Shown here: positions 1 through 64,000 of the stretch, piece by piece
How positions within the stretch are numbered: the first letter of the stretch is position 1
How the letters are laid out: every line of letters begins with the position of its first letter
Source: Streptomyces glomeratus
Lineage (GTDB): Bacteria > Actinomycetota > Actinomycetes > Streptomycetales > Streptomycetaceae
Length of the DNA stretch: 64,000 bases
Direction of reading: 5' to 3'
NCBI RefSeq assembly: GCF_021462825.1
Contig: NZ_JAKEEB010000006.1
Span: 62,001 to 126,000, forward strand
Program-made: the position numbers and the translations under genes
Notes under the pieces: model-generated
Told to the model about the DNA's origin: nothing
The model's input: the letters and a program-made list of their open reading frames with translations, nothing else
Databases searched by the model: none

Positions 1-175
1 CCATGATCACCCCGAGGCCGGTGGCGTCCCAGGAGTCCAGTTCGGACAGGTCGAGCACCAGGTCGCCGACTCCGCCGTCGACGGCCGAGTGCAGGACCGT
101 ACGGGCGTCCGCCGCGCTGCGGACGTCGAGGCGGCCCCCGACGACCAGCTCGGCGTGGTCGCCCCTGATGTGCAT
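1..175 (-). CDS. STAS-domain protein (anti-sigma factor antagonist-like), 3' end cut by window edge
   Basis: The 58 visible residues start MHIRGDHAELVVGGRLDVRS and run through a strand-helix pattern to LDLSELDSWDATGLGVIM. This matches the STAS fold of SpoIIAA/RsbV-type antagonists, where a Ser/Thr in the D(S/T)xG loop is phosphorylated by an anti-sigma kinase. Here that loop reads WDATGLG, with Thr at the acceptor position. The ATG is preceded by GGGGAG about 7 bases upstream. The C-terminal half lies outside the window, so the partner cannot be judged. By analogy with the family it would act in cytoplasmic partner switching. The family call is fairly secure, the specific role is unknown. Confidence 0.75.
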   Translation of the reverse strand, partial: MHIRGDHAELVVGGRLDVRSAADARTVLHSAVDGGVGDLVLDLSELDSWDATGLGVIM

Positions 176-330
176 ATGCGCTCCCCGAGAGTGCGTCGTC
201 CGTACTCCGTGTTGTTGTTGTGCAACGTCTGACTGCGCTGAGCGCAGTCAGGTTGCCGTCTGTAAGCGAACCGATACCGAATTCACCCGATGAGGTGAGG
301 ACTCAGGAGTGCGTGCGATTCGGTGCGTCT

Positions 331-1179
331 TCAGTACGTGTAGAAGCCCTGCCCGGTCTTGCGGCCGAAGTCACCGGCGTCAACCATCCGGCGCATCAGC
401 TCCGGCGGAGCGAACTTCTCGTCCTGGGACTCCGTGTAGATGTTGCTCGTGGCGTGCAGCAGGATGTCGACGCCGGTGAGGTCGGCCGTGGCCAGCGGTC
501 CCATGGCGTGGCCGAAGCCCAGCTTGCAGGCGAGGTCGATGTCCTCGGCGGTGGCCACGCCCGACTCGTACAGCTTCGTCGCCTCGACGACCAGGGCCGA
601 GATGAGACGGGTCGTCACAAAGCCGGCGACGTCGCGGTTGACGACGATGCAGGTCTTGCCGACGGACTCGGCGAACTCGCGCGCGGCGGCCAGCGTCCGG
701 TCGCTGGTCTTGTAACCGCGGACCAGCTCGACGAGCTGCATCATCGGCACCGGGGAGAAGAAGTGCACACCGACGACCCGCTCCGGGTGCTCGGTGGCCG
801 CCGCGATCTTGGTGATCGGGATGGCGGAGGTGTTGGACGCCAGCACGGTGTCCTCGCGGACGATCTTGTCGAGCGTCCGGAAGATCTCGTGCTTGACCTC
901 GAGCTTCTCGAAGACCGCCTCGACGACGATGTCCGCGTCGGCGGCGGCGTCCAGGTCGGTGGTCGCCGTGATACGGGCGAGCGCCGCTTCCGCGTCGTGC
1001 GCCTCGAGCCGGCCCTTGCTCACGAACTTGTCGTAGGAGGCTTTGATGCCGTCCGTGCCACGCGTCAGCGCCTCGTCCGTGACGTCACGCAGGACGACAT
1101 CCCAACCGGCCTGGGCCGATACCTGGGCAATACCGGAACCCATGAGTCCGGCTCCGATGACGGCAAGCTTCCGTGCCAC
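331..1179 (-). CDS. 3-hydroxybutyryl-CoA dehydrogenase
   Basis: A 282-residue soluble enzyme expected to interconvert acetoacetyl-CoA and 3-hydroxybutyryl-CoA with NAD(P)H. The N-terminus has the Rossmann motif GAGLMG (residues 9-14). The C-terminal dimerisation domain shows VNRDVAGFVTTRL and ends GRKTGQGFYTY, both typical of the HAD/HBDH family. I chose the GTG at 1179 because GGGGAG lies about 8 bases upstream and because the reading frame further upstream is not conserved-looking. Length matches single-domain hydroxybutyryl-CoA dehydrogenases and not the larger FadB fusions. In actinomycetes such enzymes feed butyryl-CoA/ethylmalonyl-CoA and polyhydroxybutyrate metabolism. Which of these applies here is inference. 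Confidence 0.9.
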   Translation of the reverse strand: MARKLAVIGAGLMGSGIAQVSAQAGWDVVLRDVTDEALTRGTDGIKASYDKFVSKGRLEAHDAEAALARITATTDLDAAADADIVVEAVFEKLEVKHEIFRTLDKIVREDTVLASNTSAIPITKIAAATEHPERVVGVHFFSPVPMMQLVELVRGYKTSDRTLAAAREFAESVGKTCIVVNRDVAGFVTTRLISALVVEATKLYESGVATAEDIDLACKLGFGHAMGPLATADLTGVDILLHATSNIYTESQDEKFAPPELMRRMVDAGDFGRKTGQGFYTY

Positions 1180-1210
1180 TGTGCGACTCCCCTGAACGCT
1201 GTGCCTATAG

Positions 1211-1241
1211 GCCTCTCGGCCGGACCCTAGCGTCCGAGAGG
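1211..1241. promoter_or_regulatory. Inverted repeat upstream of the hydroxybutyryl-CoA dehydrogenase gene
   Basis: The 9-base arms GCCTCTCGG (1211-1219) and CCGAGAGGC (1233-1241) are perfect inverted repeats separated by 13 bases, 32 bases upstream of the GTG start. On the minus strand the spacer contains TAGGGT, a plausible -10 hexamer. The repeat could therefore be an operator overlapping the promoter, or simply a leader hairpin. The rest of the 354-base interval to 1533 shows no gene that I can support. Confidence 0.35.
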
Positions 1242-1533
1242 CGCTGTGTGACCGGTTAGTAACGCGCGTCACGTCTCACATGACGGACTTCACACCGGCA
1301 CGATTCATTCCGCCGCCCGGACGGCGTACTTGAGCACCCGCCGCCTCAACGGCTGTTCGCTGTCGCCCAGAAGCGATAGCGCCCCACACACCACTTCGTC
1401 CGGATTGCGTTGCACCGTCGTGGGCCGCCGCACCGCTGCCGTACGGCGTCACAGCCGCCCCGGCCCCGCGCACCGGCCGTGACGGCCGGCACACGGGTGT
1501 CCGGGACGGCCGGTGCCTAACTACGCTGGTCGC

Positions 1534-2106
1534 ATGGTCAATCTGACGCGCATCTACACGCGGACCGGCGACAAGGGCACCACGCACCTCGGGGACATGA
1601 GCCGGGTGCCGAAGACCGATCTGCGCATCGCCGCCTACGCGGACGCCAACGAGGCGAACGCGGTGATCGGCACCGCGATCGCCCTGGGAAACCTCTCCGA
1701 GGAGGTCGTCAAGGTCCTCACCCGCGTGCAGAACGACCTGTTCGACGTGGGCGCGGACCTGTCGACGCCGGTCGCGGAGAACCCGGAGTTCCCGCCCCTG
1801 AGGGTCGAGCAGTTCTATGTCGACCGGCTGGAGGCGGACTGCGACCGCTTCCTCGCCGAGCTGGAGAAGCTGCGTTCCTTCATCCTGCCCGGCGGCACCC
1901 CGGGCGCGGCCCTGCTGCACCAGGCGTGCACGGTCGCACGGCGCGCCGAGCGCTCCACCTGGGCCGCGCTGGAGGCCCACGCCGAGGTCATGAACCCGCT
2001 GACCGCGACCTATCTCAACCGCCTGTCGGACCTGCTGTTCATCCTGGCCCGGTACGCCAACAAGGAGACCGGGGACGTGCTGTGGGTCCCGGGTGGGGAG
2101 CGCTGA
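1534..2106 (+). CDS. Cob(I)alamin adenosyltransferase, PduO type
   Basis: A 190-residue protein that transfers the 5'-deoxyadenosyl group of ATP to cob(I)alamin, giving adenosylcobalamin. The ATP-binding N-terminus RIYTRTGDKGTT and the later ILPGGTPGAALLHQACTVAR and YLNRLSDLLF segments are hallmarks of the PduO-type trimeric enzymes. The ATG at 1534 is chosen because MVNLTRIYTRTGD is the usual family start. There is no good ribosome-binding site; a -10-like TACGCT ends about 8 bases before the ATG, so the message may be leaderless (inference). The product is the cofactor of the methylmalonyl-CoA mutase encoded at 57.5-61.5 kb. Confidence 0.93.
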   Translation: MVNLTRIYTRTGDKGTTHLGDMSRVPKTDLRIAAYADANEANAVIGTAIALGNLSEEVVKVLTRVQNDLFDVGADLSTPVAENPEFPPLRVEQFYVDRLEADCDRFLAELEKLRSFILPGGTPGAALLHQACTVARRAERSTWAALEAHAEVMNPLTATYLNRLSDLLFILARYANKETGDVLWVPGGER

Positions 2107-2132
2107 CCGGCGCTCCCCACCGAGCGCACACC

Positions 2133-2369
2133 TCAGCGGCCGCCGTCCTGTGCGGCGTCCCGGTCCGCCGCCGAGAGCGCGGATTCGGCGGCGGCCACCT
2201 TCCTCTCCATGTCCTGCTGCGTGTCCTGCCGCGCGCCCGCGGAAGCGGAGGGCGTCGAGGACGAGGCGGCCGGGGCGGCCGTGCCCTGGTCCCGGGCACA
2301 GCCCGCGGCGAGGCCCACGAGCAGGACCACCGCGGGGACCGCGACCCACGGCATCCGCCGGCCCCGCAT
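2133..2369 (-). CDS. Small lipoprotein
   Basis: A 78-residue protein starting MRGRRMPWVAVP, with a positively charged n-region, a hydrophobic core and the lipobox LAAGC (Cys24). It is predicted to be lipid-anchored on the outer face of the membrane. The mature part is a Pro/Ser/Ala-rich spacer followed by a short charged helix (DMERKVAAAESALSAADRDA). The start codon overlaps the stop of the upstream secreted-protein gene as TGATG, so the two are probably translationally coupled. No enzymatic motif is visible. The position behind a two-component system suggests an envelope-related output or accessory protein, but that is inference only. Confidence 0.75.
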   Translation of the reverse strand: MRGRRMPWVAVPAVVLLVGLAAGCARDQGTAAPAASSSTPSASAGARQDTQQDMERKVAAAESALSAADRDAAQDGGR

Positions 2370-2770
2370 CAGCTCGCCGCCTTTCCGTTCTCGTGGTCCG
2401 CGCACCAGCTCTTGACCCCGGCGAGATCCTTCTGCCGCTGCTGGAGCGTCGGCACCAGGGACCTGCGGAAGTCCAGCCGGTGCTGGAGATAGGTGGCGAT
2501 CTCGCCGTGGCCGGCCTTCTTCGCGTTGTCCACGCGCTGCTGGAGCCGGGCGACCGACCCGCGGACATCGGCGCCCCCGTCGAGCCGCTCCAGTGCCCGC
2601 TCGATCCGCGCGTCGATCTTCGGCACCCGCTTGCACAGTGCCCGTGCCCCGTCACCGGTCGGAGTGGGAGCGGCCGAGTCCGCGGCCGCCGCCGCGCCGG
2701 TCCCGCTCACCAGCAGCGCGGCCGTGGCCAGCCCCGCGAGCAGGGTGCGCCTGCTGCGTCGTGCGTTCAT
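2369..2770 (-). CDS. Small secreted protein, unknown function
   Basis: A 133-residue protein with an N-terminal export signal: MNARRSRRTLLAGL, then a hydrophobic stretch and an Ala-rich cleavage region near residue 30. The mature domain is almost entirely charged helix (IDARIERALERL, LQQRVDNAKKAG, LQQRQKDLAGVKSWC). It has only two cysteines (Cys46 and Cys123), which could form a disulfide outside the cell. It begins 50 bases after the histidine-kinase gene and shares a base with the start of the lipoprotein gene downstream, so the four genes (regulator, kinase, secreted protein, lipoprotein) may form one transcript. I do not recognise the family. Confidence 0.75.
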   Translation of the reverse strand: MNARRSRRTLLAGLATAALLVSGTGAAAAADSAAPTPTGDGARALCKRVPKIDARIERALERLDGGADVRGSVARLQQRVDNAKKAGHGEIATYLQHRLDFRRSLVPTLQQRQKDLAGVKSWCADHENGKAAS

Positions 2771-2820
2771 CTTCGCCTCCGTTCCCGGACGGCCCCGTAG
2801 TCCGTCCGTCGTCGCGGAGG

Positions 2821-4284
2821 TTAGGAACCGTCTTTGTGGGAACTCTGTGACCGGTTTGCCCCGGCCGCCGCGATCAGCCAGTCCCGCCGTTCGGGCAGGG
2901 CCCCGCCCGCCCGCGGCAGCCGCACCTCGAACCGCGCACCGGCGCCCTCCGGGCCGTCCGTCACCGTGACGCTCCCCCGGTGCAGAGCCGTCTGCTGGGC
3001 GACCAGGGTCAGGCCGAGACCGGTGCCGGCGCTGTCCGGCCCCCGTCGGAACCGTTCGAAGATCCGGCCGCGGGCCTCGGGCGGGACGCCCGGACCGCGG
3101 TCGTCCACCGTGATCACGGCCTCGGTGCCGGTCCCCGCCACAGCGACCGCGACGGTCGCCCGCCCCTGCGGGTCCCGGCCGTGCGCAAGCGCGTTGAGGA
3201 GCAGGTTGTCCAGCACCAGCCGCAGTCCGGGTTCCCAGCCGTGCACGGTGAGCCCGGGCTCCGCCCGCAGGGTGATCCGGGCGTGCGGATCGCGGCGGCG
3301 GGCCTCCGCGACCGCCGCGTCCGCGGCCTCCGCCACGTCCACCGTCCGGAACGCCTCCGCCTCCACCAGGTCGCCGCGCCCCAGCTCGCGCAGCATCACC
3401 AGCAGGCCGAGCAGGCGGGCGTGCTCCCGGCGCAGATCGGCGAGGACCTCCGTGCGGTCGGGCTCGGGCAGAGCGGGGTGGTCGGCGAGGATGTCGAGGT
3501 TGGTGCCCATGCTCATGAGCGGGGTGCGCAGTTCGTGCGAGGCCGCGGCGGAGAAGGAGCGGGCCGTCTGCAGGGCCTCGGCGGTGCGGGCGGCCTGTTC
3601 GTCGTAGCGGGCGAGGACCGTCCGCAGGGTGGCCGCGAGGTCGTCGACCTCCCGCACGCCGGTCGGCTCGTGGCGCAGCCGGGCGGCACTGGTCCGCGGG
3701 TCGAGGCCCGCGGTGCGACGGCCGAGGCGGCGCAGCGGGCCGGTGGCACCGGTGGCGACGCCCCAGGCGAGCAGGCCGGACATCGGGGCGGCGAGCAGGG
3801 CGGTGAGGACCACCCGTCGTCGCACCAGACGGAGTTGGGTGCGGTCGGCGGCGTCGGGGCGGAACACCCAGAGGGTGCCCGTGGCTCGGGGGCCGCTGAC
3901 CGGCACGGCCAGGGCCCGCCAGCTGTGCCCGGCGTCCCGCACGGTGACCGGTCCGGCGGCCCTCGCGGGCAGGGTGACCGAGGCGCCGGGCTGCGGTCCG
4001 CCGCTGAAGGCCGCCGTGGGTCCGACCACGCGCACGCCGACGTCGAGCGCGGCGCTGTACAGCTGCCGTTCCCTGGTGTCGGCCGCCTTGGGCCGGCCGG
4101 CGGCGGCCGCGCGGAGCAGGGCGCGGGCGTCCGGGGCCACGGCGGTGGCCCGCTCGCGCAGATGGTCGTCCTCCTCGTGGCGCAGGTCCTGGGCGACCAG
4201 GCGCAGCAGCAGCCAGCCGGAGGCGAGCACCAGCAGCGGGACGGTGAGTCCCACGGCCAGCCCGATGCGTGTGGACAGTCTCAT
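2821..4284 (-). CDS. Two-component sensor histidine kinase, OmpR-partner type
   Basis: A 487-residue membrane kinase. It has a first membrane helix at about residues 8-30, an extracytoplasmic sensor of roughly 130 residues, and a second helix (LTALLAAPMSGLLAWG) leading into a HAMP-like linker. The HisKA box SAAASHELRTPLMSMG carries the phospho-accepting His. The ATPase domain shows LVLDNLLLNALAHG (N box), DRGPGVPPEARGRIFERF (G1/F box) and GTGLGLTLV (G2). ATG at 4284 gives MRLSTRIGLAVG just before the first membrane helix. The cognate regulator gene lies upstream, separated by a tandem repeat. The signal sensed is not evident. Confidence 0.88.
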   Translation of the reverse strand: MRLSTRIGLAVGLTVPLLVLASGWLLLRLVAQDLRHEEDDHLRERATAVAPDARALLRAAAAGRPKAADTRERQLYSAALDVGVRVVGPTAAFSGGPQPGASVTLPARAAGPVTVRDAGHSWRALAVPVSGPRATGTLWVFRPDAADRTQLRLVRRRVVLTALLAAPMSGLLAWGVATGATGPLRRLGRRTAGLDPRTSAARLRHEPTGVREVDDLAATLRTVLARYDEQAARTAEALQTARSFSAAASHELRTPLMSMGTNLDILADHPALPEPDRTEVLADLRREHARLLGLLVMLRELGRGDLVEAEAFRTVDVAEAADAAVAEARRRDPHARITLRAEPGLTVHGWEPGLRLVLDNLLLNALAHGRDPQGRATVAVAVAGTGTEAVITVDDRGPGVPPEARGRIFERFRRGPDSAGTGLGLTLVAQQTALHRGSVTVTDGPEGAGARFEVRLPRAGGALPERRDWLIAAAGANRSQSSHKDGS

Positions 4285-4302
4285 GACGACTCCTCCGCCC
4301 GG

Positions 4303-4430
4303 CCCGTGACCCGCCGCCCGGCACCCACCCGACCGGCCCCAAGGCACATGACCCGCCTCCCGGCACCCACCCGACCGGCCCCAAGGCACATGACCCATCT
4401 CCCGGCACCCACCCGACCGGCCCAAAAGCC
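4303..4430. repeat. 42-bp tandem repeat between response-regulator and kinase genes
   Basis: About three copies of a 42-base unit beginning GGCACCCACCCGACCGGCCC, starting near 4320, 4362 and 4404, fill nearly all of the 169-base gap between the regulator stop (4454) and the kinase start (4284). The copies are almost identical; the left flank is a degenerate partial copy. Because 42 is a multiple of three, copy-number change would not alter any reading frame through it. Confidence 0.85.
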
Positions 4431-4453
4431 CGTCGCCCGTGCCCCGGCGCCCG

Positions 4454-5149
4454 TCACGGCTCCCCCCGCAGGACGAAGCCCACCCCGCGCACGGTGTGCA
4501 CCAGCCGCTTGCCGCCGTCCGCCTCCAGCTTGCGCCGCAGATAGCTGACGAAGGTGTCGACGGCGTCGGTGCGCACATCGAAGTCGTAGCCCCACACCCG
4601 GTCCAGGAGCTGGTCGCGGGTGAGGACCAGACCGGCGTTGCGGGCGAGCACCTCCAGCAGTTCGAACTCGCGCCGGGTCAGCTCGAGGCGCCGGCCCGCC
4701 CGGTGGGCGGTGCGGGCCGCAGGGTCGATCACCAGGTCCGCCACCCGCAGAACGTCCCGGTCCACCGGCGGCCGCCGGCGCAGCAGGGCGTGCAACCGCA
4801 GGACCAGCTCCTGGAGGGCGAAGGGTTTGACGAGGTAGTCGTCGCCGCCGGCCTGGAGCCCGGCGATCCGGTCCGCCGTCTCGTCGAGCGCGGAGAGCAT
4901 GAGGACCGGCAGGTCCCGGCCGTCGCCCCGGAGCCGTGTGCACACCTCGATACCGCTCATGCCGGGCATCGACACATCGAGGACGAGTACGTCGGGCGGT
5001 GTGTCCCGGATCGCGGCCAGCGCCTCCGCGCCGCTTGCGGCGGTGCGCACACGGAAGCCGCCGAGCCGCAGCCCGCGCTCCAGTGAACGGCGGATGGCCG
5101 GATCGTCGTCGACGACCAGCACCGCGCCAGGCCGTATGCCCTCGCTCAT
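4454..5149 (-). CDS. OmpR/PhoB-family response regulator
   Basis: A 231-residue DNA-binding regulator. The receiver domain has the acidic cluster DDD (residues 14-16), phospho-acceptor Asp58 in VLVLDVSMPG, Thr/Ser in MLSALDE and the conserved Lys in VKPFALQEL. The C-terminal winged helix begins around residue 130 and contains LTRREFELLEVLARN, VLTRDQLLDRVWG and VDTFVSYLRRKLEADG, with the terminal hairpin VRGVGFVL. It lies upstream of its kinase in the usual order. Targets may include the two small exported proteins downstream, which is inference from position. Confidence 0.93.
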   Translation of the reverse strand: MSEGIRPGAVLVVDDDPAIRRSLERGLRLGGFRVRTAASGAEALAAIRDTPPDVLVLDVSMPGMSGIEVCTRLRGDGRDLPVLMLSALDETADRIAGLQAGGDDYLVKPFALQELVLRLHALLRRRPPVDRDVLRVADLVIDPAARTAHRAGRRLELTRREFELLEVLARNAGLVLTRDQLLDRVWGYDFDVRTDAVDTFVSYLRRKLEADGGKRLVHTVRGVGFVLRGEP

Positions 5150-5167
5150 CCGCCCTCCCGCTTCCGG

Positions 5168-5746
5168 CTACCGTTCGGTCAGCGTACGGTCCCCCTGCTC
5201 GTGGGCATCGGCGGCCGGGGCCTTCCTGGGAAAGAGCAGGTACGACAGCGCGATCAGACCGTAGACGCCGACCGTGCGCACGGCCACCCACTGGAAGGTG
5301 CGCAGCGCGGAGACGTCGCCGTCGTCACCGACGTACCGGATGGCGAGTTCCAGCAGCACGAGCGCCACCGCCGCCCCGAGCACCGCCCGCAGCCACAGGC
5401 GCGCCTCGTGCCGGGCGCGGGCCCGGCCGTGCCGCGGCGGTTTCGGCGGAGGCGGGCCCCCGGCCAGCCGATGGGCCGCGTGACCGTCGAGCCACCGGAT
5501 CAGGTAGGGCCCGTAGGCGACGGTGAAGCCGAGGTAGAGCGCCGCCAGCCCGTGCTCCCAGCTCGGCGTGGCACCGTTCTTCAGGTCGACCGCCGCCGCC
5601 GCGAACAGCACCAGCTCCAGCAGTGGCTCGCACAGCAGCAGTGCCATACCGGCGCGCCGCCGCTTCAGCAGGTAACGGACGGCCAGGCCCGCCGCCAGCA
5701 GCACCCAGAAGCCGGCCTCGCAGGCGACGATCAGTGCCACGATCAC
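5168..5746 (-). CDS. Polytopic membrane protein, unknown function
   Basis: A 192-residue integral membrane protein with about five to six hydrophobic segments, for example IVALIVACEAGFWVLLAAGL at the N-terminus, LLELVLFAAAAVDL, LAALYLGFTVAYGPYLIRW, LRAVLGAAVALVLLELAIRY and GVYGLIALSYLLF. A cytoplasmic Pro/Arg-rich loop lies near residues 115-130. No catalytic motif is seen. It ends 18 bases before the response-regulator start and could be transcribed with it. It is divergent from the ChiS-like kinase gene, with 152 bases of shared promoter region between them. The function is not recognised. Confidence 0.75.
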   Translation of the reverse strand: MIVALIVACEAGFWVLLAAGLAVRYLLKRRRAGMALLLCEPLLELVLFAAAAVDLKNGATPSWEHGLAALYLGFTVAYGPYLIRWLDGHAAHRLAGGPPPPKPPRHGRARARHEARLWLRAVLGAAVALVLLELAIRYVGDDGDVSALRTFQWVAVRTVGVYGLIALSYLLFPRKAPAADAHEQGDRTLTER

Positions 5747-5898
5747 GGTTCGCTCCCCTCGCTCGTCCCACCAGACTTCCGCCGCGGGACGCCCGCGGCG
5801 TCGTCGGCGGTGACGAGCTCGCGGTACATCGAAAGATGCAGTCCGGGACCCTTCCGGGGACGCACGCGGGCGGCCCGCGGGCCGTGTTGGATGGGGTC

Positions 5899-7065
5899 AT
5901 GGCCCCTCGACTCCCCCGTCCCCACCGTGACGACCTGCGCATCGCGCTGGGCGGGCTGCTCGGCGGACTGCTGCTGTGGGCCCTCGGGCTCAGCCCCCGC
6001 GGGGCACACGACCCTGTCGTGCTGTGGCCGGCGTGGTGGGTGCTGCCGGTGCCGCTCGTCGTCACGGCCGGCTGCGAACTGCTGCGCCGCACCCGGCCGA
6101 AGGCCGCCCTGCTGATCGGCACGGCCGCGCTGTGCGCCGACACGGTGACCCGGGGCAATGTGGCCACCGTCGTGATGTTCACGGACCTGATGTACGCGGC
6201 CGTCCTGTACGGCACCCCGGCCTCCGCCCGGCGTCTGCCCTGGATCACGGGGCTGCTCACGGTGATCGGCGGGGTGCTGCCCCTCGCCCTGTGGCGCGAC
6301 CCGGCGGGGCTGCTGATCGGCGTCGCTGTCGGTGTGGTGGCCCTCGCGCCGGCCGCCACCGGCTGGGTGGTGCGCGACCACCGCGACGCGGCCGAGGCCG
6401 CCCGGCTGCGCGCAGAACAGACCGCCCTGCTTGCCGAGACGGACCGCGCCCAGGCGGTCACCGCCGAACGGGCCCGGGTGGCACGGGAGTTGCACGACAT
6501 GGTCGCCAACCATCTGTCCGCGATCGCCATTCACTCCACGGCGGCCCTTTCCCTCGGCGACCCGGACACCTCCCGGGACGCGCTGGGCGTCATCCGGGAG
6601 AACAGCGTGGCGGGTCTCGCCGAGATGCGGCGGCTGATCGGGATCCTGCGCGCGGACGACGGCACACCGGCCGTGACCCCCACCCTCGACGGGCTCGGCG
6701 CCGTGGTGGAGAACGCGCGCACCAACGGACTCGACGTCACGCTCGACGCGCGGTGCGGGGAGGTGCCCGCGCCGGTGGAGCTGGCCGCGTACCGGATCGT
6801 GCAGGAGTCCTTGACCAACGCCCTCAAGCACGCCCGCCCGGGCCGCGTCACGGTGTCCCTCACCCGGCACGACGGTGTGCTGTCCGTGCGGGTGACCAGC
6901 CCCTACGGCCGTCCGGACGGGCCGCGCGCCCCGGGTTCCGGGTCCGGGCTCGTGGGGATGCGGGAGCGGGCCGTGCTGCTCGGCGGTACGTTCGACGCCG
7001 GTCCGGACGGGACCCTGTGGTCCGTGCGCGCCCGGCTTCCCCTGACCCGAGGAGAGTCCGAATGA
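5899..7065 (+). CDS. chiS: NarL-family sensor histidine kinase (ChiS-like)
   Basis: A 388-residue kinase with about five N-terminal membrane helices (residues 13-170) and almost no extracellular sensor, a short coiled coil, and the HisKA_3 box RVARELHDMVANHLSAIAI. The ATPase domain has IVQESLTNALKHARPG and GSGLVGMRERAVLLGG. The neighbouring regulator starts within its stop codon (ATGA), and a family-18 chitinase gene follows. In S. coelicolor the kinase/regulator pair directly upstream of chiC (ChiS/ChiR) controls that chitinase; the same arrangement here supports the name. The ATG at 5899 gives MAPRLPRPHRDD before the first helix, and the start is moderately certain. Confidence 0.85.
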   Translation: MAPRLPRPHRDDLRIALGGLLGGLLLWALGLSPRGAHDPVVLWPAWWVLPVPLVVTAGCELLRRTRPKAALLIGTAALCADTVTRGNVATVVMFTDLMYAAVLYGTPASARRLPWITGLLTVIGGVLPLALWRDPAGLLIGVAVGVVALAPAATGWVVRDHRDAAEAARLRAEQTALLAETDRAQAVTAERARVARELHDMVANHLSAIAIHSTAALSLGDPDTSRDALGVIRENSVAGLAEMRRLIGILRADDGTPAVTPTLDGLGAVVENARTNGLDVTLDARCGEVPAPVELAAYRIVQESLTNALKHARPGRVTVSLTRHDGVLSVRVTSPYGRPDGPRAPGSGSGLVGMRERAVLLGGTFDAGPDGTLWSVRARLPLTRGESE

Positions 7066-7703
7066 TCCGTGTGCTCGTCGCCGAGGACCAGTCCGCCGTG
7101 CGTGCCGGGCTCGTCCTCATCCTGCGCGCTGCGCCCGGCATCGAGGTGGTCGGGGAGGCGGCGGACGGCGAGGAGGCGGTGGCGCTGGCCCGGGAGCTGC
7201 GGCCGGATCTGGTCCTGATGGATGTGCAGATGCCGCGCCTGGACGGGGTGTCGGCGACCCGGCAGGTGGTCGGGGAGCAGCTCGCCGACGTCCTCGTGCT
7301 GACCACCTTCGACCTCGACGAGTATGTGTTCGGGGCGCTGCGGGCCGGGGCAGCCGGGTTTCTGCTGAAGCACGCGGAGGCCGGGGACCTGGTGGAGGCG
7401 GTCCGTACGGTGGCGCGCGGGGAGGGACTGATCGCGCCGGCCGTGACCCGGCGGCTGATCACCGCGTTCGCCGCGGGACCGGTACGGGAGCCGGAGGCCG
7501 ACCCTGCGGTTCTGGACGTCCTCACCCGCCGGGAGCGGGAGGTGCTGTCCTGCCTCGGTGAGGGGTTGTCCAACGCGGAGATCGCCGCCCGTCTGGACAT
7601 GGCGGAGGCCACCGTGAAGACCCACGTGAGCCGTCTCCTCGGAAAGCTGGGGCTGCGCAGCCGGGTCCAAGCCGCGGTGCTGGCGCAGGAGTTGAGGATC
7701 TAG
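7062..7703 (+). CDS. chiR: LuxR/NarL-family response regulator (ChiR-like)
   Basis: A 213-residue regulator. The receiver has acidic residues ED (8-9), phospho-acceptor Asp54 in LVLMDVQMPRLDG, TTFDLDEYVFGALRAGA and the conserved Lys in FLLKHAEAGDL. The C-terminal LuxR helix-turn-helix is LTRREREVLSCLGEGLSNAE followed by VKTHVSRLLGKLGLRSRVQA. The start codon overlaps the kinase stop (ATGA), with GGAG seven bases upstream. The gene ends 146 bases before the chitinase start. The role as activator of the chitinase rests on the known ChiR/chiC pair of S. coelicolor and on position. Confidence 0.9.
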   Translation: MIRVLVAEDQSAVRAGLVLILRAAPGIEVVGEAADGEEAVALARELRPDLVLMDVQMPRLDGVSATRQVVGEQLADVLVLTTFDLDEYVFGALRAGAAGFLLKHAEAGDLVEAVRTVARGEGLIAPAVTRRLITAFAAGPVREPEADPAVLDVLTRREREVLSCLGEGLSNAEIAARLDMAEATVKTHVSRLLGKLGLRSRVQAAVLAQELRI

Positions 7704-7720
7704 CACCCCGCCTTGCGCAC

Positions 7721-7762
7721 TGGTCCAGACCTATTGACCTATGGTCCAGACCTTTCTATTCT
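7721..7762 (+). promoter_or_regulatory. Chitinase promoter with two 12-bp direct repeats
   Basis: TGGTCCAGACCT occurs exactly at 7721-7732 and 7742-7753, 21 bases (two helical turns) apart. Between and across them lies a consensus-like vegetative promoter: -35 TTGACC (7734-7739), a 17-base spacer that contains the second repeat, and -10 TATTCT (7757-7762). Paired 12-bp repeats of this sequence are known in Streptomyces chitinase promoters and resemble DasR sites (consensus ACTGGTCTAGACCAGT). They mediate chitin induction and carbon repression. Confidence 0.85.
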
Positions 7763-7849
7763 CGCCGCACTGTGGGCTGAAGGCTCAGTCATGCCCACGA
7801 CACCGGCTGTGGCGCCCCTACGGCGCACATCGACAAGAGGAGGCGCAGC

Positions 7850-9688
<1,839 letters not shown>

Positions 9689-9710
9689 CCTCCACCCGCA
9701 CTCCCATCCG

Positions 9711-9743
9711 ACGAGTGAATGTGGCTAGGCCACATTCACTCGT
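9711..9743. terminator. Bidirectional hairpin between chitinase and DUF2550 gene
   Basis: A perfect 15-bp stem (ACGAGTGAATGTGGC, 9711-9725, with its complement at 9729-9743) and a 3-base loop (TAG, 9726-9728). It lies 22 bases after the chitinase stop. The minus-strand gene from the other side has its stop codon across the loop and one stem base. It can therefore end both convergent transcripts. There is no T-run, as is common for Streptomyces terminators. Confidence 0.8.
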
Positions 9744-10171
9744 TGGCCTGGCGGTGCGGCTTCCAGCCACGCCAGGAAACCGGTCAGCGCGTCTTCGCTC
9801 ATCGCCAGTTCCAGACGGATGCCCCGGTGGTGGCAGGCGAGGATCACCGCGTCGGAGAGCAGCGCCAGCTCCTCCTCGCCCTCGGGAGCACGCCGGCCCG
9901 CCACCTCGATCGCCGAGCGCTCCAGCACCCGGCGCGGGCGCGGCGCGTACGAGAAGACACGGAACCACTCGACACGGTCGCCGTTGTAGCGGGCGATGCC
10001 GTAGCCCCAGCCCTTGCCGCTGGTGTCGGGTTCCTCCGGGACGCCCCACCGCAGACTGCAGTCGAAGGTGCCGCCGGAACGCTGGATGAGGCGGCGTCTG
10101 AGGCCGAAGACGAACAGCCCCACCACCACGAGTGCCACAACCAATCCGCACGCACTCAGAGCGAGGACCAT
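9725..10171 (-). CDS. DUF2550-family single-pass membrane protein
   Basis: A 148-residue protein with one N-terminal membrane helix (MVLALSACGLVVALVVVGLFVFGLRRR) followed by a cytoplasmic domain (GTFDCSLRWGVPEEPD, WGYGIARYNGDRVEWFRVFSY, AGRRAPEGEEELALLSDAVI). This is the pattern of the actinobacterial DUF2550 family, which usually sits next to the ATP synthase operon as here. I chose ATG at 10171 because AGGAGG is 9 bases upstream; a GTG two codons earlier would be too close to it. The last codons and stop form part of the hairpin shared with the chitinase gene. The function is unknown. Confidence 0.85.
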   Translation of the reverse strand: MVLALSACGLVVALVVVGLFVFGLRRRLIQRSGGTFDCSLRWGVPEEPDTSGKGWGYGIARYNGDRVEWFRVFSYAPRPRRVLERSAIEVAGRRAPEGEEELALLSDAVILACHHRGIRLELAMSEDALTGFLAWLEAAPPGQRVNVA

Positions 10172-10227
10172 CGACACCGACCTCCTCGTCTCCTAGGTAA
10201 CGGAACGGATAAAACACCCGGATTTGC

Positions 10228-10275
10228 CTCAGCCGCGGCCGAGACCGGATGGTTCCGGTCCCAGCCGCGGCTGAG
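10228..10275 (-). terminator. Hairpin downstream of atpC
   Basis: Outer arms CTCAGCCGCGG (10228-10238) and CCGCGGCTGAG (10265-10275) enclose inner arms GACCGGA (10243-10249) and TCCGGTC (10254-10260). The long, two-part stem lies 56 bases past the atpC stop and is the likely end of the ATP synthase transcript. Confidence 0.7.
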
Positions 10276-10330
10276 TCACGTCTTCACGGGCTCCCCCACT
10301 GCCTGAACGGCCTGGGAGACGCCCCCACGG

Positions 10331-10705
10331 TCAGTGCGCCGACACCGCACGCAGTCGGACCTCCGCGCGGCGCTCGGCGGTGGAGTCACCCTCCGCCTTC
10401 GCGCGCTCGAGCTCCCGCTGCGCACGCTGGACATCGATCTCGTCCGCCAGCTCGGCGATCTCGGCCAGCAGCGACAGCTTGTTGTCCGCGAACGAGATGA
10501 AACCGCCGTGCACCGCGGCGACGACCGTTGCCCCATCACTCGTACGGATGGTCACCGGGCCCGACTCCAGCACACCGAGCAGCGGCTGGTGACCGGGCAT
10601 GACGCCGATGTCGCCGGACGTGGTGCGCGCCACGACCAGGGTGGCCTCGCCGGACCAGACCTGGCGGTCGGCGGCGACCAGCTCGACGTGCAGCTCAGCA
10701 GCCAA
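10331..10705 (-). CDS. atpC: ATP synthase F1 subunit epsilon
   Basis: A 124-residue subunit of the central stalk that couples rotor movement to the catalytic head and inhibits ATP hydrolysis. It has the expected beta-sandwich start (MAAELHVELVAADRQVWSGEATLVVARTT, with GDIGVMPGHQPLLGVLESG after it) and a C-terminal helical pair rich in Glu/Arg (ELADEIDVQRAQRELERAKAE). It is the last gene of the atp operon and is separated from atpD by 175 bases containing a strong hairpin, unlike the tightly spaced genes upstream. An SD-like AGGAG precedes the ATG. Confidence 0.97.
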   Translation of the reverse strand: MAAELHVELVAADRQVWSGEATLVVARTTSGDIGVMPGHQPLLGVLESGPVTIRTSDGATVVAAVHGGFISFADNKLSLLAEIAELADEIDVQRAQRELERAKAEGDSTAERRAEVRLRAVSAH

Positions 10706-10845
10706 GAGAGGCTCCTCGGGTCACCACCCGGCGGGCGCCGGGTGTTGGTCTGAATTCTAGTAGGCGTGAGGAGAGGGGCGGACCGCACCCCGCAGGACAA
10801 CCCGCGCGGCACTTCTCCACCCCTCTCACCAAGAGGCGGTACCCG

Positions 10846-10869
10846 TCACGGGCCCGTTCGGGCCCGTGA
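10846..10869 (-). terminator. Intercistronic hairpin between atpD and atpC
   Basis: TCACGGGCCC (10846-10855) and GGGCCCGTGA (10860-10869) form a perfect 10-bp stem with the loop GTTC, starting 12 bases after the atpD stop. It could attenuate transcription into atpC or protect the 3' end of the upstream message. Confidence 0.6.
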
Positions 10870-10880
10870 GCAGGCCACCG

Positions 10881-13234
<2,354 letters not shown>

Positions 13235-13255
13235 GAGTCAGGTCCCTTCCTTACG

Positions 13256-14848
13256 TCACTTGGCGGCTGCGGCCGGAACGTCCTCGCCGAGCAGCTTGCC
13301 GTCCGAGGTCTCGAACTGCTTCTTGAACTCCGCGACGGCGTCGTCGATCGCCTGGATCGTGTCGTCCGACATCTTGGCGCCCTCCTTGATGGAGGTCATC
13401 AGGCCCTGGTGCTTGCGGTGCAGGAAGTCCAGGAGCTCACGCTCGAAGCGGCGGACGTCGCCGACCGGAACGTCGTCCATACGGCCGTTGGTGCCGGCCC
13501 AGATCGAGACGACCTGGTCCTCGGTGGCCATCGGCTGGTACTGCGCCTGCTTCAGCAGCTCGACCATGCGCTGACCGCGCTCCAGCTGCGCCTTCGACGC
13601 GGCGTCCAGGTCGGAACCGAAGGCGGCGAACGCCTCCAGCTCACGGAACTGGGCGAGGTCCACGCGCAGACGGCCGGAGACCTGGCGCATCGCCTTGTGC
13701 TGGGCGGAGCCACCGACGCGGGAGACCGAGATACCGACGTTCAGAGCCGGGCGCTGGCCGGCGTTGAACAGGTCGGACTCCAGGAAGCACTGGCCGTCGG
13801 TGATGGAGATGACGTTGGTCGGGATGAACGCCGAGACGTCGTTGGCCTTGGTCTCGACGATCGGCAGACCGGTCATCGAGCCGGCACCCATGTCGTCGGA
13901 GAGCTTGGCGCAGCGCTCCAGCAGACGGGAGTGCAGGTAGAAGACGTCACCCGGGTAGGCCTCGCGGCCCGGCGGGCGGCGCAGCAGCAGGGACACGGCG
14001 CGGTAGGCGTCGGCCTGCTTGGACAGGTCGTCGAAGATGATCAGGACGTGCTTGCCCTGGTACATCCAGTGCTGGCCGATGGCCGAACCGGTGTAGGGCG
14101 CCAGGTACTTGAAGCCCGCCGGGTCGGACGCCGGGGCGGCGACGATCGTCGTGTACTCGAGCGCGCCGGCCTCCTCCAGGGCGCCGCGCACGGACGCGAT
14201 GGTGGAGCCCTTCTGGCCGATGGCGACGTAGATGCAGCGGACCTGCTTCTTCGGGTCGCCCGTGCGCCAGTTGTCACGCTGGTTGATGATCGTGTCGACG
14301 GCCAGGGCGGTCTTGCCGGTCTGGCGGTCACCGATGATCAGCTGACGCTGACCGCGGCCGATCGGGGTCATCGCGTCGACGGCCTTGTAGCCGGTCTCCA
14401 TCGGCTCGTGCACCGACTTGCGCTGCATGACCGTGGGGGCCTGCAGCTCGAGGGCGCGGCGGCCGTCGGTCTCGATCTCGCCGAGGCCGTCGATCGGGTT
14501 GCCGAGCGGGTCGACGACACGGCCGAGGTAGCCCTCGCCGACTGCCACGGAGAGCACTTCACCGGTGCGCTGCACCGGCTGGCCCTCCTCGATGCCGCTG
14601 AACTCACCGAGGACGATGGCACCGATCTCGCGCTCCTCCAGGTTGAGGGCGAGGCCGAGGGTGCCGTCCTCGAACTTCAGCAGTTCGTTGGCCATGGCCG
14701 AGGGCAGACCCTCGACCTTCGCGATGCCGTCGCCGGCAAGGGTGACCGTACCGACCTCCTCGCGCGAGGCCGCGTCCGGCTTGTACGACTGGACAAAGTT
14801 CTCCAGCGCGTCCCGGATCTCCTCCGGCCGGATCGTGAGCTCCGCCAT
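13256..14848 (-). CDS. atpA: ATP synthase F1 subunit alpha
   Basis: A 530-residue non-catalytic nucleotide-binding subunit. P-loop [15 protein letters not shown] lies near residues 174-188, followed by [28 protein letters not shown] and the signature [20 protein letters not shown]. The ATG at 14848 gives [18 protein letters not shown], the normal actinobacterial N-terminus; the open frame continues upstream but without family similarity. The 115-base gap to atpH contains a small perfect hairpin (CTGGGGG/CCCCCAG, 14895-14911), probably an RNA-processing or stability feature. Confidence 0.98.
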
Positions 14849-14963
14849 CTGGGTTCCCTGCTCTCCTTGTTGGGCCCGAAGTTTCTGTGGGGGTCTGGGG
14901 GCGACCCCCAGGAATCCTCTGCACGGCCCAACCCGGGCCGTAGTACTGCGTATGGAGTTGCTG

Positions 14964-15779
14964 CTAGCTCGCCAGGCGGCGGCCGGCGTCCTCGAGTCGG
15001 TCCGCGAGCGAACCGTTGATCTCCTCGTCACCGACCCGCACCCGGATCCCGCCGAGGACCTCGGGGTCCACGTCCAGGTTGAGGTGCATCTGGCGGCCGT
15101 AGAGCTTCGCCAGCGCTGCGCCGAGGCGCTGCTTCTGCGCGTCGCTCAGCGGGACCGCCGAGGTGACGACGGCGACCATCCGGTTCCGGCGGTCGGCGGC
15201 CAGCTTGGACAGGGACTCGATTCCCGTTTCCAGGCTACGTCCCCGCGGCGCGGTCACAAGGCGCTGCACCAGACGCTCGGTGGTGACGTTGGCCCGTCCG
15301 CCGAGCAGCCGGTGGAGCAGCTCGGTCTTGGCCGCGGCGCCGGCCGCACGGTCCGTGAGCGCGGCGCGCAGCTCCGTGCTGGAGGAGATGATCCGGCCGA
15401 ACCGGAACAGCTCGTCCTCGACGTCGTCGAGCGCGCCCGCCTTCTCGGCGGCGGTGAGGTCGGCGAGGCTCGCCAGCTCCTCCAGCGCGTCGACCAGGTC
15501 GCGCGGCTGCGACCAGCGCGTGCGTGCCATGCCCGCCACCAGATCCACGGCCGGGCCGCCGACCTGGCCGCCGAGCAGGCGCTGCACCAGCTCGGCCTTG
15601 GCCTCGGCGGGCTGCGCCGGGTCGGTGAGAACCCGGCGCAGGCCGGCCTCGCGGTCGAGCAGCGCGGTGACGGCGGCCAGCTCGTCGGCGAGCTGCGCCG
15701 CGTCCACGGACGTGGCGTCCGTCAGCGCGTCGAGACGCTCGCGTGCGGCAGCCAGGGCCTCGCGGCTCGCTCCGTTCAT
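14964..15779 (-). CDS. atpH: ATP synthase F1 subunit delta
   Basis: A 271-residue peripheral-stalk subunit joining b to the top of F1. The C-terminal half carries the OSCP/delta signature region ([18 protein letters not shown] and [25 protein letters not shown], the end being the usual VRVG motif). It is about 90 residues longer than E. coli delta because of an extended N-terminal helical part, as is usual in Streptomyces. The ATG overlaps the atpF stop by four bases (ATGA), which implies translational coupling. Confidence 0.97.
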
Positions 15780-16327
15780 CGCGCGGCCTCGGCCTTCTCC
15801 TCGAGCTCGTCGAGGAAGCGGTCGATCACGCGGCTCTGCCGGGCGTGGTCCTCGAGGGACTCGCCGACGAGCTTGCCGGCCAGGTCCGTGGCCAGCTTGC
15901 CCACGTCCTGCCGCAGCGTCTGCGCGGCGGTCTTGCGGTCCGCCTCGATCTGCGCGTGACCGGCGGCGACGATCTCCTCGCGCTGCCGCTGACCCTCCGC
16001 GCGCATCTCGGCGATGAGCGTGGCGCCCTGCTCCTGCGCCTCCTGGCGCAGCCGCGCGGCCTCGTGCCGGGCTTCGGCGAGCTGAGCCTTGTACTGCTCA
16101 AGCACGCTCTGGGCCTCGACCTTCATGGCGTCGGCCTCTTCGATGCCGCCTTCGATCGCCGCGCGACGCTCCTCCAGAACCTTGTTGATGTTCGGAAGCA
16201 GCTTCTTCCAGAAGAAGAAGAACACGATGGCGAAGGCGATGGTGCCGACGAGCAGCTCGGGACCGGCCGGGACGAGCGGGTTCTGCTCGGTCTCCTCGGC
16301 CGCCAGCTGTGCCAGGTTGGCGATCAC
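15776..16327 (-). CDS. atpF: ATP synthase F0 subunit b
   Basis: A 183-residue peripheral-stalk subunit with one membrane helix (ELLVGTIAFAIVFFFFWKK, about residues 24-42) and a long, highly charged coiled coil (INKVLEERRAAIEGGIEEADAMK onwards) that dimerises and binds delta. The start is GTG at 16327 with AAAGG upstream. It is followed by atpH with a four-base overlap and preceded by atpE at 39 bases. Nothing abnormal is seen. Confidence 0.97.
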   Translation of the reverse strand: MIANLAQLAAEETEQNPLVPAGPELLVGTIAFAIVFFFFWKKLLPNINKVLEERRAAIEGGIEEADAMKVEAQSVLEQYKAQLAEARHEAARLRQEAQEQGATLIAEMRAEGQRQREEIVAAGHAQIEADRKTAAQTLRQDVGKLATDLAGKLVGESLEDHARQSRVIDRFLDELEEKAEAAR

Positions 16328-16366
16328 ATCAGTGCCTTTCGTCGATACGTGTCAGTAAGAGAGTGA

Positions 16367-17510
<1,144 letters not shown>

Positions 17511-17735
17511 CGCGGGCTCCTTCGGCGTGACGCATGGGTACGGCAACCTCGTTGTGTCGGCGCGGCGCGCAGCCGCGGATCGGCACCGGACTGGTGTTAC
17601 GGATGTGGGGGCGGCCTTCGGGGATCAAGCCTCGCGATTGAGCAGGCGTCAGCTCAGATGCCCGCGCCCGCGATGCCGCAGTTGGCACCGGACGATAGCA
17701 GGATCTCCCGCACGTCTTTATCCCGGCCCTACCCC

Positions 17736-18173
17736 TCACGACGTGGACCCTGTCTTCTCGGGCTTCTCGCTCTTCTGGGAGTCCGGGTCGATGTAGAAGA
17801 TCTTGGCCTTCATATGCGCGCGCGCCTGCGCCGCCATCCATACGACCGTCGCGATCACGAGCGTGATCGCGAACACCTTGGGATCGAAGAGAGAAGTGCC
17901 CTTGAAGAGAGCCACGAAGATCAGGAGCAGCAGAAGCTGAGCGGTGTAGAGCATCAGCCCCATGGCCTGGAACAGCTGCGGGAGCGATTTCGCCGTCCGC
18001 TGCAGGACGTAGAGCCCGGCCCCCATGAAGACAAGGGCGAGCACCGTGCCGACGGCCGCACCCAGCGCTCCCTTGCCCCCCACGACCGCACCACCGACGG
18101 CGACGGCGATCACGCCGACGGCCGCTGTGGGCGCAGCGGTCTGCAGAAGGTTCCGGGCGTCATTGGACGGCAT
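17736..18173 (-). CDS. atpI: ATP synthase protein I-like membrane protein
   Basis: A 145-residue protein with four hydrophobic helices (AAVGVIAVAVGGAVVGG, LGAAVGTVLALVFMGAGLYV, LMLYTAQLLLLLIFVALF, FAITLVIATVVWMAAQARAH) and a charged tail. It occupies the first position of the atp operon, where AtpI, thought to help assemble the c-ring, is normally found. The ATG at 18173 gives MPSNDARNLLQ. Sequence conservation in this family is low, so the name rests on position and topology. The 297 bases upstream (to wecA) should hold the main operon promoter, but I cannot place -35/-10 elements with confidence. Confidence 0.85.
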   Translation of the reverse strand: MPSNDARNLLQTAAPTAAVGVIAVAVGGAVVGGKGALGAAVGTVLALVFMGAGLYVLQRTAKSLPQLFQAMGLMLYTAQLLLLLIFVALFKGTSLFDPKVFAITLVIATVVWMAAQARAHMKAKIFYIDPDSQKSEKPEKTGSTS

Positions 18174-18470
18174 GGCGGCAACTCCGCTTACTGAAGGGGG
18201 CAGGGTGTCGTCATGGACGAGCGTAGTCCCGGGGCGAGTGGGAACCTCACGCCGAGGGGGCGTCCCAGAGGGACCTTCGGCTCTATCCCGGGTTCTCGTG
18301 AACGGTATCACAAACTATTTGATGCGGTCTTTACCTAGGGGGTGTGCCCACCATCACACATGAGAGTGAACCTGCGCGTCTGTGCAGGCAAGCAACCCAC
18401 TTGTCTGGTATTGGGGCGCTATGCACCCCCACGAATTGGCAACGCGCTCGTCAGATTCTTACCTTGTGCG

Positions 18471-19811
18471 TCAGCGTGACGACTCGGCCCCACGCCGGTC
18501 CAGACGCGAACGGGCGCCGAGCGCGGTGGCCCCGTTGACACCCGAGACGCCCGCGGCGACCGGAGTGCGGCGCGGCTCCCCGGCCACCGGCTCACGCCCC
18601 TCCTCGCGCGAGGCGGCCGGCACCGGCCCTGCCGCCGTCCGGCGCCCGCGGCGGTAACGGGGCGGCACGAAGGACTCGGCCCAGCGCGGGGCGCGCGGAG
18701 TGAACCTCGGCAGCAGGAGCAGCACCAGGCCGACCGCGCTCAGGGCGACGATGCCGAGCACGATCCACAGGGACGCCGAGTTCACCGAGTAGGCCAGGGC
18801 GCCGAAGGCGATGAGCGCCGACCAGAAGTACATGATGAGTACGGCCCTGCTGTGCGAGTGCCCGATCTCCAGCAGCCGGTGGTGCAGATGGCCGCGGTCG
18901 GCGGCGAACGGCGACTGACCGCGCCAGGTACGGCGCACGATCGCCAGGATCAGGTCCGCGGCCGGGACCGCGATGATCGTCAGCGGGAGCAGCAGCGGGA
19001 TGTACACCGGGACGGTCTGGTGCACCGTCGCACGCTCGGAACCGGAGAAGAGGTTCATCGCGTCCGGGTCCACCTGGCCGGTGACCGAGATGGCCCCCGC
19101 GGCGAGCACCAGCCCGATCAGCATCGACCCCGAGTCGCCCATGAAGATCCGTGCGGGGTGCATGTTGTGCGGCAGGAAGCCCAGGCACATGCCCATCAGA
19201 ACGGCCGCGAACAGGGTCGCGGGAGCGGCGGCCTCCAGCCCGTAGCCGTACCAGATGCGGTACGCGTACATGAAGAACGCGGCGGCCGCGATGCACACCA
19301 TGCCGGCGGCGAGGCCGTCGAGGCCGTCGACGAAGTTGACCGCGTTGATCGTGATGACGACCAGGGCGACGGTCAGCAGGGTGCCCTGCCACGGGGTGAG
19401 CGCGACCAGGCCCACACCCGGGACCGGCAGCCACAGGATGGTCAGACCCTGCATGACCATCACACCCGCGGCGATCATCTGGCCGCCCAGCTTGATCAGG
19501 GCGTCGATCTCGAACTTGTCGTCCAGGACGCCGATCAGCCAGATCAGCGCGGCACCGGAGAGCAGGGCCCGGGGCTCGTTCGACTTGGCGAAGACCTCGT
19601 TGAGGTTCTTGAGGTGGTCGGCGACCAGCAGGCCCGCGCACAGGCCGAAGAACATGGCGATACCGCCGAGCCGGGGAGTGGGCTCCCGGTGCACGTCCCG
19701 GGCCCGGATCTCCGGCATGGCTCCGGCCACGATCGCGAACTTCCGTACCGGCCCTGTCAGCAGATACGTCACCGCGGCCGTGATGCAGAGCGTCAGCAGG
19801 TATTCACGCAC
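18471..19811 (-). CDS. WecA/TagO/MraY-family polyprenyl-phosphate sugar-1-phosphate transferase
   Basis: A 446-residue membrane enzyme with about eleven helices that transfers an N-acetylhexosamine-1-phosphate from UDP-sugar to polyprenyl phosphate. This is the first step of wall-polymer or polysaccharide assembly. Diagnostic loops are VHREPTPRLGGIAMF, GVLDDKFEID, NAVNFVDGLDGLAAG, ARIFMGDSGSM and the His-rich DRGHLHHRLLEIGHSHS typical of WecA and not MraY. The C-terminus is a 60-residue Arg/Pro-rich cytoplasmic tail. GTG at 19811 is chosen because it opens directly into the first helix. The sugar substrate cannot be read from the sequence. Confidence 0.9.
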   Translation of the reverse strand: MREYLLTLCITAAVTYLLTGPVRKFAIVAGAMPEIRARDVHREPTPRLGGIAMFFGLCAGLLVADHLKNLNEVFAKSNEPRALLSGAALIWLIGVLDDKFEIDALIKLGGQMIAAGVMVMQGLTILWLPVPGVGLVALTPWQGTLLTVALVVITINAVNFVDGLDGLAAGMVCIAAAAFFMYAYRIWYGYGLEAAAPATLFAAVLMGMCLGFLPHNMHPARIFMGDSGSMLIGLVLAAGAISVTGQVDPDAMNLFSGSERATVHQTVPVYIPLLLPLTIIAVPAADLILAIVRRTWRGQSPFAADRGHLHHRLLEIGHSHSRAVLIMYFWSALIAFGALAYSVNSASLWIVLGIVALSAVGLVLLLLPRFTPRAPRWAESFVPPRYRRGRRTAAGPVPAASREEGREPVAGEPRRTPVAAGVSGVNGATALGARSRLDRRGAESSR

Positions 19812-19937
19812 GGCTTCCCCACAAGTCTCGCTGGGCGTCCTCAGCCCCACACCCTAGCTTTGCGTGCATACGGTTGAGGACTCACGGGTAGCGACGATGG
19901 TTGCATGTGTGCCTGTGCACTCCGCTGCGCGTACCCC

Positions 19938-21179
19938 TCAGCGGCCGGGATACGGCGGAAATCCGTCGGTCAGCTCCCGCACTTCTTCACGAGCCCGCTT
20001 GGCGCTCGCCTCCTCGCGCAGCACCGCTGCGAAGAGAGCGGCGACACGCGCCATCTCCGCCTCGCGCATGCCCTGGGTGGTCAGAGCGGCGGTGCCCAGG
20101 CGCAGCCCGCGGGCGTCTCCGTGGGGCAGCGCGCAGGTGTCGAGGACCATCCCGGCCGCCGCGAGCCGCCCCCGGGCGGTACGGCCGTCGATCCCCAGCG
20201 GGGCGGGATCGACGGTCAGCAGGTGGGTGTCGGTGCCGCCGGTGATCACATGCAGCCCCTCGGCGGCCAGGCCGGCCGCGAGCATCCGCGCGTTGGCCAC
20301 CACCTGGTGGGCGTACGCCCCGAAGTCCGTGGTCGCCGCCTCCCCGAACGCGACGGCCTTCGCGGCGATGCTGTTCATCTGGGCGCCGCCCTGGGTGAAG
20401 GGGAAGACGGCCCGGTCCACGCGTTCGGCCAGTTCGCCGCCGCACAGGATCATGCCACCGCGCGGGCCGCGCAGCACCTTGTGGGTGGTGGCGCAGACGA
20501 CGTCGGCGAACGGCACCGGGCTGGGGGCCGCTCCCCCGGCGACCAGACCGATCGGGTGCGCGGCGTCGGCGATGAGGTACGCCCCCACCTCGTCGGCGAC
20601 CTCCCGGAAGAAGGCGTAGTCGATGTGGCGCGGATAGGCGATCGACCCGCACACGATCGCCTTCGGGCGGTGGGTACGGGCCAGGGCGCGCACCTGCACA
20701 TGGTCCATGAGCCCGGACTCCGCCTCGACCCCGTAGCCGACGAAGTCGAACCAGCGTCCGGAGAAGTTGGCGGGAGAGCCGTGCGTGAGGTGCCCGCCGT
20801 GCGGCAGTCCGAGGGCGAGCACGGTGTCGCCCGGTCTGAGCAGGGCGGCGTACGCGGCGAGCACCGCGGACGATCCCGAGTGCGACTGCACATTGGCGTG
20901 CTCGGCCCGGAACAGCGCCTTGGCCCGCTCCACGGCGATCCGCTCGGCGACGTCGACGATCTCGCAGCCGCCGTGGTGCCGGGCGCCGGGGTAGCCCTCG
21001 GCGTACTTGTTGACGAGGGGGGAGCCGAGGACCGCGAGCACCGCCGGGGAGGTGAAGTTCTCGGCGGCGCTGAGCTGCAGGGTCGTCGACTGCCGGGCGA
21101 GTTCCCCGAGGAGGATCTCGGCCAGCTCGGGGTCCTGCCGGTGCAGGACGTCGGCCTCGGTGGTGGAGGTGACCGCCAT
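19938..21179 (-). CDS. glyA: Serine hydroxymethyltransferase-like PLP enzyme
   Basis: A 413-residue fold-type I PLP enzyme of the SHMT family, which interconverts serine and glycine with tetrahydrofolate. The PLP lysine is Lys234 in TTHKVLRGPRGG, and NKYAEGYPGARHHGGCEIVD, AEHANVQSHSGSSAV and LPHGGHLTHG are recognisable. Several normally fixed positions differ: the canonical RYYGGCE reads RHHGGCE, and the DMAHFAGLVA stretch reads DAAHPIGLVA. It is therefore a divergent paralogue, and its substrate may not be plain serine/glycine. ATG at 21179 matches the family start. It lies between wecA and the phosphatase-like gene. Confidence 0.82.
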   Translation of the reverse strand: MAVTSTTEADVLHRQDPELAEILLGELARQSTTLQLSAAENFTSPAVLAVLGSPLVNKYAEGYPGARHHGGCEIVDVAERIAVERAKALFRAEHANVQSHSGSSAVLAAYAALLRPGDTVLALGLPHGGHLTHGSPANFSGRWFDFVGYGVEAESGLMDHVQVRALARTHRPKAIVCGSIAYPRHIDYAFFREVADEVGAYLIADAAHPIGLVAGGAAPSPVPFADVVCATTHKVLRGPRGGMILCGGELAERVDRAVFPFTQGGAQMNSIAAKAVAFGEAATTDFGAYAHQVVANARMLAAGLAAEGLHVITGGTDTHLLTVDPAPLGIDGRTARGRLAAAGMVLDTCALPHGDARGLRLGTAALTTQGMREAEMARVAALFAAVLREEASAKRAREEVRELTDGFPPYPGR

Positions 21180-21307
21180 GGTGGGCTCCGGGGCTCCGGG
21201 CGTCGGGATGTACGTCCAATGTAGGCCCGCGCCCCTCGCGGCGCCCGGCCGCCACGGCCGCCGGAACACCCGGCGGGCGGCCCCGGCGGGCTCTCACCGG
21301 CGTCGGG

Positions 21308-22009
21308 TCAGGCCCGGGCGGGTACCCCCGTCAGGGCCGTCACCACCGGGTCCAGGGCCTGGTGGATCTCGTCCCCGATCGAACGGAAGAACGTCAGCGG
21401 CGCCCCGTACGGGTCGTACACCTCGTCGGCCTCCGCCGTCGGCGCCAGCAGCCAGCCGCGCAGGGCCGCGGCCGCCCGCACCAGGGCGCGGGCGCGTGCC
21501 ACCACGCCGTCCTCCAGGGGCGGCAGCGTGGCCGGGTCTATCGCCCGGACGAGGCGGGTGAACTCCTTCAGCGTGAAGGTGCGCAGACCCGCCGAGTGCC
21601 CCATGGAGATGACCTGGGCCCGGTGGTCACGGGTCGCCGTCAGGACCAGGTCCGCACGGATGACGTGCTCGTCCAGCAGTTCACGGCCGACGAAGCCGGA
21701 GGCGTCCGCGCCGAACTCCGCGAGGATCGCCTCCGCGTTCGCCTCCATGGGCGCGCCCTCGTGGCCCCAGGTGCCGGCGCTCTCCACGATCAGCCCGCCC
21801 ATGGCGCTGCCCCCGGCGAGACCGGGCGCGGGGCAGCCGAGCCGGTCCGCGAGAAAGTGCCGGGTCAGCCGCTCGGTGATCGGCGAACGGCACACGTTGC
21901 CGGTGCTGACGTGGAGGATGCGGAAGCTGTCACGGGGACCTCCCGGCGGTACCGGACTCCCCGTCCCGCCCCCGTTGCCTATGCCACGCCCCGCCGCGGG
22001 GGCTGTCAA
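21308..22009 (-). CDS. Low-molecular-weight protein tyrosine phosphatase-like protein, nucleophile Cys replaced by Ser
   Basis: A 233-residue protein with the LMW-PTP fold. The phosphate loop reads HVSTGNVCRSP, the later AGTWGHEGAPM is typical, and the general-acid region is VYDPYG. In active enzymes the loop is C-x5-R; here the first position is Ser, so the usual catalytic nucleophile is missing, while Arg and Asp remain. The proposed start is TTG at 22009, overlapping the tsaC stop as TTGA; no ATG or GTG in frame lies before the conserved domain. It may bind phosphotyrosine or phosphate without turnover. The start is less certain than the domain. Confidence 0.75.
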   Translation of the reverse strand: MTAPAAGRGIGNGGGTGSPVPPGGPRDSFRILHVSTGNVCRSPITERLTRHFLADRLGCPAPGLAGGSAMGGLIVESAGTWGHEGAPMEANAEAILAEFGADASGFVGRELLDEHVIRADLVLTATRDHRAQVISMGHSAGLRTFTLKEFTRLVRAIDPATLPPLEDGVVARARALVRAAAALRGWLLAPTAEADEVYDPYGAPLTFFRSIGDEIHQALDPVVTALTGVPARA

Positions 22010-22653
22010 TTCGCCACCTCGAGGTCGGGTACGACCTTGCGCAGCTCCTCCGCCGACAGCGCTCCCTGGCGCAGCAGGACCGGCACCTTGCCCGTGACGT
22101 CGACGATCGACGACGGGACGTTGCCCGGGGTGGGGCCGCCGTCCAGATAGACGGAGACGGAGTCCCCGAGCATCTCCTGCGCGGCGTCGCAGGTCTCCGG
22201 CGACGGGTGGCCGGTGAGGTTCGCGGAGGACACGGCCATGGGACCGACCTCCGTCAGCAGCTCGATGGCGACCGGGTGCAGCGGCATGCGCACGGCGACG
22301 GTGCCACGGGTGTCCCCGAGGTCCCACTGCAACGACGGCTGATGGCGTGCGACCAGCGTGAGCGCGCCCGGCCAGAACGCGTCGACCAGCTCCCAGGCCA
22401 TCTCGGAGAAGTCGGTGACGAGGCCGTGCAGGGTGTTCGGGGAGCCGATCAGGACAGGCGTGGGCATATTGCGGCCACGGCCCTTGGCCTGGAGAAGGTC
22501 GGCCACGGCCTCCGAGGAGAACGCGTCGGCGCCGATGCCGTACACGGTGTCGGTCGGCAGCACCACGAGTTCGCCACGGCGGACGGCGGACGCGGCCTCG
22601 CGCAGACCCGTCACGCGGTCGGTCGCGTCATTGGTGTCGTATCGCCGTGCCAT
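22006..22653 (-). CDS. tsaC: L-threonylcarbamoyladenylate synthase (Sua5/YciO/YrdC)
   Basis: A 215-residue enzyme making threonylcarbamoyl-AMP from threonine, bicarbonate and ATP for the t6A37 modification of ANN-reading tRNAs. Family motifs are VVLPTDTVYGIGADAF (residues 32-47), KGRGRNMPTPVLIG, FWPGALTLVARH, VAVRMPLHPVAIELL and PMAVSSANLTGHPSPET. It is the short YrdC-only form, without the Sua5 C-terminal domain. ATG at 22653 gives MARRYDTND. It sits between prmC and the LMW-phosphatase-like gene, the usual actinobacterial order. Confidence 0.93.
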   Translation of the reverse strand: MARRYDTNDATDRVTGLREAASAVRRGELVVLPTDTVYGIGADAFSSEAVADLLQAKGRGRNMPTPVLIGSPNTLHGLVTDFSEMAWELVDAFWPGALTLVARHQPSLQWDLGDTRGTVAVRMPLHPVAIELLTEVGPMAVSSANLTGHPSPETCDAAQEMLGDSVSVYLDGGPTPGNVPSSIVDVTGKVPVLLRQGALSAEELRKVVPDLEVAN

Positions 22654-22708
22654 GTCTAGAGGGCCTCCTCGTACACGTACTGCTGAGGGAAGAGATGGTG
22701 GGGCGCGC

Positions 22709-23554
22709 TCACGGCAGTGCCTTGCGGGCGGTCGCGAAGCGCGGGCGGTTGTTGAGGTCGGGATGGTCGGCCGCGTCGGCCCAGCCCCGCTCCTCGGTGA
22801 AGATCCACGGCACCTGGCCGCCCTGGGTGTCGGCGTGCTCGATGACGACGACGCCACCGGGGCGCAGCAGCCGGTGCGCGGTGCGTTCCAGGCCCCGGAT
22901 GAGGTCGAGGCCGTCCTCGCCGGAGAACAGGGCCAGCTCGGGGTCGTAGTCCCGGGCCTCGGGGGCGACGTACTCCCATTCGGTCAGTGGGATGTACGGC
23001 GGGTTGGAGATCACGAGGTCGACCTGGCCGTCGAGGTCGGGGAACGCGGTCCGGGCGTCGCCCTGGCGCAGGTCGACTCTGGAGCCCTCCATGTTCTTGC
23101 GGGTCCACTGGAGCGCTTCCTCGCTCAGTTCCACGGCGTGCACGCGCGAGCGCGGCACTTCCTGGGCGAGGGCGAGCGCGATGGCGCCCGAGCCGGTGCA
23201 CAGATCCACGATGAGCGGCTCGACGACGTCCATGGCACGTACGGCGTCTATGGCCCAGCCGACGACCGACTCGGTCTCCGGGCGGGGTACGAACACGCCG
23301 GGCCCCACCTGGAGTTCCAGGTAGCGGAAGTAGGCGCGCCCGGTGATGTGCTGGAGCGGCTCGCGGGCCTCGCGGCGGGCGATGACCTCCCAGTAGCGGG
23401 CGTCGAAGTCCGAGTCCTTGACGGAGTGCAGCTCGCCCCGCTTGACGCCGTGCACGAACGCGGCGAGCTCCTCCGCGTCGTTGCGCGGCGAGGGCACGCC
23501 GGCGTCGGCCAGCCGCTGGGTGGCCTGGGCCACCTCCGCGAGCAGCAGGTTCAC
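22709..23554 (-). CDS. prmC: Peptide chain release factor N5-glutamine methyltransferase
   Basis: A 281-residue SAM-dependent enzyme that methylates the Gln of the GGQ motif in release factors. It has an N-terminal helical substrate-binding domain (LLLAEVAQATQRLADAGV), the SAM site VDLCTGSGAIALALAQEV, and the catalytic NPPY motif in DLVISNPPYIPLTEWEYV (about residue 181). It directly follows prfA, whose product is its substrate, with a 55-base gap. Confidence 0.96.
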   Translation of the reverse strand: MNLLLAEVAQATQRLADAGVPSPRNDAEELAAFVHGVKRGELHSVKDSDFDARYWEVIARREAREPLQHITGRAYFRYLELQVGPGVFVPRPETESVVGWAIDAVRAMDVVEPLIVDLCTGSGAIALALAQEVPRSRVHAVELSEEALQWTRKNMEGSRVDLRQGDARTAFPDLDGQVDLVISNPPYIPLTEWEYVAPEARDYDPELALFSGEDGLDLIRGLERTAHRLLRPGGVVVIEHADTQGGQVPWIFTEERGWADAADHPDLNNRPRFATARKALP

Positions 23555-23609
23555 GCTGGTCCTCCGGGGCTGAGCTGGTGTCCGGTGCTGGTGGGGGCCG
23601 CGCTGGTGC

Positions 23610-24677
23610 TTACGCGGCGGCGAGCTTGGCGGCCGAGTCGGCGTCGACGCACGCCTGGATCACCGCGTCGAGGTCGCCGTCCAGGACCTGGTCCAGGTTG
23701 TACGCCTTGAAGCCGACCCGGTGGTCCGAGATGCGGTTCTCGGGGAAGTTGTACGTGCGGATCTTCTCGGAGCGGTCGACGGTGCGGACCTGGCTGCGGC
23801 GCGCCGCGGCGGCCTCCTTCTCCGCCTCCTCCTGCGCCATGGCGAGCAGCCTGGAGCGCAGGATACGCATCGCCTGCTGCTTGTTCTGCAGCTGGCTCTT
23901 CTCGTTCTGGCAGGAGGCGACGACCCCGGTCGGCAGGTGCGTGATGCGTACGGCGGAGTCGGTCGTGTTGACGGACTGCCCGCCGGGGCCCGAGGAGCGG
24001 TAGACGTCGATGCGGAGGTCGTTCGGGTTGATCTCGACGTCGACCTCCTCCGCCTCCGGGGTGACCAGCACACCGGCCGCGGAGGTGTGGATTCGGCCCT
24101 GGGACTCCGTGGCGGGCACGCGCTGCACCCGGTGCACCCCGCCCTCGTACTTCAGGCGGGCCCACACGCCCTGGCCGGGCTCGGTCTGACCGCGGGTCTT
24201 CACGGCGACCTGGACGTCCTTGTAGCCGCCGAGCTCGGACTCGGTGGAGTCGATGATCTCGGTCTTCCAGCCGAGGCGCTCGGCGTACCGCAGGTACATG
24301 CGCAGCAGGTCGCCGGCGAACAGGGCCGACTCGTCGCCGCCCGCGCCCGCCTTGATCTCGAGGATGACGTCCTTGTCGTCGCTGGGGTCCCGCGGGATGA
24401 GCAGGAAGCGCAGCTTCTCGGTCAGCTCCTCGCGCTGCCGCTCCAGATCCTTGACCTCGGCGGCGAAGTCAGGGTCGTCGGCGGCCAGTTCGCGGGCGGT
24501 CTCGATGTCGTCGCCCGCCTGCTTCCAGGAGCGGTACGTGGCGACGATCGGGCTCAGCTCGGCGTAGCGCTTGTTGAGCCTGCGCGCGTTGGCCTGGTCG
24601 GCGTGGACCGACGGATCGGCGAGCTTCTTCTCCAGGTCGGCGTGTTCCCCGACCAGTTCCTCGACCGCCTCGAACAT
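23610..24677 (-). CDS. prfA: Peptide chain release factor 1
   Basis: A 355-residue RF1 that recognises UAA and UAG codons. [18 protein letters not shown] (GGQ near residue 231) triggers peptidyl-tRNA hydrolysis. The anticodon-like tripeptide region sits in [20 protein letters not shown], containing PAT as expected for RF1. The C-terminus is [23 protein letters not shown] at 24677 ([18 protein letters not shown]) is selected because GGGAG is 6 bases upstream and it is the usual first residue. It is in an apparent rpmE-prfA-prmC-tsaC series. Confidence 0.97.
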
Positions 24678-24815
24678 TCCGGCTCCCATGAGGTGTCCCG
24701 GCCCGGCGGGGGCGTGGGGACGTACGTACGACAATGTCTGGGCTGCACCGCAAAGCGCCGGTCCCGGCGCCCCCGTATCCGCACGGGAGCACCGGTGACC
24801 GGCGCTGTGGGCTCG

Positions 24816-25037
24816 CTACTTCTTGGCAGCGGCAGCCTTGCCGAAGCGGGCCTCGAAGCGGGCCACACGGCCACCGGTGTCGAGGATCTTCTGCTTGCCC
24901 GTGTAGAACGGGTGGCACTCGGAGCAGACCTCGGCCCGGATGCTTCCGGACTCGATCGTGCTGCGGGTGGTGAACGACGCGCCGCAGGTGCAGCTGACCT
25001 GCGTCTCGACGTACGTGGGGTGGATGTCGCGCTTCAA
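24816..25037 (-). CDS. rpmE: 50S ribosomal protein L31, zinc-binding form
   Basis: A 73-residue ribosomal protein. The N-terminus [18 protein letters not shown] and the segment [19 protein letters not shown] are characteristic. Four cysteines (16, 18, 38, 41) make it the zinc-containing C+ type, as opposed to the zinc-free paralogue used under zinc starvation. No ATG fits; the family start corresponds to a TTG at 25037 with GGAG five bases upstream. It lies upstream of prfA with 138 bases between. Confidence 0.95.
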
Positions 25038-25203
25038 GGTGTCTCCTAGATTCGGGAGGGCTCCGGGTCGCAGCCGCGGGATGCGGAGGCGTGAACCGGG
25101 GCCGACGTACCAGTCTGCCAGGACTGGCCGCATCCCCCAAAACCGGGGGCACAGGTGATCTATTCCCCCGGAGGGGCCGGAGGGGTGGGAGGCCGAGGAC
25201 ACC

Positions 25204-25296
25204 GGCTCAGGACGCCGTCACGCGCCGGAGGGCACGGCTCAGGACGACGTGACGACGCCCGAGGGCACGCTCAGGACGACGTGACGACGCCGTCGG
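25204..25296. repeat. Imperfect 32-33-bp tandem repeat across the 3' end of the LCP gene
   Basis: Three imperfect copies start at 25204, 25236 and 25269, each beginning GCTCAGGACG or GGCTCAGGACG. The rightmost copy encodes the last residues (VVTSS) and stop of the LCP gene; the other two lie beyond the stop. Each copy regenerates a TCA (TGA on the coding strand) at the same point. Confidence 0.75.
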
Positions 25297-26410
25297 CCTG
25301 GCCGCTCGCCGTTCCCTTCGTCACGCCCGCCGGGATCGGCCGGTCGTTCTTCAGGGCGTCCCACACGAGCTGGGCCTTGGCCTTCTCCAGCAGGACGCGG
25401 TTGGGGTCCGCCGGGTCGTACCGGACCGGCACGGTGACCATGTTCATGTGGCTCGAGCTGATGTTCTTGAGCCCGCCTGCGAAGGACGCCAGGTCCTTGA
25501 CGGAGCCCAGGTCGGAGTCGGTGGTGACGGTCTTGGTCGCGGTATCGGCGAGTTCCACCAGCTTGGTGGGGCTGGTCAGGACGCCGATCTGCTCGACCTG
25601 GGCGACCAGGGCCTTGACGAAGGCCTGCTGGAGCTGGATGCGGCCGAGGTCGGAGCCGTCGCCGACGCCGTGCCGCGTGCGGACCAGGCCGAGCGCCTGC
25701 CGGCCGTCGAGGGTGTGCGTGCCGGCCTTCAGGTCGAGGTGGCTGTCCTTGTCGGCGATGTCCTTGGTGGTGGTCACCCGCACGCCGCCGAGGTCGTCGA
25801 TCAGCTTCTGGAATCCGGAGAAGTCCACCTCGAGGTAGTGGTCCATGCGGACCGTGGTGATGGCCTCGACGGTCTTCACGGCGCAGGCGGCGCCCCCGGT
25901 GGAGTACGCGGAGTTGAACATCACCCCGGAGGCCGCCGGGTGCACGGTGCCCTTGGTGTCGGTGCACTCGGGGCGGTCGACGAGGGTGTCGCGGGGGATC
26001 GAGACGACGGCGGCCTTCTTGTGGCCCTTGTAGAGGTGCACGATCATCGCCGTGTCGGAGCGGGCGCTGCCGTCGTCGGCGCCGCCGCCCAGCTTCTTGT
26101 TGCCGCCGGCGCGGGTGTCCGAGCCGAGGACGAGGATGTTCTCGGAGCCGTTGTCGACCTTGATGGGCCGGTGGGTGCCCAGTGCCTGGTTGATGTCGAC
26201 GCTCTTGAGGTTGTCGTTGAGCTTGAAGTACAGGAAGCCGACGCCGGTGCCGCCCAGCACCAGGATGCCCCCGGCGGTCCAGGCAGTGACGAGGAGGGCC
26301 GTGCGTCCCTTCCCGCGCGGCTTGCGGCGGCGGCCCTTCGCCCGGCGGCGCGGGCCCGTCGCGGCGGCCTCGTCGGCTATGCCGGCGTCCGGTGTGCTCT
26401 CGGCAGGCAT
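25271..26410 (-). CDS. LytR-CpsA-Psr (LCP) family cell-wall glycopolymer ligase
   Basis: A 379-residue type II membrane protein: basic cytoplasmic N-terminus (RRRAKGRRRKPRGKGR), one helix at about residues 37-60, and an extracellular LCP domain. Family motifs include ILVLGSDTRAGG, AAVVSIPRDTLV, HYLEVDFSGFQKLIDDLGG and ALGLVRTRHGVGDGSDLGR. These supply the Arg and Asp residues that bind the polyprenyl pyrophosphate. LCP enzymes attach teichoic acid, arabinogalactan or other polymers to peptidoglycan; the polymer here is unknown. It is monocistronic by spacing (397 bases to rho). Confidence 0.9.
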   Translation of the reverse strand: MPAESTPDAGIADEAAATGPRRRAKGRRRKPRGKGRTALLVTAWTAGGILVLGGTGVGFLYFKLNDNLKSVDINQALGTHRPIKVDNGSENILVLGSDTRAGGNKKLGGGADDGSARSDTAMIVHLYKGHKKAAVVSIPRDTLVDRPECTDTKGTVHPAASGVMFNSAYSTGGAACAVKTVEAITTVRMDHYLEVDFSGFQKLIDDLGGVRVTTTKDIADKDSHLDLKAGTHTLDGRQALGLVRTRHGVGDGSDLGRIQLQQAFVKALVAQVEQIGVLTSPTKLVELADTATKTVTTDSDLGSVKDLASFAGGLKNISSSHMNMVTVPVRYDPADPNRVLLEKAKAQLVWDALKNDRPIPAGVTKGTASGQADGVVTSS

Positions 26411-26807
26411 GTGCTCCCTCAGTCCTCGTCCGGTCGGCTACCCCCTGTTCGGGTGAAGACTCCCGTCGCTCCATGGTCACTCCGTTTCGAACAGACGGAG
26501 AAACCGGGGACAGGGTTGCACAACTCGCCCCGGTCGGTACGTACAGGGACGAACGCACTGAGTCACTACGAATCCGGGAAGAAGCCGTTTCACCTGGGCA
26601 TTCGTCCGCGGCCGGGTGGCCCCGGAGGGCCCTGACCGGCTCCCGGGCCTGTGGCGAAGGTCTCGGCTGCGGCCGTTCCCGCAGCCGCGCCGCGCGCCGG
26701 CAGCCGCCCAGGCACCCCGCACCGGGCCCCGGCGAACGCGAAGGGCCGCTCCCCCGGGGTGCGGGGGAAGCGGCCCTTCGCATGGCGCATGCGGTCCTCG
26801 GACGAGG

Positions 26808-28787
26808 TCAGTCGCCGTTCGGCGTCGGCGTCGTCTTCTGGATCTGCATCAGGAACTCGACGTTCGACTTGGTCTGCTTCATCTTGTCGAGCAGCAGCTC
26901 GATCGCCTGCTGCTGGTCGAGCGCGTGCAGCACCCGGCGCAGCTTCCAGACGACGTTCAGCTCCTCGGCGCCGAGCAGGATCTCCTCCTTGCGGGTACCG
27001 GACGCGTCCACGTCCACCGCCGGGAAGATGCGCTTGTCGGCGAGCTTCCGGTCGAGCTTGAGCTCCATGTTGCCGGTGCCCTTGAACTCCTCGAAGATCA
27101 CCTCGTCCATGCGCGAGCCGGTGTCGACCAGCGCGGTGGCGAGAATCGTCAGGGAGCCGCCGTCCTCGATGTTCCGCGCGGCGCCGAAGAAGCGCTTCGG
27201 CGGGTAGAGCGCGGTGGAGTCGACACCACCGGACAGGATGCGTCCGGAGGCGGGCGCGGCGAGGTTGTACGCACGGCCCAGACGCGTGATCGAGTCGAGC
27301 AGCACGACGACGTCGTGGCCCAGCTCCACCAGGCGCTTGGCGCGCTCGATGGCCAGCTCCGCGACCGTGGTGTGGTCCTCGGCCGGGCGGTCGAAGGTCG
27401 AGGAGATGACCTCGCCCTTGACCGACCGCTGCATGTCGGTGACCTCTTCCGGACGCTCGTCGACGAGGACGACCATCAGGTGGCACTCGGGGTTGTTGTG
27501 CGTGATCGCGTTGGCGATCGCCTGCATGATCATGGTCTTGCCGGTCTTCGGCGGGGCCACGATCAGACCGCGCTGGCCCTTACCGATCGGCGACACCAGG
27601 TCGATGATGCGGGTGGTGAGGACGCCGGGGTCGGTCTCCAGACGCAGGCGGTCCTGCGGGTACAGCGGGGTGAGCTTGTTGAACTCCGGGCGGCCGCGGC
27701 CGTGTTCGGGCGCCATGCCGTTGACGGAGTCCAGGCGGACCAGCGCGTTGAACTTCTCGCGCCGCTCGCCGTCCTTGGGCTGGCGGACCGCGCCGGTGAT
27801 GTGGTCACCCTTGCGCAGGCCGTTCTTGCGGACCTGGGCCAGGGAGACGTACACGTCGTTCGGGCCCGGCAGATAGCCCGACGTACGGATGAAGGCGTAG
27901 TTGTCGAGGATGTCCAGGATGCCCGCGACGGGGATCAGGACGTCGTCCTCGGTGACCTGCGGCTCGGCGATGTCGTCGCGGCCACGGCGGCCACGGCGGT
28001 CGCGGTAGCGCCCGCGGCGGCCACGGCGCCCGCCGTCGAAGTCGTCGCCGTCCTCGTCGGCCCGCTGGCGGTCCTGACGGCCGCCGCCCTGCTGCTGGGT
28101 CTGCTGCTGACGCTGCTGGCCGCCCTGGCCCTGCTGGTCGTCGCCCTTGCCGCGGCGGTCGCGGTCGCGGCCGCGCTCGCGGCGGTCACGGCGGCGGCCC
28201 TCGCCGCCGTCACCGGCGGTGCCCTGCTGCTCGGACTCGGAGGACTTGGCATCGCCCTGCGCCTGCTGGACCGAGGCGGCCGGGGTCTCGGCCTTCGACT
28301 CGCCCTTGGCCTCGGCCGCGACCGTCTCGGGGCTGCCGGCCTCGGCGGTGGCGCGGCGCCGGCGGCGCTCGGCCGGAGCACCGTCACCGGCTCCCTGGCC
28401 GGGAATCTCGATCTGCTGCTGGGCCACGGACTGCTCGGCAGCCTTCTCGGCGGGCTCGGCCGCGGCGCCGTCGTCGCCGGTACGGGCCCGGGAGGTGGAC
28501 CGGCGCTTCGGCTTGGCCTCGGTGGTGGCCTCGGCCTTGGCCGGGGCGCCGCCGGAGGCCTGGGCCTCCTTGATGACCTCGATCAGCTGGCTCTTGCGCA
28601 TCCGCGCGGTGCCCCTGATGCCGAGGCCGGATGCGACCTGCTGCAGCTCGGCCAGCACCATGCCCTCGAGGCCGGTACCGCGGCGCCGCCGGGAGCCGGC
28701 ACCGGTGGCAGGCGCGGAGGCGTCCGTGGCGGGCGCGGCAGCGGTCTCCTCGACACGTGCGCCCATCAGATCGGTGGTGTCGCTCAC
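26808..28787 (-). CDS. rho: Transcription termination factor Rho, with long actinobacterial insert
   Basis: A 659-residue hexameric RNA helicase that ends transcription. The N-terminal SAP-like helix ([30 protein letters not shown]) is followed by about 200 residues of low-complexity Arg/Gly/Glu/Gln sequence typical of high-GC Gram-positives. The RNA-binding cold-shock-like domain follows ([21 protein letters not shown]), then the ATPase core with P-loop [16 protein letters not shown] (around residue 414), [18 protein letters not shown] and [14 protein letters not shown] at 28787 gives [14 protein letters not shown], with an AAGGA-like site upstream. It is about 240 residues longer than E. 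coli Rho because of the insert. Confidence 0.96.
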
Positions 28788-29195
28788 GAAGGGTCCTTCC
28801 CTGGAGCGGACGTCGGCCTGTCTGGCTCGGCGACCGGTTGTGCTGTCCGGCTTCGGCCCCGTGTGGGGGAACCGTGCCGGGGCGGTGGTCCGCCAAAGCG
28901 GCGGAGGAAATATCTGGTGATTGGCGTTTCCCTGCGCCGTGACACCCGGTTTTGTGTCACGCGGCTCGGTCACGCCGATTCCGGAGCGTGCTCGGCAAAC
29001 AGCTCAGTGTTCGCGTACGACATACCGCTCACATACGTGATACGGAACACAGCGCGGCTTGGGAAGCTCCCGGAAGAAGGGTTGTCCCGGACGGGGACAC
29101 GAAGCACCTCGCCATGGCGGGCTCGGGTGCAGACTTGAGGTTAACACTACCGGATCCAACAAACATTCCCCCTCTCGAAATCCGGCGACCGTGTG
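28788..29195 (-). other. Long rho leader / thrB-rho intergenic region
   Basis: This 408-base stretch has no supported gene. It is less GC-rich than its surroundings near 28.98-29.16 kb. A hairpin GTGACAC/GTGTCAC (28939-28945 and 28954-28960, 8-base loop) lies about 150 bases upstream of the rho start. A long leader is consistent with the autogenous control of rho known in other bacteria. No transcription start can be placed from sequence alone. Confidence 0.4.
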
Positions 29196-30113
29196 TCAGG
29201 GCGCAAGCGGCAGCACGCTCGCTCCCTGGCTGTCCAGCTCCAGCCGGTTGGCGGCCCAGCCCTCGCCCGCCAGATCGGCCACCTTGTCGGCGCTCGCGCC
29301 GTCGGCCAGCGCCAGGACGGTGGGTCCCGCGCCGGAGATCACCGCGGGGATCCCGTCGGCCCGCAACCGCTCCACGAGCGCGGCGCTCTCGGGCATCGCC
29401 GGGGCGCGGTACTCCTGGTGGAGACGGTCTTCGGTGGCCGGCAGCAGCAGCTCGGGGCGCCGGGTCAGGGCCTCGACGAGCAGGGCGGCGCGGCCCGCGT
29501 TGGTTGCGGCGTCGACGTGCGGCACGGAGCGCGGGAGCAGTCCGCGCGCGGTCTCGGTCAGTACCGGCTTTCCCGGCACGAAAACCACCGGAACGATGGA
29601 ATCTGCGGGGTCCATGCGGATCGCCCTGGCGGCGCCGCGGTCCATCCAGGACAGGGTGAAACCGCCGAGGAGACAGGCCGCGACGTTGTCCGGGTGACCC
29701 TCGATCTCGGTGGCGAGTTCCAGCAGCCCTATGTCGTCGAGGCGGCCGTCACCGCCTATCGTCACGGCGCGGGCGGCGACGATGCCGGCGCAGATGGCGG
29801 CGGAGGAGGAGCCGAGGCCACGGCCGTGCGGAATGCGGTTGGCGCAGACGATCTCCAGCCCGCGGGGCTGCCCGCCGAGCACGTCGAAGGCGGCGCGCAG
29901 GGACCGTACGAGCAGGTGGCTCTCGTCCCGCGGGAGCGTCTCGCCGCCCTCACCCGCGATGTCGATGTGCAGCCCGGAGTCGGCCACCCGGACGACGACG
30001 TCGTCGTAGAGCCCCAGCGCGAGACCGAGGGCGTCGAAGCCCGGTCCGAGGTTGGCACTGGTGGCGGGGACGCGCACCCGGACGGCGGCGGCGCGGAACG
30101 CTGGACCGGCCAT
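29196..30113 (-). CDS. thrB: Homoserine kinase
   Basis: A 305-residue GHMP-family kinase that phosphorylates homoserine with ATP, the step before threonine synthase. The GHMP ATP-binding motif is IPHGRGLGSSSAAICAG (about residues 92-108). The N-terminus VRVRVPATSANLGPGFDALGLAL and the C-terminal ISGAGPTVLALADG are standard. ATG at 30113 gives MAGPAFRAAAVRV. It follows thrC with 273 bases between, so it may have its own promoter. Confidence 0.96.
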   Translation of the reverse strand: MAGPAFRAAAVRVRVPATSANLGPGFDALGLALGLYDDVVVRVADSGLHIDIAGEGGETLPRDESHLLVRSLRAAFDVLGGQPRGLEIVCANRIPHGRGLGSSSAAICAGIVAARAVTIGGDGRLDDIGLLELATEIEGHPDNVAACLLGGFTLSWMDRGAARAIRMDPADSIVPVVFVPGKPVLTETARGLLPRSVPHVDAATNAGRAALLVEALTRRPELLLPATEDRLHQEYRAPAMPESAALVERLRADGIPAVISGAGPTVLALADGASADKVADLAGEGWAANRLELDSQGASVLPLAP

Positions 30114-30386
30114 CGCTCGATGACTCTCCTTGAGCTGCGTGATGGTCGAACGAATTCGAGGCGTACGGAAAACCCGGAGGCCGTGGGGATGGCGCGGCAC
30201 CGCGGCATATGCGGCGGGCGGGTTGAGTACAGCCTATCGAAGGAAGGTTCTGTGGCGACATAGGGCGCACGGGAGGCGCACGATGCGTGTCGTAAGCCCC
30301 CCGTGCCCCCTCTGCCGTCTGCTCCTACGAGGGTTCTGCCCCGTGGGCGGCCGGGTTACGCGGGATACGGAGCCCGGGGCGCCGCG

Positions 30387-31445
30387 TCACACGAGCCCGA
30401 GCCGCTCGGCCGCCGTCGCGGCGTCGACGGGGACGGTGACCGGCTGCGGGGCGCCGGCGACGGCCCAGTCGGGGTCCTTGAGCCCGTTGCCGGTGACCGT
30501 GCACACGATCCGCTGCCCGGGGTCGACCTTGCCCTGCTCCGCGGCCTTCAGCAGACCGGCGACGGACGCGGCGGACGCGGGCTCGACGAACACACCCTCC
30601 TGCGCGGCCAACAGCCGGTAGGCGCGCAGGATCTCACGGTCCGTCACCTCGTCGATGAGGCCGCCCGACTCGTCCCTCGCCGCCAGGGCGTGACTCCAGG
30701 ACGCCGGGTTGCCGATACGGATCGCGGTGGCGATGGTCGAGGGGTCCTTGACCACCTCGCCGCGCACGATCGGGGCCGAACCGGACGCCTGGAAGCCCCA
30801 CATGCGCGGGGTCCGGCCGGCGACGCCGTCGGCGGCGTACTCCCGGTAGCCCTTCCAGTAGGCGGTGATGTTGCCGGCGTTGCCGACCGGCAGGACATGG
30901 ATGTCGGGGGCGTCGCCGAGCATGTCCACGATCTCGAAGGCCGCTGTCTTCTGACCCTCGATACGCACCGGATTGACCGAATTGACCAGTGCCACAGGGT
31001 AGTTGTCGGAGAGCTCCCGCGCGAGGGTGAGACAGTCGTCGAAGTTGCCGTCGACCTGGAGGATCTTCGCGCCGTGCACAAGGGCCTGCCCCATCTTGCC
31101 GAGCGCGATCTTGCCCTGCGGCACGAGCACGGCCGACACCATCCCGGCGCGTACGGCGTAGGCGGCGGCCGAGGCGGAGGTGTTGCCGGTGGAGGCACAG
31201 ATGACGGCCTTGGCGCCCTCCTCCTTGGCCTTGCTGATGGCCATGGTCATGCCCCGGTCCTTGAAGGATCCGGTGGGGTTGGCACCTTCCACCTTCAGGT
31301 GGACCTCGCAGCCCGTGCGCTCGGAGAGCACCTGCGCGGGCACGAGCGGCGTACCGCCCTCACGGAGCGTGACGACCGGCGTGCTGTCCGACACCGGCAG
31401 CCGATCCCGGTACTCCTCGATGATTCCGCGCCACTGGTGGGTCAT
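30387..31445 (-). CDS. thrC: Threonine synthase
   Basis: A 352-residue PLP enzyme converting O-phosphohomoserine to threonine. The PLP lysine is in [20 protein letters not shown] (about residue 61). [20 protein letters not shown] binds the cofactor phosphate, and [19 protein letters not shown] is the glycine-rich loop. Length matches the short actinobacterial form. The start lies 6 bases after the hom stop, so hom-thrC is an operon. Confidence 0.96.
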
Positions 31446-31451
31446 TGCTGC

Positions 31452-32744
31452 TTACTCTCCTTCAACCCGCATGATGCTGGCGACACCCCGCACGGTGTCG
31501 AGCTTGCGCAGCGCCTCGACGGTCCCGCTGAGCGAGGCGTCGGACGCACGATGGGTGACGACGACAAGGGAGGCCTCCCCGTCCTTGCCCTGCTGCCGAA
31601 CCGTGTCGATCGACACGTCATGCTCGGCGAAGACGGTGGCGACCTGGGCGAGAACACCCGGTTTGTCGGCAACGTCGAGGCTGATGTGGTAGCGCGTGAC
31701 CACGTCGCCCATGGGCGACACCGGCAGAGCGGCGTAGGCGGACTCACCGGGTCCGGTGGCTCCGCTGAGCCGGTTGCGGCACACGGCGACCAGATCGCCG
31801 AGAACTGCGGACGCGGTCGGCGCGCCACCGGCACCGGGCCCGTAGAACATCAGCTGCCCCGCGGCGTCCGACTCGACGAAGACGGCGTTGTACGCGCCGC
31901 GCACGGAGGCGAGCGGGTGGGTCAGCGGAATCATGGCGGGATGCACGCGCGCGGTGACCGAGTCCCCGTCCGCGGCGCGCTCGCAGATGGCGAGCAGCTT
32001 GATGGTGCAGCCCATCTCCTTCGCCGAGGCGAAGTCGGCCGCGGTGACCTCGGTCATGCCCTCGCGGTACACGTCGTCGAGGCGCACGCGCGTGTGGAAG
32101 GCGATCCCGGCGAGGATGGCGGCCTTGGCGGCCGCGTCGAAACCCTCGACGTCGGCGGTGGGGTCGGCCTCCGCGTACCCGAGGGCGGTGGCCTCGTCGA
32201 GGGCCTCCTGATACCCGGCCCCCGTGGAGTCCATCTTGTCGAGGATGAAGTTGGTGGTGCCGTTGACGATCCCGAGCACCCGGTTGACCTTGTCACCGGC
32301 GAGGGACTCGCGCAGCGGCCGGATCAGCGGGATCGCGCCGGCGACGGCGGCCTCGTAGTAGAGGTCCCTGCCGTTCTCCTCCGCCGCAGCGTGGAGGGCG
32401 GCGCCGTCCTGGGCGAGCAGCGCCTTGTTCGCCGACACGACCGAGGCGCCGTGCTCGAAGGCGGTCGTGATCAGGGTCCTGGCGGGCTCGATGCCCCCGA
32501 TGACCTCGACGACGACGTCGAGGTCGCCCCGTTTGACGAGGGCGGTGGCGTCGGTGGTGACCAGATCGGCGGGAACCCCCTCCCGCACCTTGGAGGGCCT
32601 CCTGACCGCGACCCCCGCCAGCTCGACGGGGGCCCCGATCCGGGCCGCGAGGTCGTCGGCGTGCGTCGTCATGATGCGCGCCACCTCTGAGCCGACAACC
32701 CCACAGCCCAGCAGCGCCACCTTCAGCGGACGCGTACGCATCAT
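31452..32744 (-). CDS. hom: Homoserine dehydrogenase
   Basis: A 430-residue enzyme reducing aspartate semialdehyde to homoserine, the branch point to threonine and methionine. The nucleotide-binding motif LLGCGVVGSEVARI is at residues 11-24. The catalytic region has VSANKALLAQ, EAAVAGAIPLIRPLRESLAG, IVNGTTNFIL and AEADPTADVEGFDAAAKAAIL. A C-terminal ACT domain (HISLDVADKPGVLAQVATVF) is the usual site of threonine feedback. Two adjacent ATGs are possible (32744 or 32741); GAGG is 4 and 7 bases upstream respectively, so the second could be used. Confidence 0.95.
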   Translation of the reverse strand: MMRTRPLKVALLGCGVVGSEVARIMTTHADDLAARIGAPVELAGVAVRRPSKVREGVPADLVTTDATALVKRGDLDVVVEVIGGIEPARTLITTAFEHGASVVSANKALLAQDGAALHAAAEENGRDLYYEAAVAGAIPLIRPLRESLAGDKVNRVLGIVNGTTNFILDKMDSTGAGYQEALDEATALGYAEADPTADVEGFDAAAKAAILAGIAFHTRVRLDDVYREGMTEVTAADFASAKEMGCTIKLLAICERAADGDSVTARVHPAMIPLTHPLASVRGAYNAVFVESDAAGQLMFYGPGAGGAPTASAVLGDLVAVCRNRLSGATGPGESAYAALPVSPMGDVVTRYHISLDVADKPGVLAQVATVFAEHDVSIDTVRQQGKDGEASLVVVTHRASDASLSGTVEALRKLDTVRGVASIMRVEGE

Positions 32745-32886
32745 CCGACCTCGTTTCCTCATGCGGTCTACGGTTGGACCAGTCTCACCCACCGGACGGG
32801 ACTTTCTTCCCTTTGTCCGGATCCTGAGACATCTGTTTCATCTTGTCAGCGCCGGAAGACAGGAGATCTTCCGTCGGGCTTCGGTG

Positions 32887-32974
32887 CGCTGCCCGGCCCC
32901 TTCCTCCGGGCGCTGCCCGGCCCCTTCCTCAGGGACGGGGGCGTCACCCCCCATCCAGGGCGGGGCGTCACCCC
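32887..32974. repeat. Short direct repeats between lysA and hom
   Basis: CGCTGCCCGGCCCCTTCCTC occurs at 32887-32906 and 32911-32930 (24-base period). GGGGCGTCACCCC, itself able to fold into a small hairpin, occurs at 32938-32950 and 32962-32974, the second copy spanning the lysA stop. Together they form the 3' region of lysA and may act as its terminator; no T-run is present. Confidence 0.6.
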
Positions 32975-34359
32975 ACATCGAGCCGGAGAAGATCCTCCTC
33001 CGTCTCCCGCCGGACGATCACCCGGGCCTGTCCGTCGTTCACGGCGACGACGGGCGGGCGCAGCGCGTGGTTGTAGTTGCTGGCCATGGAGCGGCAGTAC
33101 GCGCCGGTGGCCGGTACGGCGATGAGGTCCCCCGGCGCCAGATCGGCGGGCAGGAAGGCGTCCTTGACCACGATGTCCCCGCTCTCGCAGTGCTTGCCGA
33201 CGACACGGGCCAGCATCGGCTCCGCGTCGGAGGTGCGGGAGGCCAGGGCGACGCTGTACTCGGCGTCGTAGAGCGCGGTGCGGATGTTGTCGGACATACC
33301 GCCGTCGACGGAGACGTAGGTGCGCAGCCCCTCGAGCGGCTTGATGGTTCCGACCTCGTACAGCGTGAAGGCGGTCGGCCCCACGATCGCGCGCCCGGGC
33401 TCGACGGAGATGCGCGGGGTACGCAGCCGGGCCGCGTCGCACTCGCGGGAGACGATCTCGGTCAGCGCCTTGGCGATCTCGTGCGGCTCACGGGGATCGT
33501 CGTCACTGGTGTACGCGATACCGAGCCCGCCCCCGAGGTCGATCTCGGGCAGTTCGATGCCGTGCTCGTCGCGAACGTCCCTCAGCAGGCCCACCACCCG
33601 GTGGGCGGCGACCTCGAACCCGGACGTGTCGAAGATCTGCGACCCGATGTGGCTGTGGATGCCGACGAGCTCCAGCCCGTCGAGCTGGAGCGCGCGGCGC
33701 ACGGCCTCGGCGGCCTGGCCGTCCGCCAGCGGGATGCCGAACTTCTGGTCCTCGTGGGCGGTGGCGATGAACTCGTGGGTGTGCGCCTCGACACCGACGG
33801 TCACTCGGATCTGCACCCGCTGCCGCTTCCCGAGGGACGAGGCGATGTGCGCGACCCGCACGATCTCCTGGAAGGAGTCGAGGACGATCCGCCCGACACC
33901 GCTCTCGACGGCCTTGGTGATCTCCTCGGCGGACTTGTTGTTCCCGTGGAAGGCGATGCGCTCGGCGGGCATACCACCGGCGAGCGCGGTGGCGAGCTCA
34001 CCGCCGGAGCACACATCGAGGTTGAGCCCCTCCTCGTGCAGCCAGCGCACGACGGCACGGGACAGGAACGCCTTCCCGGCGTAGAACACGTCCGCGTCCG
34101 GCCCGAAGGCGGTGCGCCAGGCGCGCGCCCGGGCCCGGAAGTCGGCCTCGTCGAGGAAGTAGGCGGGGGTGCCGAACTGCTCGGCAAGCGTCTTCACATC
34201 GATCCCGCCGACGGTGACGACCCCGTGGCCGTCCCGGGTGACGGTCTGCGCCCACACCTTGGGATCGAGGGCGTTGAGGTCGGCGGGCGGCGCGGAGTAG
34301 TGGCCCTCGGGCAGGACGTCGGCGTGGCGGGGCCCGGCGGGATGTGCGGAACGGCTCAT
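32968..34359 (-). CDS. lysA: Diaminopimelate decarboxylase
   Basis: A 463-residue fold-type III PLP enzyme converting meso-diaminopimelate to lysine. The PLP lysine is in [17 protein letters not shown] (about residue 93). Other motifs are [44 protein letters not shown] and the active-site Cys in KHCESGD. The N-terminal 20-40 residues ([20 protein letters not shown]) are the usual actinobacterial extension. It lies 24 bases downstream of the ArgS-like gene, suggesting cotranscription, the arrangement commonly seen for argS-lysA. Confidence 0.96.
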
Positions 34360-34383
34360 GTCGGTCTGGGCTCTCTCGGGGTC

Positions 34384-35559
34384 TCAGAGGTAGTCGGGTG
34401 CGCTGATGCCGAGCAGGGACAGGCCGCCGGCCAGCACCGTCCCGGCGGCTTCGGCGAGGGCGAGCCGGGCACGGTGGGCGGCCGAGGGTTTCTCGTCGCC
34501 GAGCGGGAGCACGGTGTGCTGGAAGGCGAGCAGCCCGTCGGCAACGGCCACGAGATGCCGCGCGAGCCGATCGGGAGCGCGGTGGGCCGCCGCCTGGGTG
34601 AGGGCGTTGGGGTATCCGGCGAGGGCGCGCGTCAGGGGTACCGCGTCGGGTACCTCACCGGGGACCGCCTCGAATCCGAGCCGTCCGGCGTTACGGCCGA
34701 GGGCACGGGCGCGGGCGTGGGCATAGCGAACACGGAAGAGCGGATTGCTCTCCCGCTGGAGCAGATGATCGGCGGTGATCCGGGGCCGGTCGTGCGGGGC
34801 GGGGTACAACAGCGCCCAGCGGGCGGCATCGGGCCCGAGCGGCGCGGGGTCCTCCGGAGCGGGAACCGGCCGCAGGTCGACGGCTTCACCGGGCCGAGCG
34901 TGGTGAACCTCGGCGCGACCGCCCTGGGTGGCGATGATCCGCACGAGCGTGTCGGCGACCACCTCGGCCCGGATGTCGTAGGGGATGCGCAGGGGGATGA
35001 GCTGGGCGGTGAGGGTGGGGGTGTGGCCGTAGGGGGTGTGGCTGGGGTTGCTGCTGTGGCCGCTGGGGCTGTCGGCGCTGTTGCTGTTGTTGCCGTTGCT
35101 GTTGGGGCGGTTGCCGTCGGCGCTGTGGTCACCTGGGATGCCGGTGCTGTCGGTGCTGTCGGCGTCGGCGGGAAGGCCGTGCCCTCGGTCGCGGCCTCGT
35201 TCGTGCCCTTCGTGCCCTTCGTGCCCTTCGTGCCCTCGGTCGAGGATCTCCCGGACGAGTGCGGTGGTGGCGGTGGCCCGTTCGAGGTGGATGTTGAGGA
35301 AGCCCGGCCCGGTGATCTCGACATCGGCGACCCCGGCGGTGTCCCGGAGACGGGGCCGAAGTATCTCGGCGACATCGAGGGCCGCCCGCCCGGCGGGACG
35401 GGCCAGCTGAAGCGCGATGTTGGTGGCGTAGTCCCCCCGGCCACCCGGCCCGGGCGGAGTGACCACGGCACGCGCAGGCACGGCCACCCTCAGTTCCCCG
35501 TCCTCCACAGCACGACGCACCGCGCGCAGCACGGTACGGGAGAGCTCAACGGGGGTCAC
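34384..35559 (-). CDS. nrtL: ArgS-related anticodon-binding-domain protein lacking the catalytic core (NrtL-like)
   Basis: A 391-residue relic of arginyl-tRNA synthetase. Residues 1-107 resemble the ArgS N-terminal additional domain (DYATNIALQLARPAG, GPGFLNIHLE). The C-terminal third is the DALR anticodon-binding helix bundle (NPLFRVRYAHARARALGR, ALAGYPNALTQAA, LLAFQHTVLP, GLSLLGISAPDYL, in place of the usual LGV..PERM ending). The catalytic Rossmann domain with HIGH and KMSKS is absent. In its place residues 109-183 are low-complexity (repeated GHE, then Asn/Ser/Gly/His-rich). It cannot aminoacylate; tRNA binding or a regulatory role is inference. It sits where argS is usually found, upstream of lysA. 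Confidence 0.85.
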   Translation of the reverse strand: MTPVELSRTVLRAVRRAVEDGELRVAVPARAVVTPPGPGGRGDYATNIALQLARPAGRAALDVAEILRPRLRDTAGVADVEITGPGFLNIHLERATATTALVREILDRGHEGHEGHEGHERGRDRGHGLPADADSTDSTGIPGDHSADGNRPNSNGNNSNSADSPSGHSSNPSHTPYGHTPTLTAQLIPLRIPYDIRAEVVADTLVRIIATQGGRAEVHHARPGEAVDLRPVPAPEDPAPLGPDAARWALLYPAPHDRPRITADHLLQRESNPLFRVRYAHARARALGRNAGRLGFEAVPGEVPDAVPLTRALAGYPNALTQAAAHRAPDRLARHLVAVADGLLAFQHTVLPLGDEKPSAAHRARLALAEAAGTVLAGGLSLLGISAPDYL

Positions 35560-35694
35560 GGGACAAGGGTAGGGGAGGGAGGGGGTGTGTACGCGAGCCG
35601 GTTTGGGGAGGTCCCGGCATGTGGACGGAGGCGGCCGACCGTCGCCGGCCCATGCCCCCGACCGAAGGGCCCCGGCGACTCACTCGGGAAGCCC

Positions 35695-36309
35695 TCAACT
35701 GCCGGCCGCAGACCCCAACTGCCCCAGATATCCCGCAGACCCCCCTGACCCCACCGACCCCATTGACCCTGCTGACCCCGCCTGACCGACGTGCAGCCCG
35801 TCACTTGTGCCGCTGTCGCCACTGTCGTGCGTACCACCGCTACCACTGCCACTGCCGATGTGACCATTGATCCCAGAATGGCCACTGAAACCATCGTGAC
35901 AATCGTGACCGGGGTGATAGCCACTCCCCCGACCACGACGCTCCATCAGCTCCATGACGACCTGCACGAGTTCCGACGGCTCGAAGGGCTTGGCGAGAAA
36001 CGCGTCCACACCGACGTCGAGACCACTCTCGACCTCGTGCTGGGTACAGGCGCTGATGATGGCGAGGGGCAGACCACGGGTCCTGGGGTCGGAACGCAGC
36101 AGGGCGGCGGTCCGCAACCCGTCGAGCCGCGGCATGACGACATCCAGAGTGACGACATCGGGCCGCACCTGATGGACGACGTCCAGACACTCGGCACCGT
36201 CGGCCGCGGTCACGACCTCGAGACCCTCCAGCTCGAGGTTGACCCTGATCAGCTGCCGGATGACCTTGTTGTCGTCCACAACAAGAACCCGGCCGGACGC
36301 CCCTGGCAC
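35695..36309 (-). CDS. Stand-alone response-regulator receiver protein with Gly/Ser/His-rich tail
   Basis: A 204-residue protein with a CheY-like receiver (residues 6-125): acidic DD (12-13), phospho-acceptor Asp56 in VVTLDVVMPRLDG, Ser in AIISACTQHE, Lys in FLAKPFEPSEL. No DNA-binding or enzymatic output domain follows. Instead residues from about 130 to the end are low-complexity Gly/Ser/His/Asp (GSGSGSGG, GSAGSMGSVGSGGSAG). GTG at 36309 is chosen because the receiver begins right after it; the frame is open upstream to 36363, so a slightly longer form is possible. No kinase gene is adjacent. It lies upstream of nrtL with a 135-base gap. Confidence 0.82.
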   Translation of the reverse strand: MPGASGRVLVVDDNKVIRQLIRVNLELEGLEVVTAADGAECLDVVHQVRPDVVTLDVVMPRLDGLRTAALLRSDPRTRGLPLAIISACTQHEVESGLDVGVDAFLAKPFEPSELVQVVMELMERRGRGSGYHPGHDCHDGFSGHSGINGHIGSGSGSGGTHDSGDSGTSDGLHVGQAGSAGSMGSVGSGGSAGYLGQLGSAAGS

Positions 36310-36472
36310 AACTCGAGAGTAGGTCCGCCCACACGACCGCGTCCGGCTTTTCCCCACTTCCACCCCCCTGCGGGGGACCCGAGCACGACGGTCCCCCCCG
36401 AGGGAAACCGTTCATGAACACCCCGAAAGAGCTGGTAGGGTTCTACCCGTCACCGCGAACACCGCGGAACAC

Positions 36473-36544
36473 GCCCCCGTAGCTCAGGGGATAGAGCAAC
36501 GGCCTCCGGAGCCGTGTGCGCAGGTTCGAATCCTGCCGGGGGCA
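36473..36544 (+). tRNA. tRNA-Arg (anticodon CCG)
   Basis: A complete cloverleaf: acceptor GCCCCCG pairs with CGGGGGC, followed by discriminator A. The D-arm is GCTC/GAGC. The anticodon arm is ACGGC-CTCCGGA-GCCGT with anticodon CCG at 36506-36508, and the T-arm is GCAGG-TTCGAAT-CCTGC. The variable loop is short (GTGC). CCA is not encoded. It reads CGG codons. tRNA 3' ends are frequent integration sites, and an integrase-bearing element lies 4 kb downstream, although I see no duplicated 3' end of this tRNA. Confidence 0.97.
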
Positions 36545-36599
36545 CTCGCCCAGGATCAGCAGAAAACAGGCGCTGACCAGAGCGGATGCTGACAGAAGA

Positions 36600-36630
36600 G
36601 GGCGGGAGTCAGTCTCACTGACTCCCGCCC
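36600..36630 (+). terminator. Strong hairpin terminator after tRNA-Arg
   Basis: GGGCGGGAGTCAGT (36600-36613) pairs perfectly with ACTGACTCCCGCCC (36617-36630) around a CTC loop and is followed by TTTCTCGTT, a typical intrinsic terminator. The hairpin and about 35 bases to its left resemble the hairpin region at 55.32-55.38 kb. Confidence 0.85.
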
Positions 36631-36808
36631 TTTCTCGTTGTCTCTCAGCATTCGCGACACACCTCCGACACATTCAGATGACGACCCAAGGCGAGCAGGC
36701 CGGCCACCCAGACCTACATCTAGCGCACCCGATGTCCGACACGTCTCGCGAAGCGAGGGAGCGAACGGCGGGAGCCGGGAGCAGGCTGGATGGTGGAGGT
36801 GGACTGCC

Positions 36809-38863
36809 GTGGCGCACAACGAAGCCGTCTCGCCCCTCGCGGATGCTGCAGCATTCGGAGCTCTGTTCCACGAATCCCCTACCGGCCTGCTGATCTTGGA
36901 CACGGAACTGCGGATACTTCGGATCAACGTCAACAGGCCGGTTCTGCACGAAGCGCCCCCTGTACAGATCACGGGCCGACACCTCACCGACGTATACGAC
37001 CTTTCCGCACCCGGTGAGGTGCTGGCGATGCTGCACGGGGTGCTGGAGAGCGGCACTCCCGCACGGGGGCAATTGGTGGGGGTGCGTCCGAAGAGCGCGC
37101 CGGGGCCGGAGTCCCTGTTCTCCGTTTCGGTATCTCGCCTGGAGGACTCGCAGGGGAGGATCTTGGGGGTGTTGGTGGAGATGCTCGATGTCACCGAACG
37201 CGAAAAGACGCGAGCCCGCGTGCGCGTCTTCGGCTCGGTGCGCGAGCACGTGGGACAGACCCTCGACGTGGTGGCCACCTGCGAGGAACTGGTGCAGGAG
37301 GTGGTGCCGGACTTCGCCGACATCGCCGTGGTGGAAGTGGTGGACGCAGTGATACGTGGCGAGGACCCTCCGCCGAGTCCTCTGGGACGGGAGGTGCCAC
37401 TGCGCCGTACCGCCTTCGGCCACAGCGGCGGCGACGAGCAGATGCACGCACATCCGGTGGGTGACGTGCGCGCTCTGCCGTTCCCGACGCCCTACGCCCA
37501 GACGCTGGCCGACCTCAAGCCCCGCCTTGTCACCCTGGGCCCCGACACACCCTGGCTGGCAGCCGTCCCGAAGCGCGGCAAGGCGATCCGCGCATCCGAT
37601 GCCCACAGCCTGATCACCGCACCCCTGACGCTGCGTGGAACCGTGCTGGGGCTGCTCAGCCTGTACCGCACCGACCAGGCCGACCTCTACGACAACGGCG
37701 ACGTCACCCTCGCCCTCGCAATCGCCGCTCACACCGCGCTGTGCATCGACAACGCCCGCCGCTACACCCGCGAACACACCATCGCCATGACAATCCAGCG
37801 CCACGTGCTGCTCCCCCGCCCGGCGTCGCAGACCACGGTGGAGACCGCGCACCTGCACGTGCCCTCCGAGGTGGGCGGAGGCGGCGGGTACGACACCTTC
37901 GCCCTGTCCGGCGCACGCACCGCGCTGGAGGTCGGCGAAGTCGTCGGCCAGGGCATCCACGCGGCCACCACCCTGGGCCAGATGCGGACCGCCTACCACT
38001 CCCTGGCCGCGCTCGACCTGGAGCCCGACGAGCTCCTCGCACGCCTCAACGACACCGCCATCGGCCTGGCCCAGGAACGCGCAGCTCTGCCGCCCGGCGA
38101 CCGCATGCCGCTCAGGGGAAGCTGCGCGTACGCGGTCTACGACCCGCTCGCCCAGACCTGCACCATCGCCCTGGCCGGCCACCCCCCACCCGTCATCGCC
38201 CATCCCGACGGAAGGACCGAGATCCCCGACCTGTCCGCCGGACCCCCTCTGGGCAGTGCCGAGGGACCCCCCTTCGCCGCCACCACGATCCCTGTCGCCG
38301 ACGGCAGCGTCCTCGCCTTCTACACCGCATCCCTCCTGCACACCTCCCCGTCCACGGACACCCTCCAACGGGTGCTGGCCCACCCTGACCGGCCACTGCA
38401 GGATCTATGCGATGACGTGCTCTACCGGCTGCGGAACGACACCCGCCACGGTGACGTCTTCCTGCTCCTCGCCCGCACCCACCCATTCCCCGCCGACCAG
38501 GTCGCCACGTGGCAGCTCGACAACCACCCCCAAGCTGTCGCCACGGCGCGCGCTCGCGCCCAACAGCAGATCGCCCTTTGGGGAGTGGATGAGGAAACCG
38601 CCTACACCACCGAAATGATCGTCAGTGAACTGGTCACCAACGCCGTCCGCTACGGCACCTCGCCGCTGCGGTTGCGGCTCATCAAGGACCGCACACTCAC
38701 CTGCGAAGTCCACGATGGCAATCCCCTAGCGCCGCGGTTGCGCCACGCGAAGACGGTCGACGAAGGCGGGCGCGGCCTTTTCATTGTCGCCCAACTCGCG
38801 CAGAACTGGGGTGTCCGCTACTCCCTCGACGGCAAGACGGTCTGGGCCGAGCAGATTCTATAA
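36809..38863 (+). CDS. SpoIIE/PP2C-type protein with PAS, GAF and kinase-like ATPase domains; phosphatase motifs degenerate
   Basis: A 684-residue cytoplasmic signalling protein. A PAS-like domain (about 12-125: FHESPTGLLILDTELRILRI) and a GAF domain (about 150-315) come first. A SpoIIE phosphatase domain follows (about 330-550), then a C-terminal HATPase_c anti-sigma-type domain with ELVTNAVRYG near residue 610 and GGRGLFIVAQLA. The phosphatase metal-binding motifs differ from active relatives: GGDWYD is GGGGYD, GDVVGHG is GEVVGQG, and YTDGL is YTASL. It may therefore be a pseudophosphatase that retains an RsbW-like kinase end. GTG at 36809 has GGAGG 9 bases upstream. It stands alone next to tRNA-Arg; no sigma-factor partner is visible. 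Confidence 0.88.
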   Translation: MAHNEAVSPLADAAAFGALFHESPTGLLILDTELRILRINVNRPVLHEAPPVQITGRHLTDVYDLSAPGEVLAMLHGVLESGTPARGQLVGVRPKSAPGPESLFSVSVSRLEDSQGRILGVLVEMLDVTEREKTRARVRVFGSVREHVGQTLDVVATCEELVQEVVPDFADIAVVEVVDAVIRGEDPPPSPLGREVPLRRTAFGHSGGDEQMHAHPVGDVRALPFPTPYAQTLADLKPRLVTLGPDTPWLAAVPKRGKAIRASDAHSLITAPLTLRGTVLGLLSLYRTDQADLYDNGDVTLALAIAAHTALCIDNARRYTREHTIAMTIQRHVLLPRPASQTTVETAHLHVPSEVGGGGGYDTFALSGARTALEVGEVVGQGIHAATTLGQMRTAYHSLAALDLEPDELLARLNDTAIGLAQERAALPPGDRMPLRGSCAYAVYDPLAQTCTIALAGHPPPVIAHPDGRTEIPDLSAGPPLGSAEGPPFAATTIPVADGSVLAFYTASLLHTSPSTDTLQRVLAHPDRPLQDLCDDVLYRLRNDTRHGDVFLLLARTHPFPADQVATWQLDNHPQAVATARARAQQQIALWGVDEETAYTTEMIVSELVTNAVRYGTSPLRLRLIKDRTLTCEVHDGNPLAPRLRHAKTVDEGGRGLFIVAQLAQNWGVRYSLDGKTVWAEQIL

Positions 38864-39214
38864 CCCAATCAACCAGCGCGTGAGGCAGGTCGAGTGCGTC
38901 AAATCCCGCACTCATAGCTAGACAAAGAGCCCGATAACCCAGTGACAAGACTCGCTACAGGGGCCCCAATATCTCCAACAATGTTGGCCGTATGCGCGAG
39001 TACGCCGCCAAGCGTTTCGGGCATACTCTTTCGCGGCCTCGTCAGCAGACGGCAGATCTCGGCCGGGGCACACGTTTGCGAGAGGACCCGGAAAAACCCG
39101 CTCCATCTCGGGCACAGCTCACTACACCCCCCACGCTGAAGCCGTTGACCAAGTAACGGAGAAGTCCGGCCGTGCCGTGTGGGGTCTCCCCCGGACCGAC
39201 CCGGGAGGCCGTCG
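38864..39214. other. Gap without a supported gene
   Basis: This 351-base region has lower GC than its neighbours in its first half and two possible 60-70-codon frames (minus strand 38918-39115; plus strand 38942-39139). Neither has a convincing ribosome-binding site or recognisable family. The minus-strand frame includes an Arg/Trp/Cys-rich end that could be a fragment of a lost gene. I do not call a gene here. Confidence 0.4.
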
Positions 39215-39709
39215 TCAGCGGCGCGCGGCCCACACCTCGCTGTTCAGGAAGTGGTTATCGTAGAGGTCCTGGACCTCCAGCAGACTTTCCGGTCCGACCT
39301 CGCCCAGGCGGATGCGCTGGATGTGGCGGAAGTACTCGAAGCGCTCGACACCCGGGGTGATCACTACGAGGATGTCGGCGCCGGTGCCGGGGGCAGCGGC
39401 GAAGGCATGCGGCTCGCCCGGCGGGATGACGACGAGGTCGCCGCGTTCCGCGGTGACGACGTCGTCGCCGGAGAGAAGCTCGGCGGCGCCGTCCAGCAGG
39501 AAGAACATCTCCGCGGAGTGCCGGTGCAGATGCGGCGGGGCTCCGTCGGTGCCCGCCGCGAGGGTGACCCGCACAGTCGACAGCGCCCCGCCGCACGCGC
39601 TGCTGTCGGCCAGCAGTCTGAAGACAGCGTCGGGGTCGTCTTCGATCGTCTCGGCCTCCGCCGCACGGACGATCACGGACGAGTCGAACTTCGGTACGAA
39701 CAGCGACAT
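39215..39709 (-). CDS. Cupin-domain protein
   Basis: A 164-residue single-domain cupin. Motif 1 is PPHLHRHSAEMFFLLDG, giving His, His and Glu as metal ligands; motif 2 is GDLVVIPPGEPHAFAAA with the fourth ligand His. The C-terminus (VERFEYFRHIQRIRLGEV) is an alpha-helical tail seen in quercetinase-like cupins. ATG at 39709 is chosen because AAGGAGG lies 8 bases upstream; an ATG two codons earlier is only one base from it. It follows the Rid-like gene by 48 bases, so the two likely form an operon. The substrate is unknown. Confidence 0.85.
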   Translation of the reverse strand: MSLFVPKFDSSVIVRAAEAETIEDDPDAVFRLLADSSACGGALSTVRVTLAAGTDGAPPHLHRHSAEMFFLLDGAAELLSGDDVVTAERGDLVVIPPGEPHAFAAAPGTGADILVVITPGVERFEYFRHIQRIRLGEVGPESLLEVQDLYDNHFLNSEVWAARR

Positions 39710-39757
39710 TTCCATACCTCCTTGCGACCGTCACCAACAGGCTTGGGGCGCGCTCCG

Positions 39758-40162
39758 TTAGTGCGTCACGTCAAGGCGGACGACCGCGCCTATCTCGACG
39801 AGCTGGTCGGGCAGCGCGAGGTCGGACACGCCCATGACGGTGCTGGTGGGCCGGTGGTCGCCGCAGTAAGCGGCGTGCAGCCTGGCGAGGGTGTCGAAGT
39901 TCTCCCGCAGGTGCAGGGCCAGGACGGTGGTCTCGACGATCTGGTTGCGGGTGGCACCGAAGTGCTTCAGCACCCGGTCGAGGTTTTCGAAAGTCGTCCT
40001 CACCTGGAGCTCGAAGTCTCCCACCCCTACGAAGGCCCCGGTGCTGTCGTGCGACACCTGCCCGGAGACATAGAGCGTGTCGCCGACTTGTACGGCCTGG
40101 CTGTACCCGTAATGGGCTTCCCACGGCATACCGAAGCCGAGTTCCCTGGATCGAACAGTCAC
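39758..40162 (-). CDS. Rid-family (YjgF/YER057c) protein without the catalytic arginine
   Basis: A 134-residue protein of the trimeric chorismate-mutase-like Rid superfamily: YSQAVQVGDTLYVSGQVSHD, VRTTFENLDRVLKHFGAT, LHAAYCGDHRPTSTVMGVSD and LPDQLVEIGAVVRLD. In RidA enzymes the stretch before the LP motif carries an Arg (as in PARSCV) that deaminates reactive imines. Here it reads PTSTVM, so that Arg is absent and the protein belongs to a non-RidA subgroup. GTG at 40162 has GGAG six bases upstream. It is paired with the cupin gene. Such Rid relatives often act in catabolism of aromatic or amino compounds; that is inference. Confidence 0.85.
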   Translation of the reverse strand: MTVRSRELGFGMPWEAHYGYSQAVQVGDTLYVSGQVSHDSTGAFVGVGDFELQVRTTFENLDRVLKHFGATRNQIVETTVLALHLRENFDTLARLHAAYCGDHRPTSTVMGVSDLALPDQLVEIGAVVRLDVTH

Positions 40163-40774
40163 GATTCTCTCCCGAATAGTCGACCGAACCATTCCGGGCT
40201 CATGCAATTTACTTCGCAGCGGAGGTAACGTTCGCCCGCATCAGCGACCCGCCGTACGGCCTGTGACTCGTACAGATAGCACCCCAGACCAGGGTGTCTC
40301 CTGCCGGCAACCTCCGCATCCGGGGCCGTGGCGGTCAGGAACAGGAAGAGCGTGCCCACGGCAGCAGTCTCACCGTGGAAGACCCGGAAGGGTGGGTAGG
40401 GGCAACGCTCAAAGGAGCCCGCCCCTGGTAATCGGTGCCTTCACCGCCGCAGTCCCAGACCAGTCGACGGCCGGCCCGGGCAGTCAAGACTGACGTCACG
40501 TCGCCCTGACCTGCTCGCGGCTGCGGCCCAGGGTGCGCCGAGCCCCTCGTTGGCGTCCGGGTAGATCACTGCGGGGTCAGCGATTCCACCGACCTGGGAA
40601 GGGCCTGGAACACCGCTGCGTAGGTAGGTCTCGGCCGTCTCAGTTTCCGTCTCGTTCACCGCCGTACGCAGCCCTCCAGGGCCGTTCACCCCGCCCCTGC
40701 GGGCACAACTTCCGTACGGATCTGAACTCCCGCGACCAAGCCCGAATGGCGCCCTGACCAGCCCGGACAAACCC
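40163..40774. other. Gap between Rid-like gene and integrase
   Basis: The 612 bases contain no gene that I can support. The left part should hold the promoter of the Rid-cupin pair. The right part, next to the integrase 3' end, is where an attachment site would be expected. I looked for a copy of the tRNA-Arg 3' end and for long direct repeats with the flanks of the element and saw none. Confidence 0.4.
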
Positions 40775-42237
40775 TTACAGGGCGTCGCCGTCGTCTTCCA
40801 GCGCTGTCATAATCTTCGCGTTGGCAGCTTCCTCATGGCCGTCGATGCAGCCGTGATACCGGCGATGGATCATCTCTGGAGAGTTACCCACCCGACGGGC
40901 CACCTCGGCTATCGGCACCCCCGCGTTCAGCCACCGTGTGATGCACGCGTGCCGCAGGTCGTACGGGCGACCGGCCAACGGCGAGGCGATGCGATCGGGC
41001 GGGAGCGCGTACTCCCGCGCTTCCTCCCATACCCGCCAGTAGGTAGATGATCCGACCACTCCCCCGCGCTCGTTGCCGAACACGCGCCCTTCCTTCGCGG
41101 TCCCGAACTCCTTCAGGTGGGCCCGGAGGATGGCGACCAGGACCGGCGGGATGGGCACCGGGCGGTCGCTGGTTGCCTCCCGCGCCTTCAGTCCACGGCG
41201 GTCGTGTCGCTCGCCTGAGTCGGTCCACTGCTTGCCGGAGACGGGGCGTGTCTCCCGCAGCGTGAGCGTGCCCCAACCCATTTCCGGCAGGTGGCAGTCA
41301 GACCGCCTCAGCCCGACCGCCTCAGCGGGCCTCAAGCCCGCGTAGTACAGGACCGCGTAGAAAGCCGCCAGGCGCCGCCCGCGGCAGCGATCCCATGACC
41401 CGACGTAGGAGACAGCAGTGAGCAACTGCCGGGCCTGTACGGCGTTCACGAGGACGCGGCGGTCCACCACCTCATTAGAGCCGACGTGTTTCCGGCGGGC
41501 GCGCTGAAGGGGGTTCTCCGGGAGCTCCCCCACGACCACGGCGTGTTCAAGAGCGGTGTTCAGAATGCGGCGCCGCCGCTTGTACGTGTCGCCCGCGGCC
41601 GGAGTGCCGTCCAGCTTGTAGCTGAGGCGGTACAGCACATCCTCGAACACCTCGGGATCGGCCAGATCACCCAACGGCCGGTCGGCCGTCGTGACCCAGT
41701 CGTATGCGGCCTTGAGTTCGGCCGGCGGGTCCTCGCCCTCGTTCGCGGGCACGATCCCCCAGCGGAAGGCCAGCCGAAGGGTCTCGTCGTCGGGAGCGTC
41801 GTCCCCGCGCTTGACCATAGCGAGCGTCACAGCCGCAAGACCGTCCGCCATGCCCTCACGGGTCTTGGCCGCAGCCGTACGCCACCGCCCGGCCACGTAC
41901 TTCCGGCAGAACTCGAACCATCGCACCGGCGGTTCGGCGTCTGCTGCCTCGGCAGCTTCGGCCACCGCGCGCACCTCGGACTCTGGCAGTCCCGATTCGA
42001 TCTCGAACGCTTCACCGCGCCGGTTCATGGCCTGCCACAGCTCAGAGCGGCGGCTCTCCGCGAGAGCTGACGTGGTAAACGTGTCGCCGTGCACCCGCCC
42101 GGCGACGCCCACCTGAGCCGCCACGGACGGGACTTGCGTCCGGTCTTGGACACCTTCCACAGCTTGACATCGAAGGAGTAGCCCGGCCGGGCCGACCCGC
42201 GGGGGCGCCCGGTCGGGGTGTCGTTCTCAGTGCTCAC
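40775..42237 (-). pseudogene. Tyrosine-recombinase integrase, frameshifted near the N-terminus
   Basis: An integrase of an actinomycete integrative element, about 487 codons if intact. The first part starts MSTENDTPTGRPRGSARPGY at 42237 and reads to about 42107. The rest (RVHGDTFTTSALAESRRSEL onwards) is in another frame; the total length is one base short of a codon multiple. Joining RW to VAGRVHGDTF needs one inserted base between 42104 and 42109. The catalytic domain is complete: Arg in YYAGLRPAEAVGLR, His-x-x-Arg in LRHACITRW, and the Tyr nucleophile in IHRRYHGCIDG. The start overlaps the stop of the HTH gene (four bases). It is either a real loss-of-function mutation or a sequencing error. 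Confidence 0.78.
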
Positions 42238-42425
42238 GCAGCGTCCTCCCGCTCCGCGAGCCAGCGCTCATACTCCGACCGCCGGATCCGTACGTCGCCG
42301 TTCGGGAGCTTGATCGCGCGGGGTCGCTTCCCGAGCTGGCGCCGGTAGAAGGTCGACGGGGCGACCTTCAGATCAGCGATGACCTCCTTGACGGTCATCT
42401 TCTCGTCCCGTGTACGGGCGCTCAT
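42234..42425 (-). CDS. Small helix-turn-helix (excisionase-like) protein
   Basis: A 63-residue protein with a MerR/Xis-type winged helix: TVKEVIADLKVAPSTFYRRQ then LPNGDVRIRRSEYERWLAER. Such proteins direct excision of integrative elements or control their genes. Its start overlaps the ATPase stop (ATGA) and its stop overlaps the integrase start by four bases, so the three genes are translationally coupled. This compact order is typical of actinomycete integrative and conjugative element cores. Confidence 0.85.
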   Translation of the reverse strand: MSARTRDEKMTVKEVIADLKVAPSTFYRRQLGKRPRAIKLPNGDVRIRRSEYERWLAEREDAA

Positions 42426-43459
42426 TTCGCCATCCCTTCGGCTTCGTCCGCACCGGACAGGCCGGACAGCTCCAATTCCGGCTGTCCGGGGTGTTCGTGC
42501 TGGTCAGACGTGGTAACCGGAGAGCCGGACAGTGGGGACACCTCTTGGGCGCCCTCCGTCCGGGTTTGGGTGTCCGGGTAGTACCGGCCGCCGGCGTCCT
42601 TGCTGAGTTGTCCGGCGTCTACCATGCGGTTGCAGGTGCGGCGGATCGCGTCGATGTCGACGTGTGGCAGCTCTCCAGCCATGTCTTTGGGCTTGGCGCC
42701 GGGGTGGGCACGGACGTAGCGCAGGATGGTGGCGCGGGTGTCGCTGACGGTGTGGTCGGTGACCGGGCCGTCCAGCAGGTGCCAGGCGCCGGAGGCGGGT
42801 TGGAAGCTGAGGGCGTACTCGGCTTCGTCCACGTCGCGGCCGGTGACGTGCAGGATGTCGTCCGCTTGCCCGCGGGCCCGCTTGAGTACGAGCGTGGCGT
42901 CTGCGGCTCCGGCGATGCCGTTGGTGCCGGAGACCTCGGTAAGGAAGTCTTCGGAGCCTGCCTTGCGGACGTGGTGGACGAGGACGACGGCCACGTTGTA
43001 GTGGTCGGCGAGCCGCTTGGCGTAGCCGACGGCGACATGATCCGCGTCGTACGCCGACACACCGGCCGGGGCCGGTCCGCGCATCTTGGCGAACACGTCG
43101 ACGACGACCATGCGCGCGTCGGGGTTGCGTTCCAGCCACTGTGCGATGGCTTCCATACCGCCCTGGGGGTAGGGCGGGCATTCGGTGACCAGGGTCAGCC
43201 CGGCGGGGGCTGGCTGTCCTCCGAGGATCTTGCCCATGCGGGTCTGCAAACGGCGCGGGGTGTCTTCCAGGGCGAGGTAGAGCACCGGGCCGCCCTGGAC
43301 GGGTACGGAGTGGAACGCATTGCCTCCGGCCGCGACCGACAGGCCCAGTCCGAGGGAGAGCCAGGACTTGCCGACCTTGGGCGGTCCGGCGAGCACGTTG
43401 CCCCCTTCGGCGAGGATGCCGGGCACGGCCCATTTCGGCTCAGGGAAGTCCGCGGCCAT
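42422..43459 (-). CDS. RecA/RepA-like AAA ATPase of an integrative element, N-terminus out of frame
   Basis: 345 residues in the open frame, with P-loop AGPPKVGKSWLSLGLG (about residues 23-38), Walker B MVVVDVFAKM, AVVLVHHVRKAG and a C-terminal winged-helix region (ATILRYVRAHPGAKPKDMAG). This is a replication-type (RepA/KaiC-like) ATPase. Conserved-looking sequence (RPRTAWTADQL) continues upstream of the ATG at 43459 but has no start in frame. In the next frame MSANPIPPLHLYLYSVPSD begins at 43586, in an ATGA overlap with the upstream gene. The original gene therefore probably began at 43586 and suffered a net +1 shift around 43500-43520, in or near a run of five C. The internal ATG could still give a protein with the P-loop. 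Confidence 0.75.
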   Translation of the reverse strand: MAADFPEPKWAVPGILAEGGNVLAGPPKVGKSWLSLGLGLSVAAGGNAFHSVPVQGGPVLYLALEDTPRRLQTRMGKILGGQPAPAGLTLVTECPPYPQGGMEAIAQWLERNPDARMVVVDVFAKMRGPAPAGVSAYDADHVAVGYAKRLADHYNVAVVLVHHVRKAGSEDFLTEVSGTNGIAGAADATLVLKRARGQADDILHVTGRDVDEAEYALSFQPASGAWHLLDGPVTDHTVSDTRATILRYVRAHPGAKPKDMAGELPHVDIDAIRRTCNRMVDAGQLSKDAGGRYYPDTQTRTEGAQEVSPLSGSPVTTSDQHEHPGQPELELSGLSGADEAEGMAK

Positions 43460-43582
43460 GAGCTGATCGGCCGTCCATGCCGTCCGTGGGCGCTCCCGCT
43501 TCGGCGGCGCCTGCGGGGGCCGTCTCGGGGTCGCTGGGCACGGAGTACAGGTACAGGTGCAGGGGCGGGATGGGGTTGGCGC

Positions 43583-43945
43583 TCATGCGGCGACCGTCTG
43601 GGGGCGCCGTGCTCCGGCCCGGAGCCCGGATGCGACGGTGCGACGGGCCTCGCGCTCGCCCTGGCCGACTTGGAGCGCGGCCGTAAGGAGCCAGCCGGTG
43701 ACGTCAGCTTCGCTCAGCTCGCCTCCGGCAACGAGCTGTCCGAGGGTGACGGCGGCGATGTAGAGGCTGTTGTTGTGCTCGTGCGGGCCGGAGCTGGTGA
43801 CCCGCTCCACTTCGCCGTTCACGGCGGACCGGAGGAAGGCGGTGCGCCGTCCGCGGCCCGTGAGAGCGACCGTGATGGGCGTCTGCGGCGGCAATGGGAC
43901 CGGGCGCAGGTCAGGGCCACCGTGCTGGGCCTGCGCCAACCACAT
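43583..43945 (-). CDS. Primase-like accessory protein of the integrative element, possibly truncated
   Basis: A 120-residue protein (MWLAQAQHGGPDLRPVPLPP ... NNSLYIAAVTLGQLVAGGEL ... ARRTVASGLRAGARRPQTVA). The helical C-terminal half resembles the end of bifunctional primase-polymerase proteins of actinomycete elements, as far as I can recall the pattern. The N-terminal catalytic part is absent, so it may be a truncated gene or a genuine short partner. A possible ribosome-binding site (AAGGAAAGG) precedes the ATG. It overlaps the original ATPase start (ATGA). A second, diverged copy of its LGQL..GELSEAE segment lies at 53.79-53.86 kb. Confidence 0.6.
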   Translation of the reverse strand: MWLAQAQHGGPDLRPVPLPPQTPITVALTGRGRRTAFLRSAVNGEVERVTSSGPHEHNNSLYIAAVTLGQLVAGGELSEADVTGWLLTAALQVGQGEREARRTVASGLRAGARRPQTVAA

Positions 43946-44226
43946 TCGGCCACCTTTCCTTCACGTGCGATGCCGTGCGAGGCGGAGGTGCGCCCCACAC
44001 GGCATACCCTGAACAGACCCCAGCGACCGCCCCGCTCGTCGTGCGCATCGAGGAGTCCCGGTGCAGGGCCTCCGGGGCGTGCCACTTATGTGCCAGAACG
44101 GACGAGGGACTCACGGGGAACCTCCTTCTGGTGTGGGGCGACGCCAATACCTGGCTGCCGTTGCGTGGGACCTCCCGCCGGCGTTGATCCCGTGAGGGCC
44201 TCTTCTCCCGACTGCCTGCCCTCCCA
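43946..44226. other. Divergent promoter region between integrative element and ECF41 operon
   Basis: No gene is supported in these 281 bases. The left side drives the element genes leftwards; the right side runs into the ECF41-type promoter of the sigma-factor operon. Confidence 0.4.
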
Positions 44227-44253
44227 TGTCACAGATGGCCGGGCTGTCTTGTC
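44227..44253 (+). promoter_or_regulatory. ECF41-type promoter of the epimerase-sigma-reductase operon
   Basis: TGTCACA (44227-44233), a 16-base spacer, then TGTC (44250-44253). The motif known for ECF41 sigma factors is TGTCACA-N16-CGTC, so only one base of the -10 differs. It lies 43 bases before the first gene of the operon that encodes an ECF41 sigma factor, so autoregulation is expected. Confidence 0.7.
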
Positions 44254-44296
44254 TCTGGTAGCGAAGGCAGACGCCTACGTCGGGAGGGTGATGGCC

Positions 44297-45229
44297 ATGC
44301 GGGTGTTCGTGGCGGGCGGGTCGGGGGTCCTGGGGCAGCGGTTGGTGCCGCAGCTCCTGGCCCGTGGTCACCAGGTGACGGCTACGACCACAAGCGCGCT
44401 CAAGCTGGGCCGGCTGGCGCGGCTCGGCGCGGACGGGGTCGTGATGGACGGGCTGGATGCGGCCTCGGTCGGTGAGGCGGTGGCCAGGGCCCGGCCGGAC
44501 GTGATCGTGCACCAGATGACCGCGATCTCCATGGCGCACGCCGGCAAGCCCGACATCAAGCACCCGGACCGCTGGTTCGCCCTCACCAACCGGCTGCGTA
44601 CCGAGGGGACGGACCACCTGCTGGCGGCAGCGGAGGCAGCCGGTGTGTCCCATGTGGTCGCACAGGGCTACGCCTCCTGGAACGGCATCCGGGAGGGCGG
44701 CTGGGTGAAGACCGAACAGGACCCGCTGGACCAGCTTGAGGGGACGGCGGCGCATGTGGGGTTGAAGGCGCTGGTCCACGTCGAGGACGTGGTCCTGAGG
44801 GCCGGCGGTGCGGTCCTGCGCTACGGCGCGTTCTACGGGCCCGGCGCCATCGACGACCAGGTCGAGCTGGTGCGCAAGCGGCAGTACCCGCTGGTCGGGC
44901 GTGGCACCGGCTACAGCTCGTGGGTGCATCTGGACGACGCGGCGAGCGCGACCGTCCTGGCCGTGGAGCAGAAGGCGAGGGGCGTGTTCAACATCGTCGA
45001 CGACGAACCGGCTCCGGCGAGCGAGTGGCTGCCCCACCTGGCCGCATGCGCGGGAGCGAAGCGGCCGATGCGGGTCCCGGTGTGGCTGGCCCGGCTGCTG
45101 GCCGGGGACCAGGCGGTGGTGATGATGACCGAGGGGCGCGGCTTCTCCAACGCCAAGGCCAAGCGAGAGCTCGGCTGGCAGTTGCGCTATCCGTCGTGGC
45201 GACAGGGCTTCGAGGAGGAGCTGGCGTGA
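44297..45229 (+). CDS. NAD(P)-dependent epimerase/dehydratase-family protein
   Basis: A 310-residue atypical short-chain dehydrogenase. The Rossmann motif is VAGGSGVLGQRLVPQLLARG near the N-terminus. It continues with VIVHQMTAIS, VVAQGYASWNG and, at the C-terminal side, LRYGAFYGPG, WVHLDDAASATVLA and GVFNIVDDEPAP, all standard for extended SDRs that act on nucleotide sugars or related compounds. The usual Tyr-x-x-x-Lys is not obvious, so the catalysis is uncertain. ATG at 44297 has GGGAGG nine bases upstream; an ATG two codons earlier is the alternative. Its stop overlaps the sigma-factor start (GTGA), and the promoter is of ECF41 type. Confidence 0.87.
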   Translation: MRVFVAGGSGVLGQRLVPQLLARGHQVTATTTSALKLGRLARLGADGVVMDGLDAASVGEAVARARPDVIVHQMTAISMAHAGKPDIKHPDRWFALTNRLRTEGTDHLLAAAEAAGVSHVVAQGYASWNGIREGGWVKTEQDPLDQLEGTAAHVGLKALVHVEDVVLRAGGAVLRYGAFYGPGAIDDQVELVRKRQYPLVGRGTGYSSWVHLDDAASATVLAVEQKARGVFNIVDDEPAPASEWLPHLAACAGAKRPMRVPVWLARLLAGDQAVVMMTEGRGFSNAKAKRELGWQLRYPSWRQGFEEELA

Positions 45230-46206
45230 CCCGGGGCACGGAGAAGGCCGAGGAGTTCGAGGAGCTGCGGCCGCTGCTGTTCTCGATCGCGTACCGGATC
45301 CTGGGCAGCGTGACCGAGGCCGAGGACGCCGTCCAGGAGACCTGGCTGCGCTACGAGGCGTCCACGACACCCCCCACCTCGGCCAAGGCGTTCCTGTCCG
45401 CCGTGGTCAGCCGCATTTCGATCAACGTGCTGCGCTCGGCCCGCGTCCGGCGCGAAGAGTACGTCGGGCCATGGTTCCCCGAGCCGTTGCTGACCGACCC
45501 GTATCAGGACCCGGAGCGCTCGGCCGAGCTGGCCGACTCGGTGTCGATGGCGGCCCTGTTCCTGCTCGAACGGCTCACCCCGCTCGAACGCGCGGTGTTC
45601 GTCCTGCGGGAGGTGTTCGGCTTCGGCTTTCCGGAGATCGCCTCGGCGGTGGAGCGCTCGGAGGCCGCGTGCCGTCAGCTGGTGGTGCGGGCGCGCCGTC
45701 ATATGAACGCGGGCCGGCCCCGGTTCGAAGCCGATCGGCGCGAGCGCGAGGAACTCGCACTGCGGTTCTTCGACGCCCTCTCGGAAGGAAACGTCGACGG
45801 GCTTCGGGAAATGCTCGCCGCAGACGTGCAGATGGTCGCGGACAGCGGCGGCAAGGCTCCGCAGTGGGCCGGTGGCTTCTTCGGCGCCGACGATGTGTCC
45901 CGGGTGCTCGCCGCCCTCCTGCCGCCGTTCGTCCGGATCGGCGGCGCGGTGGAACCACACCAGGTGAACGGCCAGCCGGGCGCGATCTTCCGTGATCGGT
46001 ACGGCAAGGTCATCAACACCTGGACGCTCGACATCCTCGACGGGCAGATCCAGACGATCCGCACGGTCAGCAACCCCGACAAGCTCGGGCACTTGGGCCC
46101 CGTGGGGGATGCCTGGGCGGTTCTGCGCGAAACACAGCAGGTTCGCCGGGACCCGGACCGGGAAACAGGACAACCGGCACAACGCGGACAAGGAAATCGG
46201 ACATGA
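45226..46206 (+). CDS. sigJ: ECF41-family RNA polymerase sigma factor with fused SnoaL-like domain (SigJ-type)
   Basis: A 326-residue sigma factor. Region 2 (about 8-75: FSIAYRILGSVTEAEDAVQETWLR) and region 4 (about 105-170: LTPLERAVFVLREVFGFGFPEI) are joined by the linker motif WFPEP (83-87). They are followed by a C-terminal SnoaL-like domain holding DSGGK (206-210) and NPDKL (283-287). These three motifs (WLPEP, DGGGK, NPDKL) define ECF41, where the fused domain replaces an anti-sigma factor and tunes activity. It is translationally coupled to the epimerase upstream and the FMN reductase downstream, which are its likely targets. Confidence 0.93.
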   Translation: MTRGTEKAEEFEELRPLLFSIAYRILGSVTEAEDAVQETWLRYEASTTPPTSAKAFLSAVVSRISINVLRSARVRREEYVGPWFPEPLLTDPYQDPERSAELADSVSMAALFLLERLTPLERAVFVLREVFGFGFPEIASAVERSEAACRQLVVRARRHMNAGRPRFEADRREREELALRFFDALSEGNVDGLREMLAADVQMVADSGGKAPQWAGGFFGADDVSRVLAALLPPFVRIGGAVEPHQVNGQPGAIFRDRYGKVINTWTLDILDGQIQTIRTVSNPDKLGHLGPVGDAWAVLRETQQVRRDPDRETGQPAQRGQGNRT

Positions 46207-46793
46207 TCAGGATCGGCGTCATCGTCGGCAGCACCCGCCCAGGCCGCAACGGCCACCGGGTGGCCCAATGGGTACGGGACCTGGCAGCCGAACACGCGGG
46301 CGACGCCGCCGACTTCGAGCTCATAGACCTGGCCGACCACGCGCTGCCGCTGCTCGACGAAGCCGTCCCAGCTGCCAGGGCACCGGGCCGGCAGCGGCAC
46401 ACCCGGCGATGGGCCGAGCGGATCGGCTCCTACGACGCCTACGTCATCGTCACCCCCGAATACAACACCGCCCCGCCCGCCGCACTGACCAACGCCATCG
46501 ACTATCTCCACCAGGAGTGGGGCGGCAAGCCGGTCGCCTACGTCGGTTACGGCATCTTCGGCGCTGTCATGGCAGTGCAGAAGCTGCGCGCACAGGCCGG
46601 CGTGCTGCGGATGGCCGACATCGGGCCACAGGTGGCGCTGTCACTGCGCGAGGACTTCGTGAATTTCACCGAATTCCGGCCACGGGAGCTCCATACGGCG
46701 GAGGTGCACGGGCTGGTCGATGAGCTGCTGGCGTGGGCGCAGGCACTCGGCCCGCTCCGCACAGCTCCCCGGACCGCTCACCAGAACGCCTAG
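46203..46793 (+). CDS. NADPH-dependent FMN reductase-family flavoprotein
   Basis: A 196-residue flavodoxin-like protein. The FMN phosphate loop is GSTRPGRNGHRVA (residues 9-21), and the isoalloxazine-binding loop is VTPEYNTAPPAALTNAIDYL. Such enzymes reduce quinones, azo compounds or free FMN in the cytoplasm. It starts inside the sigma-factor stop (ATGA), completing a three-gene ECF41 operon; oxidoreductases are the usual companions of ECF41 factors. The C-terminal residues beyond the fold (about 175-196) are unstructured. Confidence 0.92.
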   Translation: MIRIGVIVGSTRPGRNGHRVAQWVRDLAAEHAGDAADFELIDLADHALPLLDEAVPAARAPGRQRHTRRWAERIGSYDAYVIVTPEYNTAPPAALTNAIDYLHQEWGGKPVAYVGYGIFGAVMAVQKLRAQAGVLRMADIGPQVALSLREDFVNFTEFRPRELHTAEVHGLVDELLAWAQALGPLRTAPRTAHQNA

Positions 46794-46818
46794 AGACCGG
46801 CGGACACGACCAGTCGTC

Positions 46819-47508
46819 ATGCGCATCACGGTCTTCGGCGCCAACGGTCCCACCGGTCGACTGCTCACGGACCGGGCACTCGCCGCCGGACACCGGGTCA
46901 CCGCGGTCACCCGGCAGCCGCACTCCTTCCCGCTGCGCCACGAGCGGCTCGGCATACTCGGCGCCGACGTGCTCGTCCGGAAGCCGTCGCCGCCGCCGTG
47001 GCAAGGCAGGACGCGGTGCTGTCGACTCTCGGGGTCCCCGCTGGGAAGGAACCCATCGGCACCTACTCGCGCGGCGTGGCCAACATCGTCGCCGCGATGA
47101 AACGGCACCGGGTACGTCGACTCACCGTCGTCAGCTCGAGCGGGGTCGACCCGCACCCGTACTCCGATGCCGGCTCCTGTGCAACCGCGTGCTTCTGCCG
47201 TGACACGGGTGCTGGGCAAGACGCTGTACGACGACATGCGGCGGATGGAAGCGCTGGTCCGGGCCGGCGATCTGGACTGGACGATCATCCGTCCGGGCGG
47301 GCTCCACCACCTGCCGTCGGTCACCGACTACACCCTCGTCGAGGGCCACGCCGACGGCAGGTTCACCGCCCGCGTGGACCTGGCCGCGAGCATGCCGGCC
47401 CTGCTCAGCGACGACCGCCACCACCGCACCACCGTCAGCGTCATCACCACCGTCGACAACCCCACTCTGCTCCAGTGGATCCGCCGCGAAGCACTCGCCA
47501 GGGGATGA
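46819..47508 (+). pseudogene. NAD(P)-binding (NmrA/SDR-like) oxidoreductase, broken by several frameshifts
   Basis: The original gene starts MRITVFGANGPTGRLLTDRA at 46819. At about 46978 one base is missing and the protein continues in another frame (EAVAAAVARQDAVLSTLGVP ... VVSSSGVDPHPYSDAG). Near 47170-47200 at least two further disruptions occur. A short piece CNRVLLP lies in a third frame before the last part (VTRVLGKTLYDDMRRMEAL ... LLQWIRREALARG). The pieces together cover one normal 230-residue NAD(P)H-binding protein. It lies just after the ECF41 operon on the same strand and may once have belonged to it. No single frame gives a working product. Confidence 0.85.
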
Positions 47509-47609
47509 GCCGATCCGTCCGCACCCGGCCGAGGCGGCAACGCAGCAAGTGTGCAAGGGCGTTGACATGAGTGAGGGCGGCTGTCCACGGTCTGCTGGTC
47601 GACGAAGCG

Positions 47610-48038
47610 CTACTGGCCTGCCGCGTGGACCGTCGCCACCGCGAACACGGCGGTCACCCACGTCCACAGCACGGAGAGTCCGACGTGACCCGCCGTCCGC
47701 AGCCGATGACCCCGCCACAACCGCGGTGAGAAGTAGGCGAATTCCATGACCCAGCGCAGGCCCCAGAACAGGGTCTGCCCGCAGAGCAGAACGGTCGGCA
47801 GGGGATCGCCGGTCAGGAGCTCCCGAGCGAACGCCAGCGGCAGTGCACCGAGCAGCACGCAGGTAAGGCCGATGAAGAACAGATGCGCGTAGGAAACCTG
47901 CCGGGTCAGCAGACTGGTGTTGCCAAGGTCGTCCGGCCAGCCCAGGATGCGCGGCAGCACCACGTGCAGCAGCCCCACCCCGATGAGGGCGGCACCGACC
48001 AGGCGCAACTGCCAGATGAGAGCGAGGAGGTGGGTCAT
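47610..48038 (-). CDS. Small polytopic membrane protein, last gene of five-gene operon
   Basis: A 142-residue protein with four hydrophobic helices (LRLVGAALIGVGLLHVVLP, AHLFFIGLTCVLLGALPLAF, PTVLLCGQTLFWGLRWVMEF, GHVGLSVLWTWVTAVFAVAT). A conserved-looking His lies in the first helix. Topology recalls small quinone- or lipid-associated membrane proteins, but I do not recognise a family. The ATG overlaps the methyltransferase stop (ATGA), so it is translated with the operon. Confidence 0.8.
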   Translation of the reverse strand: MTHLLALIWQLRLVGAALIGVGLLHVVLPRILGWPDDLGNTSLLTRQVSYAHLFFIGLTCVLLGALPLAFARELLTGDPLPTVLLCGQTLFWGLRWVMEFAYFSPRLWRGHRLRTAGHVGLSVLWTWVTAVFAVATVHAAGQ

Positions 48039-48781
48039 GCCGGTCCCCTGGTGAACGCGAGCGCGGTGACCAGGCCGGCGATGCGGTGCTCGGCCGCCGG
48101 ACGCAGACCGGCGTGCGCGGCCAGCCGGAGCCACTCCGCGCGGGGGAGGAAATGCCAGGCACCCGGCCCGAAGACGGCCGTATTCGGGCTGTCCCTGAGG
48201 TGTTCCACCAGGACCAGGCGCCCGCCGGGGCGCAGCACCCGGGCGCATTCCCCGAACAGCCGCTCCCTGTCCTCGGCCTGCCGCAGTTCGTGGGCGGCGA
48301 AGATCAGGAATACGGCGTCCACCCCGCTCCGGCGCACGGGAAGGGCATCCGGACGGCCGGGCAGGGCGTGCGGTGGCGGGGGTACCCGGCGCCGGGCCCG
48401 ACGCACCGAGCCCTCGGTCATCACGGCGGGGTCATAAAGGTCGACGGTGATCTGCCGGGAGGCCGGCCAGCGGGCGGCCAGCGGGGCGCTCGCCTCGTCC
48501 AGGCCGGTGCCCACCACCAAGTGCACGGACGGCGTCTGCGGCAGCAGCGTGTCCAGCCAGTCGTAGTCGTACATTTCGGACCGGTCGTAGACGAGCCAGC
48601 TCGCGACCGTGGCGGAAGCGAGCAGACCGACAGCGGCTGCTGAGCCTGCGCGGGCCATGGTGCGCAGCGGGTACGGCAGACGGCCGGACAGGGCGGCGAA
48701 GACCGCCGCGGTGGCCAGGCCGGCGGCGTACTGCGGCCAGTTGTAGGCGATCACGTCCCGCACGCCCGACCGGCGGGTCAC
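48035..48781 (-). CDS. Membrane-anchored SAM-dependent methyltransferase
   Basis: A 248-residue protein with two N-terminal hydrophobic segments (YAAGLATAAVFAALSG and SAAAVGLLASATVASWLVY, within residues 15-62). They are followed by a class I methyltransferase fold: VVGTGLDEASAPLAAR in place of the usual glycine-rich motif I, VDLYDPAVM (acidic ribose contact), AVFLIFAAHELRQAEDRERLF and RVLRPGGRLVLVEHLRDSPN. The arrangement places the active site at the inner membrane surface, consistent with a lipid or quinone substrate. GTG at 48781 overlaps the upstream gene stop (GTGA). It lies directly downstream of DUF2071 and BtaA-like genes. Confidence 0.82.
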   Translation of the reverse strand: MTRRSGVRDVIAYNWPQYAAGLATAAVFAALSGRLPYPLRTMARAGSAAAVGLLASATVASWLVYDRSEMYDYDWLDTLLPQTPSVHLVVGTGLDEASAPLAARWPASRQITVDLYDPAVMTEGSVRRARRRVPPPPHALPGRPDALPVRRSGVDAVFLIFAAHELRQAEDRERLFGECARVLRPGGRLVLVEHLRDSPNTAVFGPGAWHFLPRAEWLRLAAHAGLRPAAEHRIAGLVTALAFTRGPA

Positions 48782-49542
48782 CGCTCGCTCCCGCTCTCGG
48801 TCCGGCGCAGGCCGCGTTCCCAGCCGTACTCCACATCGGCGACGTGGAAGGCGTTGGCGAGGAGCGGCCGCGTGCCGGCGAACGGGCCGTGGTCGAAAAA
48901 GGTCAGGCGGCGCACGTCGACCGAGACAGGCTGCGGGTCCCAGTGGGCTCGGAATGCCTTGATCACGATCATCGAACGGGTCTGCGGCTCGTACTCGAAG
49001 GTGTAGGGGAGCGGGCCCGCGAAGCGCCGGGCGGCGCGCGCGTCCGCAAAAGGGCTGCTCGCGGGCAGCGGTGCAGGCGCGCTGCCGAGGTCCGCCCGCA
49101 CATGCAGATCCGCCCGGCCGTCGGCGCTGTCCACGCGGAACTCCAGCGACTCGCCCTCGGCCCGGGCCCGGATCCGGGCCAGATGGTAGTTGTAGCGGGT
49201 CAGCAAGTTGCCGCCCAGCACCATCAGCCTGCGGTCGGTGTCGCTGCGCAGGATGCGCAGTCCGCGCATGACGCGCCCGCCCGGAGTGCGGAAGCGGGTG
49301 AAGACGCGGTAACCGGTGAGCAGGTAGTCCGCCCCGAAACGGGCGGGAAGGGCCGCCGGTCGCAGGGCGCGGGTGTCCACCAGCGCGGCCGCCACGAACC
49401 CGTGCTCTCCGTATGTGTCCAGTTCCAGGCCCGGTGGGACCAGAGGGCGCAGCACCGCGGAAGGCAGCGCGTACGTCAGCACCAGCGAGTGAGCGAAGCG
49501 CGTGCGTATCGCAACGGGATGGCGCTGCAGCAGATGCCTCAC
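48778..49542 (-). CDS. DUF2071-family protein
   Basis: A 254-residue protein with the acetoacetate-decarboxylase-like beta-cone pattern of DUF2071: RFAHSLVLTYALPSAVLRPLVPPGLELD, FVAAALVDTRALRPAALPARFG, LTGYRVFTRF and DYLL before it, MRGLRILRSDTDR, and the end LTFFDHGPFAGTRPLLANAFHVADVEYGWERG. No catalytic residue assignment is secure. GTG at 49542 lies in a GTGA overlap with the BtaA-like gene. Cytoplasmic by sequence; the role in the operon is unknown. Confidence 0.83.
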   Translation of the reverse strand: MRHLLQRHPVAIRTRFAHSLVLTYALPSAVLRPLVPPGLELDTYGEHGFVAAALVDTRALRPAALPARFGADYLLTGYRVFTRFRTPGGRVMRGLRILRSDTDRRLMVLGGNLLTRYNYHLARIRARAEGESLEFRVDSADGRADLHVRADLGSAPAPLPASSPFADARAARRFAGPLPYTFEYEPQTRSMIVIKAFRAHWDPQPVSVDVRRLTFFDHGPFAGTRPLLANAFHVADVEYGWERGLRRTESGSER

Positions 49543-50462
49543 GGCTCGATCCTCCGATCCGGGGCAGCGCCCCCGAGACGCACCGCCCGTACCACACCCC
49601 ACAGCGCCGAGCGGTCCTGGGCCGCCCAGCCCGGCCCGTCCGGACCCGGCTCCCGGGCACTGCGCAGCACCACCACCCCACCGGGCCGCACCGCGTGCCG
49701 TACGGCCGTCCGCAGCCGACGGGCGAAGTCGGGGTCCGGCCCGTCCAGCACGTTCGAGAGCGTCACCGCGTCATAGCCGCCGCGCGGCGCCTGCTCCAAC
49801 GCGTTCACCACGTCGTCGCACACCAGCCGGACGCCCGGTGCCCACGGCTCCGGGGTACCCGGCGGCTCCGCGCCCGCCAGCAGCCGCCACAGCCACGGAT
49901 TGCGCGCATTGGGATGCCTGCCCACGGTCCGCTCCAGGCGCCGCCGCAGCACCTCGTCGAAACGCTTCGGTACGACACCGGCGAACGACGGGCGCAGCGC
50001 CAGCGCCAGGGCTCCGCCGGGGCGCAGCGCAACCCGCATCAGCCGGCGCAGACCCGCGGTGTCCAGCTCCTCCCGCCAGCGGCGAGCTTGCTCCACCGGA
50101 TCGTCCAGTGTCAGGAAACGGTGCAGCTCTCTCTGCCTCCACGCGGGCAGCAGCCGCGCCGCGGCGCCCCGGCCCAGGCGCATGACCGCCTCCGCCGTGC
50201 CCTCCCGTGTACCGCAGCCGGCCAGCCGCTCCCGCGCGTACGTGAGCTGTACCGGATTGACATCGACGGCCGTCACCTCGTACCCCGCCGAATGCAGGGC
50301 TGCCGCTGTGTCCCCCGCCGAGGCGATGCACAGCACCCGCGCGCCCGGCGGCGGAAAGACCGCCAGCTCGACACCCCAGTCCTCGTACATCCGCCCGAAG
50401 AGCAGGCGTGGGCCGTCGAATCCGCCGAGCAGCCGACCGCGTGCCCACGGTGTCCCGGTCAC
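49539..50462 (-). CDS. DUF3419-family protein, BtaA-like aminocarboxypropyl transferase
   Basis: A 307-residue protein of the DUF3419/BtaA type: FGRMYEDWGVELAVF, RVLCIASAGDTAAALHSAG, VTAVDVNPVQLTYARERL, and a second nucleotide-fold half ending DAVTLSNVLDGPDPDF and VRPGGVVVLRSARE. BtaA moves the 3-amino-3-carboxypropyl group of SAM onto diacylglycerol, the first step of betaine-lipid synthesis; a methyltransferase then finishes the head group. Here a methyltransferase lies two genes downstream. Whether the acceptor is diacylglycerol is inference. GTG at 50462 overlaps the DoxX-like stop (GTGA). Confidence 0.82.
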   Translation of the reverse strand: MTGTPWARGRLLGGFDGPRLLFGRMYEDWGVELAVFPPPGARVLCIASAGDTAAALHSAGYEVTAVDVNPVQLTYARERLAGCGTREGTAEAVMRLGRGAAARLLPAWRQRELHRFLTLDDPVEQARRWREELDTAGLRRLMRVALRPGGALALALRPSFAGVVPKRFDEVLRRRLERTVGRHPNARNPWLWRLLAGAEPPGTPEPWAPGVRLVCDDVVNALEQAPRGGYDAVTLSNVLDGPDPDFARRLRTAVRHAVRPGGVVVLRSAREPGPDGPGWAAQDRSALWGVVRAVRLGGAAPDRRIEP

Positions 50463-50836
50463 TCGGCCGCCGTCCAGGTCACCATCCAGATCAGCGCCAG
50501 GAAGGCCAGGTCCTGCGTCACCAGCCGTCCCGGCTCGTCGATCTGGCCGGGGCTGAAGAGCAGACCGCCCAGGTTGAACGCCACCACCAGCACGGTCTGC
50601 ACGAGCGCGGCCGAACGCGCCCGCCGCCCGCTCAGCACCCATGCGCCGATCGCGACCTCTGCCAGACCGATCCCGGCAAGCACTCCCGTCACCGCCCATC
50701 CCGGCAGGAACGGCACGTCACCCACGATCGCCCGCTGATCCGCCCGCCCCGGCCAGATCTTGCACCAGAACCCCTCGTAGAGCCAGACCAAGGCGATCGC
50801 CCACCGCGCCACCCGGACCCGCCACGTCTTCACCAC
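50459..50836 (-). CDS. DoxX-like small membrane protein, first gene of five-gene operon
   Basis: A 125-residue protein with four helices (VARWAIALVWLYEGFWCKI, GWAVTGVLAGIGLAEVAIGAWVL, ALVQTVLVVAFNLGGLLF, LVTQDLAFLALIWMVTWTA). The order and the motif WLYEGFWCKI match DoxX-like (DUF4267/DoxX_3) proteins, some of which sit beside quinone or lipid enzymes. ATG at 50836 starts the transcript; every downstream junction in the operon is a four-base overlap. The biochemical role is unknown. Confidence 0.83.
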   Translation of the reverse strand: MVKTWRVRVARWAIALVWLYEGFWCKIWPGRADQRAIVGDVPFLPGWAVTGVLAGIGLAEVAIGAWVLSGRRARSAALVQTVLVVAFNLGGLLFSPGQIDEPGRLVTQDLAFLALIWMVTWTAAE

Positions 50837-51088
50837 GGGATGATCATGCCTGCCGCACCATTCGGCGCGAGTTCCGGCCCCCCTGGTCCGGCCGCGCGGT
50901 GATCAGGTTGGCCTTCCTCACAGGGGCCCAGGTGGCTGTGGCTCGGCTTTCGCGCGGAGCCGTGGGGCCGTGATCGGCCCCCGCCGTTGGCCACATCGGG
51001 CAGGCGGGGTTGAACAGCGGGACACCGCCTGATCAGGGTTTCGCCCTTGCGCCAAGGGCACTCGGCCCGTGAGTTCGGAGGTACTGAG

Positions 51089-51262
51089 ATGAGTGTCGGA
51101 GAGAAGGCCAAGGCAAGGGCCGAACAGGTTGTCGGAAAGACCGTGCGAAAGGCGGCCCACGCGGTGCACAAGGAGAGCCTCGCGGCAAAGGGCGCCGCCC
51201 TCGAAGCTCGGGGCATGATGCGGGGCGAGAAGGAGAGGACCAAGGACTCCTTCAAGCGCTGA
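51089..51262 (+). CDS. Small CsbD-like stress protein
   Basis: A 57-residue, highly charged helical protein (MSVGEKAKARAEQVVGKTVR ... LEARGMMRGEKERTKDSFKR). It resembles CsbD/YjbJ-type general-stress proteins in size, composition and the KAKxxxGK pattern, although it is short and divergent. TCGGAGG lies seven bases before the ATG. It stands alone, divergent from the five-gene operon. The function is not established for the family. Confidence 0.7.
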   Translation: MSVGEKAKARAEQVVGKTVRKAAHAVHKESLAAKGAALEARGMMRGEKERTKDSFKR

Positions 51263-51813
51263 CAACGTCGTGACATCGAGTCACCGCGGTCGCGTGGCAC
51301 CGAACCGTTGACAGGGCAGTGGCCATCTGGCGAGCCGTAATGCCAGGGGGTGCAGCAGCGGAAACACTGAGGCCGGGGTCTTCGTGTCTGTGCGGCCGTA
51401 CGCCGCTCGACCCCAGAGCCGCGGCGATCTCGGGAGCGAGGTCGAACGCGGCCCACTTCCTGGGCCCGGTAGTAGTACGCCTGCGCCCGGCCGTAGCGGG
51501 CGCTCAGGCTCCTGCACAGATGCAGCAGGTCATCTCCATGACCCCTGCTTGATCACCCGTGGGTACAGCGATCCAGCACGGCCAGCACGTAGCCAGGACT
51601 CTTGGCGGATCATCTGCGGAAGGAAGCACGAGGACACACTGCCATGCGGTCTCAGGGCCGCAGAACCCCCGCCATGTCGGGCCGGCCGACCGGGGCTGGG
51701 AGCACGACCGTAGGTGCTGACAACCCGAGCTCAGTGGCCATGCCTCCGGAGGCTCTGGCGGCTCCGGGGCAGCCTGCCGCTCCGCTCGCCGCCAGCACCG
51801 GCCGGGCCGCTTC
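51263..51813. other. Gap without a supported gene
   Basis: Open frames exist on both strands, but none has a convincing start site or family. On the minus strand a stretch around 51.4-51.6 kb reads GYVLAVLDRCTHG, LLHLCRSLSARYGRAQAYYY and further in other frames. This could be the remains of one or two decayed genes. I see no terminal inverted repeats. Confidence 0.4.
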
Positions 51814-52890
51814 CTACCTGTCGTCTCTGTCCCCGCCGTCTCCGAAGACGAAAAGTGGCTTGGCGCCGCGTGCGGGCGTTTCGGCGAGCGAGATGGCTTC
51901 GGTGAAGCGTTCGAGCGGGAACGGCCGGCCCTGGGGGATGCTCAGCACTCCATCAGCGACGAGACTGCGAACCTCGGACAGCGCGCGCAGCGCATCCTCA
52001 GGTGAGGCGGTGCCGAACCAGCGGTTCAGCCAGAAGCCACGGACTGCTTTGGTCTCGTAGATGACCGAGCGCGCCTGCAGCGGGATCGTCAGCGCTGCCG
52101 GGTCGGTCTGCCGATGGGTAGAGAGCGCGCCGTAGACCACGACCTCTCCTCCCGGAGCCAATGCCTGGGATACCTGGGCACCCACGTGACCCGCGACACA
52201 GTCGATGGCCTTCCGCACGCCGGCCGGCCCTGCTATCTCGGCCACACGCTGCAACAGGTCCTCGTCCTCGGTGCAGATGACCTCGTCACCACCAAGCGCT
52301 TTGATCTCCTCGACGGCGTCGCGCCGCCGCACGACATTGATCGTGCGAATGCCAAGATGTCTGGCCAGCTGAATGACGAGCCGGCCGACTGTGGAGCCCG
52401 CGGCCGTCTGCAACAGCCATTCACCCGGCTGTACGTCGAGTTCGCGAGTCACCAGGAGCAGCGCGGTCAACGGGTTGACGGCGAGTTGACAGGCGCTGGA
52501 GTCGCTCAGATGGTCGGGGATTGGCAGGAGCCTCTGTGTATCGGCAACGAGGTATTCCTGCCAGGTGCCGGCCACCTGCGGCCCGGGTATCGCCGGGACG
52601 GCAACGGTCACCACGCGTTCGCCGATCTTTAGTCCCTCGGTATCCGGGCCCAGGGCCTCAATAACGCCTACGCATTCCATGTGACCGCCCACAGTGGGAA
52701 ACTCCGGGGAGAAACCGTAGCGGCCACGCAGTACGTGCAGATCGCTGGCGTGAATCGGGGTCGCCTTCACACGGATCAACGCCTGACCGGCTTCCGGTGT
52801 GGGGACAGGCCGGGATTCCAGCCGCAGGACATCGTGGGGCTCGCCGACCTTTCCGGCGACGAGCGCACGCATGGATTGTGGCATGGACAT
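51814..52890 (-). CDS. Medium-chain dehydrogenase/reductase (zinc-type alcohol dehydrogenase / enoyl-CoA reductase-like)
   Basis: A 358-residue NADPH-dependent MDR protein. The N-terminal GroES-like domain has MRALVAGKVGEPHDVLRLES, HASDLHVLRGRYGFSPEFP and GGHMECVGVIEALG. The Rossmann motif lies in LLQTAAGSTVGRLVIQLARH. No structural-zinc cysteine cluster is present, and the pattern fits quinone oxidoreductases or trans-2-enoyl-CoA reductases better than true alcohol dehydrogenases. An A/G-rich site (GGAGATATCTC) precedes the ATG. It is monocistronic and not linked to an evident pathway. Confidence 0.9.
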   Translation of the reverse strand: MSMPQSMRALVAGKVGEPHDVLRLESRPVPTPEAGQALIRVKATPIHASDLHVLRGRYGFSPEFPTVGGHMECVGVIEALGPDTEGLKIGERVVTVAVPAIPGPQVAGTWQEYLVADTQRLLPIPDHLSDSSACQLAVNPLTALLLVTRELDVQPGEWLLQTAAGSTVGRLVIQLARHLGIRTINVVRRRDAVEEIKALGGDEVICTEDEDLLQRVAEIAGPAGVRKAIDCVAGHVGAQVSQALAPGGEVVVYGALSTHRQTDPAALTIPLQARSVIYETKAVRGFWLNRWFGTASPEDALRALSEVRSLVADGVLSIPQGRPFPLERFTEAISLAETPARGAKPLFVFGDGGDRDDR

Positions 52891-53661
52891 GAGATATCTC
52901 CTTCAAGTGGGTGCTCGTACCGTGTCCCAGCAAAGCGCGCGCCCAACAGTCGAGAGAAAAGAAAGACCGAGGACAGTGGGCGGTGGTTCACCACAAGATG
53001 GTGAGTGTGCCTCTGGGTTCCTATAGACAGCAGTGATTGCGATCGGCTCGTCGCGCACCTTCGAGGTGTAGTCCTCGACGAAGCCATTCTCTCGTACTCG
53101 CCGATGCAGATGAGGTCCCGTTCAGTACTGATCTCTTCCAGCGTCACACCGCGGCGGCGAATCCTTGGGGCCAACGGTTGGACCGCAAGCGACCGTACCG
53201 ACGACCTGGACCCGTGCTGCGAAATTCAGGCGCAAACCGCACGAGCTTGCCCGGCTAGTGCGACCTTCTGCGTCGCAGGCCTCTAAGGTTGCCGCGTCGG
53301 CCTGAACGATTGAAGAGATGGCGGCGAAGGAAAACACTGCTGCGATCACAGCCATTTTTCCGTCTGGAGCCTGCGCGACTTAAAAATACACTTCTTAGTC
53401 CTCTCGGCTAGGCGGATTGCCGATTCTTGAAACCCAATCCGACCGAAACGTTGATGTTTCAACCATGTTCTCTTCTTGCGCTGATCGGAATCACCGACTT
53501 GGACACACCGGTGCGACCGGAACGGTCACACGGACGCCGCCGATCACGCTTGCCGTGGACCGGCGGCCGACCTCGCTTGCCCGATCCCCTCGCTGACACA
53601 GCTGCATCGACGGCCACGAGGAGTCCACCAGCGAAGATTGCCAAGTCGCTCGAGGGGGAAG
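52891..53661. other. Gap without a supported gene
   Basis: About 770 bases of mixed composition, with AT-rich patches around 53.36-53.47 kb. Frames of up to about 130 codons occur on both strands, but none looks like a known protein and none has good codon bias through its full length. The region leads into a fragment of the integrative element and is probably decayed accessory DNA. Confidence 0.45.
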
Positions 53662-53880
53662 GCGGCGGCCGAAGCCGCCGAAGCAGCGGGCGCCGATCCG
53701 CCTTTGCGGTGGTTCGAGTTCTGCCGGAAGTACGTGGCTGGGCAGTGGCGTACCGCGTTCGCTTTATGCCGGACTGCCTCGCCGAGCCGCGGTCACCCTC
53801 GGGCAGCTGATTGCCACAGGCGAGCTGAGCGAAGCCGAGGCCACCGGCCGGCCCGTGAGGGCCGCGCTCCACCCTGACGG
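53662..53880 (+). pseudogene. Fused fragments of an integrase and a primase-like gene (second copy of the element)
   Basis: 53662-53758 encodes AEAAEAAGADPPLRWFEFC then RKYVAGQWRTA, nearly identical in pattern to the N-terminal part of the integrase at 41.9 kb (AEAAEAADAEPPVRWFEFC, RKYVAGRWRTA). After a break, 53786-53880 encodes AAVTLGQLIATGELSEAEATG and a short tail, matching AAVTLGQLVAGGELSEADVTG of the protein at 43.6 kb. Both are on the plus strand and in different frames. The order (integrase piece, then primase-like piece) is the reverse of the order within the intact element, as would be seen across the junction of tandem or circular copies. There is no start or complete domain. Confidence 0.8.
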
Positions 53881-53934
53881 CAGCGACCAGGCCACGAGAT
53901 GTAGGAACGATCCGCGCCCGTGACCGTCACCCGT

Positions 53935-53976
53935 GAAAGCCGGGCCCCCGAATTCGCCGCTTGGGGCCCGGCTTTC
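53935..53976. terminator. Strong hairpin after the element fragment
   Basis: GAAAGCCGGGCCCC (53935-53948) pairs perfectly with GGGGCCCGGCTTTC (53963-53976) around a 14-base loop containing GAATTC. The 14-bp stem begins with AAA and ends with TTT on either strand, suitable as a bidirectional terminator. Confidence 0.8.
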
Positions 53977-54081
53977 GCATGCGCTGCAGCGCGGCGGAGA
54001 ACGGAGGTGAGATCGCGCCGGACGACGTCCATCGGCGCCTCACGGTCGGACATGGAGGGCACCCAGGGACCCTTCCCCTAA

Positions 54082-54123
54082 TGGTTGTAGCATACAACCA
54101 GATTCAGGTGTAGTTTACAACCA
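54082..54123 (+). promoter_or_regulatory. Double operator upstream of the ABC-2-like membrane protein
   Basis: Site 1 is a perfect palindrome: TGGTTGTA (54082-54089), GCA, TACAACCA (54093-54100). Site 2 is an imperfect copy: CAGGTGTA (54105-54112), GTT, TACAACCA (54116-54123), with the same 3-base spacer. Centres are 23 bases apart, and the second site ends 22 bases before the start codon. Such twin palindromes suit a TetR- or MarR-type repressor, but no regulator gene is adjacent. Confidence 0.7.
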
Positions 54124-54145
54124 TCTAGGCGAAGGAGAGCCCTCG

Positions 54146-55237
54146 ATGAGTACCCACCGTCTGGCCGGAGAGCGGCCGGCAGTGATCGCCACACGCCACA
54201 GCGTCCGCCATGTGGTGATCCTCCTGATCACTCCGCTGCTGATGTGCCTGGGTATGGGCATGGCCTATCTCGGGGCCTTCCACGCACCGCACGCGCACGG
54301 ACTGAAAGTCGCCGTCGTCGGCACCTCGCCCCGCTACCGGGTGCTGGCCCAGACGATCAAGGACAAGGCCGGTGACGCGCTCGATGTCACCACCGTGCCC
54401 AACCGGGTCGCCGCGCAGCGCCAGATCATGGACCGGGACCTGGTCGGCGCCTACGTGCCCAGCGCCGAACACCCCGAGCTACTGGTCGCCAAGGCCAACT
54501 CCGACACCTCCGCCACCGCCGCGGAGGCCGTGTTCACGACCGTGGCCGGCAAGCAGGGCGCTCCGCTGCGCGTCACCGACCTGTCCCGGCTCTCCAGCGG
54601 TGACCCCACCGGCCAGGGCCTGTTCTTCCTGCTGGTCGCGCTGAGCATCGGCTCCTACGCCAGCGTCGCCGCCATCGGCGCGGGCGGCGGGACACTCCGC
54701 ATAGGCATCCGGGCCGCCATCGGCCTCTGCACCGCACTGGTGGTCAGCGTCATAGGAACGGTGCTGGCGGGGCCGGTCTTCCACCTCGCCGACCACCACC
54801 TGCTCGGACTGTGGGGCATGGCCTGGCTCTACTCGGCGGGAATCCTCACCATCGGCATCGCCCTCCACACCTTCCTCAAGCGCTGGACGACGCTGGCACT
54901 GATGGTGCTGTTCGTGATGCTCAACTTCACCAGCTCCGGCGGCATCTTCCAGCCCGCGTTGCAGAACGGCTTCTTCGGCGCACTGCACGCCTTCTGGAAC
55001 GGCGCCGGCTTCGTCGAGGGCGCACGCAGCCTGCTCTACTTCGACTCGGCGGAGTTCGCCGGCCGCATCCTCACCCTGGTTCTCTGGCTTGTCGCGGGAC
55101 TGCTGCTGATGGCCGCCGCCGCGGTGGCCGAGCGTCGCGCCGCCCCTGCCCCGGAAGTAGCCCCACCGGCGAACGAGGAGCAGGACGCCGAAGAAGAAGC
55201 GGTCGAGGAGGAAATGGGCGAGGCGGTCGCGGTCTGA
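54146..55237 (+). CDS. ABC-2-like (YhgE/Pip or DUF3533-type) membrane protein
   Basis: A 363-residue protein: one N-terminal helix (VVILLITPLLMCLGMGMAYL), an extracytoplasmic domain of about 125 residues (residues 50-165), then five helices to about residue 330 and an acidic Glu-rich tail. This is the topology of YhgE/Pip-like or DUF3533 proteins related to ABC-2 permeases and to MMPL-type exporters; no ATPase gene is adjacent. GAAGGAGAGC lies upstream of the ATG. Control is probably through the twin palindromic operator just upstream. The substrate is unknown; drug or lipid export is a common guess for the family. Confidence 0.83.
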   Translation: MSTHRLAGERPAVIATRHSVRHVVILLITPLLMCLGMGMAYLGAFHAPHAHGLKVAVVGTSPRYRVLAQTIKDKAGDALDVTTVPNRVAAQRQIMDRDLVGAYVPSAEHPELLVAKANSDTSATAAEAVFTTVAGKQGAPLRVTDLSRLSSGDPTGQGLFFLLVALSIGSYASVAAIGAGGGTLRIGIRAAIGLCTALVVSVIGTVLAGPVFHLADHHLLGLWGMAWLYSAGILTIGIALHTFLKRWTTLALMVLFVMLNFTSSGGIFQPALQNGFFGALHAFWNGAGFVEGARSLLYFDSAEFAGRILTLVLWLVAGLLLMAAAAVAERRAAPAPEVAPPANEEQDAEEEAVEEEMGEAVAV

Positions 55238-55350
55238 GGGCGTCACAAGGCTGGGGCGCCCCGGTTCACCGGACCCGGTACCCACGGACACCGCAGGCGA
55301 GCGGCCGGCCGCAATCGCTCGCCGACCAGGCGGGATGCCGACATGAAAGA

Positions 55351-55377
55351 GCGGGAGACAGTCTCACTGTCTCCCGC
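55351..55377. terminator. Hairpin resembling the one after tRNA-Arg
   Basis: GCGGGAGACAGT (55351-55362), CTC loop, ACTGTCTCCCGC (55366-55377), followed by CTTTCCTC. With its left flank (GACCAGGCGGGATGCCGACA) it closely resembles 36571-36630 next to the tRNA. It lies between the ABC-2-like gene and the PAP2 gene. The rest of the 318-base gap (55238-55555) shows short repeats of GTGAGCGGCG but no gene. Confidence 0.75.
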
Positions 55378-55555
55378 CTTTCCTCAGTGGCACGCACTGA
55401 TTGTGCGTGAGCGGCGTGTGAGCGGCGCGTGAGCCACCGCGCCCGCTGGCCCGTCTCCGCATAGTTCGGTTCGCCCGCCGAGTGGTTGAGCGGCGCTGCA
55501 CAGAAGTTCGCGCCCAGCGACCGGTGGATCGCGGGCGAGGAACAGCAGGAGGCAC

Positions 55556-56932
55556 TCAAGCCGGTTCGGGTTGCGGTTCCGGTTGCCGCACCGGTGCAAC
55601 CGTCGGTTCCCACAGTTTGGTGGTCCGTACGTAGCCGTGGACCACTGATGTCATCGCCAGAATGAGAAGTGGCCCGAACACCCACGGATGTCTGGCCATC
55701 TCCACTGGCAGATAGCGATATGACAGCAGGAGCGCGGCGAAGACGGTTGCGCCGTAGATGACCAGCTGGGTTCCTGACCGATCCCAGCCGCGTTCGAGCG
55801 AGCGCAGTCCTGCCTCGATCGTGAGTGTGAACACCACGCCGGCAACGAGATCCGCGCCGTAGTGGTAGCCGAATCCCAGCGTTGCGCCGAGCGTGGCAAT
55901 CAGCCAGAAAGCGCCTGCGAATCGCAGAATCCGGGGGCCCTTGCGGGAGTGCAGGAAAATCGCGGTGGCCCACGCGGTGTGCAGGCTGGGCATGCAGTTG
56001 CGTGGGGTGAACTCGTCGAACGGCATCTGGTGCGGGGTATGGATCGGCGGCGGCGTGTCCGGCCAGAGATTGGCCACCGCCCAGTGCCCGCCGCCGGTGC
56101 CGAAGGCGCCGGTGCCGTAGGCGAAGACCGGTCCGACCACCGGGAAGATCATGTAGATGGCCGGCCCGACAAGGCCGATCACCAGAAAGGTGCGCACCAG
56201 ATGATGGCGCGGGAAGCGGCGCTCGACTGCCACATCACGCAGCTGGTACAGCGCGATGACGACCGCGGCCAGCGCAAGCTGGACGTAGACGTAGTCGAGG
56301 ACATGGGCGCCGATCGGGCCGGTGGCCTCGACCATCCGGCCTACCAGCCACGATGGGTCGCCCAGCGCATGATCGGCGGTTGCCACGTACTGGTCCAGCA
56401 CCGCCGGGCGGGTCTTCGACGTGATGAGTAGCCAGGCATCGCCGGTCTTGCGGCCGGCCACCAGCAGCAGCCCCAGCCCGACGCCTTTCAGCAGCAGGAC
56501 ACGTTCCCGGCCCCTGCGGCGCGTGATGGCGATGACCGCATAGCCCAAGATCACCCACAACGCGCCGCTGCCGAAGGGATGGCCCTCGGTCACCCTGACG
56601 TCGGCCGCCCATCGCACCAGCAGGAAGACGATGTCGATGCCGATCGCGACACCGGCCGCGATGAGCCGTTCCCGCCAGGTGAGCACCACCATCATCAACG
56701 CCATACTGGCGTACAACAGGAAACCCGATTTGGGCGGAAAAATGACCTCCCGCGCCTGGGTGGTGATCGGTCCCGGCATGCCGTAGCGACGCGCGGCGAT
56801 TTCCAGCGCGATAAGGAATCCGAGGGCCACCACACCGGCCGCGGCCCACAGCATCACCCGGGGCCGACGCCATGCGGCGAGCTTGATTCTGGTGTTTATT
56901 CGCGAAAACGTCCGCGATGTTATAGGTATCAA
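55556..56932 (-). CDS. PAP2/Aur1-like integral membrane phosphatase or phosphotransferase
   Basis: A 458-residue protein with about ten membrane helices. The PAP2-type active-site motifs are NCMPSLHTAWATA (about residue 312) and GYHYGADLVAG (about 354), supplying the His and Asp of the phosphate-transfer mechanism. The C-terminal half resembles Aur1/inositol-phosphoceramide-synthase-like PAP2 proteins found in actinobacteria. The N-terminal 170 residues form an additional helix bundle. It probably acts on a lipid phosphate or transfers a phospho-head group at the outer membrane face. Moderate GC at its 5' end (MIPITSRTFSRINTRIK) suggests acquired DNA. Confidence 0.85.
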   Translation of the reverse strand: MIPITSRTFSRINTRIKLAAWRRPRVMLWAAAGVVALGFLIALEIAARRYGMPGPITTQAREVIFPPKSGFLLYASMALMMVVLTWRERLIAAGVAIGIDIVFLLVRWAADVRVTEGHPFGSGALWVILGYAVIAITRRRGRERVLLLKGVGLGLLLVAGRKTGDAWLLITSKTRPAVLDQYVATADHALGDPSWLVGRMVEATGPIGAHVLDYVYVQLALAAVVIALYQLRDVAVERRFPRHHLVRTFLVIGLVGPAIYMIFPVVGPVFAYGTGAFGTGGGHWAVANLWPDTPPPIHTPHQMPFDEFTPRNCMPSLHTAWATAIFLHSRKGPRILRFAGAFWLIATLGATLGFGYHYGADLVAGVVFTLTIEAGLRSLERGWDRSGTQLVIYGATVFAALLLSYRYLPVEMARHPWVFGPLLILAMTSVVHGYVRTTKLWEPTVAPVRQPEPQPEPA

Positions 56933-57527
56933 TCGTTTGGCCGATTTGTTAGGTGTTGGCTAAATAGGTCACTTTCGTGCCGGATAGCGTGGTTTTCCGG
57001 TGAAGGACGGGCGATGAGGGCGCTCGTCGTGATTCGATCATGTTATCGGAACGTGGTGGTGGATTGCGGGTGGATTTCAGTCGTCCCGGATGGCGCGAAG
57101 GTCGGACGGTCCCGGCTCGATGATCCAGCTTCTCGGGAATGACCATGAAACCCTCGCCGCCCGGTGGGCATCGAGGGCATCACGGGCGCATGGCGTGACC
57201 AGGCCGCCGGCGCCGCGGCAGGCGCCGTCGCGGGATGACCGGAAGCTACGCCGGGCGGCAGTACGGTGACGCCCGTATCGGCGGCCGGTTGTGCGGCTTC
57301 GGTACGGCCCTGACCGCCCTCGACGACCGGGCACGGGCGGTGACCGACCATCAGGACGGCACGGCACTGAACTCCTTACCGTGCCGGGGGCCGGCGCCGA
57401 ACCGTGGCCATCGCCTCGGTTTCAACGTGATTGCTCACAGGCCCGAGGAGGTCAAGGTCCACGAGGAGGGCAAGGTCACAGCCGTGACCTCTGCTGCTCC
57501 TCTGCACCTGTGTCCTAGCATCCGAGC
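56933..57527. other. Gap between PAP2 gene and mutA
   Basis: The first 150 bases are AT-rich for this genome and probably hold the PAP2 promoter. No gene is supported. No cobalamin riboswitch signature is visible ahead of mutA. TAGCAT (57514-57519) ends nine bases before the mutA ATG, and there is no Shine-Dalgarno sequence, so a leaderless mutA message is possible (inference). Confidence 0.45.
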
Positions 57528-59335
57528 ATGACGGTCCTGCCTGACGACGGGCTTGAGCTGGCCGGCGAGTTCCCTGACGTGCCCCACGAGCAGTGGCAGC
57601 GCCTTGTGGCGGGTGTCCTGCGCAAGTCGGGCAAGGACGTCGAGGGTGCCGAGGCCGAGGAAGCCCTGTTCACCGCGCTGGAGGACGGGCTCACCACCCG
57701 GCCGCTGTACACCGCGCGCGACATCGCGCCCGAGCCTGGCCTGCCCGGGTTCGCGCCCTTTGTGCGCGGCGGCCGCGCCGAGGGGAACACGGTCGGCGGC
57801 TGGGACGTACGGCAGCGGCACACGGTGGCCGACGCAGCCGCGGTGCTCGCGGACCTGGAGAACGGCGTCACCTCCCTCTGGCTGACCGTCGGGGAAGGCG
57901 GCATCCCGGTACCTGCGCTCGGCAGGGCCCTCGACGGCGTCTATCTCGACCTGGCGCCCGTGGTCCTCGACGCGGGGCGCGATGCCGAGCCCGCCGCACG
58001 GGAGTTGCTGCGGCTGTACGAGGAGCGGGGCGTCGCCCCCGAAGCGGCGCGCGGCAACCTGGGCGCGGATCCGCTCGGTCACGAGGCCCGTACCGGGCAG
58101 CTCGGCGAGTTCGCACCGGCGGCCGGTCTGGCGCGGCGGTGTGCCGCGGAGTACCCGGGGCTGCGGGCACTGACCGTGGACGCGCTCCCCTACCACGAGG
58201 CCGGCGGCTCGGCCGCCCAGGAGCTGGGCTGCTCGCTGGCCACCGCGGTGACGTATCTGCGGGAGCTGACGGAGGCGGGGCTGAGCGTCGAACAGGCGTG
58301 TGCGCAGCTCGAGTTCCGGTATGCGGCGACCGCCGACCAGTTCCTGACGATCGCCAAGCTGCGGGCCGCGCGCAGGCTGTGGGCCAGGGTGGCCGAGGTC
58401 TGCGGAGCCCCCCGTGCGGGGGCGCAGCTCCAGCACGCCGTGACCTCACCGGTGATGATGACGCGCCGCGACCCCTGGGTGAACATGCTGCGCACGACCA
58501 TCGCCACCCTGGCCGCAGGGGCGGGCGGGGCCGACTCGGTCACCGTGCTGCCCTTCGACCACGCCCTCGGCCTGCCGGACGGGTTCGCACGGCGTATCGC
58601 CCGCAACACCTCGACGATCCTCATCGAGGAGTCGCATCTGTCCCGGGTGATCGACCCGGCCGGCGGTTCCTGGTACGTGGAGCGACTCACCGACGAACTC
58701 GCGCACGCCGGCTGGGAGTTCTTCCGGTCGATCGAGCGGGCCGGCGGGCAGGCGGCCGCCCTGCGGTCGGGGCACCTCGGGCGGGAACTGGCCGAAACCT
58801 GGCAGGCCCGCACCAGCAAGCTGGCCAAGCGACGCGAGCCCATCACGGGCGTCAGCGAGTTCCCGAACCTCGGGGAGAAGCCGGTCGTGCGTGAGAGCGC
58901 GCCCGAGCCGCCGTCCGGTGGACTGCCGCGTGTGCGCCGCGACGAGGCCTACGAGACGCTGCGCGCCCGCTCCGACGCCCACCTCGCCGCCACCGGCTCC
59001 CGGCCCCGGATCTTCCTCGCCGCGATCGGCCCGGCCGCCGCCCACACCGCCCGCCTCACCTTCGCCTCGAACCTCTTCCAGGCGGGCGGCATCGAGCCCG
59101 TCACCGAGGGCACGTTCGAAGACAGCGGTGCCTCGGAGGTCTGCCTGTGCTCCAGCGACGCGCTGTATGAGGAGCGGGCCGCGGCGGTGGCCGCGGAGCT
59201 GAGGTCGGCGGGCGCCGCGCATGTGTTCCTCGCCGGGCGTCCCGGGCAGTACCCCGGTGTCGACGCCTACGTCTTCGCCGGCTGCGACGCCGTGGCCGTG
59301 CTCTCCGCCACCCTCGACCGCATGGGAGTGTCCTG

Positions 59336-59336
<1 letters not shown>
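57528..59336 (+). CDS. mutA: Methylmalonyl-CoA mutase, small (non-catalytic) subunit
   Basis: A 602-residue beta subunit of the heterodimeric mutase. It has the same TIM barrel and flavodoxin-like halves as the large subunit ([52 protein letters not shown]). The C-terminal domain lacks the DxHxxG cobalamin-ligand motif, as expected for the structural subunit. ATG at 57528 begins [18 protein letters not shown]; the message may be leaderless. The stop overlaps mutB (TGATG). Confidence 0.96.
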
Positions 59337-61513
<2,177 letters not shown>

Positions 61514-61518
61514 AGCCC

Positions 61519-62514
61519 ATGGCGACCGACCTCGACACCTATGTGAAGGGTGTCCTCGACGGGAAGCGGGCCGTCATCGCGCGCGCCATCACGCTCGTCG
61601 AGTCCACCCGCCCCCAGCACCGGGCGCTGGCCCAGGAACTGCTGACGGAACTCCTCCCGCACAGCGGCCGGGCCCGGCGGATCGGCGTCAGCGGGGTGCC
61701 CGGCGTGGGCAAGTCCACGTTCATCGACGCGTTCGGCACGTTGCTGACCTCTCTCGGGCACCGGGTGGCCGTACTCGCCGTCGACCCCTCCTCCAGCCGT
61801 ACCGGCGGCTCGATCCTCGGTGACAAGACCCGCATGGAACGTCTGGCCGTGGACCCGGCGGCCTTCGTCCGCCCCTCCCCCACCGCGGGCACGCTGGGCG
61901 GAGTCGCCAAGGCGACCCGGGAGTCGATCGTGGTGATGGAGGCGGCCGGCTACGACGTGATCCTGGTGGAGACGGTCGGCGTCGGCCAGTCCGAGACCGC
62001 GGTCGCGAACATGGTCGACTCCTTCCTTCTGCTCACTTTGGCCCGCACGGGCGACCAGTTGCAGGGCATCAAGAAGGGTGTCCTGGAACTGGCCGACGTG
62101 ATCGCAGTCAACAAGGCGGACGGCCCGCACGAGCGTGACGCCCGCGCCGCCGCGCGTGAACTGGCGGGTGCACTACGGCTGATGCACGGCAAGGACGCGG
62201 TGTGGACTCCGCCTGTGCTGAGTTGCAGCGCGCGGGAGTCGACCGGACTGGACACCGTCTGGGAACGCCTCGAACAGCACCGCACGCTCCTGGACTCGAC
62301 CGGACGCCTCGTCGCCAAGCGCCGCGACCAGCAGGTCGACTGGACCTGGACCATGGTCCGCGACGAACTCCTCGGCCGCCTGCACGCCGATCCGGCGGTA
62401 CGGTCTCTCGCTCCCGTCCTCGAACAGCGGGTCCGGGAGGGGGAGCTGACGCCCACACTGGCCGCCGAGCGCATTCTGGGCGCGCTCGGGAGCTCCGAGA
62501 CGGACATGTCCTGA
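61519..62514 (+). CDS. meaB: Methylmalonyl-CoA mutase-associated GTPase MeaB
   Basis: A 331-residue G3E-family GTPase that loads adenosylcobalamin into the mutase and protects it from inactivation. The P-loop is GVPGVGKSTFIDAFG (about residues 56-70). Other motifs are VDPSSSRTGGSILGDKTRM, ETVGVGQSE (Walker B/switch), and VNKADGP for guanine recognition. It lies 5 bases downstream of mutB, completing the mutAB-meaB operon. Some databases call this family ArgK, a historical misnomer. Confidence 0.96.
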   Translation: MATDLDTYVKGVLDGKRAVIARAITLVESTRPQHRALAQELLTELLPHSGRARRIGVSGVPGVGKSTFIDAFGTLLTSLGHRVAVLAVDPSSSRTGGSILGDKTRMERLAVDPAAFVRPSPTAGTLGGVAKATRESIVVMEAAGYDVILVETVGVGQSETAVANMVDSFLLLTLARTGDQLQGIKKGVLELADVIAVNKADGPHERDARAAARELAGALRLMHGKDAVWTPPVLSCSARESTGLDTVWERLEQHRTLLDSTGRLVAKRRDQQVDWTWTMVRDELLGRLHADPAVRSLAPVLEQRVREGELTPTLAAERILGALGSSETDMS

Positions 62515-63025
62515 GCGCTCGGATCCCGTCCCACTGCCGCACATCACCCGCGTGACGCCCGGCGCCGGCGCCCAGGTTGTCGCCTTCGCCGCTTCCTTGG
62601 CCGATGCTCGACGAGGTGCCGTACGGTCCAAGTGGACCACCACGGTGGTGTAGAAGCGGTGCACCGCATCGTCCACGCTGCGGATGAAGCCGGACTCGGC
62701 GTTGCCGCGGCTGCTGCCCATGCCTTTCAGCAGGGACAGGCGGAAGCCGGTGATTCGGGTGCCGCCACGAGGGGTTCGTCACGGATGCGCACCGATGCGC
62801 ACGGATTCGGGCTGACAGGTGGTCCGGTTGCGGATTCACAATCTGCGACATAGCGTTACAGTCAGTCACGACGTTCTGTACGTGGGCATCGGGCCCCATT
62901 GCTGCCCCGTTATCGCCGCCCGTTCCGGCTCGGATCCGGTGTTTCTGCTGTCACCGATGAGAATTCGAGCGTCGTTGAGGGTTATTTCTCGAAAAGGTGC
63001 GGGGGATGACTCAAGGAGATCCGCC
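62515..63025. other. Gap between meaB and epoxide-hydrolase gene
   Basis: No gene is supported. A minus-strand frame (SVDDAVHRFYTTVVVHLD near 62.64-62.7 kb) runs on into meaB in the antisense and is probably chance. The 3' part, about 150 bases AT-richer than average, should hold the promoter of the next gene. CATAGCGTTACAGTCAGTCAC near 62.85 kb has a weak palindromic look. Confidence 0.4.
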
Positions 63026-64000
63026 ATGTCTGAAACCCCCCAGCGGCAGTCCCGGCGAAAGTTTCTTTCCCTCTCAGCCGCCGCGATGACCGCGGCGACC
63101 GACGGGAGACCGGCCGCCGCGGGCAGAGGCACGGGCATCCGCCCGTTCCGCGTCGACATACCGGAGCGGGATCTGGCCGATCTCCGTTGGCGCATCGTCG
63201 CGACACGGTGGCCCGACCGTGAGACCGTCACCGATCAGTCCCAGGGCGTCCAGTTGGCGAAGATGCAAGAACTCGCAAACTACTGGAGAAAGTCCTACAG
63301 TTGGCGGAAGATCGAGGCGAGGCTGAATTCTTTGCCTCAGTTTCTGACCGATATCGACGGGCTCGATATACATTTCATCCACGTCCGCTCTCGCCATGAG
63401 AACGCGCTGCCGATGATCCTGACCCATGGCTGGCCGGGCTCGGTGCTGGAGTTTCTGAAGGTGGTCGACCCGCTCACCAACCCCACGGACCACGGAGGAC
63501 GCGCGGAGGACGCGTTCCATCTCGTCATACCCTCGATGCCCGGTTACGGTTTTTCGGAGAGGCCGACGAGTACCGGCTGGGGTCCCGACCGCATCGCGCG
63601 CGCCTGGGCCGTGCTGATGGAGCGCCTGGAATACGAGCACTATGTTTCCCAGGGCGGCGACTGGGGTGCGGTGATCTCGGACAGGATGGCGATACAGCAG
63701 CCCCCCGGGCTGCTCGGCATCCATGTGAATTTCCCCCCCACCGTGCCCGCGGACATCGCGAGGAAACTCGCCTGCGGCGACCCGGCCCCGGCCGGCCTGT
63801 CCACCGACGAGAAAGCCGCATACGACAAACTTGCCGCCTTCTACAAGACGGGGTCGGGCTACTCCGCCATGATGGTCACCCGCCCGCAGACCGTGGGGTA
63901 CGGACTGTCGGACTCGCCGGTCGGACTGGCCGCCTGGATGTACGACAAGTTCGCCGCGTGGACCTACAGCGGCGGCGACCCCGAGCGGGTGCTCACCAAA
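63026..64000 (+). CDS. Exported epoxide-hydrolase-family alpha/beta hydrolase, 3' end cut by window edge
   Basis: 325 residues are visible. The N-terminus MSETPQRQSRRKFLSLSAAA contains an RRKFL twin-arginine motif, although the hydrophobic stretch is short. An epoxide-hydrolase N-terminal domain follows (IRPFRVDIPERDLADLRWRI ... LPQFLTDIDGLDIHFIHV). The alpha/beta hydrolase core has the oxyanion motif HGWPGSVLEF and the nucleophile Asp212 in SQGGDWGAVISD. The lid region begins near residue 240; the acid and His of the triad lie beyond the window. AAGGAG lies seven bases before the ATG. Actinobacteria have many such paralogues, so the substrate is unknown. Confidence 0.88.
   Translation, partial: MSETPQRQSRRKFLSLSAAAMTAATDGRPAAAGRGTGIRPFRVDIPERDLADLRWRIVATRWPDRETVTDQSQGVQLAKMQELANYWRKSYSWRKIEARLNSLPQFLTDIDGLDIHFIHVRSRHENALPMILTHGWPGSVLEFLKVVDPLTNPTDHGGRAEDAFHLVIPSMPGYGFSERPTSTGWGPDRIARAWAVLMERLEYEHYVSQGGDWGAVISDRMAIQQPPGLLGIHVNFPPTVPADIARKLACGDPAPAGLSTDEKAAYDKLAAFYKTGSGYSAMMVTRPQTVGYGLSDSPVGLAAWMYDKFAAWTYSGGDPERVLTK

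Follow-up and report, generated by a model that had tools for sequence, protein, structure and literature searches.

The DNA considered here is a stretch of 64,000 nucleotides from Streptomyces glomeratus (the window), in which positions 47610–50836 are filled exactly by five minus-strand open reading frames, according to an ORF check of the window. The genes, numbered P1 to P5 in gene order, are as follows.

50459..50836, minus strand: P1, the first gene, a small DoxX_3-like membrane protein of 125 amino acids (Pfam DoxX_3, E 1.2e-15)
49539..50462, minus strand: P2, a DUF3419/BtaA-family protein of 307 amino acids, a probable SAM-dependent 3-amino-3-carboxypropyl transferase (Pfam DUF3419, E 5.3e-14)
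48778..49542, minus strand: P3, a DUF2071 protein of 254 amino acids (Pfam DUF2071, E 3.6e-15)
48035..48781, minus strand: P4, a protein of 248 amino acids with a class I methyltransferase fold and two predicted N-terminal helices (Pfam Methyltransf_11, E 3.8e-10)
47610..48038, minus strand: P5, a small hydrophobic protein of 142 amino acids belonging to no known family (hydrophobic segments)

The junctions between these genes read, in gene order, GTGA, GTGA, GTGA and ATGA. The sequence thus bears out the initial annotation, which described five coupled genes with a four-base overlap at every junction, and Pfam concurs with its family calls (DoxX-like, DUF3419, DUF2071, methyltransferase), as P1–P4 all score above their cut-offs. 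All five genes were detected in each of the 32 actinobacterial loci fetched, two of which (L083 and L084) look decayed, and the gene order is kept in 31. The exact four-base overlap recurs in 27 of the 32 loci for P1–P2, 27 for P2–P3, 22 for P3–P4 and 29 for P4–P5. Thus, the five-gene arrangement is not a product of chance.

The flanks of the window operon (about 10 kb on each side) gave no blastn match at 1e-10 to the loci of 13 relatives, and the tblastx matches listed are scattered short segments, the best of them a 31-residue piece just past P5, in L039. Among the 37 of 51 loci listed, where most neighbours carry no family identification, no further family keeps reappearing next to the operon in different genera. 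Upstream of P1, a sigma-B-like promoter was sought and not found. A scan of 32 upstream regions for a PHO box, without a chance control, found no site resembling one: the best two-unit matches had 3 to 6 mismatches in 14, at differing positions. This result speaks neither for nor against a role in lipids.

BtaA is the SAM:diacylglycerol 3-amino-3-carboxypropyl transferase which starts betaine-lipid synthesis, and P2 is a member of the same superfamily: the window protein scores 52.6 bits against PF11899 (cut-off 28.2), and two others score 64.0 and 57.6 bits. In hhalign, P2 residues 20–296 align with BtaA (99.1%), i.e., the remote homology is full-length, and the two share landmarks (MYED/WED, the SAM motif, N..W, LSN.LDG/LLDAQDW and the terminal DRS..WG/YG). 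P2 does not have the full length of BtaA, since 274 P2 columns align onto 370 BtaA columns and about 96 BtaA positions are missing, the gap falling in the middle region. Most P2 proteins have 283–347 amino acids, versus 393–432 in the BtaA rows compared. In a tree of 30 of the 52 collected P2 rows and 9 of the 19 other BtaA-type rows (L112 was left out; no BtaB-like gene was seen in the searched stretch around the BtaA row from L107), all 30 P2 rows form their own clade (support 100/99), outside the clade of BtaB-paired BtaA. P2 is the sole DUF3419 gene found in 20 of the 23 genomes searched (those of 23 of the 50 loci), and for this reason it could still substitute for BtaA in those genomes.

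The structural model of P2 (pLDDT 89.6), for which the window sequence was aligned with those of 35 of the 50 loci (L059, L083, L084 and L032 were omitted from the reference lists), shows a Rossmann core into which residues 89–196 are inserted as helices. Almost all of its best 50 PDB rows belong to SAM methyltransferases or to related enzymes that use SAM (Z 12.8–14.3, rmsd 2.4–4.0, 133–169 residues), which points to a SAM-binding class I fold. An ACP transferase is not conspicuous among these 50 rows, an absence which is not evidence. Foldseek gave no match to the model at E < 0.001, and sequence searches of the PDB yielded weak matches to other SAM or unrelated proteins and no BtaA structure against which the acceptor site could be compared. 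The initial annotation had named a DUF3419 SAM site left unformed in modelling as a refuting result; the model, with its SAM fold, gives no such result. Given this predicted fold and the full-length homology to BtaA, the earlier suggestion that the DUF3419 protein transfers a SAM-derived head group is reasonable.

The constant partner of P2 is P1, which scores 58.3 bits against DoxX_3 (PF13781; cut-off 25) and carries a motif, W.Y.G.WCK, invariant in all 21 aligned sequences. P1 accompanies P2 in 32 of 32 actinobacterial loci and in 18 of 18 loci outside Actinomycetota (convergently oriented in L070). Across 101 genomes of the same genus, the P1 profile finds relatives only in the four with a full-length P2 (the window included) and beside one remnant.

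P3 belongs to the DUF2071 family (PF09844; 56.6 bits, cut-off 27), which the part of PMC4520260 consulted places in an acetoacetate-decarboxylase-like fold lacking the Schiff-base lysine. Neither a link between DUF2071 and SAM enzymes in the open-access literature searched nor a DUF2071 relative in the PDB (by sequence search) was found. P5 has hydrophobic segments at about residues 3–34, 48–74 and 119–139 and is conserved across 15 aligned sequences. It has no match above cut-off in Pfam or NCBIfam, and, apart from the one in the window, its profile finds no relative across 296 genomes from a phylum sample.

P4 scores 40.7 bits against Methyltransf_11 (cut-off 21.2), and its model (pLDDT 92.3) has structural matches with Z 15.4–18.0 among the best 50 rows listed, including natural-product enzymes and also RdmB, which is titled a hydroxylase. 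The fold part of the “methyltransferase” call therefore stands. The canonical SAM motif does not: motif I does not show the combination of an acidic residue and GxGxG, and in each of the 20 sequences aligned (window plus 19 loci) the glycine motif is altered to a GLDE-type sequence, of which GLD is invariant and recurs in the loci with only P3–P4–P5 and in two further loci. Since motif I is altered in every aligned member, the label describes a fold only. P4 keeps the motif II aspartate, and strand 5 is followed by a motif with strong conservation. EH.R...N..GPGA.HF.PR is conserved in P4. The description of P4 as membrane-anchored draws on two predicted N-terminal helices of moderate hydropathy: in the window protein their best 19-residue means are 1.12 and 1.58, under the usual 1.6; in a Chloroflexota homologue they are clearly hydrophobic (3.27 and 2.59). 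Across 178 genomes belonging to the class, the only P4 that the profile finds is that of the window.

BtaB is the SAM:diacylglyceryl-homoserine N-methyltransferase. Nine rows, taken to be BtaB by their position after BtaA, served to build a BtaB profile (L106 is among them, so its match to the profile is by construction). This profile gave no HMMER match at E 10 to the P4 of the window or of other loci, and hhalign aligned only the core of P4 with BtaB (78%).

With clean profiles applied to both strands, 16 of the 18 loci outside Actinomycetota showed no P4 in the vicinity of P2; 14 of the 16 are firm, as L069 and L070 end within 1 kb downstream. P4 is present in L067 and L080 only; L073 has a weak match (1.2e-6) in a distant minus-strand gene. 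Gene calling was faulty in some GC-rich loci, with antisense calls in several (e.g. L077, L107, L108 and L125). Conversely, P3–P4–P5 occur without P1–P2, behind an ArsR regulator, on one chromosome-size contig and two annotated linear plasmids, and only one of the six plasmid records with P4 also has P2. None of P1, P3, P4 and P5 was found near other DUF3419/BtaA genes in 24 stretches (22 distinct places, most of 4.1 kb). Because P1 is the constant partner of P2, P4 shows no match to the BtaB profile, and P3–P4–P5 are found without P1–P2, the operon is composed of two separable modules, P1–P2 and P3–P4–P5. The initial annotation had read BtaA plus a methyltransferase as the known logic of betaine-lipid synthesis. 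That logic is not supported here, as P4 was not found in most neighbourhoods of P2 outside Actinomycetota (conserved neighbourhoods without the methyltransferase being what the annotation had named as a refutation), also occurs without an adjacent DUF3419 gene, and does not match the BtaB profile; an adjacent or fused BtaB was not found.

In the same genus, the operon is rare and patchy (4 of 101 genomes, the window included). Cultured carriers include Streptomyces spiralis, Kitasatospora paracochleata and Bryocella elongata. P2 was not found in phage records, and an anti-phage defence system was rejected, PADLOC having matched P2 and P4 to mad2 no more than weakly. In 6 of the 18 loci outside Actinomycetota, an SRPBCC gene (a weak Polyketide_cyc2 match, below cut-off) lies upstream of P1–P2. 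In L081, a UbiA prenyltransferase gene lies 10 bases downstream, and in L066 a squalene/phytoene-synthase-like gene, read by eye, is divergent; each is a single case, hinting at a lipid or isoprenoid setting.

The explanation favoured here, which falls a little short of an even chance, is that of two lipid-modifying modules: P2 with P1 would transfer a SAM-derived group, and P3–P4–P5 would handle a molecule of the same kind. P2, a shortened BtaA-family enzyme, would most likely take the 3-amino-3-carboxypropyl (homoseryl) group from SAM and attach it to an acceptor that is hydrophobic and sits within or at the membrane. SAM enzymes of this fold also include some which methylate and some which neither methylate nor transfer such a group. 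P1 would be the membrane subunit of P2 and may cover the function of the BtaA positions absent from P2, although its role might lie outside the activity of P2. P3, from a decarboxylase-like family, is probably a binding or carrier protein, and P3, P4 and P5 together may prepare or modify a lipid-like molecule of the kind on which P1–P2 act; in one lineage this second module occurs without the first. The SRPBCC gene, lipid-carrier-like and beside P1–P2 in several bacteria with that module only, hints that a hydrophobic molecule must be carried.

The ordinary betaine-lipid route, in which P2 would be the BtaA of actinobacteria, with diacylglycerol as its acceptor, and P4 the N-methyltransferase leading to DGTS, is improbable. 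P2 is indeed homologous to BtaA and, in most of the genomes searched, the sole DUF3419 gene found, a protein with a methyltransferase fold is encoded in the same operon, and overlapping genes for BtaA and then a methyltransferase are a real arrangement in Pseudomonadota; but P4 has neither a BtaB-profile match nor the GCGTG motif, is not found near P2 in nearly all loci outside Actinomycetota, and P2 forms a separate, shorter clade. Moreover, a Lysobacteraceae MAG with P1–P2 also encodes a BtaA (196.9 bits) next to which, where BtaB would be expected, stands a methyltransferase, contamination of the MAG being possible. P2 might instead add a SAM-derived group to a small or specialised metabolite (a quinone, aromatic, polyketide or peptide), with the membrane proteins serving an accessory metabolite pathway in transport or anchoring. 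The patchy spread with one plasmid copy, the biosynthetic-looking settings of other DUF3419 proteins (which adjoin a haem-oxygenase-like gene) and the natural-product enzymes among the structural matches of P4 are consistent with this. The lack of a recurrent neighbour family among the loci listed, the membrane proteins P1 and P5 with the predicted helices of P4, and partners (SRPBCC and DUF2071) which fit a hydrophobic ligand argue against it, leaving it unlikely, if worth keeping in view.

DoxX-family proteins have redox associations, and these, together with the altered motif I of P4 and the presence of RdmB among its matches, would suit P2 and P4 binding SAM for a reaction other than lipid group transfer, e.g. 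in a stress or redox role with the DoxX-type protein. This is a rather slim prospect, as P2 keeps the BtaA landmark motifs and P4 keeps, like active enzymes, its motif II aspartate and the motif after strand 5.

The two-module explanation can be given a narrower form, advanced tentatively and with appreciable doubt: P1–P2 would be an undescribed two-subunit membrane aminocarboxypropyl transferase, occurring in at least seven phyla and making a homoseryl-ether or related SAM-derived lipid other than DGTS, and in Actinomycetota, Chloroflexota and Acidobacteriota it would be coupled to a second module, separable from it, which tailors lipids and includes a SAM-fold enzyme of non-canonical type. 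The open-access literature searched, including parts of PMC10491745, PMC3972451, PMC10685587 and PMC4520260, gave no description of the operon, and nothing on DUF2071 together with DoxX or on betaine lipids and btaA in Acidobacteria. The P2 gene of the plasmid copy is labelled “BtaA family protein” in the public record, which would invite the prediction that Streptomyces and related bacteria make betaine lipids; the gene neighbourhoods disfavour this shortcut. If a new SAM-derived lipid is made, it would account for a whole clade of DUF3419 proteins, place the proteins of the DoxX_3 and DUF2071 families in a biochemical context, and be testable through lipidomics of cultured strains.

Among known systems, BtaA (DUF3419, PF11899) resembles P2 in full-length remote homology, common motifs and a predicted SAM-type Rossmann fold, but P2 is shorter, belongs to its own clade and is partnered with a DoxX-like gene rather than BtaB. 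P4 has just the general class I methyltransferase fold in common with BtaB, from which it differs in its motif I (GLDE, not GCGTG), its N-terminal helices and its occurrence without an adjacent DUF3419 gene. The distant DUF3419 relatives adjacent to a haem-oxygenase-like gene (L033 from Mycobacterium riyadhense, L038 from genome G247 and L126 from genome G810) do not form one group in the tree, and their loci differ in having other neighbours and no P1, P3, P4 or P5 in the stretches examined. P3 is like the DUF2071 family in scoring above its cut-off, the ADC-like fold being that given in part of PMC4520260, where the family is reported without the lysine of acetoacetate decarboxylase. P1, finally, is like DoxX_3 in its family score but represents a subfamily with an invariant W.Y.G.WCK which, in the 101 same-genus genomes, occurs only beside P2 or its remnant.

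The interval 47610-50836 is occupied by five minus-strand open reading frames, which meet in four 4-base overlaps (in transcription order GTGA, GTGA, GTGA and ATGA). Their products, none of which matched NCBIfam above a cut-off, are listed here in transcription order.

P1, minus strand: DoxX_3-like membrane protein (Pfam DoxX_3)
P2, minus strand: DUF3419/BtaA-family protein (Pfam DUF3419)
P3, minus strand: DUF2071 protein (Pfam DUF2071)
P4, minus strand: methyltransferase-fold protein (Pfam Methyltransf_11)
P5, minus strand: small hydrophobic protein, with no Pfam match over a cut-off

Species genomes were scanned with two P2 peptide patterns, and the scan therefore samples only those P2 relatives that retain them. 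From 71 pattern matches there were 50 loci: 32 actinobacterial (Streptomyces, Kitasatospora, Streptacidiphilus, Streptantibioticus, Nocardiopsis, Glycomyces and Fodinicola) and 18 others, 17 of the latter in MAGs. All five genes were detected in 32/32 actinobacterial loci, the order P1-P2-P3-P4-P5 was kept in 31, and the exact 4-base overlap was kept at P1-P2 in 27, at P2-P3 in 27, at P3-P4 in 22 and at P4-P5 in 29. Thus, the coupled five-gene operon of the initial annotation is borne out, its conservation being far beyond chance. P3 and P4 are separated by 47-152 bases in seven of the 32; gaps of 47-233 bases occur there in L032 (13691-13925), L041, L050-L053, L056 and L086, with most other junctions still coupled. 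In L083 and L084 (9659-11361, Kitasatospora sp. GAS204B) the unit is present with broken or overlapping matches and is apparently decayed or decaying. The full set is also present on one plasmid, from Streptomyces sp. Caat 7-52. Since the genes are conserved and about 10 kb of flank on each side of the window's operon had no blastn match in the loci of 13 close relatives, the unit consists of the five genes and does not extend to their surroundings.

The surroundings hold three features.

46720-47508, plus strand: NAD(P)H-binding-protein-like reading, by eye, across three overlapping frames, as if frameshifted
50840-50850, directly upstream of the P1 start: GGCATGATCAT, common to several close Streptomyces relatives, from which the window otherwise differs in upstream DNA; it could serve as an operator or, if the transcript is leaderless, as its -10 region
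51089-51262, plus strand: divergent small CsbD-like gene upstream of the operon (weak match, 17.6 bits for the longer frame 51047-51262, under the cut-off of 40)

Full-length P2 was found in 4 of 101 same-genus genomes, including that of the window, and among 396 genomes drawn from the phylum only in the window's own, where there was no second DUF3419 match. The P2 profile matched 3/149 genomes (one partially) and 2/151 in samples of two other phyla, so P2 is rare there too. Rows of the P2 tree span seven phyla: Actinomycetota, Acidobacteriota, Chloroflexota, Myxococcota, Verrucomicrobiota, Elusimicrobiota and Pseudomonadota.

P1-P2 (module A) can stand apart from P3-P4-P5 (module B). The P1 profile matches beside P2 in 18/18 non-actinobacterial loci; by tblastn, P1 lies upstream of P2 in 16 and overlaps it in 14 of those, and in L070 it is just downstream on the opposite strand. 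In six of the 18, an SRPBCC-like gene (Pfam Polyketide_cyc2, E 0.0014, under its cut-off) precedes P1-P2. P3 and P4 were found together in only two, L067 and L080, both Chloroflexota, and P5 in one; absence of P3-P5 is limited in L069 and L070 by the less than 1 kb of sequence remaining downstream. The rarity of P4 in these loci, an outcome that the initial annotation itself named as refuting, weakens the earlier reading of P2 and P4 as a BtaA-plus-methyltransferase betaine-lipid pathway. Phylum samples added L124 (phylum of the L067 genome), with all five genes, and L123 (phylum of the Bryocella genome, Acidobacteriota), with P2-P3-P4-P5 and a contig end at P2. Among the 101 same-genus genomes the P1 profile matched only the four with P2 and G089, whose copy (L037, 7669-8432) is a decayed remnant: P1 is split over two frames, P2 ends after about 45 residues, and there is no P3-P5 within the 16-kb stretch.

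Module B also occurs alone. The P4 profile matched five of the 101 genomes, the four with P2 and G038, in which an ArsR-like gene (recognised by eye) is followed by P3-P4-P5, with no P1 or P2 match in the profile search. On linear plasmids, one from Streptomyces yangpuensis and one from S. lavendulae (pSA3239), the annotation runs in the order ArsR/SmtB regulator, DUF2071, methyltransferase domain, hypothetical protein; P2 is present in only one of six plasmid records carrying P4. In a joint P3-P4 tree, the three loci with module B only form one group (100/99) nested within the five-gene actinobacterial rows, from which a single loss of P1-P2 is the most likely history.

The P4 model (pLDDT 92.3; best structural match Z 18.0) has the methyltransferase fold. 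Motif I is GLD in 20/20 aligned members, nearly always followed by E, and EH.R...N..GPGA.HF.PR is strongly conserved after strand 5. A BtaB-like second methylation step is unsupported, since motif I is GLD, none of the P4 proteins was matched at E 10 by a BtaB profile made for this analysis, and comparison of the two profiles reached 78% over the common core only; P4 may methylate something else. DUF2071 has been assigned to an acetoacetate-decarboxylase-like fold in which the Schiff-base lysine is not conserved (PMC4520260). P3 would be a binding or carrier protein, a reading to which the SRPBCC gene of some loci with module A only lends slight weight.

Other DUF3419 genes keep different company. 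Across 24 stretches (22 distinct places, most of 4.1 kb), DUF3419/BtaA genes other than P2 had no P1, P3, P4 or P5; a Pseudomonadota control did recover BtaA genes with a methyltransferase gene next in line, several of them overlapping. P2 was the only DUF3419 gene found in 20 of 23 genomes with P2 loci, which leaves room for P2 as their sole BtaA. A second was found in G492, G497 and G512, the last a Lysobacteraceae MAG whose second gene is BtaA (196.9 bits), immediately followed by a methyltransferase gene; this is consistent with a separate P2 product, with the caveat that a MAG can combine DNA of more than one organism. The window's genus seems to include canonical betaine-lipid genes, since L125 (G849; frames 4789-6375 and 4812-7115, plus strand) has a strong BtaA match (345 bits) and an adjoining BtaB-like frame. 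DUF3419 genes of another type adjoin a haem-oxygenase-like gene in L033 (7470-9203; on a Mycobacterium riyadhense plasmid, where it is annotated 'iron-containing redox enzyme') and, by eye, in L038 (about 8000-9300) and L126 (4629-6406). In L126 ligase- and amidase-like genes follow; these loci possibly encode a natural-product pathway starting from SAM.

The P2 model (pLDDT 89.6, pTM 0.88) has strands typical of the class I SAM fold, the second and third of which are separated by a helical insertion, and the structural matches listed are nearly all SAM-fold enzymes, covering about half of it. Over 36 aligned sequences, A47, S48, A49, G50 and D67 never vary, and C45 and T52 are almost fully conserved. 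In the P2 tree, 30 P2 rows make up a single group (100/99) that excludes the nine BtaA-type rows and the three DUF3419 rows linked to haem oxygenase, a separation that carries a long-branch warning. The operon is best described as a cassette of two modules that encodes a probable aminocarboxypropyl transferase, BtaA-like and paired with a DoxX protein; we infer that the P2 product is a lipid. As described in PMC3972451 and PMC10685587, BtaA uses SAM to convert diacylglycerol into diacylglyceryl-homoserine, which BtaB then trimethylates. P2 probably retains BtaA chemistry. The two align almost end to end, with about 96 extra columns on the BtaA side, and the lack of this large region in P2, together with its constant membrane partner, suggests that the acceptor is another one or is presented in another way.
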